Source: Spiroplasma helicoides
GTDB taxonomy: Bacteria > Bacillota_I > Bacilli_A > Mycoplasmatales > Mycoplasmataceae
Direction: 5' to 3'
DNA length: 64,000 bases
Assembly (NCBI RefSeq): GCF_001715535.1
Contig: NZ_CP017015.1
Coordinates: forward strand, 1,054,001-1,118,000
Below are positions 1 to 64,000 of the stretch, piece by piece. The translations under genes and the position numbers were made by a program. Each line of letters starts with the position of its first letter. Positions within the stretch are counted from its first letter, which is position 1. The notes beneath the pieces were generated by a model. That model was not told the DNA's origin. It made no database searches and worked only from the letters and a program-made list of their open reading frames with translations.

Positions 1-1285
1 GATTTGTGCATGCTCTTATTCAAGGCTTACCTTTTGTAAATCCCATATTTACATCATTGTTTCATTGCATTGGTCTTCTTGCGTTGTCTCTCCCAAGTTT
101 GTTTATCGTATTGAGAAATTCGTTCATTGACAAAAATTTTTCTTCGTCAACAAGTTTTTGTTTTTTTCTAAATAAATCTACATCTTCAAAGTCATTTAAA
201 TCTTCACTATAAAAGTTTTTCAATCCTATTTCTTGTCCTTGATAAATACATGGTGTTCCAGGAACAACATATTGCAATAAGGCTATTGTTTTAGCTGAGT
301 TTTGACTGTATTTCTCAGAACCATATAAACTTACACTTCTTGGTAGGTCATGATTTTCAAATACATTTGAAAGTCATCCCCCTTTTTGTATAATAGAAAA
401 ATTATATTTAACAAAGCTTTCATATAATTGATCTGCTGTAGGTCTATTATATTCAGATCAGTCTTTTTTTATTTTTTTCTTAGTAAGACTAACGTGTTTA
501 AAACTAAATATCATTGAAAGTTCTTGACTATCAGGTTTTGTATACTGCAATGCAATTTCTTCATTCGTTCTTCAACATTCACCAACTGTTAAAATTTCTT
601 TATCAACATTAGCTTGTCTAAGAAGTTGAGCAATATTTTTATGCAAACTTGGTCCATTTTCAAACAAGTTTTTATCTACATCTTTACCGATTAGTTCAAT
701 AACATCAAATCTAAATCCGCTAACCCCTTTTTCAAGTCAATACTTTAAAATATTGGCACATTCTTTTATCACATTTGGATTATCTCAATTTAAATCTGGT
801 TGTGTTTTATCAAATAGGTGCAAGTAATACTGCTTGCGCTCTTCAACATATGTTCATATGGGAATGGAAGTTCTTTGTAATGTTTCTTTAGGTATTTCAT
901 CCCTTCAAATATAAAAGTCTGAATAGTAATTATCTTTGCTTTTTTTTGATTCTTGGAAAAACATGTGTTTATCACTTGTATGATTAACAACAATATCTAT
1001 TAATACTTTTAAGCCTTTTTGCTTACACTCTTTAATCAACTTATCAAAATCATCATTTGATCCAAATATTTCATTAACATTATAATAATCTTCTACATCA
1101 TAACCATTATCAACCATAGGTGACTTATAAAAAGGTGATATTCAAATAGCATCAAAGCCATTTTGTTTAATATAATCTAATTTTTCGACTATACCATTGA
1201 TATCTCCAACTCCATCGTTATTACTGTCATTAAAAGATTTTGGTCAAATTTGATAAAGATTGGCACTTTTTCATCAATATTCCAA
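1..1285 (-). CDS. GH13 alpha-glucosidase / trehalose-6-phosphate hydrolase family, C-terminus cut by window
   Basis: Cytoplasmic glycoside hydrolase of family 13 that would cleave an alpha-linked (possibly phosphorylated) disaccharide. The visible 428 residues start at a TTG preceded by AGGAGG seven bases upstream, giving [18 protein letters not shown], the usual N-terminus of oligo-1,6-glucosidase/TreC. All four GH13 motifs are present: DIVVNH (D97, H102), GFRFD (nucleophile D194), GEC (acid/base E236) and ENHD (D313). The two W codons at positions 4-5 are both TGA, direct evidence for the Mollicute code. Family members run to about 540-560 residues, so roughly a quarter lies outside the window. 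Substrate (isomaltose-type sugar, sucrose or trehalose-6-P) cannot be decided without the C-terminus and the neighbouring gene. Confidence 0.93.
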
Positions 1286-1614
1286 TTTTCTTCCTCCTTT
1301 ATTTAAAAAAATTATATTTCACAAAATGATTAAAAAAGAACTTATAGTTATAAGTTATTTTGCCTCTAACTTGGAATTAATCCTTTAAAGATTAACCAAT
1401 ATATATTTTTTTAAAATTCAGCATTGTTATTGATAGATAAATTATTAGTTTTATTATTATGATTATTACAACTTTTTTAAAATCAATAACTCTTAAATAA
1501 TAAGTCTTAACAATGATACTATCTAATTAGAGGTAATGATGAAACACTTAATAAAAAGTATGAATGATTTTTTTTAATTTCTCTAAGTTAAATAATTAAT
1601 TTAGAGGAGAATAT
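1286..1614. other. AT-rich intergenic region between divergent genes
   Basis: No open frame. The first part carries the GH13 ribosome binding site (AGGAGG, read on the minus strand, 1293-1298). From about 1509 the sequence is the upstream flank of the duplicated membrane-protein gene, including GAGGAGAA just before the ATG at 1615. Confidence 0.6.
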
Positions 1615-2035
1615 ATGGAAAACAATAGACAAAAGATAATTTTAAAAATAACTATCTCGTCTCTTATTTCTGCTTTTTTAACAGTTTTTAATTTAATAAC
1701 CATTTACTTACCAGGACTAGATATATCCTATTTTATAATCGCCATAATTTGTATTGTCTTAACTTGAGATATTGGTTTGTTTGTAACAATAACAACATCA
1801 TTTTTAGCTTTTTTATATAAAGCTCCTGTTTTTTGATGCAATTAGTTACTTTATAACCAACTTTATCGCTTTGATAATATTTTTAACTTTAAAAAAAGCA
1901 ATTTTAAATAATTTCATAATAATATATATTTTAAAATTTTTAATATGTACTTTATATGATACTTTTATATTTTACTCTGACTTACAATTAGCGATATTCA
2001 AACAACCACTTCTTTATAATTGGCAAAAGTTGTTG
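1509..2035 (+). repeat. Direct repeat copy 1 (pairs with 7097-7622)
   Basis: From AACAATGATACTA onward this stretch is nearly identical to 7097-7622 for about 330 bases (upstream flank plus the first codons of the membrane-protein gene). It then diverges with small insertions but stays recognisable up to the shared GCAAAAGT near 2030. Both copies are on the plus strand and flank the two large lipoprotein genes. Confidence 0.88.
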
Positions 2036-2041
2036 CAATAA
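1615..2041 (+). pseudogene. Truncated, frameshifted copy of the membrane protein at 7204-9048
   Basis: The start (MENNRQKIILKITISS) and about 70 following codons match the intact paralogue. An extra T in the run after GCTCCTG (six T here, five in the intact copy) shifts the frame, and translation ends at TAG 1843-1845 after 76 residues. Homology continues in another frame to about 2035 and then stops, so the C-terminal two thirds are missing. The upstream flank and GAGGAGAA binding site are preserved, so a short two-helix peptide may still be made. Most likely a decayed partial duplication. Confidence 0.88.
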
Positions 2042-2204
2042 ATTGAGTTCCCCTTTGGTGTAAATATTGCCAAAAAGTTTATTTCATATATTATAAATCT
2101 TAAGTTATTTAAGGAATTCATTTTTAAATAAAAATAAAAAAAATATATAAAGTCAAGTTTTACTAAACTATTTTTTATATATTTCTTAAGTTAAATTTTT
2201 TGTT

Positions 2205-4553
2205 TTAGACTTGTTTAACACTAATTTCGGCATTGCTATTTTCAATTGCTTCATCATCTTTTTGACTTGCAACTAATGACGATATATAACTTTTCCCTTG
2301 CTCATTTTGTTGAAGTTCAATTGTGAACTTCGTTCTTTTATCATTATATGAGACTAGATACTCATATTTATTTTGATCAACTACTGTAGTTTCAACAATT
2401 AAACTATCCATTATTTTTTGATATTCTTTGATCATATTATTATTTATAGAAATTAGTTCATTTATTTTTTTGTCTGCAAAACTAACTAGACCTTTAAATA
2501 ATCCTTGATATTCATTTAAAGTATTTGTCAATAAATCCATTGATGAGCCTTTAACTGAGTTACCACTTTTTTTCAATCCCAAACCAACCAATAATCCTTG
2601 TTTATTTTCTAAAGCATTCTTTAAACTTGTTTGAGAACTTGCAAGTGAGTTCAATAAATTTTTAAAACTATCAAAGTCAACAATAATATCTTGCTTTTCT
2701 GGTAAATAATTTTGTAAATCTGTTAAATAATCATTTAGACTTTTGCTACTAAAATAATGACCTAAATAATCTTTTGAATCATCAAAATATACTTTTTCTT
2801 TATCATCGGCATTTGCACCAATTCCAAATGATTCACCTATTTTTGATAATTCACTTAATGGTTGATTTAGAATTTTTTTAATGCTTATACCAATTCCGCC
2901 TTTAGTATCATATCAAATACATTTTAACCAGTCTTGTTTAAATTCTTCTCACTCACCAGCATTTTTGATTTTTTTAAAGATATCTGTTATCATTTTTGGA
3001 AGAACAATAGTTCCTCAACTTGATAAGAAATCTAAAACTTGCCTTATATTTTTTGTTCCAAACAATGAAACAGTTCCCCCACTCTCATATCCAACTCCAA
3101 TATTTAATAATGATTTAATAAAATTATCTGGAAAAAATGAACCCGATATAGTTGAAATTCTTTCACCAGCAACCTCAGTTATAAAATATCCAAATATTTT
3201 TGCGTAAATTTCTTTCGAGTTTGAGTAATTCACATTTGGCTTTCATCACCCTTGATCAAATCCACCAAGATTTGTTTCTTTGCTATTTAATCCAGGAGTG
3301 TCATGTGTACTAAATAAAATACATACAATGTTTTTAATAATTCTTAATCCTTGACCATTTTGATCATCACACATCAACTTTAAAATTCTTATTCATTTTT
3401 GCATGTTAATACTGTTAACTTTTTCACCGTTTTGTGTTTTAATAGCTCCTTGTTTTACTTTTAAAACATCATCAACTGACAGAGTTTTTTCAGTCAAATC
3501 ACTTTCGCTAAAACTATCTAAATATAAAAACATTACTCTAACAAATTTAACTATTCCACCAATGTATTTTACTTGTTTTAAACTTTCTTTAATATCGTTA
3601 TCGAAACTTATTTTTCCATCAGTTAATTCTTTCAATACAACACCAAGTGCTTTTGATGCACTATCAAAGTTCTTAATACCAGTAGTAGATTTATTTCTCA
3701 TACCATTAACAGATTTTGCTAGAGCAATAATACTATGTTGTATTGCATCAACATATGTATAATCATTTGAATCAAAATTTAATGCACTACTAATATCTTT
3801 CAAAGCCTGGCTATCATTATCTGTAAGAGTACTCAACGCTACATTTGCTTCTTCTGGTAAATTAGATAAAACTCCTTGAAATGAAAATAATAACATTAAT
3901 AAATCTTTAATTCCGCTACCTGAAAAGTCAGATAAAGAATTTGCCAATGTTGGCATGATTTTATTTGCCATTTCTAACAATTCTGGAATTGATGATTTTG
4001 GATTATAAACTTTATTTTGATAAACGCTATTATCAAGAACACTATTTTCATTAATCAAACTAGATTCAAAGTATTTAGAATAAACTTCTTCAAAGTTACT
4101 TTTACTATAGGCTTTAAATTCATCGTCAAATCCTAAATCTAGATTCATATTGCTTATTTTTTGTTGCTTTAAAGTATTAAAGTAATATGATGAACTGTAG
4201 TGCGAATTTTGCAATTCTTCATCTAGTGAAGTTTCAACACCTAAATCCTTTAATGAATATTGATTGGCAAATAAAGCTTTAGAATATTGCTTCATTATTT
4301 CTGCTTTTGGATTTTGAACAATAGCCTCATTTTTAGGTGGATCATTATTTAGATTTTCATTTGGTTTTGGTTCTGTTGCATCAATTCACCCATCAACCGG
4401 CGGCACAACAGGTACTTCTGGCATATAATTATCATTATTTCCCAAAGCATTTGGGTCATAGGTCACCTCGGTTTTTGCACCACAACTCAAAGGTAGAATT
4501 GTTGTGTTCACACACATATTCAATGACCATAATAAAGTTAACATTTTTTTCAT
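2205..4553 (-). CDS. Large paralogous lipoprotein, 782 aa
   Basis: Surface lipoprotein of unknown function. It starts MKKMLTLLWSL and has a lipobox ending LPLSC, so it should be lipidated and anchored outside the membrane. The frame is continuous for 782 residues when TGA is Trp. A Pro/Asn-rich linker follows the cysteine. The middle aligns by eye with the adjacent gene at 4599-6788: S[VI]NGM near the centre, then GIVKFVRV, YLD, and V.DVLKVKQG in both. This looks like the Mollicute paralogous family annotated as MOLPALP (recalled, not searched). GGAGGG sits 7 bases before the ATG. It lies 45 bases downstream of its paralogue in the same orientation and is probably co-transcribed with it. Confidence 0.9.
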
Positions 4554-4598
4554 AAGCACCCTCCTTTGTAATTATGTAAAATTAGTTTTTAATTTTTT

Positions 4599-6788
4599 TT
4601 AATTACTAATATAATTAATTCCATTAACTTGATACTTAGTGTCTTTTTTTATTATTTGTATTTTGAACTGCATAGTTTTATTTTTATAGGATACAGTATA
4701 TAAAAATTGAGTACTTGAAGCTTCTTCATAACTTACTTTTATTTCATTTTTGATACTTAAAATTGCACTTTTTAAACTATCTATTTTTTGGTTTATGCTT
4801 GCCAATTCCTTTTGAACTATCTCAATCAATCCTTTAATAATACCTCTATTTTCATATAACAATTGAGTTACATAATACATCGGTGAGTTTTGTCTTGATG
4901 TACCATCAGCATTTAAACCTAGACCCGATAATAATTGGTCTGTGTTATTTCACGCTTTTTTAAGAGTGTAGTCGCCTTCATATAAATAGTGAAATAAGTT
5001 TGCCAGAGTGTCAAAATTAACACTTTGTGTCTCATATTGTTTTAGTGAATTTCCAAGTTCATTTATATAATCTTTAAGAGACCTTGATCCAAAATAAATT
5101 TCTAAGAACGAAGATTTATCGTCAAAGATACCATCCTTATTATTATCAACATCACTTTCATATTTTTTGTCAACACTTGTAAATAAATCTAAAAGAGAAT
5201 TAAACTTATTAGACATTTGGTCAACTGGAGTACTAAACAAATCATAAATATTTACTCCTAAAACATTTGTTTTATTATTTCAAATATAGCCAATTCAATC
5301 CTCACACAACTTATTTCATTCTAATTCACTAAATTTATCAAATATTGTTTTGAAAGATTCTGGTAACATATCTTTAATGCTTGGAATTATTTTAAGTATA
5401 TAATCTAATGTCAATCCACTATTATAACCAATTCCTTTATTAATTAATGATTTTACAAGATTGCTTACATAATATTTCTTATTTACTCCATTAATATCTA
5501 TTGTTTTACCTAATAATTCAACTGCAACATCACCAATAATTCTTGCATATATTTCTTTGTCATTTTTATACTCTACTTCTTGCCCAAATTCTCCAATACC
5601 ACTAATATCTGTTTCATCAGTTTCATCCTCATTTGAGCCATATCCAGGTGTATCATGAGTTGAAAATAAAATATTGATAATGTTTTTAAAAATGGTTAAG
5701 CCTTTTTCAGGATCATTAACCATTGTTTTAAAAATACTAATTCATTTTGCAAAATCAAAGCCATTATTTAATTTACCATCACTTGATTTGCTTATTTGTC
5801 CTTGCTTTACTTTTAAAACGTCTTCTACTTTTAATTTTTTGTTTGTAACTTGATCTTCTGAAAAGTTATCTAAATAGATACTTAAAACTCTAACAAATTT
5901 AACTACTCCCGGTATATACTTGATAGAATTTGTATCAAAACTAAATTTTAAGTTACCATTAATTAAGTTATCAATATTTTTAGCAATAGTAACTGAGGCA
6001 TCATCAAATGAAGAAACCTTAGTTGTAATATTTAACATACCATTGATTGAATTAGCTAATCCTACAATACTATTTTGAATAGCATCAACATATGTAACAT
6101 CAGTTTTTGAAAAACTAAATGCATCTTCTAAATCTTTTAAAATCTGATCATTATTTTCACCTAGCATTTTTATATAAGGTTCAATATCATCTTTAATTGC
6201 TCCAATTTGGCCTTGAAATGTTACTAGTAATGAAAAAATTGAAGTTATGCCGCTAATAGTTGGGCTTGCTAAACTGTTTGCCAATAATGGCAAAATTGTG
6301 TTAATTGTATTAACAGCATCTGGTAAAGTGTTTGCAGATGATAAAACTTTCCCTTTGTATAAAGTGTTATTAGTCTTTAATTCTTTAGCAACTAAATCTT
6401 CATTAAAATATTTGTCATATAAATCACCAAAACTAGCATCATCATCAGCACTAAAGTTTTTATCAAAATTTTTTTCATAATTCAAACTACTAATTGGTTC
6501 ATTTTTAATATATTCTAAATAATCTTGTGAACTATAATGAAAGCTTTTTAAGCTTTCTTCAACATTTAAACCTAAGTTTTCTAATGAATTTTGACTTACA
6601 AATAAACCTTTTGCGAATTGACATAAGATGTCTGCGCTTGGATTTTTTGAATAATTGCTTGTGTCATCTTGATTAAAATCAACATTATCCATGTTTTGCT
6701 CTTTTACATCAACTTTACAAGCTACCGCTAATGCTGCAGATGAGCTAAAAATACTTGCCGCTGCTAATAAAGATAGTAATTTTTTCAT
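4599..6788 (-). CDS. Large paralogous lipoprotein, 729 aa
   Basis: Lipoprotein with signal peptide MKKLLSLLAAASIFSSSAAL and lipobox AVAC, exported and lipidated at the cysteine. The ATG at 6788 is chosen because GGAGG lies just before it; the slightly earlier in-frame TTG would overlap that site. The body is hydrophilic and helical, with repeated motifs shared with the downstream gene: ILCQFAKGLF near the N-terminus, NSINGM/SVNGM, GVVKFVRV, and DVLKVKQG. No catalytic signature is visible. Tandem paralogues of this size are typical of Mollicute surface antigen families, so a surface or adhesion role is plausible but unproven. The TGA-as-Trp reading joins four standard-code fragments. Confidence 0.9.
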
Positions 6789-7203
6789 ATTGACCTCCAA
6801 CCTATAATATTTTTTATAAACCTTTTTATTGATAAAAGCAAATTTATAAGTGTTAAAAGTAGTTATTTATAAGGCTTTGAATGATAAATATAAAATATAA
6901 AAAACTTTTAAATTTTAAAATTTTTTTATATTTTACATATTTTTTGAAGTTTACAAATTCAAGATAGTATTTTCAAGAAGTATAATCACTGTTTTAAGCT
7001 TTACTCGAGTTTTAACTTTGACAACATTTATAAAAGTATATTTTAATAAACTGTATTTGAATAAAGTAACATTAAATTTATGAGCTCAATAACTCTCAAC
7101 AATGATACTATTTAATTAGAGGTAATGATGAAACACTTAATAAAAAGTATGAATGATTTTTTTTAATTTCTCTAAGTTAAATAATTAATTTGGAGGAGAA
7201 TAT
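6789..7203. other. AT-rich divergent intergenic region
   Basis: Separates the minus-strand lipoproteins from the plus-strand membrane protein. It has the lipoprotein binding site (GGAGG, minus strand) at one end. From about 7097 it carries the repeated flank with GGAGGAGAA before the ATG at 7204. Nothing else recognisable. Confidence 0.55.
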
Positions 7204-7622
7204 ATGGAAAACAATAGACAAAAGATAATTTTAAAAATAACTATCTCGTCTCTTATTTCTGCTTTTTTAACAGTTTTTAATTTAATAACCATTTACTTAC
7301 CAGGACTAGATATATCCTATTTTATAATCGCCATAATTTGTATTGTCTTAACTTGAGATATTGGTTTCTTTGTAACAATAACAACATCATTTTTAGCTTT
7401 TTTATATAAAGCTCCTGTTTTTGATGCAATTAGTTACTTTATAACCAACTTTATCACTTTTATAATATTTGTAACTTTTAGAAAAGCAATTTTGAATAAT
7501 AGATCATTAATTTATATTTTATTAATTTTAATAAGTACATTATATGATACTTTCATATTTTTACTTTGACTTACAATTAGCGATATTCAAACAGCCACTT
7601 CTTTATACTTGGCAAAAGTAGT
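7097..7622 (+). repeat. Direct repeat copy 2 (pairs with 1509-2035)
   Basis: Intact member of the repeat. It holds the upstream flank and the first ~140 codons of the membrane-protein gene. The similarity to copy 1 fades gradually past about 7440, as expected for an older duplication whose truncated copy is drifting. Confidence 0.87.
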
Positions 7623-9048
7623 TGAAATACATGTTTTATTTACGCTTTATTTATTTTTACCAATACTGACTTTTAACAAGGTTGAAAAAGTTATTTATAA
7701 AATAAATTTACGTTTACATAGCACTATTAATAAAAATTATTTTGCTTATTTAGAAAAAAAGGAATTTTTAAAAATGAAAAAATTTAGCGATAAAAAAATT
7801 AACTATATTTGACAGTTAACATCTTTGATAATATCAACAAACATTTTGTTTGCAACACTTGCTTTTATCCCTTTTAAAATTAATAGTATTTTTGGTTATC
7901 AACATATTTTACTAATGATCTTAATTCCAATCTTTATGTTGTTTATGACTCCGGTTTGAATGAAGTTAAAAAGAAAAACCAATAACAAAATTGTTTTAAC
8001 TCATAATTGTGTGGGTTTAATGTTAGCAATCAGCTTAGTATTTTTAAGTTTTATTCTTAAAAATCCAAGCTTAAACTATGCTCTATTAGTTTTAGGAATA
8101 ATATTACTAGGAGTATTTTTTGCTGGATTTGTTCCTATTAACATTGAAATAATTAAAAGTTATTATTTTAGAAACCAACTTAAAAACAAAGTTAATAAAA
8201 TAATAACATTAACTTGCTTTGTTTTAGTGCCCATTGTTTTTTTATTAGATAATCATTTAAAAACTATTTATACAATGAGCTTGTTTTTGTTGTTACTTTC
8301 TTTTGTTTTATTGATTTTAATATCAAATCAAAATATTATGAGCGATGGAAATGTTTTACATGTAACAAAAGATGACTTTAAACTTGCTTTAAAAAGTAAA
8401 AGGTTTTTAGCCATAACTTTTAGTCAAAACTTTTTTGTAGGATTTGAAAAATATTTAGAGTATGGGTTAATATTTTTGTTTTTTATAAGTTTTGATAACA
8501 ATAAACTTATTACCAACTTTTATGACCCAAAGCTTTATTTATATATCATTCTTGGTTATTTATTTAAGTATTTAGGAAGAGCGTTAGGATATTTATTTAA
8601 ATGAAAAGAAGATAAAAACATAGCTATAAACTATACAGGAAATTGTTTATTTACTTTTGGTCTATTTGCTCTATTACTATTTAGTGTAGTTGTTCTTTTT
8701 ATGAATTTTGAAAACATAAATCTAGTTTATAAAATTTTGATTATTGCTGTTCAATTTATACTTGGTTTTGCATATGTTTTAATTAAAAGATCACAAAACT
8801 TTGTTTATCGATCATTGTTTAAAAAAAATAACATAAATGGAGGTTTTATCTTTGACCATATAATTGGTAATGTACTATACGCTTTTATTTCTTACATTAT
8901 ATTTGCTATCTTTTTTGTAGCAATTCAAATTAATAACTATAGCTTTTTGATTATGAATGCTTTGTTATTTTTGACAACCCTTTCAATAACCATTTGTAAC
9001 TTTTCTATTAAAAAAAATAATTTAGTTAGTGACACCAATTCAAAATAA
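7204..9048 (+). CDS. Polytopic membrane protein, 614 aa, possible transporter
   Basis: Very hydrophobic protein with well over ten predicted membrane helices, made as one chain when TGA is Trp. The first ~200 residues (MENNRQKII... to about LPILTFN) form one block of five or six helices. A basic cytoplasmic linker rich in K follows around residues 165-200. A second block to the C-terminus has the hydrophobic/basic spacing of a 12-helix facilitator. I do not see a diagnostic motif, so an MFS-like carrier, or an ECF-type substrate unit fused to a second membrane domain, are both only guesses. GGAGGAGAA precedes the ATG by six bases. Its 5' part is duplicated at 1509-2035. Confidence 0.8.
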
Positions 9049-9072
9049 TTATCGATATTTAATAAAACTTTT

Positions 9073-9101
9073 TTAACACCTATATGTTTTGGTGCTATAA
9101 T
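9073..9101 (+). promoter_or_regulatory. Promoter of the 9128 lipoprotein gene
   Basis: TTAACA at 9073-9078 and TATAAT at 9096-9101 with a 17-base spacer, 26 bases before the start codon. A near-consensus vegetative promoter. Confidence 0.75.
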
Positions 9102-9127
9102 TTAGGCGGAAAAGGAAAAAGATATAG

Positions 9128-10117
9128 ATGAAAAAGTTATTGAGTATATTAGCAACTACAGGATTAGTTGCTTCAAGTAGTAGTGTTGCAGTTGCATGTA
9201 ACAAAAACAATGCAAGCGATAAAGATAGCAATAGTGACGGGAATGGTAACGAATCAAATGATACAGATTTAGACTTTGGACAAGACTTTAAAGATCAACA
9301 AGTAAGGATATACGAAGGCATTTGAGTAAAAATTAAAGTGTCAAAACCCAAAAAAGGAGCAGAAATTAAAGCAAGTAACGATAGTGAATTAAGTTTGAGT
9401 TCTGAAGTAAATAAAAAAGAAGACACAGATGGTAGTGGAGAATTCGTATTAAAAATTAGGGGTTTAAAGGCAAAAGATTCTATTCAAGTTGATGTTACAT
9501 ATAACGAAGTTAGAAAAAGTATTAATGTTAAAGTGTATGAAGATAAAGTAAATCCTTATTTTATGCAAACAGACGATTGTGAAATTCCAAAACAATCAGA
9601 TAATAACAAAAATTTTAATTTTCCAACTGTAGAATTAAAAAATTCAAAAGCAAAAGATAACGACAAAAAAGTACCAGCGGTTAATTTTTCTGTAAAATCC
9701 TCAGATGAAAACATAGTTAAATCATCAATTAAAAAGGAATTAATTAATTCACTAAATTCACAAACAGCAGAAGTTGTATTAGAAGGTGTAAATGAAGGTC
9801 AAGCAAATATAACTGTATCTTATAATGATACAAGTATGACTTTTACAGTGACTGTTGGAAATAAATATGATTTAGGAAATTTAGTAAAGCAAAAATTTGA
9901 AGTAACTACTGAACAAAACAACGAAGATGGCATAGTAAAAATTATATTAGCTTATTTAGAAAGTATTGGCTACAAAGTTGATAGTTTTCCAAAACAGTTA
10001 GTTAAAAGGAATTTTAAAGCAGCAACTAATGACACACAAGGACAAATTCAAATAAATGCCTATTATAAATCAACTTTATTTTTATTTAACTGTATAGTTA
10101 AATTTAGTTTAAAATAA
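9128..10117 (+). CDS. Lipoprotein with Ig-like repeats, 329 aa
   Basis: Signal peptide MKKLLSILATTGLVASSSS with lipobox AVAC, followed by an acidic Asn/Asp/Ser linker (residues ~25-50). Two segments then resemble bacterial Ig-like (BIG-type) beta domains: one around residues 70-140 ending in a KSINVKVYEDK strand, one around 180-240 with SSDENIV, GQANITVSYND and TFTVTVG. The C-terminal ~80 residues look like a separate small domain. TGA encodes W66. Exposed on the cell surface and perhaps binding or adhesive; the specific ligand is unknown. Its own promoter and downstream terminator make it a single-gene unit. Confidence 0.88.
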
Positions 10118-10163
10118 ATAGACATTAACAAGTTTGGTTTAATCTAGAATTGAACTTATAAAC

Positions 10164-10217
10164 AAAAAAATCTAAACCTTAACAATTTTTAAATTGTAAT
10201 TAAGTTTAGATTTTTTT
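10164..10217 (+). terminator. Rho-independent terminator
   Basis: AAATCTAAAC(C)TTAA pairs with TTAAGTTTAGATTT, followed by a T run. Because A and T runs flank both sides it could act on either strand. Confidence 0.8.
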
Positions 10218-10293
10218 ATTGCAAATAAACTTATTTATCTATAAAACAATTTCTATGTGTTATTATTTTTATGGAATAGGAGACCAATTATAA

Positions 10294-10764
10294 ATGAAAA
10301 AATTATTAAGTTTATTAGCAGCTACAGGATTAGTTGCTACAAGTGGAAGTGTTGCAGTTGCATGTAACAAAGCAGATCAAAATAGCCTAACTTATGTTGA
10401 AGGAAAAAGCGATAAAGATGTTGTTGAAATTTTAAAAAATGAATACATCAAAGATAACAAACTAATTGAAGATTATAAAGACTTTGATGGTGATTTAGAA
10501 GGTGTTAAATTTAAAACTGAAGGTAAATTGATTCCAGATGAATCAAAATATTTAATGCCTTTATTTAATAACACAAAAGATATTAAATCAACAGAAGTAA
10601 GTAGTGATGAAAAATCTACTACATACAGATTCTTTAGTATTAAAGGTGCAAAAGATGACATTAAATTCGACCTAATATTTTTAGAATATACTCATTCTGA
10701 AGGTGTTGCTAGTGTTGAAACAAAAACTTTATTTAAAACTACGGTTAATATTCCTCAAGGGTAA
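10294..10764 (+). CDS. Small lipoprotein, 156 aa (paralogue of 10895 gene)
   Basis: Signal peptide MKKLLSLLAATGLVATSGS and lipobox AVAC. The mature part starts with LTYVEGKSDKD, shared with the next gene. Both proteins keep the same plan: a Lys-rich helix, a beta-rich middle with F.NETKDYK/FNNTKDIK, FFS.KG.KD, and the ending T.KTLFKTTVNIPQG versus T.KTLYTKTVNIPQE. This marks a tandem duplication. AGGAG precedes the ATG. No known domain recognised; probably a surface-exposed protein of a species-specific family. Confidence 0.9.
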   Translation: MKKLLSLLAATGLVATSGSVAVACNKADQNSLTYVEGKSDKDVVEILKNEYIKDNKLIEDYKDFDGDLEGVKFKTEGKLIPDESKYLMPLFNNTKDIKSTEVSSDEKSTTYRFFSIKGAKDDIKFDLIFLEYTHSEGVASVETKTLFKTTVNIPQG

Positions 10765-10786
10765 TTAATTGTTTATATATAAAAGT

Positions 10787-10817
10787 AAAAGTCTAAATTG
10801 AATTTAGACTTTTTTTA
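10787..10817 (+). terminator. Rho-independent terminator
   Basis: Inverted repeat AAGTCTAAATT / AATTTAGACTT followed by seven T, 22 bases after the lipoprotein stop. Confidence 0.85.
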
Positions 10818-10839
10818 TACCTAGAAATACATACTTTTC

Positions 10840-10868
10840 TTAACTTATAATTTTTTATTTGATACAAT
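10840..10868 (+). promoter_or_regulatory. Promoter of the 10895 lipoprotein gene
   Basis: TTAACT at 10840-10845 and TACAAT at 10863-10868, 17-base spacer, upstream of GGAG and the ATG at 10895. Confidence 0.65.
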
Positions 10869-10894
10869 CAAAAAGTAATAGGAGAAAAGAAAAA

Positions 10895-11359
10895 ATGAAA
10901 AAATTATTAAGTGTGTTAGCAGCAACTGGATTAGTTGCATCAAGCAGTAGTGTTGCAGTTGCATGTAACAAACAAGAAGCTGAAAAAAATTTAACATATG
11001 TTGAAGGTAAAAGTGATAAAGATTTTGTCGCAAAACTTTCAGAAAAGATAGTTAAAGATAAAAAGTTGGCTGACGATTTCAAAGATATTGTTGATTCTCA
11101 AGTTGGGGAATATAAAATGACCATGGATGGAACACCATTTAGTGTAGAAGGAGAATTTTATGGCTTCTTTAACGAAACAAAAGACTATAAAAATGTTAAG
11201 GGTGATACAGAATCAACAGGTGGGTTTTTTTCATTAAAAGGTGAAAAAGATGCTACTAGCTTCAAAATATTTTTTGTAGAAGTCAAAATTACAAAAGGTG
11301 TAGAAAAAACAGAAGCTAAAACTTTATATACTAAAACAGTAAATATTCCACAAGAATAA
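10895..11359 (+). CDS. Small lipoprotein, 154 aa (paralogue of 10294 gene)
   Basis: Starts MKKLLSVLAATGLVASSSS with lipobox AVAC. The in-frame codons upstream of the ATG are non-coding, since GGAG sits 10 bases before it. The mature sequence LTYVEGKSDKDF and the ending TLYTKTVNIPQE match the preceding gene, so the two arose by tandem duplication. Each has its own promoter and terminator, so they can be expressed independently, as often seen in Mollicute surface variants. No catalytic motif. Confidence 0.9.
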   Translation: MKKLLSVLAATGLVASSSSVAVACNKQEAEKNLTYVEGKSDKDFVAKLSEKIVKDKKLADDFKDIVDSQVGEYKMTMDGTPFSVEGEFYGFFNETKDYKNVKGDTESTGGFFSLKGEKDATSFKIFFVEVKITKGVEKTEAKTLYTKTVNIPQE

Positions 11360-11378
11360 TTAACTGTTTATATAAAAA

Positions 11379-11417
11379 TAAAAATCTAAATTTAATTAAT
11401 GATTAAATTTAGATTTT
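11379..11417. terminator. Bidirectional terminator between convergent genes
   Basis: AAATCTAAATTTAAT and ATTAAATTTAGATTT form a 15-base stem flanked by A and T runs, placed between the plus-strand lipoprotein and the minus-strand NYN gene that converge here. Confidence 0.85.
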
Positions 11418-11436
11418 TTTATATTTTAGGTATAGT

Positions 11437-12148
11437 TTAAACAACTTTTAAGTAATATGCGTTATTAATTTTTTTAATTGTAAAATGTTTTTTTAGTACA
11501 TTTTCAAAAAAGACCGTTGCTTTACTACTCACAGATCCATAGTTTTTTGGGTTAAAGTCAGGTATTTTATTATATAGTTCTTTCATAAACTCTGAAAAGT
11601 TAGCAAACCCCTTCTCATCTTTTTCTTCGTTTTTCATAATTTCTCTGATAATAACAATTAAATCAGATAAGCTATTATCATCAGATTCTGGTTTTTTAGT
11701 ATGTGCTTCACTAATTTTGTCCACACTGATAAAACGATCACAAATCTTTTTATACTTATCTTGTGTTTTTGATAAACCAGCACCAATAACTATTTTGTTA
11801 TTTAATTTTTATTTTTTTTAAAATTGGAGCAAAATCTAGATCATTGGTAGCTAAACAAAAGCAATCAATATAGTCTTTATAATACATCATTTCAGAAACA
11901 TCTAAAGCAATTCTAATATCAACAGCATTTTTACCACTAGAGTATGATGGTTCAATAATAAAATCTGTTATTCCATATTCTAAAGCTTTTTCTTTAATAC
12001 TTGAATCTTGTGTATTTGTATAAAATGCTCCTTTATAAAGAATGGTGCCCATTTGTTCTAATTCTTCAATTAATATTTTAAAATAATCCTTATTATTAAA
12101 ATTATCGAAATCAATAAATAATGCTATTTTTTTATTTGTAATTTCCAT
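11437..12148 (-). pseudogene. NYN-domain protein with C-terminal LOTUS/OST-HTH domain, frameshifted
   Basis: The N-terminal frame MEITNKKIALFIDFDNFN...FCLATNDLDFAPILKK is a NYN (PIN-like) nuclease fold with acidic positions in DFDN, NAVDI and TNDLD. It stops at a TAA about 117 codons in. The next frame resumes at once with NKIVIGAGLSKTQDKYKKICD, the expected next strand and helix of the NYN fold. It ends in FANFSEFMKELYNKIPDF...NAYYLKV, an OST-HTH/LOTUS domain. Removing one A from the A5 stretch near 11800 would join the two as IKLNNKIVIGAG. NYN-LOTUS proteins are thought to act on RNA. Either recent inactivation or a sequencing slip; a second decayed copy lies at 13062-13199. Confidence 0.82.
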
Positions 12149-12248
12149 ATGTTATACCTCTAAATGATTTTAACATTTAATAAAGATAAAGGTTTTAGGA
12201 ATGTAAAGAATAGTATTTTTTAATTGATTTATCTACTAATAAAAACAT

Positions 12249-12281
12249 AAAAAAACTTATTCTTTTTTTGTAGAATAAGTT
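12249..12281 (-). terminator. Terminator of the 12319 gene
   Basis: On the minus strand AACTTATTC pairs with GAATAAGTT, followed by TTTTTTT. It separates the 81-residue gene from the NYN locus. Confidence 0.8.
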
Positions 12282-12318
12282 GCTTAAAAAATAAGTATTT
12301 TTAAAAAATCAAAAGAAA

Positions 12319-12564
12319 TTATCTTCATAAATAAACTAGAACATTTGCATCTTTACCACAAGCACATGTGCCAGCATTTTCTTTTTTTTCTTTTAATTCA
12401 ATGAAAGCAAAGTCATCACTCATTTTACCATTTTTTAAAGATTCTTGAACTTTTGGTCCAAGTTCTAATGCAGCTAAAACAGTTTTTCCTTCACTTAATA
12501 AATTACTAATAGCTTGAAAATCCCCATTAGTAATTTCTACAGCATTGTTTTTATCTAAGGCCAT
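12319..12564 (-). CDS. 81-residue Cys-containing protein, divergent from HxlR regulator
   Basis: Small soluble protein, MALDKNNAVEITNGDFQAIS..., with a terminal CACGKDANVLVYLWR in which W is TGA. The stop is therefore TAA at 12319, two codons past the standard-code end. GGAG precedes the ATG. The C-A-C pair could bind metal or react with electrophiles. That would fit control by the divergent HxlR-type regulator, a family whose members often sense aldehydes, quinones or oxidants through an N-terminal cysteine. I do not recognise the family. The divergent arrangement and shared palindrome make it the likely regulon target. Confidence 0.75.
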
Positions 12565-12617
12565 ATTAATTCTCCTTTCTATATTATAATATTCATATTA
12601 GTTTAAAAATAATAGTA

Positions 12618-12633
12618 GTTACTTTAAAGTAAC
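12618..12633. promoter_or_regulatory. Perfect 16-bp palindrome, likely HxlR operator
   Basis: GTTACTTTAAAGTAAC is a perfect inverted repeat centred in the 85-base gap between the divergent 81-residue gene and the HxlR gene. It begins 54 bases from one start and ends 17 bases from the other. That position and symmetry suit a dimeric winged-helix repressor. Confidence 0.7.
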
Positions 12634-12649
12634 ATAGCAAGGTTTTAAT

Positions 12650-12961
12650 ATGAATAAATGTCCAGTAGAAACAAGTCTAAAAGTGCTTAAAAATAAATGA
12701 ACAATTTTTATTGTTAGAGATTTATTAACCGGGGAAAAAAGATTTGGAGAACTTAAAAAAAGTATTAATGGAATTACAACTAAGGTTTTGTCTGAGAGTT
12801 TAAAACACTTAGAAAGTTATAATATAGTTAAAAGATGATCTAACGATACTTTTCCTTTGGTAGTTGTTTATTCATTGACACCACTTGGATTAAGTTTAAA
12901 ACAAATTCTAGATGCGTTGACTCAGTGATTTATTGATAATGAAAAAGAAATTAATTTTTAG
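12650..12961 (+). CDS. HxlR-family winged-helix transcriptional regulator, 103 aa
   Basis: MNKCPVETSLKVLKNKWTIF followed by IVRDLLTGEKRFGELKKSI and TTKVLSESLKHLE is a textbook HxlR domain. It has the N-terminal CP cysteine, the KW at the start of helix 2, the RF.EL recognition region and the YSLTPLG wing ending. Three Trp codons are TGA, which is why standard translation breaks it up. Length is normal for the family. It should bind as a dimer to the palindrome just upstream and control itself and the divergent 81-residue gene. The inducer is unknown. No strong Shine-Dalgarno is present (only AAGG about 8 bases before the ATG). Confidence 0.9.
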
Positions 12962-13061
12962 ATAATAAGAATTAACATTAAAATAAACTTATTAACAATT
13001 TAATTTGTTTACAAAATAGTTCAAATTTTTATTAAATATTACAAAAATATTTATTTGTATT

Positions 13062-13199
13062 CTAATCATTTGTATTTGTATAAAAAGTGCCTTTATAAAG
13101 AATGGTTCTCATTTGTTCTAATTTTTCATTTAATAATTTAAAATAATTTTTATTATCAAAATTAATAATCAAAGCTATTTTTTTATTTGTAATTTACAT
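13062..13199 (-). pseudogene. Remnant of a second NYN-domain gene
   Basis: Matches the first ~45 codons of the gene at 11437-12148, including the upstream AGGTATAA. The second codon is now TAA (GAA in the other copy), there are codon-sized deletions, and a TAG ends the frame after TNTND. Reads ITNKKIALIINFDN...MRTILYKGTFYTNT. Clearly dead. Confidence 0.8.
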
Positions 13200-13484
13200 A
13201 TATTATACCTTTAAATGATTAGAACTTTTAATAAAGGTAATGGTTTTATAAATGCAAAAAAGTTGAATGATAAATAAATTTTGATAAATAGTTTTTTAAA
13301 TTGAACTGGTTATTACTAAATTTAATATATTTTAATAAAGTTGATATTTTAATTTTATATAAAGAAAAAACCAATCATTACGACTAGTTTTTTGACTGTA
13401 AATATAGTTATTTATTTTAAACAAACCTTTAAAGAGCTTCATAAAAAGTCTCTAAAGATGAATTGATAATATCACAATTGGTTT

Positions 13485-13685
13485 TTAAGCATCAAATTTT
13501 CTTTCTTGATCAACAGATTTTTCATATCTTTTTTCAAGTATTTTTCTTTCTTATATTGAGTTTTTAGTATCTTGATAAATATATTCCATTCCATCTGTTA
13601 ATAATCTCATTTCTTTGTTTATTTCTGCTCTTTCTTTGTTTATTTCTTCTATAAATTTATTGATTTCTTCAATTCATTTTTTCAT
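13485..13685 (-). pseudogene. Small coiled-coil ORF interrupted by TAA
   Basis: ATG at 13685 with AAAGGTGG upstream gives MKKWIEEINKFIEEINK..., a charged helical heptad-like peptide. It meets TAA at 13551-13553 after 44 residues. The frame stays open for another 21 codons (ERKILEKRYEKSVDQERKFDA) with the same composition. This suggests a single nonsense change in a 66-residue protein. Function unknown. Confidence 0.5.
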
Positions 13686-14188
13686 AATTTATCCACCTTT
13701 ATTTATTTGATTTTACTATTAATTACTATTAAATTACTTAATTTTTTTATAGTTTTGAATATTTTTTACAATAGTTAATACAAATTACTTGTTGTTAAAA
13801 GTTTTAATCACCTATAAGATTTATTTCTATTAAAACTTAATTTATAGAATAAGACAAGTTAGATAATTAAAATACTTATTTTTTGTATCATTTGCAATGA
13901 TATTTTTAAAGAAAAATTTTATTTGATTTAAGTCATAATAATTTAATTGTTAAAAAATATATAGATTTGTTGTATTTATTTAACTTTAATAATTAATGGT
14001 TTATATGGTTATCAAATTTATTTATTTTTAAAATAACTTTTAAGTACTTTTATTTGTTTATCCCCTATTCTTTTAGTATAAAGTTTCAGATAATGAAGAT
14101 ATAGCTAATATTTATACAAAACATAGAACTTTATCAAGTTTTTATATATTTATTCTATTTAAAAATACATAATGAAGTTATTTTATCA

Positions 14189-17129
14189 GTTATACTACTA
14201 CATAATTTTACAGGGTACCATAACCTAGTGCTTCATCATCATTAAAACTAAAAGGTTCTACTACTACATAATTTTACAGGGTACCATAACCAATATCAGA
14301 AATTAAACTTTGATTAAAGTGTTCTACTACTACATAATTTTACAGGGTACAATAACCAATTAGAACTGAAATTATATTTTTATGACGTTCTACTACTACA
14401 TAATTTTACAGGGTACCATAACTTATAGTCATTAATGTGATTATTAAATTCTAGTTCTACTACTACATAATTTTACAGGGTACCATAACATACATTAATC
14501 GCTACATTTGTTATTAATTGTTCTACTACTACATAATTTTACAGGGTACCATAACATATTGAACCAACATGCGAGTTTGTTGCTGGTTCTACTACTACAT
14601 AATTTTACAGGGTACCATAACAACACTTTCTATAATATGTTCATCATTAAGGTTCTACTACTACATAATTTTACAGGGTACCATAACAATTGATACTATT
14701 TCATTTCTCAAATTCTTGTTCTACTACTACATAATTTTACAGGGTACCATAACATAAAAAAAGGAGAAATAAAAAATGATAGAGTTCTACTACTACATAA
14801 TTTTACAGGGTACCATAACAGATAATAATTAATACTGGTATATTATTAAGTTCTACTACTACATAATTTTACAGGGTACCATAACAATTTTGTTCAACAT
14901 AATTATCTAGATTTTGTTCTACTACTACATAATTTTACAGGGTACCATAACACATGGGCGATAAAACAGAAATCGTGCAAAGTTCTACTACTACATAATT
15001 TTACAGGGTACCATAACTGGATGTTGCTTACAACAAACTTGTTTACAGTTCTACTACTACATAATTTTACAGGGTACCATAACTTTGCAATAAACATTAA
15101 CATGAATATTGCTGTTCTACTACTACATAATTTTACAGGGTACCATAACTCAATTGACCAAGAAATGTTTCTAGGTTTTGTTCTACTACTACATAATTTT
15201 ACAGGGTACCATAACGCTGCCTCTGTTGCTTCTGGAGTGGCTTCAGTTCTACTACTACATAATTTTACAGGGTACCATAACCAGCAACCATTAAAGCAAT
15301 GGTTAATAACGGTTCTACTACTACATAATTTTACAGGGTACCATAACCATTATATTTTGGATCAGCAAAACATGTTAGTTCTACTACTACATAATTTTAC
15401 AGGGTACCATAACTTGAGCAAGTTGAGTGATATGAAGCATATAGTTCTACTACTACATAATTTTACAGGGTACCATAACCTAGTTTTATAACTTATTTTA
15501 TACATTTTTGTTCTACTACTACATAATTTTACAGGGTACCATAACGTGGCAATGTTGAAATACAGGAAAACCACAGTTCTACTACTACATAATTTTACAG
15601 GGTACCATAACTAAACTCTTCTAATCAAGGTCTATCTTTTTGTTCTACTACTACATAATTTTACAGGGTACCATAACTATACTCTATTTTTTTATCTCAT
15701 GAGATTAGTTCTACTACTACATAATTTTACAGGGTACCATAACTAGTGATAAGTTTTAAAACCTTATCTATATGTTCTAATACTACATAATTTTACAGGG
15801 TACCATAACTCGGCACTATTCAATGTTTTAATAAAAGTCGTTCTACTACTACATAATTTTACAGGGTACCATAACATGTATAGGTGCAGTTTTATGTATT
15901 ATAGGGTTCTACTACTACATAATTTTACAGGGTACCATAACCTACATGAGATATCTTCGTGTCTAAATCTTGTTCTACTACTACATAATTTTACAGGGTA
16001 CCATAACCATTGAGAGAAAGGGTCTATTTTGTTTAATGTTCTACTACTACATAATTTTACAGGGTACCATAACGCTCTGTTTCTGCTAGTTTTTGGTCTT
16101 TTGGTTCTACTACTACATAATTTTACAGGGTACCATAACCTGGGCATTCATTAATATATTTATCTACTTGTTCTACTACTACATAATTTTACAGGGTACC
16201 ATAACTAAGTGTCTTCCATGTATTGTTTGTCAAAAGTTCTACTACTACATAATTTTACAGGGTACCATAACATCACAAGTGTGGAACTTATTTAAGTACA
16301 AGTTCTACTACTACATAATTTTACAGGGTACCATAACTTGGTATAGTGAAATAGTCTTCTAAAACCTGTTCTACTACTACATAATTTTACAGGGTACCAT
16401 AACGAGCTAGGTTTGGAAGCCAACTAATTTTAAGTTCTACTACTACATAATTTTACAGGGTACCATAACCTATTCCTAATTGACTAAAACCTAGTGCTTG
16501 TTCTACTACTACATAATTTTACAGGGTACCATAACTAACAATCACATTAGGATTTGAATTTGATAGTTCTACTACTACATAATTTTACAGGGTACCATAA
16601 CACAACTCACCCAAGGCCTTTTGTTTTTTATGTTCTACTACTACATAATTTTACAGGGTACCATAACGACAGTACAGTGAATTCAATTTATGACATGGTT
16701 CTACTACTACATAATTTTACAGGGTACCATAACAATAAGCCACTATCAATTAAACCAATCTCGGTTCTACTACTACATAATTTTACAGGGTACCATAACT
16801 AACCAACAAAATAAGTAATTTACAAAGTAGTTCTACTACTACATAATTTTACAGGGTACCATAACCAGAGGATATTGTGAATAACTATGGTGGTAGTTCT
16901 ACTACTACATAATTTTACAGGGTACCATAACAAAAGTATTTTTTTTTATTTTTACTCTTACGTTCTACTACTACATAATTTTACAGGGTACCATAACCAT
17001 TATAAATTTTTTGTTCTATCTGGTCCGGTTCTACTACTACATAATTTTACAGGGTACCATAACAGTTCTAGTTCAAATTCACACTTAGATTTTGTTCTAC
17101 TACTACATAATTTTACAGGGTACCATAAC
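14189..17129 (-). CRISPR. Type II-A CRISPR array, 45 repeats of 36 bp and 44 spacers
   Basis: The repeat read in the crRNA direction begins GTTATGGTACCC and ends GTAGTAGAAC (36 bases). The period is 66 with 30-base spacers, except one 31-base spacer at 14423-14453. Orientation is minus because the tracrRNA anti-repeat at 19357-19391 pairs with the minus-strand transcript and because ATTTGAG abuts the 17129 end. Only three repeats deviate: the outermost (14189, A for C), the third (14321, C to A) and one at 15774. Degeneracy at the 14189 end fits the oldest, leader-distal end. No spacer repeats another. The spacer at 14754-14783 contains an AAGGAG-spacer-ATG gene start, as expected from a Mollicute phage or plasmid. 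Confidence 0.98.
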
Positions 17130-17136
17130 CTCAAAT
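17130..17136 (-). promoter_or_regulatory. CRISPR leader anchor ATTTGAG
   Basis: Read on the minus strand, ATTTGAG directly abuts the newest repeat. This matches the leader-anchoring sequence known to direct type II-A integration in streptococci. The whole gap between csn2 and the array is only 26 bases, so any longer leader or crRNA promoter must overlap the csn2 3' end. Confidence 0.8.
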
Positions 17137-17155
17137 CAAGTAAAATTTAGTTATT

Positions 17156-18082
17156 TTACTTATTTAATAAATATTGGAAAACAGGATAGCTTAAATCTAA
17201 ATTTTTAGTGTTATAGTTTACAATTAAATTATCTACTTTTAGTTTTAATTCATTTATAAATGCTTCATCATCAGTTAAATCTGAAAAGTTTGAAAAAAAT
17301 GTTTTGTTATCATATATTTCAGATAAATCAATTATAGAATCACCTAAATATAATTTCATTAATGAATAATCAATCTTTTCTTCACTTACAAATTTTTCAG
17401 TTATAATTGTATAATTATCTATCGAGTCTAAATTTTTATAGTGGTGATACATTTCCTCATAATTTAATCCTAAAAAAGGATTTAAAAATAAAAAGTGCAA
17501 ATTTTTATCACTTACTTTAATAAGAATTTTTAAGATCTCTAAATATATAATTCTTAATTTATTTTGACTAAAAAGAAAGCTTTTATTTTCAACTTCATCA
17601 TCTATAACCAATATAGTTTGTTCTGCAATATAATTAATTATTTGGTCTTGTAATTCATACTTAAACTTTATATTTAACTTTTGCTCAAGATTATTTTGTA
17701 GTAATTCCAAAGCTTTTAATTCAGTTAAGTCAATTGTATTGATAATTCCAAATAAATTTGTAATAGATTCAGATGAAAAAGCATCATAAGTTAAACAAAA
17801 ACTTATTAGCTCTTTTAAAATCGCTTTTGATCCACCACAAATATCTTTTTGAAAGTCAAAATAGTTGGGTATTTTAATTAATTTTGTTACTGTTTTATCT
17901 ATTAATATGTCATTTTGCTCAACTTCTATTTCATAATCAATACTAGATGACTTGTTTGCAAACATTAAAGCATAAGAGTTACAAATATCTTCCATTATTT
18001 CAATATTATTAATTAAAAAAATATTTTTATTCATAAAATTAAATTGTATTTTATTATTTGTATTTTTATTAAGTATTTTCAT
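17156..18082 (-). CDS. csn2: Csn2-type CRISPR adaptation protein, 308 aa
   Basis: Fourth gene of the type II-A operon. It lies between cas2 and the array, where Csn2 always sits, and its ATG overlaps the cas2 stop (TAATG). Csn2 forms a tetrameric ring that binds DNA ends and helps spacer capture with Cas1-Cas2-Cas9. At 308 residues it matches the long Csn2 variants rather than the ~220-residue form. The sequence is acidic and helical: ILKELISFCLTYDA early, NLHFLFLNPFLGL in the middle. Assignment rests on position and general character more than on a decisive motif. It ends 26 bases before the array. Confidence 0.78.
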   Translation of the reverse strand: MKILNKNTNNKIQFNFMNKNIFLINNIEIMEDICNSYALMFANKSSSIDYEIEVEQNDILIDKTVTKLIKIPNYFDFQKDICGGSKAILKELISFCLTYDAFSSESITNLFGIINTIDLTELKALELLQNNLEQKLNIKFKYELQDQIINYIAEQTILVIDDEVENKSFLFSQNKLRIIYLEILKILIKVSDKNLHFLFLNPFLGLNYEEMYHHYKNLDSIDNYTIITEKFVSEEKIDYSLMKLYLGDSIIDLSEIYDNKTFFSNFSDLTDDEAFINELKLKVDNLIVNYNTKNLDLSYPVFQYLLNK

Positions 18083-18405
18083 TATATTTCTATAAACCTC
18101 CTATCATCAATTAATAACTCTCGATCACTTTTTTTACCAACCACTATTTTGATATTTTGATATTGTTTTTCAGTGATTGTTAAAAACCTTACATTTCCTT
18201 GTTTAGGCAAAAATTTATTTATTCTTTTCATTACATAATCAACAGATTCCTTGTTATAACAAACCTTAGAATAGATTGAGTACTGCATCATATGAAAGCC
18301 TTCTTTAAATAAGTTATTTCTAAAAGTATTGTAGGATCTTACATTTTGTTTATTATCAAATGGTAAATCATAAAAAATCATTAATCTCATATATCTATAA
18401 CTCAT
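18082..18405 (-). CDS. cas2: CRISPR-associated endonuclease Cas2, 107 aa
   Basis: MSYRYMRLMIFYDLP is the Cas2 N-terminus, with the conserved beta-strand and Asp (D13) and close resemblance to streptococcal type II-A Cas2. FRNNLFKEGFHMMQYSIY follows as the expected second helix/strand. The ATG at 18405 is preferred over the TTG three codons earlier because it gives the canonical start. It overlaps the end of cas1 by 11 bases and the start of csn2 by one base, showing tight translational coupling. Partner of Cas1 in the integrase complex. Confidence 0.95.
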   Translation of the reverse strand: MSYRYMRLMIFYDLPFDNKQNVRSYNTFRNNLFKEGFHMMQYSIYSKVCYNKESVDYVMKRINKFLPKQGNVRFLTITEKQYQNIKIVVGKKSDRELLIDDRRFIEI

Positions 18406-19300
18406 AGTACTCAACCGAAGAACTTATGGGATATTCAATATTTAATGTGTTTTTATTTTCAAAATATTCTATTACCATTTCAACATATTTAGTTATTGCA
18501 TCTGTTAAAAATATTTTTTTATTATCATAAATTACTTTACAATTTAAAATATTAATAATTTGTAGTTTATGATTTCTAGAAAAATAATCAATTTGCATAA
18601 CATATTTATAAACAAAATTATCTACAATCGGTCTAAAGGGTTCCATCAAATCGTCTGCTAATGCAAAAGCATTATACATATTGTGATGAAATAAGGCGAT
18701 ACTTGGGTGTAAACCTTTAGAAATAATTGCTCTTATAAAAGCTGTTCTTACAATTGTATAACCAAAGTTTAAGGCTATATTTATATGGTTATCTTGATCT
18801 CTTGTAAATTTGTTACCAAAAAGTTCTTTAAAATAAACTTTTGCTGCATGACCTTCTCTATTAGTAGAGTCTCTATATTGTAACTCATCAATATATTTGT
18901 ATAAAAGCTGTATTTTACTCATATTTTTAAAATTAAGTTTTAGTATATCAATTTGTGCTTCTATTTTTTGTTTAACAATTTGAGTTCACAAATACAATTT
19001 ATCTTCTTTTTTTCAGTTTAATTGATTATTTATTATTTTTAACTGCAAATGATGAGCATCAATTGGTTGAATTAATGAAACAGGTTTTAAATTAGTATCA
19101 CAAATTATTGCTAAAACCTTTTTTTCAGATAACTTATTCATTATTCTATTTGTAATCACTGTTTTATAGTTTTCAAATAAAATAGCATTGATATCATCAA
19201 GTGGTATATGATACTTTGTTTGTAAACTTTCAACTACTAAATTATTTAAAAATAAACTTACCTTTTCTCCATCTTTTATAATTATTGTTTTTCAAGACAT
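18395..19300 (-). CDS. cas1: CRISPR-associated integrase Cas1, 301 aa
   Basis: MSWKTIIIKDGEKVSLFLNN and IPLDDINAILFENYKTVIT form the N-terminal beta domain of Cas1. The C-terminal helical domain has GHAAKVYFKELFG (catalytic Glu region), ALNFGYTIVRTAFIRAII, LHPSIALFHHNMYNAFALADDLMEPFRP with the metal-binding His and Asp. Three TGA Trp codons hide the N-terminal third from standard translation. Length is normal for type II. There is no obvious Shine-Dalgarno: the ATG is 10 bases past the tracrRNA terminator T run. Some read-through of that terminator is therefore probably needed for operon expression. Confidence 0.96.
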
Positions 19301-19310
19301 ATTTGAATAC

Positions 19311-19399
19311 AAAAAAAGAGGAATAAATTCCTCAGTAACGGCATTTAAGCCTTATATATGGTAGTCCTGTAAAATTATGTAGTAGTAGAACCCATATAC
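19311..19399 (-). ncRNA. tracrRNA
   Basis: Lies between cas9 and cas1. On the minus strand 19391 down to about 19357 reads GTTCTACTACTAC...TTTTACAGGACTACCATATAT. This is complementary to the crRNA repeat except for a small asymmetric bulge (one base opposite two), the usual recognition bulge. Then come AAGGC-TTAAAT-GCC (nexus hairpin) and GAGGAAT/ATTCCTC followed by seven U (terminator, 19311-19333). The start at ~19399 is inferred from the promoter overlapping the cas9 stop. The RNA directs RNase III processing of pre-crRNA and is bound by Cas9. Confidence 0.92.
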
Positions 19400-19405
19400 A
19401 AAATT

Positions 19406-19434
19406 AATATACCACTATAATTTTAATTAGTCAA
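19406..19434 (-). promoter_or_regulatory. tracrRNA promoter
   Basis: On the minus strand TTGACT (19434-19429, overlapping the last codons and stop of cas9), a 17-base spacer, and TATATT (19411-19406), placing the start about 8 bases before the anti-repeat. Confidence 0.8.
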
Positions 19435-22400
19435 TAATTTTTATTTTAGTTCTTGTAGAATTTGATGTAATTAATTTAATATTTTTCATTTGTTTGATAG
19501 CTTTATAGATTCTTTTGTTGGGCTCCTTAGCTTTTTCTAAATAACAAAATTCTAAGCTTTCACTATTAGAATTAAATCCAGTTACTAATAATGTCATGTT
19601 TTCACCTTTGTAATCAAAATTAAGTTCATTATATTTAAAAATTGTGTATTTTTTAATATATGTACTATCAATTTTAAATTTTGCTTTTTCAATTTCATAA
19701 TCATTTTCACGATATTTAATTTTATTATCACTATTTGAAGTATCATAATAAGCAACTTTATGTGTCACTGGCAATATTTTATACATATTTAATGTTTTTG
19801 AATAAAATAAATCATAACCTAAAGCATTTGATCCAACAACTACAACCTCTTTATTTTGTTTAACATTTTTATATTTGTGTGTTATTTTTGTAAATTGATT
19901 AATTATCCCTTTATCATATTTTAAGTATCTCACTATTGGTGGATTTTCTTCATTAGATTGCTTTACAATTTTTTCATTTAACTCATAAGTAAAGTGATAA
20001 AAAGGATTTTTAATTGGTTTGTTTTCTTTATCAACATCATTGACATAAGTGTCAAAGATTTTTTGTAAATACTCATATGTTTTTTTATCAGAATTATATA
20101 TTAACAATTTGTGTTGATCTTTTGTAAATAATTCTTTTAAGTTCTTAATATCGCTTGGTTCAGTAGATAAAATATCAATTCTAACTATTTTATGTAAACC
20201 TTCTTTTGTAACTCTAGTTGAATAAATTGTTTCATTAAACATTTGTTTGTTTGTTCTTTTTTCAACTTTTCTACTAAAGTTATATTGGTGAGTACTGATG
20301 TCTTGTATAATTGAAACTAATTGGTCTTTTTTAATAACTTGATCACTATTTAAATCTTTTTCCAGCATGCTCAATGTTTTTCCATCTTTAATATCAATAA
20401 TTGGTGCAATTGCACATATTGTTGCATCAACTGCATGATGTTTATAATCATCACGATCTTTTTTACCTAAGTGTAAAAACTTATTTCTAATATAATTTGT
20501 AAAGCCCCCATTAATAGTTTTAATAGAATAGCTTTTATTCAATTCTTTTTTAAAGAATGTTAAGTAGTTTTTAACTTCAGAAGTTGCATATCTAGTATCA
20601 TTTAAATTTCTATTTATAAAACTAAATTGAATTTCTTCATCATTTATATTTTTTTCAAAAACTAGATTTTCATATTTTCTGGTTCCATATTTTCCAAACT
20701 TTTTATTGGTTACATATAAATTATAAACTCTAGCTTTATACTCATCTCAATTACGATTAATTTCTTTAAAGTATTGTCATGGTGTGTTTTGCTTTTTATT
20801 TTGATTTTCTTCTCTTAAAACTAATACTTTATTAGATCTTGAGTCATCAAAAGAGACTGAAAATGGAATTATATGATCAATTTCACAATAATTTGGTTCA
20901 CTTAAAAGACGATCAACATCAATTGATTTTCCAGAATATACACATTTACCATCTTGTTCATTAAATAATATTAATTTTGTTTTAGTTTTTATATCAACTT
21001 TGCTGACAGTTTTTTTGTATTTTTCTTCTATTTCACTATTTTCTTTTGCATTTTTTTTCTGAATATCTGCAATATATTTTTTTCTATCTTCAGAGTTAGA
21101 TTCTCTTGCAAGCTCAATAACAATATCTTTAATTTCTAAATCATTCATTTTTTCGATTTCTTTAATTATTTTGATACTTTCAATTAAAGCTCTTTTTACA
21201 ACTGGAGAAATATACATTTCAGATATTTTATTTCTTAAAACTGGTAATCTAGTAAACTTACCCTCAATTTTTATATTATAATCAGGTTTAATTCCTTTTT
21301 CTGAAAATACTTGCATATGATTTTTATTTTCATATCACATATCTTCAATTGCTTTATTCATAGTTTTAATACTTAAACTATGTGTACCAGTAAAGCTCAA
21401 TAAAGAAATTACTTCAGCTTGATTTTGATCAAACTCGATATCTTTTATTTTCAGAATTTGTTCTTTTCTAGATTCTGCAGTTTGATATACTGTTAATATC
21501 TTTGCAATTTGATCTAAAACTTTTATATTGTCTAGTTTAATAAAAGAATAATCTAAATTTGCTTTTATTGAAGCAGCTCTTAATTTATTGATAAATTCAA
21601 AATTAGTAAAATCTGGTGTATTATTTTTTTTAATTCTATAACCTGTAATACCAGAAACATCAACCTTAGCTATTTTGGCTATTTGTTTCAAATTTATATT
21701 TTTATTTTTTACTTCTTTGTGTTCAATAACTGAGTTTATAATTTCATATTTTTGTTCATATGTTAGTCCTGAACTTAATCCTTCAATTTTTAAATTATTT
21801 AAATCATTTAATATATTAAAAAGATATGATGTCATAGAGTGTTTTGGCGCTCTTTTTTCCTTACTGTCATAAGTATCATACCCAGATAGTCTTTCAAAAA
21901 ATTCTTTTTCATCTTTTCAACCATACTTACTTTTTTGTGTTTTAGATGAAGTAGTTCATCCTGGTCCATCAAAATATTGTCTTTTTCTATCAAACAACTC
22001 TAAATATTTTTCACAAAAGTCTTTATCTACAACATTAAATTTAACTTGAGTTTCTAAGATTTTTTCAATTTCTCTTTTATATCACTCATGAGCAATTAAA
22101 GAATCTTCTGTATTTATACCTCTATATTTACCATACAATTTATAATTATCTAATTGAATTTCAACTGGTAACTTATCTTTTTTATCTGTTATTTTTGATA
22201 TATCAATTTCTTCTTTTTTTTCTTCTTTCATTTCTAAAATATCATCTTTATAATTAAAACTTCCTCTTTTTTTAATGAAGTTAAATAGTAAAACTAAAAG
22301 CTCATCTCTTGAAATTTGCTCATTAAGTGCTTGGTTTCTTTTTTCTAGATAATTAAAATTAAAGTCTAATTGATAAAAATCTTGTTGACTATTTATATAC

Positions 22401-22636
22401 TTAAAGTCAACAAAAAGCTTGATAAGATCCATTCTTCTTCGTAGTGCTCTTCTTAGATTTCTTCTTCTTCCCCTTTGTTCTCTTCTATCTGATGTAGTTG
22501 AAGTTTTAGAAGTTCCAGCATTAGCTTCACTAAAAAGTCTTGATCCAGCCTTTACAATTTTTTTATTTTCAATATCATAAATTGACCATCCAACCGATGC
22601 AATTCCTATATCTAGTCCTATATTAACTTTTTTCAT
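19427..22636 (-). CDS. cas9: Type II-A CRISPR nuclease Cas9, 1069 aa
   Basis: RNA-guided double-strand DNA endonuclease. All catalytic positions are present. RuvC-I is IGLDIG (D9). The Arg-rich bridge helix is at 49-70 (SDRREQRGRRRNLRR). RuvC-II is IVIELARE (E508). HNH is CEIDHIIPF...SNK (H588, N602). RuvC-III is HHAVDA (H734, D737). The C-terminal ~330 residues would hold the wedge and PAM-interacting domains. It is one uninterrupted frame once TGA is Trp. At 1069 residues it belongs to the compact Cas9 size class, near the S. aureus protein. GAAAGGG precedes the ATG. First gene of the cas operon, followed by the tracrRNA. Confidence 0.97.
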
Positions 22637-22660
22637 AATTTTTCCCTTTCTGTTTTTTTA

Positions 22661-22666
22661 ATTATA
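22661..22666 (-). promoter_or_regulatory. Probable cas9 -10 element
   Basis: TATAAT on the minus strand 24 bases before the cas9 ATG, in the 74-base gap after the upstream gene. A -35 box is weak (TTTTAA-like at 17 bases). Confidence 0.5.
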
Positions 22667-22710
22667 AATAAAAGAAATGAAAATTAAAAGTGTTAATATA
22701 GCAAATGTAG

Positions 22711-23670
22711 TTAAAATTCGTTGTATTCATATATAGAAATTAAAAATATTGTAATAAGAGATACCGTGCTATCTAAAATATCATAATCAGACTTATTTTT
22801 TAAATCATCAAGTATAAAGTACAATGGCAGTAAATGAACTGTGCTATTTCTTAAATTTTTAAGGTCTCTACAAAAAAAACTGTTAGCCTTAATTATTTTA
22901 CTATACTCACTTTCTATTTTTTCCACGCATGCTATATTGTTTTCAAAAAAAAACTTTCTTATTACCGTGTCATCAACCTTAGAAATTATTGCATCTAAAA
23001 TAATTTCTGAAGTATGCTCATCTTTATATTTAAAACATCATTCTTGATACCTATTATTTAGCAAATTATAAGAAAGTTCAACATTTAAATACCCTATTAG
23101 TGAATACATTTTTTCAAAAAGAATTACTCTTTCATCAAACAAATTTAAATCTTTAAATATTTTTTTAGATTCTTCATAGCTTTTTAGCTCTTTGCTATGT
23201 AAAAATTTTATTCATTCTTTTTTTTCCTCATAAATTTTTAAAAAATAATTTATTGCATCTATAAAAAAATTTATACTGATAGGAAATTTATAAAAAAGTT
23301 GTTTTATATTTTTTATGCTTTTATCTTTATTATTAATAAATTCCGAAATAAAAGATCAAAATATTTCGTCATAGTCGTTTTTTAGTTTTTGAAAAGACTT
23401 GTAATCCTTATTTAAACTTTCAATATTTTTAAAACTTGATTTATAATTTTGAATAGCGTTTTTTCATAAACAGAAAACTTCTTTTACATTTTTTTCATTT
23501 TAATCTAATTTTACTTTATCTTTATTTAGTAAATTTTTTAACTTAGCAACTGCTATTTTTTTTTCATTTTCAAACTGAGTAATCAGTTTATATTCATCCA
23601 TATTATTCATATAAGTTCAAAGTCTTAAAAACTTATTTTTTAATTCCAAAATTATATCTTTTATATTCAT
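22711..23670 (-). pseudogene. HEPN-like helical protein, 319 codons, in-frame TAA at codon 57
   Basis: ATG at 23670 follows AAGGTGA and gives MNIKDIILELKNKFLRLW.... The frame meets TAA at 23500-23502, then stays open to 22711 with unchanged composition and no other start codon for over 150 codons. This indicates one gene with a nonsense codon or read-through. Near the C-terminus LKNLRNSTVHLLPLYF contains R-N-x3-H (about R274, H279), the pattern of HEPN ribonucleases, set in a helical context. That resemblance is motif-level only. It is 34 bases after the 500-residue gene and 74 bases before cas9, all on the same strand, so it probably belongs to the helicase operon. Confidence 0.6.
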
Positions 23671-23704
23671 ATAGTCACCTTCATATTACATGTATTTTAA
23701 AATA

Positions 23705-25207
23705 TTATCTCTTTTTATTTTTCTTTTTTTTAGAGCTATTATTGTTACTTTTCTTTATCCCTTTATTTTTTATTTGTTCTGCTACTATGTCATTTATATT
23801 TTTATAATATTTCACTTCTTCAAAAGTTTGTTGTAGTTTGAATATATCTTTACTGTCAATTGTTTTTTTATTATGTGCTATATTTTTATTGTAAAATTTT
23901 TTTAACTTTATTAAATTTTCATCATTCATATCTAGTTGTTTCATATTTTCTCTGACTCCAGATCTTGACATATCTCCGAGCATTCGAGAAATTTCATCAC
24001 TTAATGATTTACAATTGTTAATATAATTTTGGGCAGCTAGAAGATCTTTATCACTTAATATAGATTTATGTCTATGATAAATTTCTACTAAGTCTTTTTC
24101 AGCTAATTTTAATTTATCATTTATTTGATATATATTAATCAATTGATTTAAATTTTCAAAACTTTCATACATAACTTCTAATGATTGAAAGTCTCAAATA
24201 TTTTTTAATTCAGTTCCATTTTCTTCAATAAGTTTTAAACCTAGTTTCGTAATTTCTGGTGAGTTTTTTACTAATAGAAGTTTATTGACTACTTCGCATT
24301 TTAATTTACTGTCTGAGCTTGATGATATAAGTTTTATTAGTATTTTATTTTTTATTTCATTTCACCCATTGTTTAATAGTAAACTTTCAAGAATTTGATT
24401 AAATAAATCCACCTTAGTTTTGTCTTCATATCTTAATTTATTTTCATATAATCAATAATTTTGGTATTTTAAACATATCATAACTTCTTTTGCAAACTCT
24501 TCATTTAATAAAATGATTTTATCATTATGCTCATAATGAAATTTATTTGTTATCATATCTACATCAAAATCATTTAACTGTTTAAACTCTCCATCTATCA
24601 AATCGTTTTTCACTTGAAGACCTTTTAAATCAATGTCTAAATTTTTAGTTATATAATTTTCAAAATCTTCATGTTGTATAATAAAGTAATCACTTTTATT
24701 GGGATCTAATCTTAGAAAAATTTCATCATTATCCACTTTGAATTGATAACTGTCAGTTGAATTATTTTCAATTCCATCATTTTTAAAGCTTGATTTAATG
24801 AATGTTTCATCTTGGTCAATACTTTCTTTTATAAAATTTTCCTCTTCAAAAACATTACCTTTAAAATATTGACGTTTAAATATAGTTAAGTCTAAACTTG
24901 GTATGTAACTATAATTTAAATTTTTTATTAGCTTTATTGGTATTAAAGAATTTAAAATTATTTTTTCAATCTCTTCTATATCAAATTCTTCTTTCATTTC
25001 AGTGTACTTATTTATAAAAAAGTCATACAAGCTACCTTTACCAGTAATTGAAAAAATTAGTTCTATAGCATCATTTTCGTTATTTGTATTTTTTATGATT
25101 GAAGCAATTAAATATTGATCGAATGTCGATTTTTGAAACTTACTTGTAACTATTTCAATAGTTCTATCTATTTTAAGTAAATTTAAATGAGCTGTTCCCT
25201 TTAACAT
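23705..25207 (-). CDS. Unknown 500-residue partner of the SF1 helicase
   Basis: Overlaps the helicase 3' end by 35 bases in another frame (MLKGTAHLNLLKIDRTIEIV), showing translational coupling. The N-terminal ~200 residues are mixed alpha/beta with DQYLIASIIKN and an acidic stretch. The rest is helical. LKKFYNKNIAHNKKTIDSKD near residue 430 resembles the RDKxxAH helix of AbiU2/HEPN-type proteins, but the Arg is replaced. The tail is strongly basic (KKKKNKKR), suggesting nucleic-acid or ribosome contact. No confident family assignment. The coupling implies it works in a complex with the helicase. Confidence 0.7.
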
Positions 25208-27713
25208 CTATAATTTCTCCTTCTACACTTATTTGCAAGTAACCTTCATATTTTTTTATAGTTCCTATTATTTCTCCTAAGTACTTTCTTTTGTTACTGT
25301 TTGGTGCTTTCATTTCAAGCTTTTCTAAATTTCTACTACCAAATAAAAATAACTTATCCCTGGCTCTTGATAAAGCAACATTAATTCTTCTAAAATCTTC
25401 TAAAAAAGTTTTTTTAGTTAAGTCTGTAACTACAGTACTTACTAAGACAATATCTGTTTCTCTACCTTGAAATGCATCAACTGTGTCGATTTCAAAACTT
25501 TTAAAAGTTTTTTTTACTTTATTAATTAGTGGTTTATTTTCATTAATAAATAACTTTAATTGATCTTTATATGGAAAAATTATTGATACTGTTGTATTGT
25601 TTGGGTTATCGCATTTTTCTAAAACCTCAGTTAAAACTTTACTAATTGCTTTACTTTCTTGAACATTGAATCTAGAAGTTGATCCAGGATTAGAAGTGTC
25701 AGTCCCATTTAGTGGTTCTAAAAAATAAATATCTTTTTCGTTATTTAAATAAGAATCATTTTTAAAGTATACTTTTTTATCATTAATTCCATTTCTATAA
25801 CCAGTAAGTTGATTATCATAAAATATATTATATGCACCAAATATTTGTGGACATGATCTATAATTGATATCAAGCATTATCAACCTATCGCTTTGTTCAG
25901 CCTTTTTAATAGTTTTGGAAAAAACAGACTCACGATAAATTTTTTCTAATTGATCAAACTTATCTTCATCAAAAGATTTTAAATGCTTTACCTCATCTTT
26001 ATTAAATTCTAATAAGGGAGCTAATTGGTAGTCATCACCAACTAAAATTATTTTTTCAACGTATGGTAGATATCTTAAAACTTCTGTAATAGGACATTTT
26101 GATACCTCATCAATAATTAATCAATTATAATCTTTTAAAACTTCTAAACCTTTTTTCCCGGAAATTGCTGTTGTTGTTGTAGTGGCACCAATTACTAAGT
26201 AGTCAGGATTGCTGCTGCTTGTATAATTTAAAAGGTTCTCTCCTTTAAAATTATTTAAATCATTTAAAATATTATTTTTTATACTAACGTTTTCATAATC
26301 TTCTAATCAGTTAGATATTTTTTGTCCTCAAGTATTATACAAAGTTTCATCTAGTTGTGATTCACTGTATCTATTGATTTTATTTGTTATTCTTTTTGGG
26401 ATTATTGGATCTTTGTTTTCAAATAACTTATCTAGCACATTATCAATAGCAACATGAGTTTGTGATGAAATAATGACTTTCTCTTTTAACTCTTTTGTAA
26501 TATATTGAACAATCGCATTTATTACATGAGTTTTACCTGTACCTGGTGGTCCTTTAATAAGAGTTATTGGTGAACCATCAATCGCTTTTAAAAAGGCTTC
26601 TCTTTGAGATTCATTTAAATTTTTAGTATATTCATTTGTTACTTCACTTGCTATGAAATTTATGTGATTATTTGGAATTGTTTCATCTCCAATTAAGTAC
26701 TCAATTAAATTAATTGCTGCACTACTATTACCTTGATTAATCAGTCTTAAAGAATTATCAATTGATTCAATTTTTATTTCTTGCCCTTTATCATAAAGAT
26801 TTATAAATGAATATTCTAATTCATTTTTTTGATCAACTTTTACATAAATTTCTATTATACTTTTGTTTTCTATAACATTCATAACATCCAACTGTTTGAT
26901 ATTATTGGAGTTTTTAGAATCAATATTTTGAAAATTACTTGCAAATATATTTTCTTTTGCCCTGGAAAGCTTTGCATATCTACCTTTTTTGTTTTCAATA
27001 TCAATAATTATAATTTCTTCTACTTTATTTTTAATATTGTTTGGCATTCTTGAATAAACATTTAATGGAGCCTCATACCCCATTATCATATCTCTCTCAT
27101 CATACATAGTTATTAAGTCTGTATATACATCTTTTAAACTTCCATCATTCTCAAATAGCTCTTTACAATCTACTGAAATAAATTTTATTTTTTCTGAAAT
27201 ATCTTTTATCTCATAGTTTTCATTATTATTGATCTCATTGTACAATTCTTTATAAAAATGAAATATTTCCATAAACTCATCAAACTGAGAAATATTAAAC
27301 TCGAAATTATCATCATCAATTAAATCGTTTAAAAATTCTTTTGTATCTTCTATGCTTGATGGGTTTGTGTGTACAAATTCAATCGATTTCTTACAACCTT
27401 TTAATTTTTCAAATTCTACATTATCTAGCTTTCTGAAATTAAATACAAATACTTCTCCACCAAAAGGATTTGTATACGAGCACTGAACACTACACTTCAA
27501 AATGACTACTCCCTTAGTATAATTAAGTATTATTTCGACATTTCTTATTCCTTTTATTTGTGTTTCATCTTTTCTATCATATTCTATTTCTAATTGTTTT
27601 GTAGTAAATTTAACCTCAAGACAGTCTGAACCATATAGTCCTTCAACAATATCTTGTCATTCATCTTTTTTATTTAAATTATCAGTATATTTAAGTTTAA
27701 ATTGTGTTTTCAT
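25173..27713 (-). CDS. UPF1-like superfamily 1 helicase, 846 aa
   Basis: ATP-dependent 5'-3' RNA/DNA helicase type. The first ~370 residues are a non-helicase N-terminal region beginning MKTQFKLKYTDNLNKKDEW. The core follows: LNESQREAF (Q-like motif), GPPGTGKTH (Walker A, ~387-394), IIDEVSK (motif II), LVGDDYQLAP (motif III), LDINYRSCP (motif IV), VDAFQGRETDIV (motif V) and RINVALSRARDKLFLFGS (motif VI). No nuclease domain is visible at the C-terminus. The ATG at 27713 is used because the upstream frame is open and a GAAAGGAAC site precedes it. It overlaps the preceding gene by 17 bases and the next by 35. Such helicases occur in several anti-phage systems (e.g. Mokosh); here the partners differ. 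Confidence 0.9.
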
Positions 27714-28134
27714 TTTGTTCCTTTCTAAAATCATATGAGCTTTCTATTAACTTTAATTTTTTTGCTTTATATTTTTTTGAATCTATATCTTTTAGCTTTT
27801 TATAACTTTTTTTATTAGTTTTTATTTTTTGATTTCTTGTATAGTTTGGCTCATCAACTAATCTATGTGTAAATAACTTTTTTCTACTCCTTGTGCGTCT
27901 ATCTAAAAAATAGATATCATTTCTATTACTTTTAATTATTTTTAGATATTCGTCTTCGTCTATTTCTATTGGAATTTCTAAACACCAATCAATATGATCT
28001 TTTTTTATTCCTCTTCTTTTAAAGGCTTCTTGACTAGCTTCTTTTGTATTATTAGCTTTTACTGCAATATAAATTGGCAGGTATTTGTCTCTACCTACAT
28101 GTCCAAACTTACAAAGTACTTTAAAAAATTTAAT
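27697..28134 (-). CDS. Small CGHVG-like protein, 145 aa, probable ATT start
   Basis: Reads KFFKVLCKFGHVGRDKYLPI then YIAVKANNTKEASQEAFKRR, DHIDWCLEIPIEIDEDEYLK and a basic C-terminus (KSYKKLKDIDSKKYKAKKLK). The only credible start is ATT at 28134, six bases after a strong AGGAGG (28141-28146). No ATG, GTG or TTG occurs in frame near it. The final 17 bases overlap the helicase ATG. I recall C-GHVG-.-.Y-(I/L)P small proteins next to helicases in Firmicutes but cannot confirm it here. Probably an accessory or sensor subunit of the helicase system. Confidence 0.75.
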   Translation of the reverse strand: MKFFKVLCKFGHVGRDKYLPIYIAVKANNTKEASQEAFKRRGIKKDHIDWCLEIPIEIDEDEYLKIIKSNRNDIYFLDRRTRSRKKLFTHRLVDEPNYTRNQKIKTNKKSYKKLKDIDSKKYKAKKLKLIESSYDFRKEQNENTI

Positions 28135-28198
28135 AATATCCCTCCTAATCTTGATTGATATATAAAAGTGATAATTAATAAGGTAAACAAAAAAATTA

Positions 28199-28303
28199 TT
28201 AATAGTTAAATCGTAAGTTTTGTTTATAAGGTGTACAACCTACTCAGATATTTCTACCTTTTGGGGTGTTGAACTTTAATATAAAGCTCTCTTCGTTTTG
28301 CAT
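28199..28303 (-). CDS. 34-residue ORF at head of helicase operon
   Basis: MQNEESFILKFNTPKGRNIW then VGCTPYKQNLRFNY, with W as TGA. No Shine-Dalgarno, but an A/T -10-like TATTATATT directly precedes the ATG, so the mRNA could be leaderless. It is 64 bases upstream of the 145-residue gene with no terminator between them. The bases at its start codon (ATGCAAAACGAAG) and at codons 22-25 (TGTACACCTT) are each complementary to the small RNA encoded just upstream. Coding status rests on composition and context only. Confidence 0.45.
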
Positions 28304-28323
28304 AAATATAATAACATATAAAT

Positions 28324-28423
28324 AAAAAAAGTAAACTAAAAGTTTACTTTTTTTATACTCTATGGATGTACACCTTAAACAATGCAAAACGAAGATGCAC
28401 ACCCGTGGTTTTTCGTTTTGCAT
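28324..28423 (-). ncRNA. Putative ~100-nt structured small RNA or attenuated leader
   Basis: Starts about 28421-28423 after an extended -10. It folds AATGCAAAACGAA against TTCGTTTTGCATT (13 bp, with a small CAC/GTG inner hairpin) and ends in a 14-bp stem (AAAAAAAGTAAACT / AGTTTACTTTTTTT) that is a terminator on both strands. Its 5' sequence also reads MQNEKPRVCIF in the same frame as the 34-residue ORF downstream, so it may be a duplicated operon head rather than a dedicated RNA. Segments CTTCGTTTTGCAT and AAGGTGTACA are complementary to the downstream ORF. Confidence 0.45.
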
Positions 28424-28427
28424 TATT

Positions 28428-28436
28428 ATTATAACA
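28428..28436 (-). promoter_or_regulatory. Extended -10 promoter of the small RNA
   Basis: TGTTATAAT (TGn plus TATAAT) on the minus strand, with no matching -35. The ATG at 28423 lies about 5 bases downstream, consistent with a leaderless or non-coding transcript. Confidence 0.55.
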
Positions 28437-28712
28437 AACTAAATTATTGGTTTTTTTATTATTAAAATTATTTTTAAAATGCTTTTAGTTTAAGATAAAC
28501 ATTTCTTTATTCGAGAGCTTTTTTTATTTTTATACTCCATTTATTATTAAGAGCTATTTTTTTAGTTCTTGTGATTATATTTTTTTGGAGTACATTACTT
28601 TCTACAAATAGACCTTTAGCCGATCATCAATAAACTTAGGTTTTTTTCTTTCTTTTTTTTCATTTATTTATATAATTCTTTTTATAAAAATTTTTTATTA
28701 TATAATTAATGT
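28437..28712. other. AT-rich intergenic region between divergent units
   Basis: No intact gene. A minus-strand open stretch (roughly 28510-28640, reading YWWSAKGLFVESN... to IKKALE) has no start and may be a decayed fragment. The regulator gene at 28713 has no Shine-Dalgarno; a TATAAT (28701-28706) lies 6 bases before its ATG, so that mRNA may also be leaderless. Confidence 0.5.
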
Positions 28713-29537
28713 ATGAAAGAAAACGAAAGAAAATTAACTTATTATGAACAAATAACATATGACAAAATATTGAAAAACCCAAGTTTTTTTATTGATAGCA
28801 GTTTAAAGGATCTTGCTAAGGTTTATAATATTTCAGATGCAAGCATAGTCAGACTAATAAAGAAAATGGGTTATAAATCTTTAAAAAATATGCAAATGGA
28901 TTTCTACAATAAGCTGGAATTAGAAAAGTTAATGTCAATAAATTGTGAAGAGGGAGAAGATTATTCAACAAAGTTTTTAGCAAAAGAGATTTTGGCATAT
29001 TCAATTTATTCAATTATAGAAACTAACAAAAATTTAGATTATAAACTAATGAATGATTTAGGTTATAAATTTGTCAAGAGTTCAAAAATTTTGGTATTTG
29101 GAGTAGGAAATTCACAAATAACTGCAAAGTATTTCTCAACTTTGATTTCTAAGTTAGGACTTTTTTCTACTTATAGTGATTCTATTCATAACAATTTAAT
29201 ATCTATGCAATTTATGACAAAAAATGATGTTTTAGTTGTTTTTTCTTCTCAATTAAAAACAAAAGAATGTGTTAAAACTATACAAATAGCTAATAAAAAT
29301 AATATATGTGTGGTGTTGGTGACGACAATAAAAGAATTAAATGAATATATAAGAGCAGACTATATAGTGAACTACAGTAAACATAGTTTGGAGTATAACA
29401 ATTTTCCAACTTTTTCATCTAATGTGGGTCAAATGTACGTAAGCAATATTCTTTTCAACATAATATCTAAAAAAGTTGATTACTATCAAGCAAAAATTAA
29501 AAAAGCAAATATTTTAATTGATGATTGAAATAAATAA
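28713..29537 (+). CDS. RpiR/MurR-family regulator (HTH + SIS), 274 aa
   Basis: The N-terminal HTH_6 domain (LTYYEQITYDKILKNPSFF, then LKDLAKVYNISDASIVRLIKKMGYKSL) is followed by a SIS sugar-phosphate-binding domain from about residue 110 (KSSKILVFGVGNSQITAKYF, VLVVFSSQLKTKECVKTIQ). It senses a phosphorylated sugar and represses or activates transport genes. The last three residues run through a TGA (W) to TAA at 29535. TATAAT sits just before the ATG and no ribosome binding site is visible, suggesting leaderless translation. It converges with the ribose operon and is the obvious candidate to control it (ribose-5-P or a related effector). Confidence 0.9.
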
Positions 29538-29558
29538 TTTTATTAAAATTAGTATACA

Positions 29559-29612
29559 AAAAACCCCTATTATTTAAATAAGTTTAATAACTTAAAAAGT
29601 ATGAGGGGTTTT
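29559..29612. terminator. Bidirectional terminator between regulator and rbsK
   Basis: AAAACCCCT and AGGGGTTTT form a GC-richer stem unusual in this AT-rich sequence, flanked by A and T runs, between the convergent regulator and rbsK. Confidence 0.8.
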
Positions 29613-29640
29613 ATATTATTTACATAATAACCTTTTTTCA

Positions 29641-30573
29641 TTATTGAATTGGTTTTTCTTTCATTTTGTCTAATACCTCATCTTCACTTGGGATAGAGAC
29701 TTGTGCACCTCTTCTTGTAACTGTTATAGATGAGGCAAAAGTTGCAAAGTCTAAAGCTTCCGATAAAGTTCCACCCTTAGAAATAGTTCTTATAAAACCT
29801 CCAATAAATGTGTCACCGGCAGCAGTTGTATCAATAGCTTTTACAGAGATTGCTTTTTTATAAAGACTTTTTTCTTCACTAATATATAAAGATCCTTTTT
29901 CTCCTAAAGTTATTAATAGATTTGTTTTATAATTTTTTACAAAATTTTTTGCTTCAACTTCTATTATTTTAATATCTTTTATGTTTTCTTTACCAATTAA
30001 TTTACTAAACTCAGTTTCATTTGGTATTATTAAAAAACATTTTTCAATAATACTTTTGCTAATTTTTTTGAAGGGTGCGGGATTAAGAATTACTTTTATG
30101 TCATTTCTATATGCTAAATCTACGATTTTTTCTATAAAATTTAAATTAACTTCTAATTGAATTAATAAATATTCATATTCAGCGAAAAGCTGAGATATTT
30201 TTTCAATATCTTTATCATCAAAATCATCATTTGCTCCAGGGTGAACTATTATTCTATTGTTCCCATTTTTTTCTATAACTATACCCGCGCAACCCGTATT
30301 ATATTTTTCCGATTTAGTAATAAATGGTAGATTAACTTTGTTATTTGTTAAATTTTCAATTATTTCATAACCGTCGTTATCTTCCCCAATTTTACACACA
30401 AAGGAAACATCTGCATTCATAATTTTTACAGCTAATGCTTGGTTAGCACCTTTACCACCAAGAAATTTGGAGAAACTTGTTGCCACAATTGTTTCTCCTT
30501 CAACAGGATACTTATCAACATTATATACATAATCAATATTAGCACTACCGATTACTAAAACTTTTTTATTCAT
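29641..30573 (-). CDS. rbsK: Ribokinase, 310 aa
   Basis: PfkB-family kinase converting ribose to ribose-5-phosphate with ATP. It starts MNKKVLVIGSANIDYVYNVD; the first PfkB signature is FLGGKGANQALA. Asn-rich PNETEF follows in the lid region, then DTTAAGDTFIGGF, the anion hole and catalytic Asp region (Ala replaces the usual Gly in GAGD, a conservative change seen in the family). Length is typical. Last gene of the operon; its ATG overlaps the end of rbsB by 8 bases. No frameshift. Confidence 0.95.
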   Translation of the reverse strand: MNKKVLVIGSANIDYVYNVDKYPVEGETIVATSFSKFLGGKGANQALAVKIMNADVSFVCKIGEDNDGYEIIENLTNNKVNLPFITKSEKYNTGCAGIVIEKNGNNRIIVHPGANDDFDDKDIEKISQLFAEYEYLLIQLEVNLNFIEKIVDLAYRNDIKVILNPAPFKKISKSIIEKCFLIIPNETEFSKLIGKENIKDIKIIEVEAKNFVKNYKTNLLITLGEKGSLYISEEKSLYKKAISVKAIDTTAAGDTFIGGFIRTISKGGTLSEALDFATFASSITVTRRGAQVSIPSEDEVLDKMKEKPIQ

Positions 30574-31546
30574 TTATACCTTGTGGTTTGATAAGATTTG
30601 CTGATACAGCTGTATAATTTTCATATTTTTTAGCTAATTCTTTACCATCTTTTAAAATTTTAATAACTGAATCAATTGCTTGTTTAATCATTAATGATGG
30701 GTTTTGTTCAATAGTTAAAAATAAGTTATCGCTTGTTTCATTGGTTCATTTTGAAATTGATTCTTTAGCATCTGTATTACCATCAAAACCAACTACTAAA
30801 CCTGTTTTAAGTCAGTTTTTCATGCTATCATCACCTTCTTTTAAAGCTGCAAGTGCCCCCATTGCCATTTCATCATTTTCTGCAAAAATTACATCAGCAT
30901 TTTTTACTGCGGTTGTAAAGTTTGTTTGAACATCATTTTTAGCTTTATCTCTTTCTCAGTTTTGGAAATTTGATTCTCCATTTGTTGCATTGACTAACTC
31001 TATTTTATCTTGATGATCACTAACAAATCCCGCATATCTTTTATTTGATGCATCAGCTCCACTTACACCTCTAATAATATATACTTTTAATTTTTGATCT
31101 CCTAAATTTTTATATTTAGTAACAGCATCAAATAATTTTCCGGCCTCTACCTTATTATCGGTAACAAATGAGCCTTCACCAATTTTGCTGTCAAACTCAC
31201 GATCAACTGTTACCAATGGTAAATTAGCATCTATAACTTTTTTACCTCCTGAAGAATTTTCGGCATTTACTGGATTTACAATCACACCTTTTGGTTGGGC
31301 TGTAAGAGCATTCTCTATATTTGATGTTTCTAAGTCTGATTTGTCTTGTGAATCATAAAATTTAAATTGATATGAAGTTTCTTTTTCATATGCTTCTGCA
31401 ACAGATTTCATTGTTGAAAAATATGGGTTTGCTGTTGTTGATAAAACTATTGCTATTGAATCTTTTGAGTTACCGCAAGCCATTACACTTGACCCAGCTG
31501 AACTCGAAATTGCTACTATTCCTAAAACACTTAATAATCTTTTCAT
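30566..31546 (-). CDS. rbsB: Ribose ABC transporter substrate-binding lipoprotein, 326 aa
   Basis: Signal peptide MKRLLSVLGIVAISSSAGS with lipobox VMAC. It is membrane-anchored, as needed in a cell without periplasm. The type I periplasmic-binding fold is clear: IAIVLSTTANPYFSTMKSVA, then GVIVNPVNAE, PLVTVDRE, RGVSGADASNKRYAGF, and AENDEMAMGALAALKEG in the second lobe. TTAGGAGGAA precedes the ATG. It delivers ribose (or a related pentose/allose) to RbsC. Two TGA Trp codons split it under the standard code. Confidence 0.94.
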
Positions 31547-31564
31547 ATTATTTCCTCCTAATGT

Positions 31565-33304
31565 TTATATTTTTAAATACATTTTAGTTTTTTTATATAT
31601 TCTATTTAAAATAGTGATTTTTGTATTTGATAAGATTGCTATCAATATTACAACACCTTTTATAATAAATTGTATGTTTGAATCTATTCCCACAACAACT
31701 AAGGCATTTGTTAATACTGACATTACAAACCATCCTATCATTGTTTGAACAACACCTCCTTTTCCTCCATTGAGTGATGTACCACCAAGAACAACACATG
31801 CAATTGCATCTAATTCTCACGCATTACCTGTAGTTGGTGTTGCAACTTTTACACGAGCCATGTAAATTAGTGAACCAAATGCCATACATATTCCACCAAA
31901 TACATAAACCGATAGTAGAAGTGGTTTTACTTTTATCCCTGAAAGTTCTGCTGCTTTGTAATTTCCACCCATCGCATAAATAGATCTACCATATCTGCTA
32001 AATTTCATTAATACACCCACCACAATTGCAAGAGCAAATAGAATGTATACAATTAATGGTATTGCAAATATCTTGTATTGAGTTAAGAAATTTAAAAAGT
32101 CACTTTCAAAAGGTATGATTTTATTTTCTAATTTAATATATGTTGCACCTCTTCAAACCAACATTAGCACCAATGTTACAATGAAAGGTGGCAATTTGAA
32201 GTAACTAACTAAAACACCCGATATTAAACCTGATGCACTAGAAAACACAACTATCATTATTAAAACAACTCATATGTTATTACCATCAACTATCATCTTA
32301 GCTCCTATCGCCGTAGAAAAGGCTAATGTTGAACCAATCGATAGATCGATACCACCTGTTAATATAATTAATGTAACACCTATAGCAAAACACCCTAGCG
32401 CTGCATTTTGACTTAAAATATTAATTCAGTTTTGTGTTGTAAAAAACAAAGGTTGTGCAACACCAATACCAATTGTAAAAATCATAATAAATATAACCAA
32501 TTTAAAGGAGTTTATTGTTGAAATAGTTTTATCTTTAATTTTTACTTTTGTACTAAAATCAAATAAAAATTTTGAATTTATTTGTCCTCTAAGTTTTTTA
32601 TACTCTTTACTATTAGATATTAAGTTTAGTTGCTTAGTTTTTTCATCAACTTTATCAGAATTGAATATTGATTTTTTTTCATAGTCCAACGGACCTATTT
32701 TATTAAGTTCTAATTTGTTTTTATCTTCTATTAAATTTTTATTGTATTTATAGTTTTGCAAAATTTTAGCATTATTTGCAAATTCTTTATTCTCAATTTC
32801 TAATATTTGGGAACTTTTAGTTTCAATAACATTAATTTGATTTTTTAATAACTCTTCTACTTTATTACAATGCTTTTCTCGCGCTGCATTAATTTTATTT
32901 ATTATCAATTTATATTTAGCTCTTTTTTTATCAATAAAAACATTTCATTTTTTTTCTTTTTTTATTATTACTTCTTTATAAAAGTTTTCTATTTCTATGG
33001 TTCTTTTTTCAAGATTTAATTGTAAATCTAAACTCTCATATAAACTTTTATCTATATCCTTATTTTTATACTTATAATCTAAATTAGTTTTTTCTTGAAC
33101 TAACTTATTAATTTTTTTATCTTTTTTCTTTTTTATAGACTCTATGAATATATCTCTATAACTTGATAACTCATAAATTTTATCAACTTTTTTTTCAACT
33201 CTTCTGTCATAAAAATCATTAATAAACTTTAGTTTCATGTCTTTGACATGAGCCGAATAATCAATTACATTATCTATAATATTATATTTTTTTAAACTTT
33301 CCAT
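31565..33304 (-). CDS. rbsC: Ribose ABC permease with ~260-residue charged N-terminal extension, 579 aa
   Basis: The last ~310 residues are a normal RbsC: QNAALGCFAIGVTLIILTGGIDLS-type core, YGRSIYAMGGNYKAAELSGI cytoplasmic loop, then CVVLGGTSLNGGKGGVVQT. Before it come about 260 residues rich in Lys, Glu, Asn and Leu (KKYNIIDNV..., VEKKVDKIYELSSYRD, KKKKDKKINKLVQEK), predicted helical/coiled coil and cytoplasmic. RbsC elsewhere is about 320 residues. The ATG at 33304 is chosen because AGAGG overlaps the in-frame GTG six bases earlier. The extension could contact RbsA or the translation/membrane machinery; its role is unknown. Confidence 0.92.
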
Positions 33305-33312
33305 AGTCACCT

Positions 33313-34827
33313 CTATAATGCATATTTGATAACATTTTCTTGCGTAATGTCTTCACTAATAATTTTAGCGATTCTTCCATCTTTCATAACAGCTACTCTA
33401 TTACATAATCCAATAACTTCAGCCAAATCTGACGATATTACAATAACTCCAATACCATTATTTTTAGCTTCATAAATTAGATCGTAAATTTCTTTTCTAC
33501 TTCCTACATCAACACCTCTAGTAGGTTCATCAAATATTAAAACCTTAGGTTTTGAACAAAATGCTTTCGCAAGCAATACTTTTTGTTGATTACCACCTGA
33601 CATAGCGCTAACTTTTTGATTGTAAGAAGGAGTTTTTATTGAAAAGTATTTTATAAAATCTTTTGCTTTTTGAGTCTCTTGACTAGGTTTTACAAACCCA
33701 AATACAGATAAATTTTTTAAGGATGACAAACTAATATTTGTTTTTATTGACTCATCCAAAATTAACCCTTCGGACTTTCTATCCTCAGTAACATAATAAA
33801 AACCTTGTTTAATAGCATCTGATGGAGACTTAAAAGATATTTTTTTATCATTTAATAACACTTCACCAGATCCTTTGTCTAATAATCCAATCAATGATTT
33901 AAACAACTCAGTTCTTTTAGAGCCAACAAGACCAGCAAACCCTAGTATTTCTCCCTCGTAAAGATTGAACGAAATATTTTTTAAAAAACTACTAGTTATA
34001 TTTTTTACTGAAAAAATCACTTTTTCGTTAATACAAGTAGTTTTTTTTGGAAATTTATCTTCAATTTCTCTACCAACCATTTTTGCAATTAAATCGTTTT
34101 CACTAAGTTCACCAACTTTATACTCACCAATAAATTCGCCATCACGGATAATTGTAATCAAATCACATATTATAGGTATTTCTTCAAGTCTATGGGATAT
34201 ATATAAAATAGCACAATCTTCTTTTTTAAGTTTTTCAATAATTTTAAATAAAACCTTAGTCTCTTTTTGAGATAGTGAAGATGTGGGTTCATCCATAATA
34301 ATTATTTTAGATTTCTTAATTAATGCTTTTGCAATTTCTACCATTTGTTGTTCTGCAATTGTCAGATCCTTCATCAATTTATTTATTGGTATATTTAATG
34401 ACATCTCCTCTAGTGTTTGTAACAATAATTTTTTTTGTTTTTTATATGAAACAAATCCTAATTTACTTTTTTCGTGCCCAATAAATACGTTGTCAATCAC
34501 AGTCATGTCTGGAAATGACAATATTTCTTGATGTATTATACAAACTCCGTATTTTTCAGCTTCCTTAATATTATTAAACGTAATACTCTCATTTTTTGAA
34601 TTATAAATGTGACCAGATGACATTTGATATACACCACTCAGGATATTCATCAATGTAGACTTACCAGCACCATTTTCACCTAAAATTCCCATTACTTTTC
34701 CTTTAAAAATATTTAGGTTAACACCTTTCAATGCCTTAACTTTTCCAAAATTTTTTTTAATATTTTCTAATTTTAATATTGGACCACATTGTAGGTTTTT
34801 ATTGATTAAAACTTCTTTATTTTTCAT
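33313..34827 (-). CDS. rbsA: Ribose ABC transporter ATPase, 504 aa
   Basis: Two fused ABC domains of the sugar type. The first has GILGENGAGKSTLM (Walker A), QEILSFPDMTV (Q-loop), TIAEQQMVEIAKAL in place of LSGGQ, and IIMDEPTSSLS (Walker B). The second has the degenerate GFAGLVGSKRTELF, then AMSGGNQQKVLLAKA and LIFDEPTRGVDVGSR, the RbsA/MglA hallmark. Energises import through RbsC. Eight bases separate its stop from rbsC, and its ATG overlaps the rbsD stop (TAATG). Confidence 0.96.
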   Translation of the reverse strand: MKNKEVLINKNLQCGPILKLENIKKNFGKVKALKGVNLNIFKGKVMGILGENGAGKSTLMNILSGVYQMSSGHIYNSKNESITFNNIKEAEKYGVCIIHQEILSFPDMTVIDNVFIGHEKSKLGFVSYKKQKKLLLQTLEEMSLNIPINKLMKDLTIAEQQMVEIAKALIKKSKIIIMDEPTSSLSQKETKVLFKIIEKLKKEDCAILYISHRLEEIPIICDLITIIRDGEFIGEYKVGELSENDLIAKMVGREIEDKFPKKTTCINEKVIFSVKNITSSFLKNISFNLYEGEILGFAGLVGSKRTELFKSLIGLLDKGSGEVLLNDKKISFKSPSDAIKQGFYYVTEDRKSEGLILDESIKTNISLSSLKNLSVFGFVKPSQETQKAKDFIKYFSIKTPSYNQKVSAMSGGNQQKVLLAKAFCSKPKVLIFDEPTRGVDVGSRKEIYDLIYEAKNNGIGVIVISSDLAEVIGLCNRVAVMKDGRIAKIISEDITQENVIKYAL

Positions 34828-35222
34828 TAAAAATTTACACCTGATTCTAAAATAATATTAGAGAATTTTGTACATTCACCCGTTCTTATTATTGCTACAC
34901 AATTTTTTGTAAGCTTTTTAAAATCCTCGTGTGGTAAAAACTCCATTTTGTTTGGATCTATAATTTTTTTTAAAGCATTTAGGTTCTCGCTATTTTCAGT
35001 TTTTATTTCACTTGCCAAAATGACTTTTTGAAAACTAAATATTTCTGCAAATGAATTTACTAAATCTAAAAATGGGGGTTTTCCTTTTACATATGATAAA
35101 TCTATTCTCACGACTTCTTTTGGTATAGGTAGTCCAGCATCACAAATGCAAATAGTATCAAAGTGACCCATTTTTGAAACAACTTCTAAAATATTGGAAT
35201 TTATAAAATTCGACTTCAACAT
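34827..35222 (-). CDS. rbsD: D-ribose pyranase, 131 aa
   Basis: Converts beta-pyranose to the furanose form used by ribokinase. MLKSNFINSNILEVVSKMGH has the catalytic His (H20), followed by DAGLPIP and KKLTKNCVAIIRTGECTKFSNIIL at the C-terminal active site. The ATG at 35222 gives the family's standard start and lies 10 bases after AAAGGAGG; two earlier in-frame ATGs overlap that site. It is the strongest evidence that the operon handles ribose rather than allose. First gene of rbsDACBK. Confidence 0.94.
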   Translation of the reverse strand: MLKSNFINSNILEVVSKMGHFDTICICDAGLPIPKEVVRIDLSYVKGKPPFLDLVNSFAEIFSFQKVILASEIKTENSENLNALKKIIDPNKMEFLPHEDFKKLTKNCVAIIRTGECTKFSNIILESGVNF

Positions 35223-35344
35223 TAAAATCATTCCTCCTTTCATTAATATTTAACTCTTTTATTTAAAATAAATTGGAAAATATTTTATTATTTAAATTTT
35301 TTTTAGAAAACCTTGTTAAAATGTAGTTTTTTTTATCGTAATAT

Positions 35345-35370
35345 AAAAAAAAGTTGTTTTACAACTTTTC
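35345..35370 (-). terminator. Terminator overlapping the rpiB stop codon
   Basis: On the minus strand AAAAGTTGT and ACAACTTTT form the stem around TAAA, followed by a run of T. The rpiB TAA is inside the loop. It separates rpe-rpiB from rbsDACBK, which must have its own promoter in 35223-35344; I could not pick a convincing one. Confidence 0.8.
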
Positions 35371-35793
35371 ATCTATTTGATTAACTCTTTTTTGATGTCT
35401 TCCACCTTCAAAAGATGCTTCTAATCATGTTTCTACTATCAATTTTGCTAAATCTAAACCCACTACTCTAGAACCTAATGAAAGTATATTTGAATTATTA
35501 TGTTCTCTTGATAATTTTGCAGAATAAGGTTCAGAACATACAACTGCTCTAATGCCTTTATTTCTATTAGCAGAAATTGATATACCTACTCCTGTACCGC
35601 AGAATAATAGTCCTAAATCCGCTTCATTTTTTATAATAGCTTTCGCAACTAAGTTTCCATATGTAGGATAATCTACGCGTTCTGTATTATATGTCCCTTT
35701 ATCAATTACATCATATCCCTTTTTTATTAAAAATTCTTTAATGGGTTCTTTTAATAAGAAACCAACATGATCACAACCAATTACTATTTTCAT
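35359..35793 (-). CDS. rpiB: Ribose-5-phosphate isomerase B, 144 aa
   Basis: Interconverts ribose-5-P and ribulose-5-P. MKIVIGCDHVGFLLK carries the phosphate/substrate Asp-His, TERVDYPTYG the loop, and LLFCGTGVGISISANR the catalytic Cys and anion hole. FEGGRHQKRVNQID near the end is the conserved C-terminal signature. The stop is a TAA reached after a TGA Trp. The start overlaps the end of rpe by 10 bases. Links imported ribose to the pentose phosphate pathway. Confidence 0.95.
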
Positions 35794-36467
35794 GAATTAT
35801 CACCTTCTATTTTTTTAACTTGTTCCACTATTTTTTTGCTTTCATCGTTTATAAATGCTCCTACAACAAACACCTCTGCACCCGCTTTTATCAGTTCTTG
35901 GTATGTGTTTTCACGCACTCCACCATCAACTTGAATATAATAATTTAGGTTTTTACCTTTTTTTTCTTTACTTAATCAAGTAATGTTTTCATAAACTATT
36001 GGATTTAAAACTTGTCCATTAAAACCTGGATTTATAGACATACACATTACACCTTCTACTTTATCCAAATATGGGCCTAAAATTCTTGGATTTGTTTCTG
36101 GGTTAATTGCAATCACAGCTTTCATTTTATTCTTGTGTATATTATCAATAATTGAAAATATTTTTTTAGGGTCTTTATTTTCTAATGACTCATAATGAAA
36201 ATTGTAAACATCAGTTCCTGCATTGGTAAATGATTCAATATATTTTTCAGGATTAATACACATTATGTGAGCATCAACTATTATTTTTGGGTACTTATCT
36301 TTAATATCTTTACAAAACTTTTGACATAAAGCATAATTATTAACAAATACACCATCCATTATGTCGACATGTATCATGTTAATTCCTGCATCAACTAACT
36401 CATCCATTTTTTTACCAACTTCTAAAAAATTAAAAACATATATAGAAGCCGCTATCTTTCTTTTCAT
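35784..36467 (-). CDS. rpe: Ribulose-phosphate 3-epimerase family, 227 aa
   Basis: TIM-barrel epimerase. It shows IHVDIMDGVFVNN (metal His/Asp), VDAHIMCINP (His, Asp), MSINPGFNGQ (phosphate and Met cap) and QVDGGV (catalytic Asp). The sequence runs through TCATGAAAATAG as S-W-K-stop, so the true end is TAG at 35784 inside rpiB. Interconverts ribulose-5-P and xylulose-5-P. The closely related allulose-6-phosphate epimerase AlsE is an alternative because rpiB and an RpiR regulator also occur in allose operons, but RbsD nearby favours ribose. Confidence 0.88.
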
Positions 36468-36523
36468 ACTACTACCTCCATAAGTATATTTTAAACGCTG
36501 ATTTATTAAAAAGACTTTTATAT

Positions 36524-36551
36524 AAAAAATAGTTGTACTACAACAACTATT
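36524..36551 (-). terminator. Terminator of the PTS gene
   Basis: AATAGTTGT / ACAACTATT stem followed by T run on the minus strand, between the PTS gene and rpe. Confidence 0.8.
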
Positions 36552-36583
36552 AATCTAACGTAATAAATATCTTATATGTTGTT

Positions 36584-37963
36584 TTATTTTGTAAATCTAG
36601 AAAAGTCCAACTTTCTAAAAAACACCTGAATCAGCATTATAGGTATTAATACGGCAGTCAAGTATAATGCTAATAATATACATACATCAATATATCCCGA
36701 TTCTATAGTTCCCAATAGAGAGAACAAACCTCCAGCTCCAACAGGAACATTTTGTTTTATTTCTAAAAACCCTGAAAGTCATGATATACATGCCGATACT
36801 GCACATCCTATTCAAAATGCTTTTTTTATTTTAGTATTAACTCCATATAGAGATGGCTCAATAACAGAGAATATAGCCCCTGGTAGTATTGAGGATTTAC
36901 AAGCTTTTTTTAATTCTTTGTTTTTTGTTATTAGAAGTATACCTATTGTAACTCCAAGTTGTGAATAACAAGCAATTCACTGTGCTGGACCTAAAAAACT
37001 CATAATATTTTGATTCAAAACAATATTAAAGGGTATTACAAATACTATATGCATTCCATATCTCACCAAAATCATAAATATAAATCCAAAAAACATTGAA
37101 GCAATTCCGTATTTAAATTTTCCTATAATTTCTATCAAAAAGTAAACTCCATTTTCTAAATAAGATAATATAGGTCCTGAAATGAAAAAATGTATACCAA
37201 CAACTATCAAAAAACTAAAAAAAGGTCTTAAAAAAGGATCTAAATAACTAATCATAAATTTTTTAAAAAAGTTATCAATTTTACTTAAAATATAAATAGA
37301 AAATATAAAAGGTAATATCAGGCTTGTGTAACTAAACAATTTATAATCAAATCCTTTAATACTTATAATTGTAATTCCTTGAAAATTTAAGAAAAAAGGA
37401 CATAGTATTGTTAAACCTAAAAACAATGCAAATACCTCACTAATCTTATAATACTTTGCGGCGGTTATTGAACAAAATAATCCAACATAAACAATCCCTG
37501 AATTTGAAATTATAAATACAAAAGTTGAAAAAATATCGTTATTGTTCAAATTTTGTATATCAACTTTTTGAATTAAATTAAAGTACAATAGAGTTCCCTC
37601 TATACTCTTTAACATTCCGCAAACCAAAAAAACCGGTATTATTGGAATCAAAATTTCTGATAATCCCGTTTTCAATTTAACAATAAAGCTTACTTTAATT
37701 TTTGTTTCTTTTTTAGATAACTTATCCATAAATAACTTCACTTTTGTAACGTTTGGACCAATAACTATTTGCAATTCTTTTCCTGATAAAACTACCCCAT
37801 TTACATTTTTTAGTTGTTTTATTTTTTCTAGATCCAAATTTGAATAATCATTTAATACCAACCTTAATCTAGTAATGCAATTATAGTAATTTCCGATATT
37901 ATTAAGACCACCAACCACTTGAATTATCTCTTTTGATAATGATTCTAACTCTTTTTCTTTCAT
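36584..37963 (-). CDS. PTS sugar permease EIIBC (glucose/sucrose superfamily), 459 aa
   Basis: N-terminal EIIB domain (residues 1-85) with the phosphorylated Cys in YYNCITRLRLVL (C29) and NGVVLSGKELQIVIGP, typical of sucrose/trehalose/beta-glucoside EIIB. Residues ~95-455 are EIIC: about ten helices, GLSEILIPIIPVFLVCGML, then a GIH/GMH loop and FSVIEPSLYGVN, the conserved EIIC glutamate region. There is no EIIA domain, so the phosphate must come from another protein. Unlike the two larger PTS genes in this window it lacks the coiled-coil tail. Monocistronic, with a terminator downstream. Substrate not determinable. Confidence 0.9.
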
Positions 37964-38239
37964 AAATACCCCTTACTATAAAATTACAATATTTTATGTC
38001 AATTTATTAATTTTTATTAAAATTGTTGTGACACTACATGAAATTACATTCAAGATTATTAAAATTTTACATAAAAATAAAACAAGCTATTTTATCTATA
38101 TTTTTTTATATAAAAAAACAACCTTTCTTACAAAATGAGACAATTAAAACATTATTATTTATATCTCCTTAAGGTTGTTTGTTTTTGGTCTAATTAATAA
38201 AAATTTATTTATAAAAATTAGTCTTATTAACAATTACTA
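37964..38239. terminator. Intergenic region with pepF terminator
   Basis: On the minus strand AAACAACCTT at about 38184-38167 pairs with AAGGTTGTTTTTTT ending near 38108, with an inner GAGA/TCTC pairing in the loop. It serves the pepF side. The remaining bases upstream of the PTS start contain only A/T-rich sequence. Confidence 0.6.
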
Positions 38240-40021
38240 TTAATCTAAAAGCTCTTTTAATAATTTTATTAGTCTTTTAATTTCAGACAAAATAGGCTCA
38301 TATGTTTTTTCATCCATAAAATCAATACCACTATCTTTTAATATATCTAAAGGATCCTTATGGCATCCAGCTTTTAAAAAGTTTGTTATGTGTTGACTGC
38401 CACCTTTTTTAACATCTTGATAAATTTTAAAACTAGCTGCAACATCTAATGAATATTTGTAAACATAAAAGGGATAATAAAAGAAATGAGCAATGTGTGG
38501 TCAATAATATGCGTCTCTTTCATTATTATTTGTGCATAAATCATAACCATATTCTAACTCAACAGATTTAAATAGATTCATAAGTCTTTCCGCTGTAATT
38601 GGTTCATTTTTCTCTAGTAGTTCATGAGCTTGTAGTTCAAAGTCTGCATACTGAATTTCTCTAAAAAATGTTGTTAGCATATCATAAATTCTGTTTTGGA
38701 CTAAACATACTTTTTCATTTTTGTCAGTTGTTTTTTCATATAAATAGTCAAATACAACATGCTCATTAAAAGTTGACGCAATTTCAGCAAGAATAATTGG
38801 ATAAGAACACAAAGGATATTTTTGTGATGCTTCTGCAAAAAGTGTATGCACTGAGTGACCTAACTCATGTGCCAACGTACTCACTGAGGATAATGTATCA
38901 CTTCAATTCATCAAAATAGATGGCTCAACCCCATTTCCCAATGTTGAGTATGCACCACTTCTTTTTGTAGAGTCTTCATAAAAGTCAATAGCATTATCTT
39001 TCATTGCTATATCTAACTTTTCATTATACTCCTCACCCAGCATTTGCAATGCTCCTTTTACCATTTGTTTGCCTTCTTCCACTAAAACTACTTTGCTAAA
39101 ATTATCAGCTAAACTTAAATGTCTGTCACTTATGAAGAAATCCTTAAAACCAAATCTATCTTTTATAATAGAATAGTAATCTTTTAAAATTCCAATATTT
39201 TTTTTTCCTATTTGCAAAAGTTTTCTATAAATAGCTGTTGGTATATTATCTTCAGATAAAGCCTTTTCTAATGCTGATGAATAGTTTTTCAGTCTTGCAT
39301 CTTCGTATTCTTTTGTAATTATTCCTTCAAGAGTTTTTGCAAAACTATATTTTTTACTTGTTACATTATTATAATATTTTTCTCAAACCAATTTTCTATT
39401 TTGTTGGTCTTTAATTGGGTCTGAACTAGCTAAAAATGTGTTGAAGAAAGTTGTGTTAATTAACTCTTTTTTTCCATTTATTTCAACATCCAAAAATTGT
39501 CTATCAGCATATGATAAGCAGTCAAAGAAACCGTTTAGTATTTCTCTACTATTTGATACTTGATTAATTACTTCTTGTTTTTGATAAGGTAAAAAGCTGT
39601 CTTTCATACGAAATAACTTTTTAAAAATATATTCTTGATATGCATAATCTGATCCTTTGATGAAACTTATAACCTTTTCGTAACCTAAATCTAAAATCTC
39701 TGGATTTGCAAAGGATAAAGCTTCTTTATATTCGTTATTAGCTTTTTTATATAGTGACATTAACTCTTGTAGCTCTGTATCAGTTTGATCTAAATTATAT
39801 AAATTTAAGTAATGGTCGAGTCTAATAGATAGTAAATCTGTTTCATTTTTCATTCTAAGATATTCTAAAAATTTTTCTTTATTACCTAAATTACCTTTCA
39901 ATTCATTAATTTTTTTAAATTTTTTCTGAAACATTTCTAAATTTTGTTTGTAATCACTAGAATTTTCAAAAACATTTGAAAAATCTCACTTATACTTTTT
40001 ATCTGCTTCTTTTCTATTCAT
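38240..40021 (-). CDS. pepF: Oligoendopeptidase F, 593 aa
   Basis: Cytosolic M3B zinc metallopeptidase that trims imported oligopeptides. STLAHELGHSVHTLF holds the HEXXH zinc site (H385, E386, H389), and the third ligand Glu is in LAEIASTFNEH. LDVEINGKKELINTTFFN in the middle and a C-terminal NNERDAYYWPHIAHFFYYPFYVYKYSL are family signatures. Length is typical (~600). The ATG at 40021 has AAAAGG upstream. It lies 32 bases after oppF in the same orientation, so peptide import and hydrolysis are co-expressed. Confidence 0.96.
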
Positions 40022-40053
40022 AATTTCATTCCTTTTCATTTTTTTAAAATTAT

Positions 40054-42206
40054 TTATTTTTTATAGTTTCGAATCTCTCTTTCATTAAAATATACATAAT
40101 GACCTTTTTCTATCTCTACAAAACTTGGTAAGTCAAAAATATAGTCATAATGTTCTTTATCTGGATCATAAACAAAACTTTTAGTATTTTTTGCTATCGA
40201 TGGTTCTGGTTTAGGGATTGCTGAAATTAGAGACTTAGTATATGGATGTATTGGGTTAGTAAACAACTCATTTGCATCAGCCATTTCTAAAACTTTACCA
40301 TGGTATATTACAGCTATTCTATCTGTAATGAATCTAACAACACTTAAATCATGTGCGACAAAAATTATTGTTAAATCTTGCTCTGATTGAAATTTTTTAA
40401 ATAAGTTTAAAACTTGGGCTCTTACAGAAACATCTAGTGCAGATATTGGCTCATCTGCGACTATCAATTTAGGTTTAAGAATTAGTGATCTAGCTATGCC
40501 AATTCTTTGTCTTTGTCCACCAGAAAATTCATGCGGATATCTTGATAAATGTTCTGGGAGTAAACCAACTGATTGTATTGTTTTAAGAATCAAATATTTT
40601 TTAACATCTGAATCTTTAACTTTTTTTATATTTTCTATTTTACTTTCACTATTTTCATTATAGTTTTTTAAATATTCTTCTCTAATTTCATTATTTTTAT
40701 AAACTTTTTTAAAATTTATTAATCCTTCCCCAACTATTTCTTCTACAGACATTCTGTCATTAAGTGAGGAACTAGGATCTTGAAATATCATCTGAATATT
40801 TTTTCTATTTCTTTTCTTGTTTTTCTTAGAAATAGGTTTAAACAAATATGATTTCTTAATTAACTTATCAATTGATGGTAATTCCAGAAACTCAATAAAC
40901 TTTGTAATTTTTTCTTTTTCTTCAGCCGTAATTTCATATTTTTTGCCTATTCATTCAAAATATTCTTCAACAAGATCTTCACCTTTAACAATATTTCTAT
41001 TAACAATTTTTTTATATAGTCAAATTTTAAACTTATTTCATCTAATTCTTTGTCTGTTAATTTAATATTATTACTTATTTTATTTTTTAAATTTATTTCA
41101 AAATCTGTAGATTTCAACTTACTAGATAAAACTTTGAGTTTATCATAATTTATAGAATCTTTTAATTTGTAAATTTGTAGTATTTTTTCACAATTTTTTA
41201 TTGATATATTTTCATTACTTCAAAAATCTTTTAAGTATAATTTATATTTTTTTATTTTCTTGTTGTTAAATTCGTTATTTTCTTGGGATAGTTTATTTAT
41301 TTGTAATCTACATTCTTTTATAAAATCATCCCTAGAAACATAAATTTTTTTGTAATAACTTGGTAATAATTTGTTTTTAATTCTCTCTGGTGAAGTTAAT
41401 AACAAATTTTCTTTATGTGCAGTTTTAACAATATTCAAATTTTTAAAAATATCATTATTTATATTAACTATAAAGTCAAAAAGTACAAAAAAACTTTTTA
41501 TATAATTATTAAGTTGTACTTTTTCTTTGCTATTTTCTTCCCATTTTTTTAAAAAATTTGTTGTCAATAAATATGCTTCTTCTATTTTAAGTTTTAAAGC
41601 ATTTTCATTTATTATGACTTCTTCTATTTTTTTTAAAATAGACTTTTCTAACTCTAGAGGAATTTCAGGTACCTGTAAATGAATGTTATTTACAAATTTT
41701 TTTATTCTTTCTTCCTTAGAAACAATTATATTAATCAATTTCAATATATATTCATAAACTTCATCTATAAACTTAATTTTAGTTAAATTTATAATTCTAT
41801 TTGAATAATATTTTATTTCTGTAACTTTCTTTTTGTTATTAAAATAAATATTTTTTAATTTTTTTGTTTGATTTTTTATTACATAAACTATTGAATATAA
41901 TTTATTTTCTAAATCTATAATTTTATTTTTTATATAAGTATTTAAATGATATAAACTTGAAGCTTTACCAGCTACTATTTGCTCATCCATGTATATAGCG
42001 CCATCACTCAAATTTTGTACTCCTACAATTGCTCTAGCAATTGTAGTTTTACCTGAACCAGATTCTCCAACTAAACCAAAAATTTCTCCTTTTTTAATAT
42101 CTAAACTAGTTTCATTAACTGCAGTAAACTTTTTACCTTTATTTTTAAAACTTATTTTTATATCTCTTATTTTTAAAAAAATATCCGACTGCTTCATATC
42201 TTTCAT
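40054..42206 (-). CDS. oppF: Oligopeptide ABC ATPase OppF with large insertion; frameshifted at an A7 tract
   Basis: The N-terminus has [19 protein letters not shown] and GESGSGKT (Walker A). About 400 Lys/Glu/Asn-rich helical residues follow before [15 protein letters not shown] (Q-loop, near residue 472), [14 protein letters not shown] and [14 protein letters not shown]. The final ~50 residues are the peptide-transporter C-terminal extension ([16 protein letters not shown]). The frame breaks at 41007-41013: seven A (minus strand) give a TAG at 40947. One more A would fuse TATATAAAAAAA into [19 protein letters not shown] and the rest. A sequencing slip, transcript slippage or a mutation would all explain it; full length would be ~717 aa. 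Confidence 0.85.
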
Positions 42207-42223
42207 AATGTTGCTCTTTCTAT

Positions 42224-44161
42224 CTATTCTTCAACTTTATTTTTTAGTTCATTTAAAATCTCTGGTTTATTTATTTTAGGTGCTCTTTTATCTAGTAGTC
42301 AAGTTTTTGCATAGTGTGTTTCTGACACTTGAAACATTGGTGGTTCATATATTTTGTCTATTTCTAAAGCATAGTCACTTCTTTCAGAAAATGAATCTCC
42401 CTTTAACTTTTTAAATAGTGACGGTGGTGATCCTTTTATAGAATAAAGTTTTTTTCCTTTTTCGCTTAATTGTGGTAAAGAAGATAGTAAAGATCATGTA
42501 TAAGGATGCTTTGGATCATGAAAAACTTCATCAGTAAGTCCAAATTCAACAATTTGACCAGCATACATTACGGCAACTCTATCAGCTATTTTAGCAACAA
42601 CACCTAAGTCATGTGTTATAAACACAACTGCAAATTTATATTCTTTTTGTAAATCTTGTATTAACTCTAAAATTTGTGCTTGTATTGTTACGTCTAATGC
42701 TGTTGTTGGTTCATCACAAATTAAAATTTTTGGTTTACAAGCTAAAGCAATAGCTATAACAACTCTTTGTCTCATGCCTCCAGAATATTGTCCCGGTATA
42801 TCTTTATATCTTTTTTTTGGTTCTTTTATTCCTACTTTTTCCAATAAGTTAATGGCCTCTTTTTTTGCTTTTTTTCTTGAGTAGTTTCATTTTTTTCTTA
42901 GTACTTCAGAAATTTGAAAACCTACTGATAGTAAAGGATTCAAAGATGTCATAGGATCTTGAAATATTGTCGCTATTGTTTTACCTCTTAGTTTTTTTAA
43001 TAAATTTAAAGAACTAAATTTGTTAAAAAATTTAAACTTTTTGACATGATTTCATTGTGCAATTATTCTTTCATAAATTTCATTATCAAATTTATTTTCA
43101 ACAATCAATTTTATTATTAAATCCTCAATATCATCTTCTATTTTAAAATTATAAGCACAATTACTATAATGCTCAATAAAACTAAATATACTTTTACTTA
43201 ATAAACCTTTTATATTTTCATTTTGTTTATACTGTTCAATTTTTGCTTCGTACATTTTATTTAATTCTTCAATTTTATTAAAACTGAGTTCTTGTTCAAA
43301 AAAATTTATACCATATTTTGTAAAATTTTCTTTAAAATAAACTTTTAAAGCCTGGGATTTTTTATTTTTCTTTTTATTTAAAAGAAATTTATTAACTATT
43401 AAATGAAATAAGTTATCTTTTAACAAACTTTTTAGCAATTTAGTGTCTTCTTCATTTTTTTCCTTTTGTAAAAAATCTTTTATTCTTTTCATGTAATTAA
43501 TTATTTTTTTTATTTTAAATTTATCAATTAATGTTATTCCATTTATTTTTCTATAATCAACCTTCAAATGATAAATACTTTCAAATATTTCTTGTCTCAT
43601 ACTTTTTTTACGATCATTATTTATTAAATATTCTTCATAGTTTACTAATTTTTCTATATTACTTTTTATGCTTTCCATTTTAATATTTATTTTTTTATTT
43701 CTAGAAAACAATGCGTGTTTGTTTTCCAATTTAGCTAAAACTTTCTTCTTTTGGTCTATCAATATATCTAAATGTTCTTTATTTATTTTTTTTAAATATT
43801 TAATTTTCTTATATTCGTATTTTAGTTCAGCTTTTATACTTCTTTTAATACTTTTGATTGTGTATTTGTCAATTAATTCTTTTTGCATAGAAACTAAATC
43901 AACTGATTTTTTAAAATAATCATCTTCACTCGGATTTATCGGATTATAAATTATTGAACCATCACTTATGAAACCATTACTCTCAATCATACCAGTAAAA
44001 GATTTTGTAATTACTGACTTTCCACTTCCCGATTCACCCACTATGGCAAGTATTTCTTCATCATACAAATCTAAAGAAACATTTCTAATGGCTGTTAAAA
44101 GTTTTTTTCTTACTTGAAATTTGATCTCTAAATTTTTAATAGTTAAAATTTTTTCTTTCAT
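42224..44161 (-). CDS. oppD: Oligopeptide ABC ATPase OppD with ~300-residue insertion, 645 aa
   Basis: [20 protein letters not shown] leads to GESGSGKS (Walker A, ~40-47). A long Lys/Glu-rich helical segment follows (about residues 90-390). The domain resumes with [13 protein letters not shown] (Q-loop, ~401), [16 protein letters not shown] (signature), [14 protein letters not shown] (Walker B) and [16 protein letters not shown] (H-loop). The usual OppD is ~340 residues with about 50 residues between Walker A and Q-loop, so the extra length is a single insertion at that point. Continuous frame, stop TAG at 42224, 17 bases before oppF. AGGAG overlapping the oppC stop precedes the start. Confidence 0.94.
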
Positions 44162-44170
44162 AAAATTCTC

Positions 44171-45202
44171 CTATCTATGCAACTTTGGATCTAATGAATC
44201 CGCAAATATTTTTCCAACCAAGAAAAATAACAATGATATTCCAGAAATAAACGAAATTGGTATTATAAGCAAATGCGGAAATAATTGTCATGTTGTATCT
44301 GAAACAACTTCATTTAGTATTGACCCAAGCGAAGCTGCGTGAATCAAGTCACTAACAAAACCAAAATTATAAAACGATAACAATGAATCCAATGCGATTG
44401 CATTAGGTATAGCAAAAGATGCTGTTTGAATAATTATTGGTAATATTTTTGGTAATATGTTTTTTATTATTATTCTAAAACTATTTGTTCCTAAAACTTT
44501 TGAAGCAATATTATATTCAGAGTTTCTGACCAAGATTGTTTGAATTCTAATAACCGAAGACATGCTGATTCAACTTGTTAATGAAATAGCTAAGACCAAA
44601 ACTCAAAGTGTTGATTGTCCACCAAAGATAAATATTACTAGTAATCACAATATTAGAGATGGTATCATAGATAAAAATCTAATAATTTCTATAAACAATA
44701 TATCTAATTTAGAAAAATAACCTCAAATTAATCCAATTAATATACCTGTGGCTATTTGTATAGAAGCAATAAATACCATAAATAGTAAAGTGCTTCTTGT
44801 ACCTATTCACATTTTATTTCATAAATCTTCTCCCATCAGTCCCAAACCAAAAAGATGTTGGGAACTAGGAGCTGCAGGGTTTCTATTGGGTCTATCAAGT
44901 GGAACGGGTGTTTCACCTCTAGCAATAAATAAACTCATTGTAACAAAAATAATTATTAATAATAAACATATTATAAAAACTTTACTAGCTAATACAGTTT
45001 TTCCAACCGATTTTCAATAACTATATGGTTTAGAATTAATTGATTCAGCTTTAAAAGACTTTCATTCATCACTTACTTTTTTAAACAATGAGTTATCAAT
45101 TTCTTCAATGTTATATTTAGAATAAGAATATTTTAATTTAACAATTTCTTCTCAATTAAACTCATCGTCAGCATACTTTTTACTCAATACTTTTTCACTC
45201 AT
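44171..45202 (-). CDS. oppC: Oligopeptide ABC permease OppC, 343 aa
   Basis: A cytoplasmic N-terminal stretch (~75 residues, MSEKVLSKKYADDEFNWEEI) precedes the first helix. ETPVPLDRPNRNPAAPSSQHLFGLGLMGEDLW is recognisably the conserved OppC/DppC external region (usually ...HLLGTDALGRDVF; here G replaces the Asp). The core has five further helices and the EAA loop around ASKVLGTNSFRIIIKNILPK. Seven bases before its stop the oppD ribosome binding site begins. Start ATG follows AAAGGAAT. Part of oppBCDF. Confidence 0.92.
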
Positions 45203-45206
45203 ACAA

Positions 45207-46436
45207 TTATTCCTTTCTATTATTTGATAATTTAACTCTTGGATCCATAAGAACTAAAATAAGATCTCCAATCAAGGATGAAAATACACCAACATAAGCT
45301 GACAGGGTTATATAGCCCAAAACAACAAAAACATCTTTTGTACTAACTCCTTTTAGTATATATTGACTCATACCAGGGGCCGCTCAAAATCTTTCAACCA
45401 AAATGCTTGATCCAAATAAAGATATAACTAAAACTCCAGGAATTAATCTAATAATTCTTACACCTGCATTTCTAAAAATATGTACATAAAATATATAAAT
45501 TGAACCTAAACCTTTTGATTGTGCAAACTTAACATAATCTGATGACATTTCATCAATAACATATCTTCTAGTGTCGATAACGATTGGCGGCATCAATAGT
45601 AGTGCGACCGCAATAATAGCTAGAAAATTAGTATAATTATTTTCTCCTCATATACCGGATGAGTTTAAGTATTTGATACCAATCAATCAAAACACTGATA
45701 TCAATATAGTTGCTGGTGTTGAAATTAATATTAAAAATCACCACGTTATTACATTATCTACTGGTTTTTCTTTATTTTTAGCTGCCAGTATACCGATTGG
45801 AACTCCAAAAATGTAAGAAATTAAAACAGCAACCACTCCTATTTGAAATGATATTGGTATTGCCTTTTTAAAATAATCCATTACAGGGTAATTAATTATT
45901 CCATTAGACTTATTTAGTATCAATCCAAGCCAAAATCATTTAGTTTCTGGATTGCCTCATGTAATTCCTACATGACTAACCCTCAAAGGCATTCTAATAC
46001 TTTTTGGAATAAAAGGTGTGACATTTCTTCAATATATTAAGATTTGTTTTAAAAGTGATCCGTCTAATCCAAGTGCTGTTTTTTTGTTCTTTACTCATTC
46101 TTTTCACTCTGGACCCCCAACAGTTACAGGTGGTCTGGCAAAATTAAAATCATTCATTACCGATATATCATCAAGAGATAATACTATCAATATATATACA
46201 AAAGCAATAGCAATATAAAGTGTTATAAAAGCATATATAATTCTTTTTATTGAATAACTTAACAAAGGTACTTTATTTAAAAAATCAATCTTTTTTTTAT
46301 TTATTTTTTTAAAAAGGTACTTTAATCTAGCAAACTTATCTCTTCTTAAATTACTTTCAATAACTTTATTCTCTACCCGATTAATCAAATCCAACAAACT
46401 TTGATCACTTTCATTTTGTTCAATAGTAGTTTTCAT
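45207..46436 (-). CDS. oppB: Oligopeptide ABC permease OppB, 409 aa
   Basis: A charged N-terminal extension of about 65 residues (MKTTIEQNESDQSLLDLINR...) precedes YSIKRIIYAFITLYIAIAFVYI, the usual first helix. Then come the external ARPPVTVGGPE segment, PISFQIGVVAVLISYIFGVPIGILAA, the EAA loop YVKFAQSKGLGSIYIFYVHIF, and LIPGVLVISLFGSSILVERF. The last 10 residues read through to TAA at 45207 just before oppC. AGAAAGGAT precedes the ATG. First gene of the oppBCDF-pepF unit. Confidence 0.92.
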
Positions 46437-46486
46437 TTTTTATCCTTTCTATATTAATGTAAAGTAGAATAAAATTAATTTTATAT

Positions 46487-46537
46487 AAAAAAACAAAAGC
46501 TCCTATTATAAGTCTTTTGACTTTTAATTGGAGCTAA
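46487..46537 (-). terminator. Hairpin upstream of oppB (terminator or attenuator)
   Basis: AGCTCCAATTAAAAGTC pairs with GACTTATAATAGGAGCT (two mismatches), followed on the minus strand by TTTTGTTTTTTT. As a second terminator between the binding protein and oppB it could lower expression of the membrane subunits relative to the lipoprotein. Confidence 0.65.
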
Positions 46538-46746
46538 ATTTTTCAATATAAACTTTTTTATAAATATTTTATAAATGATACCCCAAAGTCTTTTTGTACA
46601 ATAAAAAAATAGTGCCTAAAACATTATTGTAATTATTCATCTTTGTTGTATTTTTATTTATAAACATAAAAAAACCTCATTCATCTTTGACTAATTCATA
46701 TTAACATATTTAATTTTAAAATACAACTTTTGAAAACTTAAAATAA

Positions 46747-46777
46747 AAAAATAGTATTTTTAAAATACTATTTTAAA
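46747..46777 (-). terminator. Terminator of the binding-lipoprotein gene
   Basis: AAAATAGTATTTT / AAAATACTATTTT stem with a T run, four bases after the stop codon. Confidence 0.8.
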
Positions 46778-46780
46778 GCT

Positions 46781-49054
46781 TTATTTTCAAAAATCAGCAT
46801 CTCTATTACTTGTTGGATCTTTTTTTATTTCATCAAGTGCTTTTAAATATTTTGCGCGTAGCTCTTCAATTTGATCCTTTGAAAGTAATTCTGTGTCATA
46901 ATTTACATTTATATATTTATATGAGCTTAATCCATAAGTTACTCTAGGTAAAGCAAATGGTTTCATATGACTTATTGTAAATGTTGCAGTTGGACTTCTT
47001 CTCATAAATGGAACAACAAAAGCATCTTCATATAATGTTTGAACTTCTTGTTTCGCAAAAGATGAATATCTTTTATCTATATCTACTCCAATTGATTTGT
47101 CTATATCATTTACTGAGACACTATAGTTATATCTTGATTCAAATAAAGGGGAAATACCTTTTTCGTCCTGTACTATCAATTCATCATATTTACTACTATT
47201 TGCTTTTTTCAAACTATCAAAAGCATCCTTAGCAGTAGCTTTCCCATTTTGACTTAATTTTTCATATGATTCAAACCCAAATAATTGATCCAATCTAAAG
47301 TAGAGTGAATATTCTCCATCTAGTTTTAAACTGTTAGAATATGTCATTGGGTCTTCATAACCAGGACTTCATGATGAAAACATTAAATCTGAACCTCCTG
47401 TATTATAAATTTCACTATATCCATTGTAGTCATTTGGTCTAACCAAATCAATTTTTATAGGGTTATTTTGTATTGCATTAAAGTCTTCAATCATTTCCGA
47501 TCTATATTTACCTTGAGTGGTTGTGGCAGTTGGATCTTCAGCAGAAACTAAGTGAATTTTACCATCACTACCTTTATTATGATTTAAGAACTTGTCTTTT
47601 TGAATTATATCATTGATCCCTTTAATCATCTCGCCTACTTTTGAGTTAAATTCAGGAGACCCTTCTTTTGCTGACCCAAAAACACTATTTCTTAAGTAAT
47701 CAACTCCATCTTTTAAGTCATCAACAGTTACTGCTTTTGTTGGTTTAGCGCTGCTTTTGTTAATTGCATCAGCTACATATCCCAAATAATCTCTACCTTC
47801 ATAACTTAAAAAGTTTTGAGGAACAAATGTATTTCTAAGTTGTGATGAGACAGATTTATCTACATCATAAGGACTTGAATAATAAGTTGCTCATTTAGTT
47901 CTGTCGAAACCAGCTTGTATGAACCTTCTAACACTTGCATACTGTAATAATCTTGAAGCTGCTGTTGCCCTGCTTTTTTTGGCTGCATCAGTACTTTGAT
48001 AATCACTGTTTAAATAATTAAAGAATAACATTCAAGATGCTGAATCATCCCTTGAAGTTGTATATTTAACTAAACCTGGTGTGTCTAAAGGGTTTGCTGC
48101 ATCGCCAACATATTTTGATCATCCTGTTGCATCATTGGGGTCAATATTTACTTCATTAGCTGTACCGGCATCGTATAATTCTCTAGACCTAGAAGCTCCT
48201 CCAGAAGATAATAATTCTTTAATTCTATTAATATTTGATTTATCTTTGTAATAATAATTTTGATTTTTATCTAAAATTAATACACTATCTTTAACAAAAC
48301 TTGTTGGTACAAATTGTCCTGAATAATAACCTTTTGTGTAGTCAACATCTACTGATGGATCAACTAATGCATTTGCATGTATTGGTGCAAAAGTACCAAA
48401 TGTTAATAAAGTTTCAAAATAATTTGCTGGTTTAACAAGTTTAAATTGAACTTGACTACCGTTAACTTTAATTCCTAAGCGTGAGCTTTCATCGGTATTT
48501 TTATAATATTTATCAAAAATTTTATCAAAATCATAATCTGCATCTTTTGATTTTGCTATTGCTTCAGCATTCAATTCCGCAGCTCCTTGAATAAAACTTT
48601 TTCAAACCGAGACGATAGTTGAGGCATTCATTGGGTTTAAAACATACCTTGCAGTATTAACGAAGTCCTCAGACTTTAAATCATCCACTTTATTTCCTTT
48701 GTAATCACTTCAAGAAGCATCGTCTCTTAATTTGTAAGTTCAAGTATCAAAATTATCATTATGTTCTCCCACATATGGATTGCTTGCAGAATAATTTGGA
48801 TTACTCATTAAAAATAAGTCTCCGAATACTCTTCCGTATTCATCGACAGATAATGGTGTAGCGTTTGTATCCGCTAATATACCTAAATCTGCTAAATCTA
48901 TTGTTTTTGCAGTTACCCAATAACTTGGATAACTTCTTTGTGTCATAGTTATTGTGTTTTCTGGATCTTTATCTAAAGAACCACAAGATACAACACTAAA
49001 AACAGAAGGTGCTACAACCGAAGTTGCCATCAACCATCCAATTAATTTTTTCAT
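46781..49054 (-). CDS. oppA: Oligopeptide-binding lipoprotein (OppA-type), 757 aa
   Basis: Signal peptide MKKLIGWLMATSVVAPSVFS with lipobox VVSC. The mature protein has the family 5 solute-binding plan: PENTITMTQRSYPSYWVTAK, a WTYKLRDDASWSDYKGNKV strand typical of the "F.LR...WSDG" motif, LKSEDFVNTARYVLNP (the YTAEDFV.S helix), and VTYGLSSYKYINVNYD near the end. It is longer than E. coli OppA (543), as usual in Mollicutes. It ends F-W-K-TAA after a TGA Trp. Good TTTACA/TATAAT promoter about 100 bases upstream. Adjacent to oppBCDF, so it very likely supplies peptides to that pump. Confidence 0.88.
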
Positions 49055-49157
49055 ATTTTTTACCTTTCTTTCATTGATAAACTCTTTACATTTCTCAATA
49101 TCTATTTAATTTTGTAAGTAGCAAATAAAACAATAAACTATTAACTACTTATTTTTT

Positions 49158-49185
49158 ATTATAATGAATAAATTAATATTGTAAA
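49158..49185 (-). promoter_or_regulatory. Promoter of the oppA-type gene
   Basis: Minus strand TTTACA (49185-49180), 16-base spacer, TATAAT (49163-49158). The resulting leader to the ATG at 49054 is about 100 bases. Confidence 0.7.
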
Positions 49186-49213
49186 CAAATCTAATTATTT
49201 TATTTTTATCTTT

Positions 49214-49745
49214 TTATAAATTATAAAAACTTTCTTTATTTTCAAATTTATTACCAGAAAATTTATAAAATTTTTGTTTGATTCATCAATTTAGAGTTTC
49301 AGTTGAAGCATTATGTTTAAAAACTTTTTTAGACATTAAATGAACTATAAAATCATTTTGTTTTGCATAGTTAAAAATAACCTTATTAGCAAATGCAGAA
49401 TCTCTATCAGAATGAATTATCTTTTTATTTCATTTTCGAAAATCAGTTACTAATGAATTAATACTGATTTTACTTCTGTTTTTTCTATTATCTAAAAATA
49501 TCTTAAGGTTAGTTATATCAATACCCATTATATTTTGTTTAATATAATTAATTTCCACCAAGTCTTCTCTAACATAAATATTATGTTTTTTTAATTCTAA
49601 TTTCATAACACTATGTTTTTTTTCTACTTGAATTATTTAATATTCATGGATTATCCACTCTAATTTTTCTAATCATTTTTTCAGATACTTTTACCCCTTT
49701 ATTTACATAAATTCACTTACTTATTAAATTTGCGTCGCTTGCTAA
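49214..49745 (-). pseudogene. Decayed IS3-type DDE transposase (orfB)
   Basis: Fragments in shifted frames: NLISKWIYVNKGVKVSEKMI (HTH region), then a stop near SSRKKT, then NRKNRSKISINSLVTDFRKW, IIHSDRDSAFAN (second catalytic Asp) and NASTETLNWWIKQKFYKFSG (catalytic Glu with the Lys/Gln seven residues on), ending FYNL-stop at 49214. The D-D-E spacing and ordering match the IS3-family integrase core, but stops and frameshifts show it is dead. It follows orfA-like 49762-50244 on the same strand. Confidence 0.75.
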
Positions 49746-49761
49746 ACTTTAATTTTTTAGA

Positions 49762-50244
49762 TTATATTCTATTATTATTTTTTTTAGCCATTGTATATCT
49801 AGGACTATTAAAACGTGGTAAATCACTAAAATCTATGCAATTTTTAAATATAATTATTGGGTTTTCTAAATTATTTTTAAGTTTAAACTTAGAAAATGTA
49901 TTTTTATGAATTTTAAAATAACTAATTAATCTATTAGTTCCTAATCCGTGCTTTGCAATAAAATAATATATTTGACAGCATGCATAATGTTTATAAGTTT
50001 TTGTCGCCATTATCATTATCTTGTCTTTCTGGCTCATCTTAAACACGTTCAACATTATAGTTGCTGTGCAAGAAGATATGGACTTTTCCAAAATTTCTTT
50101 ACTTGCCATTGCTAATAGCTTTTCTTCTTTTTTAAACTTTAATTGTTTTTCTAAAATTCTAATTTTTTCTTTTAAAACTTTATTTTCTTTTTCCTTTGTT
50201 TTTAAATCTTTAGATATAAATACTTTATTTAATTTTTTACTCAT
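49762..50244 (-). CDS. orfA-like helix-turn-helix/coiled-coil protein of the decayed IS element, 160 aa
   Basis: MSKKLNKVFISKDLKTKEKE, then a leucine/lysine-rich coiled coil (KENKVLKEKIRILEKQLKFK), and a helix-turn-helix-like HGLGTNRLISYFKIHKNTFSKF. The ending PRYTMAKKNNNRI runs straight into the orfB remnant 17 bases away. The coiled coil plus HTH directly before a DDE core is the orfA layout of IS3-like elements. The ORF itself is intact but can no longer be joined to a functional orfB. I did not identify terminal inverted repeats. Confidence 0.6.
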   Translation of the reverse strand: MSKKLNKVFISKDLKTKEKENKVLKEKIRILEKQLKFKKEEKLLAMASKEILEKSISSCTATIMLNVFKMSQKDKIMIMATKTYKHYACCQIYYFIAKHGLGTNRLISYFKIHKNTFSKFKLKNNLENPIIIFKNCIDFSDLPRFNSPRYTMAKKNNNRI

Positions 50245-50331
50245 TATTTCAACTTCTTTTCATGTTTTCCTTTCTAATATAAAAACCATTTATATATACA
50301 ACTGGTCTACTTAGCTTCATTTTTTCTATTT

Positions 50332-50382
50332 AAAAAAAATAATATATCTTAAGTTCACTAGTAAACTTAAGATATATTATTT
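50332..50382 (-). terminator. Strong terminator after the GH1 gene
   Basis: An 18-bp perfect stem (AATAATATATCTTAAGTT and its complement, loop CACTAGTA), followed on the minus strand by a run of T (50332-50339). It closes the PTS-GH1 transcript and separates it from the IS remnant. Confidence 0.85.
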
Positions 50383-50448
50383 AGCCTTTTAAAAACTTAA
50401 TTTTTACAATAATTCTAAAAAATATCAATAAATTTTTTTATTGAATAT

Positions 50449-51901
<1,453 letters not shown>

Positions 51902-51927
<26 letters not shown>

Positions 51928-54373
51928 TTTTTATTAAACCTCTTTTCACTTTATAGTTATAAGTAACATCTTGTTTTGCAGATAATTCATAAGAAATATC
52001 AAATGAGTGAATAACATTGTAAAAGTTATTTTTAAATATGCTTATATCTAAATTATTTACAGATTTTATAAAGTCCTCAATTAAAAGCATATATTGATCT
52101 TGCAATGACTCTAATCATTTTCTACTTTCTTTGATTGTTGATTTATTTAATTGTAATGCTTTTGTTAAATCTTCTAATTTGTTTTTATATTTTTGTATAA
52201 CTATATTTATTTTTTCTATTTTTACTTTCTCTTTTATTTTTTTTATCATAACTATTCTTTTTTCTTCTAGTAAGTTTATTTTTTTATGAATTAGTTCTTG
52301 ATTTTGCTCCATATTGAGAGATTTTATATACACACTTTCGAAACTTTTTATTCTAGTAAGGTTCTCTTTACTTAAAACTTTTTCTAAATTTGATTTTAAA
52401 CTTATTAAATCATTTTTATAATCTTTTTTTGTAGATTTAAACAAGCTTTGTAGTTTTCTAATAAGTGAAAAAGTTTCTTTTTTTTCATTTATTCTTTCTT
52501 CATAAAATAATATAACCAAAATCATAGAAGCTGCAATTGAGATGAAACATATTATCAAATACTCCACAGCGCTTAATCATCCTGAGTCAATAACAGCAGT
52601 TACCCTTAATAAACCAGCACCACCAACAGCACTAGCATTTAGACTAAAAAACCCTCTTATTAGTCCACCAACAGCACCTCCTATACAACCGTATATAAAA
52701 GGTTTACCTTTAGGTAAATTTACACTATAAATTATTGGCTCTGTAATTCCAAATAAACCTGCAGGTATTGATGAAATAGCTAAGTTTCTAACTTTATTAT
52801 TTTTTGATCTTATTGCAACCCCAATAGCAGCACCAACTTGACCCATAACAGCAAATGCCATTGTTAAGTAAAGTCCTGAATCGTTCCCTGTTGCATTAGT
52901 TGCTAATATAACAATATTTCCAATTACTGTGTGTACTCCTGTTAATACTAATATTTGTCATAAAAAACCTAGTAGTGCAGTACCTATTCCATAAGGAATA
53001 TAACCAAAATACTCTATTATTTTATATACACCTATTTCGATTAAACCAAATATAGGTCCCATTACAAAGAATATCGCCAAAACAGTTACAGCGTAAACTA
53101 GTAAATGTCTGAATACAATATCAACAGCAGCTGGCATTCAGTTTTTTACTCACTTATCTAAGTAAAAATAAATAAAGCCCGCAATAATCATGGGTAAGAC
53201 TGATGAATTATAAGCTTGTAATTTAACACTAAATGTACCTATAGTAAATAACTCTCAACTCATTCCGTTAAATAAGAAGTGAGAAGATAAAGTTAATCCA
53301 ATAAATATTCCCATTACACCATTACCTTTTAAATATACAATGGTTGAATAACAAAAATAAATACCAACTATTGATAAACCAGTTTGACAAAGTATATAAA
53401 CGACTCCCGATGCAATACTATAATCTGTTAAGTACTTTGGATTACTTCCATAAGATAATTTAACATCTTCAATTACATTACTTTGTATTAATATAGCTCT
53501 AATCGCAGTCATCAATCCAGCTGCCATCAATACAGGAATTACTGGAACCATTACACCAGATATAAACCCAAAAACAATTTCTTTAAAATTTTTTTTGTTT
53601 TTACCAAAACTTTTTTCTGTTTTAGAAGATTGAATTTTGCTTAACTCATCTTTAACTTTTACAACAACTCCACCAAAAATTATTTGTAACTCTTGTCCAT
53701 TTCAAATAACTCCTTTGACTTTATTAACTTTTTTTATAGCTTCAAGATCAACTAAACTTTTATCAACTATATCCATTCTCAATCTAGTCATACAATTATA
53801 AAAATTATTGTAGTTATTACTTGTACCAACATATTTGTTAATTTCTAAAGCAATGTTTTCAAATTGATTTTTATTAGATACAATTTGTTTTTCATAATTG
53901 ACTACTTCTTCAACATCAAAATACATATAGCCAATTTGCTCCCCTTGCTTAACCTCACCTGTTTTTTCTATGACAAATTTGTAATCTTTGTTTTCAGTAC
54001 TATCAAATACAATTGGCGTAACAAAGTCAATATTTTCATTGTCAATAACATTTATTTTTACAATTGATTTATTAATATCAACACTTTCATTTTCCCCAAC
54101 CATAAACGAAAAAGGTTTTCCATCTAATTTTACTGTATTCAGTCCCATATGAATTAACGCTATTGGTCCTTCATCAGATTTAATATAAAAAGCATGTTTT
54201 GTATGAAAAATTTGTGTTATTACAGATTTTTCAAAAATACTTTTTATATCAAAGGTTTTAGGTTCTATGTAAAAACCATCACCTAAGGCTTTTGTAGAAA
54301 ATACACCATCATTTAGTTTTTCGATTTCTTGTATATTTCCATCACATGGTGAGTAAATAATAATTTTCTTCAT
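51902..54373 (-). CDS. PTS permease EIIA-EIIB-EIIC with coiled-coil tail, 823 aa
   Basis: All three PTS domains in one chain, in A-B-C order. EIIA (1-155) has the paired His TKHAFYIKS (H60) and ALIHMGLNTV (H75, phosphorylated). EIIB (175-255) has the Cys in FYNCMTRLRM (C194). EIIC (~270-620) begins SGVMVPVIPVLMAAGLM and contains FGITEPIIYSVN and NLPKGKPFIYGCIGGA. The last ~200 residues are a Lys/Glu-rich coiled coil ending FYNVIHSFDISYELSAKQDVTYNY, a segment repeated in the 59818 permease. Beta-glucoside-type PTS usually run B-C-A, so the order is unusual. The start uses ATG 54373, eight bases after AGGAGG. Paired with the GH1 enzyme. Confidence 0.93.
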
Positions 54374-54525
54374 ATTCATTTCCTCCTATTCAAATTTTAT
54401 ATATTTAAAATATATAAACAATTTTATATGGATCAAATGAATACAAATGCAAAAATAGGAAACTCATTCATAAATTTGTTTTTAAAAATGAATAGAGGTA
54501 TCATATAAGTATAGGAAATGAATGA

Positions 54526-55293
54526 ATGAATTTACATAAGAAATTATTAGATGTATCTATTAACAGTGAAAATGAAGTTGATAAATCAATTGCCACAATA
54601 ATTTGTGATAACTTTAGATTTAGCAAGTTTTTAAAGATTAAAGATTTAGCCGATTGCTGTCATGTATCTCAGTCTACTATTACAAGGTTTTGTAATAGGT
54701 ATGGTTTAAATGGTTACAATGAATTAGTCACATTATTGAAGATGCAAAAAAAGGAGTTTTCATTAAATGGGGAATCTACATTTATAAACAAAAGTCCAGA
54801 TATGTCAAATAGCAATTTATTAATAGATGAATTAAAAGAATTAAATAACTACATCGATTTAATAAATGATATTACACAAAAATTATTTTTAGCTGAAAAT
54901 GTTTACATAGTTTCTAGTAGAGATATTAGCTGTATTATACGATCGTTTGTTGATTTTTTATTGTCAATAAATATAAATGTAATATATATTGAAAACCCAA
55001 TTCACCTTGTAAATATTGTTAAAAGCAATTTTAAAAATGAAGATATTTTGTTAACTTTTATATCAGGAACTGGAAATAACAAGATAATAGAAATAATTAG
55101 ACAAGTTTTTATGAAAATTAATTACAAGTATTGCTTTACTTCTACAAGGCAAAAAAGTAACTTTGCTAATTTTTTTGAAACTTTTTTAATATGAAATCAA
55201 AAAAATAATAAGAATAATTATTTTTATAGAAATCTTTTAGTGCAATATGTTATTTCTTTATTAACTATTTCAATTATCAAAAAAATAGACTAA
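54526..55293 (+). CDS. RpiR-family regulator, 255 aa
   Basis: HTH_6 domain: FLKIKDLADCCHVSQSTITRFCNRYGLNGY (recognition helix QSTITRFCNR). A SIS-type domain follows, with NVYIVSSRDISCIIRSFVDF and ILLTFISGTGNNKIIEI; the phosphate-binding signature is weak. A TGA Trp near the C-terminus extends it to TAA 55293. Three overlapping ATGs occur at 54518-54526; only the last opens this frame, with AGG about 10 bases before. Divergent from the PTS-GH1 operon and 22 bases ahead of the FGGY kinase, so it probably controls the PTS-GH1 pair. Confidence 0.88.
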
Positions 55294-55315
55294 ATAAGTG
55301 GAGGATATCTCGAAG

Positions 55316-56674
55316 ATGAATATCAGAAAAAATATTTATGTTTCAATAGATTTAGGAACAACTTTTACTAAAATATCTGTGTTTTCTAAAAGTTTAAAAA
55401 AGATGGAGGAAAATAATTTTCTAACACCTTATATTAAGTTTGGTGTGTTTGATATCGGGGATTTAGAAAGAAAATTAGAAATGTACTTATTAAACGTAAT
55501 TAAAAATTATGGTGATTTTAATATAAATTTAACATTTACTACTGCACACAACTCTTTGATTTTGTTAAATGAAAATAATCAAATCATATTCGCACCTATG
55601 AATATCCTATATGAGGATTTTGAGCTACTCAATGTAAGTTTGAATGATGCTATCCAATTAAACAAAATTACAGGTATGATATATGGTCATCACTTACCTT
55701 TAGCTAAATTATGTTTTATAAAAAATGACCCTAATTTTAAATTCGTTAATAAAATTCATACATTGAAAAGTTATTTGCTAAAAAAAATATTTAATATAGA
55801 TGGTATAGATTATTTAGAGGCGGCAGGTTTGGGGCTTTTGGATATTGAACAAAAATACTGATCTAAATGGTGTATAGAAAATTTTTTAAATTTTAGCTAC
55901 GATGTTTTATTATACAAACTTCCAAATTTAAAAACAGAGAATGAGGTTTTTGAAATTATTTGAAACAATAAAACTATTAATATTACTTTGGGTTTGGTGG
56001 ATGGTTTTGCGGCACACTATTATTCTAAATGTGTTTTAAATTCTGATATATTATCTATAAATATAGGAACTACAAGTGCATGTAGAATAAACACAGATAG
56101 CCAAATTTATAATCGAGATAATTTTAGAATGTTGACCAATTTTTTAAAAATTACAGGTTATGCAAATAATAATGGTGGAAATAACTTATATGAGTATGCA
56201 AAAATAAACAATATAGAAATGAATTACAATAATTTTGAAAATGCTGTTAAGTTAATTAAAAAAGAAAATTTTTACTACCCTAATATTTATAAAGAAAGGT
56301 TTTATTTAGAACAAAAAAACGAAGATTTAAGAAAATTAAAAAATGAAAATTTAAGTTTAGAATCTGTGTCCTTAGGTATACTATTCAAAATAATTTATCA
56401 ATCTAATTTACTGTTAGACTTAAATAATGATGTAAAAGTTTTTGTAAGTGGAGGATTTTTTAATAATGTTTTTTTATTAAAAGTATTAAGTTCAATATTA
56501 AAAAAAGACATTTATGTTTGTCAAGATAATATATCACAACTTGGAGCAATACTATATTCTTGACCAGATGTTAAACATCATTGTCAAAATAACTTTGAAA
56601 AAATTGTTTATAAAAAATTGTTTTATATAAACAATTTATATGAGGAATGATTAAAGGCGAATAATTTAAGTTAA
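55316..56674 (+). CDS. FGGY-like carbohydrate kinase, 452 aa
   Basis: Actin-fold sugar kinase. The phosphate-1 loop is YVSIDLGTTFTKISVFS at the N-terminus, phosphate-2 is SINIGTTSACRINT, and the adenosine motif is VFVSGGFFNNVFLL. The catalytic Asp is likely in LVDGFAAHYYSK. Shorter than typical FGGY kinases (~500) and divergent, so the substrate (gluconate, xylulose, glycerol-type) cannot be named. GGAGG lies 11 bases before the ATG at 55316; an in-frame GTG just upstream overlaps that site and is not used. Co-transcribed with the preceding regulator; 116 bases before the GntR gene. Confidence 0.8.
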
Positions 56675-56790
56675 TTAATAACGAATGTTTTTCATTTAAT
56701 TTAAACAATACTAAAGTTAAATAAAATATAATACAGTACACAAATAATTCATAGCTATAAAATAATTATTAAAATTGGAGGCATTTATTT

Positions 56791-57462
56791 ATGAATAAAG
56801 AGAATGAAATATACAAACTTTTAGAAGGTGAATTATATGATGGTATTTTTGAAAACGGAGATAAATTTTATTCAGAAAATCAATTAGTTATAAAATATAA
56901 AATAAGTAGACTAACAGCAAGAAATGTTTTAAAAAAAATGGAAAAAGCAAACTTTATCAAATCCAAAAAAGCTGTTGGTTATTTTGTGAATGAAAAAATT
57001 TTTTGAAACAAAGGAACTAGTTGAAACAAAAAAACAGATGGCGTGAGAAATAGCGAGGTAGAATTCTTAAAAGTTGATTTAGATGATTTTTTTAAAATTA
57101 AATTTAACTTAGATCCAAAAGAGTTTTATTCTTTTTTAAAAAAACGTTTAAACAATGGACTCGTTTATTCTTATTCTATTATTTGAATAAATAGAAAGCT
57201 TGTGGGGGAACTTAACAAAGATAGTTGAAATATTTCAACTTTAGATATACTAAAATCAAAAAATGAATTTGATTGTTCGTTAAATATCATTAAAATGTGT
57301 AAAGAAACATCCCTAGACAAAAAAATTTTAGAAATTGATACAAATGGTTTCATACCAATTAAATATAGTATTATACAAAATACCGATTTTGAGTTTATTC
57401 AACTTTCAATAGAAAAATATAACCCATTATTTTTTGAACATAATTTTATACAAAATCTTTAA
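56791..57462 (+). CDS. GntR-family regulator (HutC/UTRA type), 223 aa
   Basis: Winged helix: IYKLLEGELYDGIFENGDKF, then YSENQLVIKYKISRLTARNVLKKMEKANFIKSKKAVGYFV is the GntR DNA-binding domain. The C-terminal half resembles a UTRA effector domain: EVEFLKVDLDDFFK, VYSYSIIWINRKLVGELNK, FEFIQLSIEKYNPLFFEHNF. Three TGA Trp codons. GGAGG precedes the ATG. It ends in its own terminator and lies directly before the GH31-PTS pair, so it probably represses that pair and is released by a phosphorylated sugar. Confidence 0.9.
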
Positions 57463-57492
57463 ATTACTTGTTATAACAAGTAATTTTTTGTT
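57461..57492 (+). terminator. Terminator of the GntR gene
   Basis: AAATTACTTGTT / AACAAGTAATTT stem with TTTTTT after it; the stop codon of the regulator is within two bases. Confidence 0.85.
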
Positions 57493-57529
57493 TTACCTAT
57501 AAATATAATTGAAGTATTAAGGAGGATTT

Positions 57530-59806
57530 ATGATAAAAAGTAATTTAAATAAAAATATGATTAAGTTTCAAATTTCTGAAAAAGAAAAAATATTCACAAT
57601 TGATAGTAGTTATCATGTCGCAACAGCAATAAGCGATTGTTGGAAAACAGATAATTCAATTTGATTAGAAACAACTTTAACAAGTTATCAAAAAGCTTAT
57701 ATTATTGTAACAGAAGACGTTTCAGGTACAATTAATGTTCGTTATACACAAAAACAATGAGCTGAAAATAGATATGCTGATAACTTATATAATAAAATCA
57801 CAAAAAAAGATTTAGACTTTAGTTTAGACGGGGATATATACTCTATATCTTTAAAAGATAAAAAAACCTTAAAAGTAAATAAAAAAACAATGAGTTTTAT
57901 TATCTTAAATGATAAAGATGAGGTTATTTTAGAAAACAGTTTAAGAAAAGGATATGATTTTCTAGAGGGATATATAAGCCCCCCTATTGGCTTTAAACAA
58001 ATCGAAAATGATGTCAAAAAACCTTTTATATCATTTGAATTAAAAAATGATGAATTAATTTATGGTTTAGGTGAAAAATATAAACCCCTAGTAAAAAATG
58101 GAATTGAGACAAATGTTTTCAATGTCGACCCTTCTAGCACTTGCAACCACAATCTAGCATATGGAGGTATCCCATTTATTTTATCTAATAAAAATTATGG
58201 TATATTAGTAAATTCAGGGCATAAAACAACTTTTGAAATTGGTTCCCCTGTTTCAGACTCAATTTCTATAATGGTGGATGAAGAACATTTGGACTTATTT
58301 ATATTTTTTGGAGAAAATGTCAAAGATGTTGTTTCTAACTATACTTCATTAACCGGAAGAATAACAGGAGTCCCAGATGAGGCTTATGGGATTTGATTGA
58401 ATCGTTTATATTATCACAATAAAAAAGAGTTATTTACAGAAATAGAAAATGCAGAAAAACATAATTATCCGTTAGATGTAATAACTTTGGACCCTAAATG
58501 AATAAAAAACAGATACACCAAAACTTGTAACTTTGATTTTAATGATGAAGCTTTTGGACCGTTTAAAGAACTTTTAAACGAAGTGCATCAACATAAAATA
58601 AAAATGTGTTTTTGAATTAACCCATACATCCAAGTTGATAATTCTGAAAATGCTCAGTACTTATTAAAAAATAATTTACTAGTTAATTCTTGTAAAAAAG
58701 AGGAAAAATTTGCTCATCCTTGATCTGGTATTGATAAACATATTGAGGGTGCAGGTTTGGTTGACTTTACAAATCCCTCAGCTTATCAATGATACAAAGA
58801 TAAAGTTAAATATCTATTAGAAAACGGTGTTGATTTTATAAAAACAGATTATGGTGATGGTTTACCGGAAGAAGCTATTATGTACAATGGTTGCAAAGGA
58901 AATGAATTTAAACAATATTATGCTTACCTATACTTAAAGTCAACTTATGAAGCAACACAGGAATATTTTGGTTCAGATAAAGGATTTGTACTATCTAGAC
59001 CTGCATTTATAGGAACACAAAAATTTGTTGGTAAGTGATCTGGAGATGCTGTTCAATCATTTAGTGAACTAAAACTTCATTTATTAGCAGGTTTATCATT
59101 ATCTCTAAGTGGTAATGTTATGTGAGGGACAGATATTGGTGGATTTCAACCATCGCACAAAACTGAAAAAGATTTATACATAAGATGAACTCAACTTGGT
59201 ATGTTTACACCTTTTTCTAGATATCATGGAATTGGACCAAGAGAACCATGATATTTTGGAGAAAATGAATTAAACATTTCTAGAAAATATGCAGAAATTA
59301 AAAAACAGCTTTTGCCTTATTACAAGGTTTGTGAAAATGAAGCTATTGAAAAAGGTTTACCAATTATGAGACCGCTAATAATGGAGTTTCAAGATGACTT
59401 TATAGCATCAAAAATTGATGATCAATATATGATTGGTGAATCAATTATGGTAGCACCAATACTAACAAATAATACTTATAAAAGACAAGTTTACTTCCCT
59501 AAAGGTGAGTGAGTTGACTTCTTTGATCAAAATAAAAAATATGAAGGTAATAAATCATACTGAATTGAAACACCATTAGACAAAATAAATGTTTTTGTTA
59601 AACAAAACTCAGTTTTACCTATTTTTAAAGTTGGGAATTATAAATTTAGCGATATAGAAAATAACGAAATAGAGTTCAAAGTATATGGTAAACCAAAAGT
59701 GGAAAAAGCCTGTTTCAAATTAAATGAATCAGAAAACACATATAAATTAGTTAATGAAAAAGTTGAGTATAAAGGTTTATTCAAACACTTTATAACTAAA
59801 GTTTAG
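57530..59806 (+). CDS. GH31 alpha-glucosidase/alpha-xylosidase, 758 aa
   Basis: Glycoside hydrolase family 31 barrel. FIKTDYGDGLPEEA holds the nucleophile D440. KWSGDAVQSF holds the acid/base D506. MWGTDIGGF and FTPFSRYHGIGPREPW follow as in YicI-type enzymes. The N-terminal beta domain has LIYGLGEKYKPL. The order of motifs and the KTDYG context are closer to YicI alpha-xylosidase than to MalA, but Mollicute members may act on 6-phospho sugars delivered by the PTS. Length normal (~760). AAGGAGGA precedes the ATG. It ends 11 bases before the downstream PTS gene, whose ribosome binding site follows the TAG. Confidence 0.92.
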
Positions 59807-59817
59807 AAAGGAGCAGT

Positions 59818-62322
59818 ATGGATAAAAAAGTAGATATATTTTCACCTTGTGATGGATCTGTGGACGAAATTATAAATATGAAAGATGGAGTCTTTAGTGA
59901 AAAAATGCTTGGTGATGGTTTTTATTTAAAACCTAGTAACAATACTTTTAGCTCTCCTTTAGATGAAGGTTGATTAGAAAACGTTTTTGAAACTAAGCAT
60001 GCTTTTCACTTTAAAAACTCTGATGGAATAATTGTTCTTATGCATATTGGGTTGGATACAGTTAAATTAAATGGAGCTGGCTTTAATGTCATTCATAATG
60101 TTAAGGAAAAAGTCAACAAAGAAACAAACATAGTAGAAATAGATAGAGAATTTTTAACTTCTAAAAATGTTGATTTAAATACCCCTCTTGTGTTTGAAAT
60201 TGAAAATGATGATTATAAAATAAATTTTGTAAAAAAAGGTAATGTTAAAAAAGGAGAAAAAATAGCAGAGCTGATTCTAAATATTTCAGAAAAGAAAAAA
60301 GATATCTTATCTAGTCTAAATGTTAAAAATAAATTTGAAGAAGCTGCAGAAGTTATTGAAAAATCAGTAGGTTCTTACTTAAATGTTAAAAAGTCCTTCA
60401 ACTGTATGACTAGATTTAGACTAATTGTCAAAGATAAGTCTTTAATTGATGAAAAAGAAATAAAAAATTTAAGCCTTGTAAAAGGAATCAATTGAAGTGG
60501 TGAAGAGTTACAAATAATTATTGGTGGAGATGCATACAAAGTTAGAGAAGCTTTTCAAAATTTTACTAATAAATTAACTAAAAAAATCTCTGACAAAAGT
60601 GTCAAAAAAACTAGTTTAAAACAAAAAGTTTTAGGTTTTATTTCAGGAGTTATAATTCCAGTACTACCCATCATGATTACCGCCGGGTTGCTTAAAGCAC
60701 TTCAGGCTGTACTAGAACAAACAAAGGCTATACAAAAAGTGAGCATTAGTATGAAACCTGGAGACATATCCAAATTAATTACTGATTATGATTTAGGATC
60801 AGCAATAGTATTTATAATTGCAAATATAGGTCTTGCATTTTTAGGTGTAGCATTTGTGATATCAACCGTTAATTATTTTAAAGGTAATATTTACATTGCA
60901 TTATTTATTGGAATAACACTTATGAATCCATATCTTACTGGTGGATTGAGTTGAGAATTATTTAAAATCGGAGATGTTAGCATAAAAGTTCAATCATATG
61001 CTACATCAATAATACCAATGGTGTTTGCAGGAATTTTATATATTTATTTAGATAAATGGATAAAAATGTGAATGCCTGCTACTGTTGATATAATTTTTAG
61101 ACCACTACTTGCCTACTTACTAACTGTATTGCCAGTAATATTTGTAATGGGTCCAATTTTAGGAATTATAGAATCAGGTATTTATTATGCAATGACTTGA
61201 ATAGGAAATATTCCTTATGGGTTTGGTGCAGCAATTTTCTCATTTGCTTGACAATTCTTAGTAATAACCGGATTACACACTGCAATAAATGGTTTTATAA
61301 ATTTGGGTATTGCAAATAATCAACCCTCAGTACTTGGACTTTGTTTCACCCTAACTGTGTTTGCACAAATGGGTGCAGGATTAGGAATGCTACTTAGAAC
61401 TAAAAATTCAAATTCTAAAAAAGCTATTTTAGCGGCATTACCTGCGACTTGGTTTGGAATAACTGAGCCTATATTATACGGTTCTACATTACCAAAATTT
61501 AGACCTTTCTTAATGGGATGTATTGGAGCTGGTATTGGTGGATTGTTTATTGGTATTACACCAGCAACAAGTTATACTGTTTCGGCCGGAGGTATCTTTG
61601 CGGTGCTAAGAGTTGTTGAAGGTGGATGACTACAAGTTGGATTATATGTATTGTCATGATTTATAACAATTGGTGCTTCAATGTTATTAACTATTTTATT
61701 TTATAAAGAAAGAAATAGTGAAACAAGTGAAACTAAAAAGGTTAATAAATTACTTGTTAAAATATATGCTAACTGGAAATCTATCAACACAAAAGAAAGT
61801 AGAACAATACTAAATGATAAATTAAATAAGGTTAAAAATTTATTAAATTCTGAAAACTTAAAAAAAATTAAAGAATTAGATAAATTGATGTGTGCATATC
61901 AAAAAGTTGAAGTTAGCATAAAAACTAAAAAAGAGAAAAATGATAGCAGAATCGATTTACTAATAAAAAAAGCTAGAAGATGTCAAGAAAAAAATAATTT
62001 GTCAAAATTAAAAGTTATAAATGATAAATATATAAAACTTTCTGAAGTTCAAAATCTAGATCTTTTAAATAAGTTAGAGTTATTAAAAAAAGAAAAACTT
62101 GAGTTAGAAAATCAAGTTAATGATATACAAGAAAATTATATAAAAGTAGCTCAAAGTTTATTGTCTGAAATTGCAAAAGAAATAAATCATCCATTTATAA
62201 TAAACTTACAAATGGCATACTTCAATGCAATACACTCATACGACATAAGTTACATGTTAACAGAAAAACAAGATGTTGATACAAAATATTCAAATTACAA
62301 AATATTGAGTGTAAATAAATAA
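59818..62322 (+). CDS. PTS permease EIIA-EIIB-EIIC with coiled-coil tail, 834 aa
   Basis: Paralogue of the 51902 permease. EIIA has TKHAFHFKNS (H61) and VLMHIGLDTVKL (H76). EIIB has the Cys in FNCMTRFRL (C196). EIIC starts SGVIIPVLPIMITAGLL and contains TWFGITEPILYGSTLPKFRPF. The C-terminal ~200 residues (from about FYKERNSETSE) are a charged coiled coil that ends FNAIHSYDISYMLTEKQDVD, matching the end of the other permease. A-B-C order again. AAAGGAG precedes the ATG 12 bases away. It imports and phosphorylates the substrate of the GH31 enzyme encoded just upstream. Confidence 0.92.
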
Positions 62323-62338
62323 AATTTAAATTTGTATA

Positions 62339-62376
62339 AAAGCAGCTAAATCCATGTTATTAAAGCTGTTTTTTTT
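62339..62376 (+). terminator. Terminator of the GH31-PTS transcript
   Basis: CAGCT / AGCTG stem (with weaker outer pairs AAAG...GTTT) around AAATCCATGTTATTAA, followed by eight T, 16 bases after the PTS stop. Confidence 0.7.
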
Positions 62377-62726
62377 ATTGTTTAATTTACCTTTAGACTC
62401 TTTTATTTTTGGAAAATTTTAAAAATTTTTAATACAACTTTAAATAAGGCTGTATTTACCTTTAGGTTTCTTATACCTATATAAAACAATTTGATATTAA
62501 TTATAAAATTACTTATCCCTTTTTTGGATAATTCTAAATAAAATATTAAATTTATTATTGTATATGTAAGTAGTTATCTTGTTAAATAATTAATTTGTAG
62601 AAACTTAAAAATATTTTTACTCATATCTACAATTTATCAAAATTCATTATCTTTTTTATTTTTTTCTTTATAGTCGTTCACACTCCATTTATAAATGTGA
62701 TATATTTTTATTGGGAGAAAAAACAT
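62377..62726. other. AT-rich intergenic region
   Basis: 350 bases without a gene. It contains a perfect 12-base palindrome CATTTATAAATG (62686-62697) near the likely promoter of the next gene, and GGGAG before its ATG. Nothing else recognised. Confidence 0.55.
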
Positions 62727-63200
62727 ATGAAAAAAGAAATTATTTGATTAGTGTCAAGTTATTTTATGTTATTTGTAGTTACATTAGGAATTGGATATGC
62801 AATTTTTCATAATGATCCTGTTAAAGAAACAGCAAAGAATATTACAAACATAAATATTAGCAATGTAAATTATAGCGAATCTAGTAAAAGGTTAAACATG
62901 ATAAATGATAAAGAATATAACCTATTAGATATTGATAATTATTATGATATAGTTTCACATGACTATAAAATTTCAGCTCACGGTATTGCTTCAGGATACA
63001 CACAAAATAATGGCAGTAAACTGGATGCCTCTTATTTTTCAGACTTTGTTACTTTTCAATATAGAGAAAATAAATGAAAACTAGTTTTTTGCAACACTGG
63101 TAGTTATGCATATGATTATGGTTGAATTGATTATTCAATATTAATAGATAATCAAAAAGGTCTTCACTATAATTCAAATGTGATTAGAATGTATTACTAA
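62727..63200 (+). CDS. Single-pass membrane-anchored protein, 157 aa
   Basis: MKKEIIWLVSSYFMLFVVTL forms one N-terminal helix (uncleaved anchor or signal, no lipobox Cys). A polar domain with many Tyr/Asn residues follows (NYYDIVSHDYKISAHGIASGY, ASYFSDFVTFQYRENKWKLV, SYAYDYGWIDYSI). Three TGA Trp codons. GGGAG lies 10 bases before the ATG. It has its own terminator, so it is a one-gene unit. Family not recognised; the fold looks like a small extracytoplasmic beta domain. Confidence 0.78.
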
Positions 63201-63221
63201 TTTTAGTTAATATTCAAATAA

Positions 63222-63255
63222 CAAAAAAACTCTAAAATAATTTTAGAGTTTTTTT
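63222..63255. terminator. Bidirectional terminator
   Basis: AAAAACTCTAAAAT / ATTTTAGAGTTTTT stem with T/A runs on both sides, between convergent genes. Confidence 0.85.
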
Positions 63256-63282
63256 GTATATAAACTTAAAAAACTTATAATT

Positions 63283-63696
63283 TTATTTAGAAATATAAAA
63301 TTTCTCTATTAAGCAAAATAAATCATATGTTTCTCTTTTAACACAACCCAAATTTAGCATAACGTTGACTATATTCTGCACATTTTCTATTATATACTCA
63401 TTACTCATAATTCCTTTATGTGATTCTTTAATTACATAATAATTTTCATAAAAAAATATAAAATAGCTCTTTAAAAAATCTACATAACATTCATCTTCTT
63501 TAGTATAATTTTCCATAAGTGATTTTTTATGGATAAAAAATCTTAAATCTATTATGTCTCTGGTTTCTTTACTCATACGATCAATAAACTCAGCAAAAGC
63601 TTTATCGAAAGCTTTTATTTTATCAACTTTTTCTTTGGCTTTAAATCCAAAATATAATCCTGTAGCTCCTAATGCTAATCAATCTATTCAAGACAT
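63283..63696 (-). CDS. Hypothetical protein with N-terminal membrane helix, 137 aa
   Basis: MSWIDWLALGATGLYFGFKA is a short membrane anchor with two TGA Trp codons. A helical cytoplasmic domain follows (KEKVDKIKAFDKAFAEFIDR, LMENYTKEDECYVDFLKSYF, NIVNVMLNLGCVKRETYDLF). AAGGAAG precedes the ATG at 63696. The standard-code ORF would start 40 residues later at an internal Met. It follows the partial gene at 63738 on the same strand, with a hairpin between. Not recognised. Confidence 0.72.
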
Positions 63697-63708
63697 TATT
63701 GCTTCCTT

Positions 63709-63742
63709 TCTTAAGATAAGTTTATAAAAAACTTATCTTAAT
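63709..63742. terminator. Perfect hairpin between the two last genes
   Basis: TTAAGATAAGTTT / AAACTTATCTTAA, 13-bp stem. On the plus strand a T-rich tail follows, but on the minus strand there is no clear T run after it. It may therefore be an RNA-stability or attenuator element for the minus-strand pair. Confidence 0.55.
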
Positions 63743-64000
63743 ATTTTTCTTTTAACCATTTTATAACATTATCGATGTGTTTTGTTATTTTATTTGCAGC
63801 TTGTTTGTGAATTAGACCAACTATCTGATTTACAGAATTTTTATTGGTATATAAGAAATTAATCAAATCCTCAGTTGACTCAATAACTTCTCAATCTACT
63901 CTATCGTTTATATCTCTAATGATAGCCTCTCATGACTTTACAAAATATTCATCCCCAGGCTCTATCAAATCGATATTTGTTGTTCTGGTCAATGAAGCTT
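63738..64000 (-). CDS. Hypothetical protein, C-terminal 86 residues only
   Basis: Open frame entering from beyond the window: SLTRTTNIDLIEPGDEYFVK, then W (TGA) EAIIRDINDRVDWEVIESTE, NKNSVNQIVGLIHKQAANKI, ending WLKEKY-stop at 63738. Helical and charged with no known motif in the visible part. Same strand as the 63283 gene and 41 bases ahead of it, so probably co-transcribed. Confidence 0.6.

What the first reader, a model, noticed from the sequence alone, without database searches (positions are those of the whole stretch)
22711..28303. Uncharacterised helicase-centred operon directly upstream of cas9
Five same-strand genes with overlaps or short gaps: a 34-residue ORF, a 145-residue CGHVG-like protein (ATT start), a UPF1-like SF1 helicase with all motifs but no nuclease domain, a 500-residue protein translationally coupled to it (35-base overlap), and a 319-codon gene with R-N-x3-H near its C-terminus. 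The helicase and its partner together with a possible HEPN ribonuclease would make a nucleic-acid sensing plus RNA-cleaving effector. Position next to a CRISPR locus adds to the case for defence. I cannot match the set to a named system.
Basis: partly seen in the sequence, partly recalled or inferred. Interest (0 to 1): 0.85.

Follow-up and report, generated by a model that had tools for sequence, protein, structure and literature searches.

The report
RNA-controlled helicase operon with swappable effectors
Next to a Spiroplasma CRISPR locus lies a probable anti-virus operon built on an RNA helicase and a previously unclassified partner protein; in related bacteria the same pair carries different toxin or antiviral genes (viperin among them), and it is almost always preceded by two small RNA elements that have co-evolved to base-pair with each other, an arrangement I could not match to any named defence system.

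Summary
The helicase (25173-27713, minus) and the 500-residue partner (23705-25207, 35-nt overlap) are real. The '34-residue ORF' is not a gene, and the '319-codon gene' is cut by an in-frame TAA after 56 codons. The same overlapping pair occurs in 10 genomes (three Spiroplasma, seven other Bacilli), sporadically, with changing companions: prokaryotic viperin (2 loci), a PDC-S46 ABC-ATPase, RNxxxH proteins, an HNH protein. It is a modular core with an exchangeable effector slot, not a fixed helicase-HEPN operon and not part of CRISPR. The unexpected finding is noncoding: all 9 loci with upstream DNA carry a structured leader RNA; 8 also carry a small RNA just upstream whose segments pair with the leader and covary across lineages (95.5% of cells paired versus 79.4% in shuffles; 13 of 22 pairs changed on both sides). 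Strong leader-model hits fall only in genomes that hold the pair (392- and 160-genome scans). Best explanation: an abortive-infection-type system gated by an sRNA-leader switch. RNA pairing and modularity are shown; antiviral function and switch mechanism are inferred. No Rfam, Pfam, NCBIfam, PHROGs or PADLOC model covers the RNA, partner or gene A.

The parts
28320..28421 (-). small RNA gene (sRNA): core 28364-28421 followed by an intrinsic-terminator hairpin (about 28328-28350); TATAAT 6 nt upstream of its 5' end
   Evidence: Conserved in 8 loci; own -10 box 6-7 nt before the 5' end; hairpin followed by a T-run (the L018 hairpin was read by eye only); stems 8 bp, lineage permutations 1/720 and 4/720. 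Transcription itself is inferred.
   Evidence: Covariance model R1, 73.6 bits, E about 5e-13, in 9 loci (these sequences built the model); hairpins hp1 6/5040, hp2 1/5040 permutations; trans pairing 95.5% versus 79.4% shuffled
28308..28335 (-). leader promoter, TTTACT-16-TATTAT with TG before the -10
   Evidence: consensus scan; -10-like hexamer at the same place in 8 loci
27697..28134 (-). gene A, 145-aa CGHVG-like protein of unknown function, ATT start
   Evidence: homologues in L004, L005, L006, L029 (45-52% identity to L006) and distant ones in L032 and a phage (L016)
25173..27713 (-). UPF1-like SF1 helicase, 846 aa
   Evidence: AAA_11/AAA_12; MkoA model E 5e-77 over its helicase part; nearest solved structure UPF1, profile E 8e-33; 43-60% identical homologues
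23705..25207 (-). partner protein, 500 aa, overlapping the helicase gene by 35 nt
   Evidence: 9 homologues, 24-35% identity; AF2 pLDDT 87, beta-rich N-terminus plus alpha-helical repeat C-terminus; no significant PDB match
23500..23670 (-). D1: 56-codon ORF, including its TAA stop
22711..23499 (-). D2: 262 open codons with LRNSTVH (RNxxxH); lacks a usual in-frame start, probably disrupted
   Evidence: homologous to an intact 247-aa protein at the same place in L004

Best explanation
A modular accessory operon, most likely anti-phage of the abortive-infection type. The constant core is a UPF1-like RNA helicase plus a translationally coupled partner with an alpha-helical repeat region; I propose that they form a complex that senses or remodels abnormal RNA. 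An exchangeable slot carries the damaging or chain-terminating effector: viperin, HEPN-like protein, PDC-S46 ABC ATPase, HNH protein. Expression is gated by RNA: a small RNA made just upstream pairs with the 5' leader of the operon mRNA (11-12 bp at the 5' end, 9-12 bp at segment c, and a shorter middle segment), competing with the sRNA's own pseudoknot-like fold and with a leader-internal GUAGG:CCUAU helix. When phage infection disturbs host transcription or RNA, the balance of the pair shifts and the operon is expressed or its complex activated. SHOWN: pair conservation, swappable neighbours, sRNA-leader covariation, tight co-occurrence of leader RNA and protein pair. INFERRED: transcription of both RNAs, which state is 'on', helicase-partner binding, antiviral function, the trigger.
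For: Pair in 10 genomes with 32-44 nt overlap. Companions: viperin above the NCBIfam cut-off (241 vs 180 bits) and pVip E 2e-69 in L006, the same arrangement (CNYRCSYCF) in L029; PDC-S46 E 5e-94 in L005; RNxxxH proteins in the window, L004 and L030; HNH in L018. Neighbouring defence-type genes (TmtA-like, AbiE-type pair, Z1/HATPase, restriction-modification-like). Sporadic: 3/149, 7/392 (two of them a fragment or weak), 4/160, 4/245 genomes. RNA: leader helices and trans helices each at or near the best of all lineage permutations; trans pairing 95.5% vs 79.4%, 13 of 22 pairs with two-sided changes, 0/500 shuffles, slid versions at most 49%; segment c alone 92.7% vs 73.8%. Leader-model strong hits = pair-bearing genomes only, in 392 and 160 genomes. 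-10-like boxes 6-8 nt before both RNA starts in all 8 loci.
Against: No expression, binding or phage data. The sRNA is not seen upstream in L029, and L017 (G284) shows no leader on its short contig, so the RNAs may not be needed everywhere. No common terminator or RBS-masking structure lies between leader and first gene, so how pairing would control the operon is unclear. L031 and L032 show no obvious adjacent effector. The window's own effector gene looks broken. Arms for the trans-pairing test were chosen by hand from the sequences, so slid controls overstate the contrast, and the lineages are not fully independent.
Confidence: 0.5

Rival explanations
1. Ribonucleoprotein sensor: the sRNA and leader are not mainly regulators but form a two-RNA complex that binds the helicase-partner proteins, for example through the invariant AAAAAGG and UCUGAGUAGG loops; disturbance of that complex releases or activates the effector.
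For: Loop sequences, not only stems, are nearly invariant across distant Bacilli; RNA and proteins co-occur tightly; the sRNA order b'-a'-c' against leader a-b-c gives a multi-helix, pseudoknotted two-strand architecture.
Against: The leader lies at the 5' end of the operon, directly behind a promoter-like site, 55-137 nt before the first gene, as an mRNA leader would; no protein-binding data.
Confidence: 0.25
2. Antisense-controlled RNA-surveillance operon without a defence role.
For: UPF1/SEN1-type helicase; an antisense-like sRNA is a common control device.
Against: Sporadic presence in a few per cent of genomes, viperin and PDC-S46 companions, defence-type neighbourhoods.
Confidence: 0.12
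3. One reading: a fixed helicase, partner and HEPN ribonuclease effector set.
For: LRNxxVH conserved between window D2 and the L004 protein at the same place; the L030 461-aa neighbour has LRNCWLH with a weak RTasHEPN match, E 0.013.
Against: The third gene differs between loci and is disrupted in the window; HEPN fold not demonstrated.
Confidence: 0.08
4. Part of, or an accessory to, the adjacent CRISPR-Cas9 locus.
For: 75 nt from cas9 on the same strand.
Against: I saw no cas genes beside the pair among the ORFs of the related loci; the neighbouring cas9-cas1-csn2 set is of a kind already described in Spiroplasma (PMC6882279).
Confidence: 0.02

Closest known systems
Mokosh (MkoA helicase)
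   Same: COG1112/UPF1-like SF1 helicase core; best PADLOC match E 5e-77
   Different: no kinase or PLD nuclease domain found; the MkoA N-terminal 388 positions are unmatched; different partner, accessory genes and RNAs
Prokaryotic viperin (pVip)
   Same: two loci carry a bona fide viperin between gene A and the helicase
   Different: viperin is an optional cassette here; absent from the window and from most loci
PDC-S46 (PADLOC candidate)
   Same: full-length homologue directly after the partner in the L005 locus
   Different: here tied to the helicase-partner core; absent from the other loci read
Antisense-RNA-controlled toxin operons (type I toxin-antitoxin)
   Same: small RNA complementary to the leader of a probably toxic operon
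   Different: sRNA encoded upstream on the same strand with its own terminator; multi-segment covarying pairing; large enzymes instead of a small hydrophobic peptide
UPF1 / SEN1 / IGHMBP2 helicases
   Same: helicase core
   Different: bacterial accessory gene with its own conserved N-terminal region of about 350 aa

Membership tests
Mokosh type I/II | COG1112-type helicase core | tested here: met
   MkoA model E 5e-77, protein 158-822
Mokosh type I/II | kinase domain with the helicase, or PLD nuclease fused or adjacent (feature set from my own knowledge; PLD also in PMC10952713) | tested here: not met
   No kinase or PLD Pfam match in helicase, partner or neighbours scanned; alignment leaves the MkoA N-terminus unmatched
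Prokaryotic viperin system | viperin gene above model cut-off | tested here: not met
   Not met for the window operon; met in L006, and a homologue with the CxxxCxxC motif in L029
HEPN ribonuclease (gene D) | RNxxxH motif | tested here: met
   LRNSTVH in the window, LRNIIVH in L004
HEPN ribonuclease (gene D) | HEPN helical-bundle fold and family profile | tested here: inconclusive
   no Pfam, PADLOC or PHROGs match; AF2 pLDDT 36
Type I toxin-antitoxin | RNA that base-pairs with the toxin mRNA leader | tested here: met
   covarying trans helices; pairing in the cell not tested
Type I toxin-antitoxin | small hydrophobic toxin peptide | tested here: not met
   operons encode large proteins; the 34-aa frame is not conserved
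CRISPR-Cas accessory | recurrent association with cas genes | tested here: not met
   I found cas genes only beside the window copy when reading the ORFs of the related loci
Known RNA family (Rfam 15) | match at gathering score | tested here: not met
   (the window stretch was scanned by E-value; best 25.7 bits against a cut-off of 45)
Anti-phage defence | protects against phage | not testable with these tools
   needs a phage challenge

The most novel reading that the evidence does not exclude
A new class of RNA-dependent immunity in which two co-evolving RNAs, one of them the operon's own leader, form a complex with a UPF1-like helicase and a new partner family and act as the sensor for phage, licensing interchangeable effectors that include viperin, the bacterial relative of the human interferon-induced antiviral protein.
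Probability: 0.28. Interest if true: 0.93.

Novelty: new variant of a known kind. Interest (0 to 1): 0.8.

Why it matters
It links a UPF1-type RNA helicase, viperin and other effectors into one modular system with a dedicated, covarying RNA pair; the RNA, the partner and gene A matched none of the curated libraries tested. The RNA gives a precise, testable handle: compensatory mutations in defined 9-12 bp helices should switch the system, and the leader model can find further loci. It would offer a genomic context, and possibly a control mechanism, for some bacterial viperins.

Tried and rejected
Known-system match: PADLOC, Pfam, NCBIfam, PHROGs, Rfam gave only the MkoA/UPF1 helicase core for the window's own genes. 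Partner as nuclease or HEPN: its FYNKxxAH motif is confined to the Spiroplasma proteins; Foldseek best E 0.08, VIA best Z 6.2 to generic helical repeats, which does not exclude a known fold. HEPN fold of D: prediction failed, pLDDT 36; no further homologues of the L004 protein in 60 relatives. Mobile-element carriage: no match of partner or gene A on plasmids; the RNA pattern and the helicase and gene A patterns gave nothing in viral contigs; only distant helicases and one distant gene A homologue in phages. Leader as attenuator: no consistent terminator or masked RBS before the first gene. The sRNA middle segment b is too conserved to test by covariation (97/720). Second full copy of the RNAs in the genome: none; the other matches are short pieces. 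Weak leader-model hits (E 0.006 and above, G412, G472, G202 and others) left as probable noise. The first leader alignment put hairpin 1 out of register (44% paired), so its arms were compared by hand. Seven paper searches (an eighth returned an error) found no description of this combination.

Full report
SETTING. The window is G000 C1:1054001-1118000 of a 1.33-Mb single-contig genome whose genes read under table 4; gene content and relatives indicate Spiroplasma (the name was not given by the tools). On the minus strand the order is: noncoding region 28434-28140, gene A, helicase, partner, D1/D2, then cas9, cas1, a csn2-type gene (PADLOC PDLC01596, E 9e-114) and a CRISPR array with 66-bp units. 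Type II-A systems in spiroplasmas are described (PMC6882279).

OBSERVATION. The helicase and partner are open, well formed and overlap by 35 nt. Gene A is real: no ATG/GTG/TTG exists between the upstream stop and its conserved CKFGHVG motif, but it has AGGAGGG followed by ATT. It begins beside a poly-A tract, so slippage is conceivable; I treat it as broken or unproven. An intact 247-aa homologue occupies the place in L004.

RELATIVES. The partner profile found full-length homologues in two other Spiroplasma (G013/L004, G006/L005) and in seven other Bacilli: G452 = Bacillota MAG contig JAHIRQ010000162 (L006), G540 (L029), G514 (L030), G404 (L018), G553 (L031), G620 (L032), G284 (L017), plus a fragment in G244. 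In each the helicase lies immediately upstream with a 32-44 nt overlap. Helicases are 43-60% identical to the window's, partners 24-35%: the partner evolves much faster. Frequencies were 3/149, 7/392, 4/160 and 4/245 genomes, the samples overlapping, i.e. a sporadic accessory module.

EFFECTOR SLOT. L006 and L029: gene A, viperin, helicase, partner. The L006 viperin scores 241 bits against a cut-off of 180 for NF038283 and E 2.4e-69 for pVip, with CNYMCAYCF; L029 has CNYRCSYCF. L005: a 771-aa ABC-type ATPase matching PDC-S46 end to end after the partner. L004 and window: RNxxxH proteins. L030: a 461-aa protein with LRNCWLH before the helicase, weak RTasHEPN match. L018: a 103-aa HNH protein a few nt after the partner, above the Pfam cut-off. 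L031 and L032: no clear effector. Neighbourhoods contain TmtA-like, AbiE-type, Z1/HATPase and methylase genes.

THE PAIRED RNAS. Upstream of the first gene in nine loci lies a leader with the pattern GC..AACGAAGG, hairpin 1, CACCC AAAAAGGT, hairpin 2, ATCTGAGTAGG, segment c. In eight of the nine an sRNA starts 119-169 nt further upstream, beginning with the same GC..AACG and followed by a hairpin with a T-run. A -10-like hexamer stands 6-8 nt before both 5' ends in all eight. The sRNA carries segments complementary to leader segments a, b and c. Across lineages the element reads GCAAAACG, GCACAACG, GCGGACG, GCGCAACG, GCGAACG or GCACAATG, and all three occurrences change together.

TESTS OF THE RNA. 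Cognate duplex energies for a and c are the best of 720 lineage permutations. Longest-run tests: hp1 6/5040, hp2 1/5040, hp3 1/120, sRNA stems 1/720 and 4/720, trans a 1/720, trans c 1/720. On a gap-free alignment of the trans segments 95.5% of cells pair (shuffled 79.4), 13 of 22 pairs have two-sided changes (shuffled 6.1) and the covariation score is 0.511 (shuffled 0.190; slid at most 0.146); segment c alone 92.7% versus 73.8%. The arms were hand-chosen and the lineages are related, but concerted two-sided changes at this rate are hard to explain without pairing. The leader also has an internal GUAGG:CCUAU helix using segment c, so sRNA binding at c would exclude it: a two-state element. 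Rfam has no match at gathering score in the related loci; an E-value scan of the window stretch gave only sub-threshold hits.

CO-OCCURRENCE. The leader model R1 gave strong hits (E at most 5e-10) in exactly G000, G006, G013, G404 among 392 genomes and in exactly G404, G452, G514, G540 among 160, each a genome with the protein pair; other hits had E of 0.006 or more (against 33, 42). These loci built the model, so their own hits are expected; the informative part is the absence of strong hits elsewhere. G284 has the pair but no leader on its 8.6-kb contig.

PROTEINS. The helicase core is UPF1/SEN1/IGHMBP2-like, with a conserved N-terminal region of about 350 aa. The partner model is confident (mean pLDDT 87, pTM 0.61): beta-rich N-terminal half, helical-repeat C-terminal half; no significant fold match, which does not prove a new fold. 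Gene A is unassigned; a distant homologue lies beside anaerobic ribonucleotide reductase in a gut phage.

MECHANISM. The strongest chain is: a covarying sRNA-leader pair occurring with one helicase-partner pair and, in most loci, a plausible toxic or antiviral enzyme. The simplest reading is an RNA-gated abortive-infection operon. Whether the RNA pair only sets expression or is itself the sensor bound by the proteins is open; I put about 0.5 on the first and 0.25 on the second. Defence function is inferred from companions, neighbourhood and sporadic distribution only.

NOVELTY. Mokosh is the nearest named system and fails on its kinase/PLD features as far as tested. Viperin and PDC-S46 are known parts in a new setting. 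I found no description of this combination in the papers searched, but preprints and subscription papers are mostly not held and the PADLOC copy dates from 2023, so prior description cannot be excluded.

Noticed in passing
window 28134; L004 12330; L005 12484: Gene A in all three Spiroplasma loci has no ATG/GTG/TTG start but ATT, ATA and ATC respectively behind a purine-rich SD-like stretch, as in infC; homologues in L006, L029 and L031 start with ATG. Suggests initiation-factor-3-sensitive translation.
   Followed up: partly
L031 14087-14505: Gene A homologue is frameshifted between the leader and the helicase.
   Followed up: no
L016 7009-7416 (phage NatCom_17901): Distant gene A homologue directly upstream of anaerobic ribonucleotide reductase genes in a human-gut phage.
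   Followed up: no
L017 955-1590: CARF-domain protein (PADLOC CARF2, E 2e-78) a few genes upstream of the helicase-partner pair in G284.
   Followed up: no
L007 416-1369: Isolated N-terminal third of the helicase in a Lachnospiraceae MAG contig, next to ribosomal protein genes: a remnant or an assembly join, hinting that the family reaches Clostridia.
   Followed up: no
L029 8865-9096: Leader present but no sRNA recognised in the 230 nt upstream that the contig holds.
   Followed up: partly
L004 about 12330-12386: The ribosome-binding site of gene A can be folded into a hairpin (AATACCT with AGGTATT); not seen in all loci.
   Followed up: no
G412:C24:38586-38652 and G472:C8:14487-14553: Two related genomes share a weak leader-model hit (27-28 bits); probably noise, possibly a distant relative of the leader.
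   Followed up: no
window 14100-17100: CRISPR array with 66-bp units, and an anti-repeat at 19366-19392 between cas9 and cas1 (likely tracrRNA).
   Followed up: no
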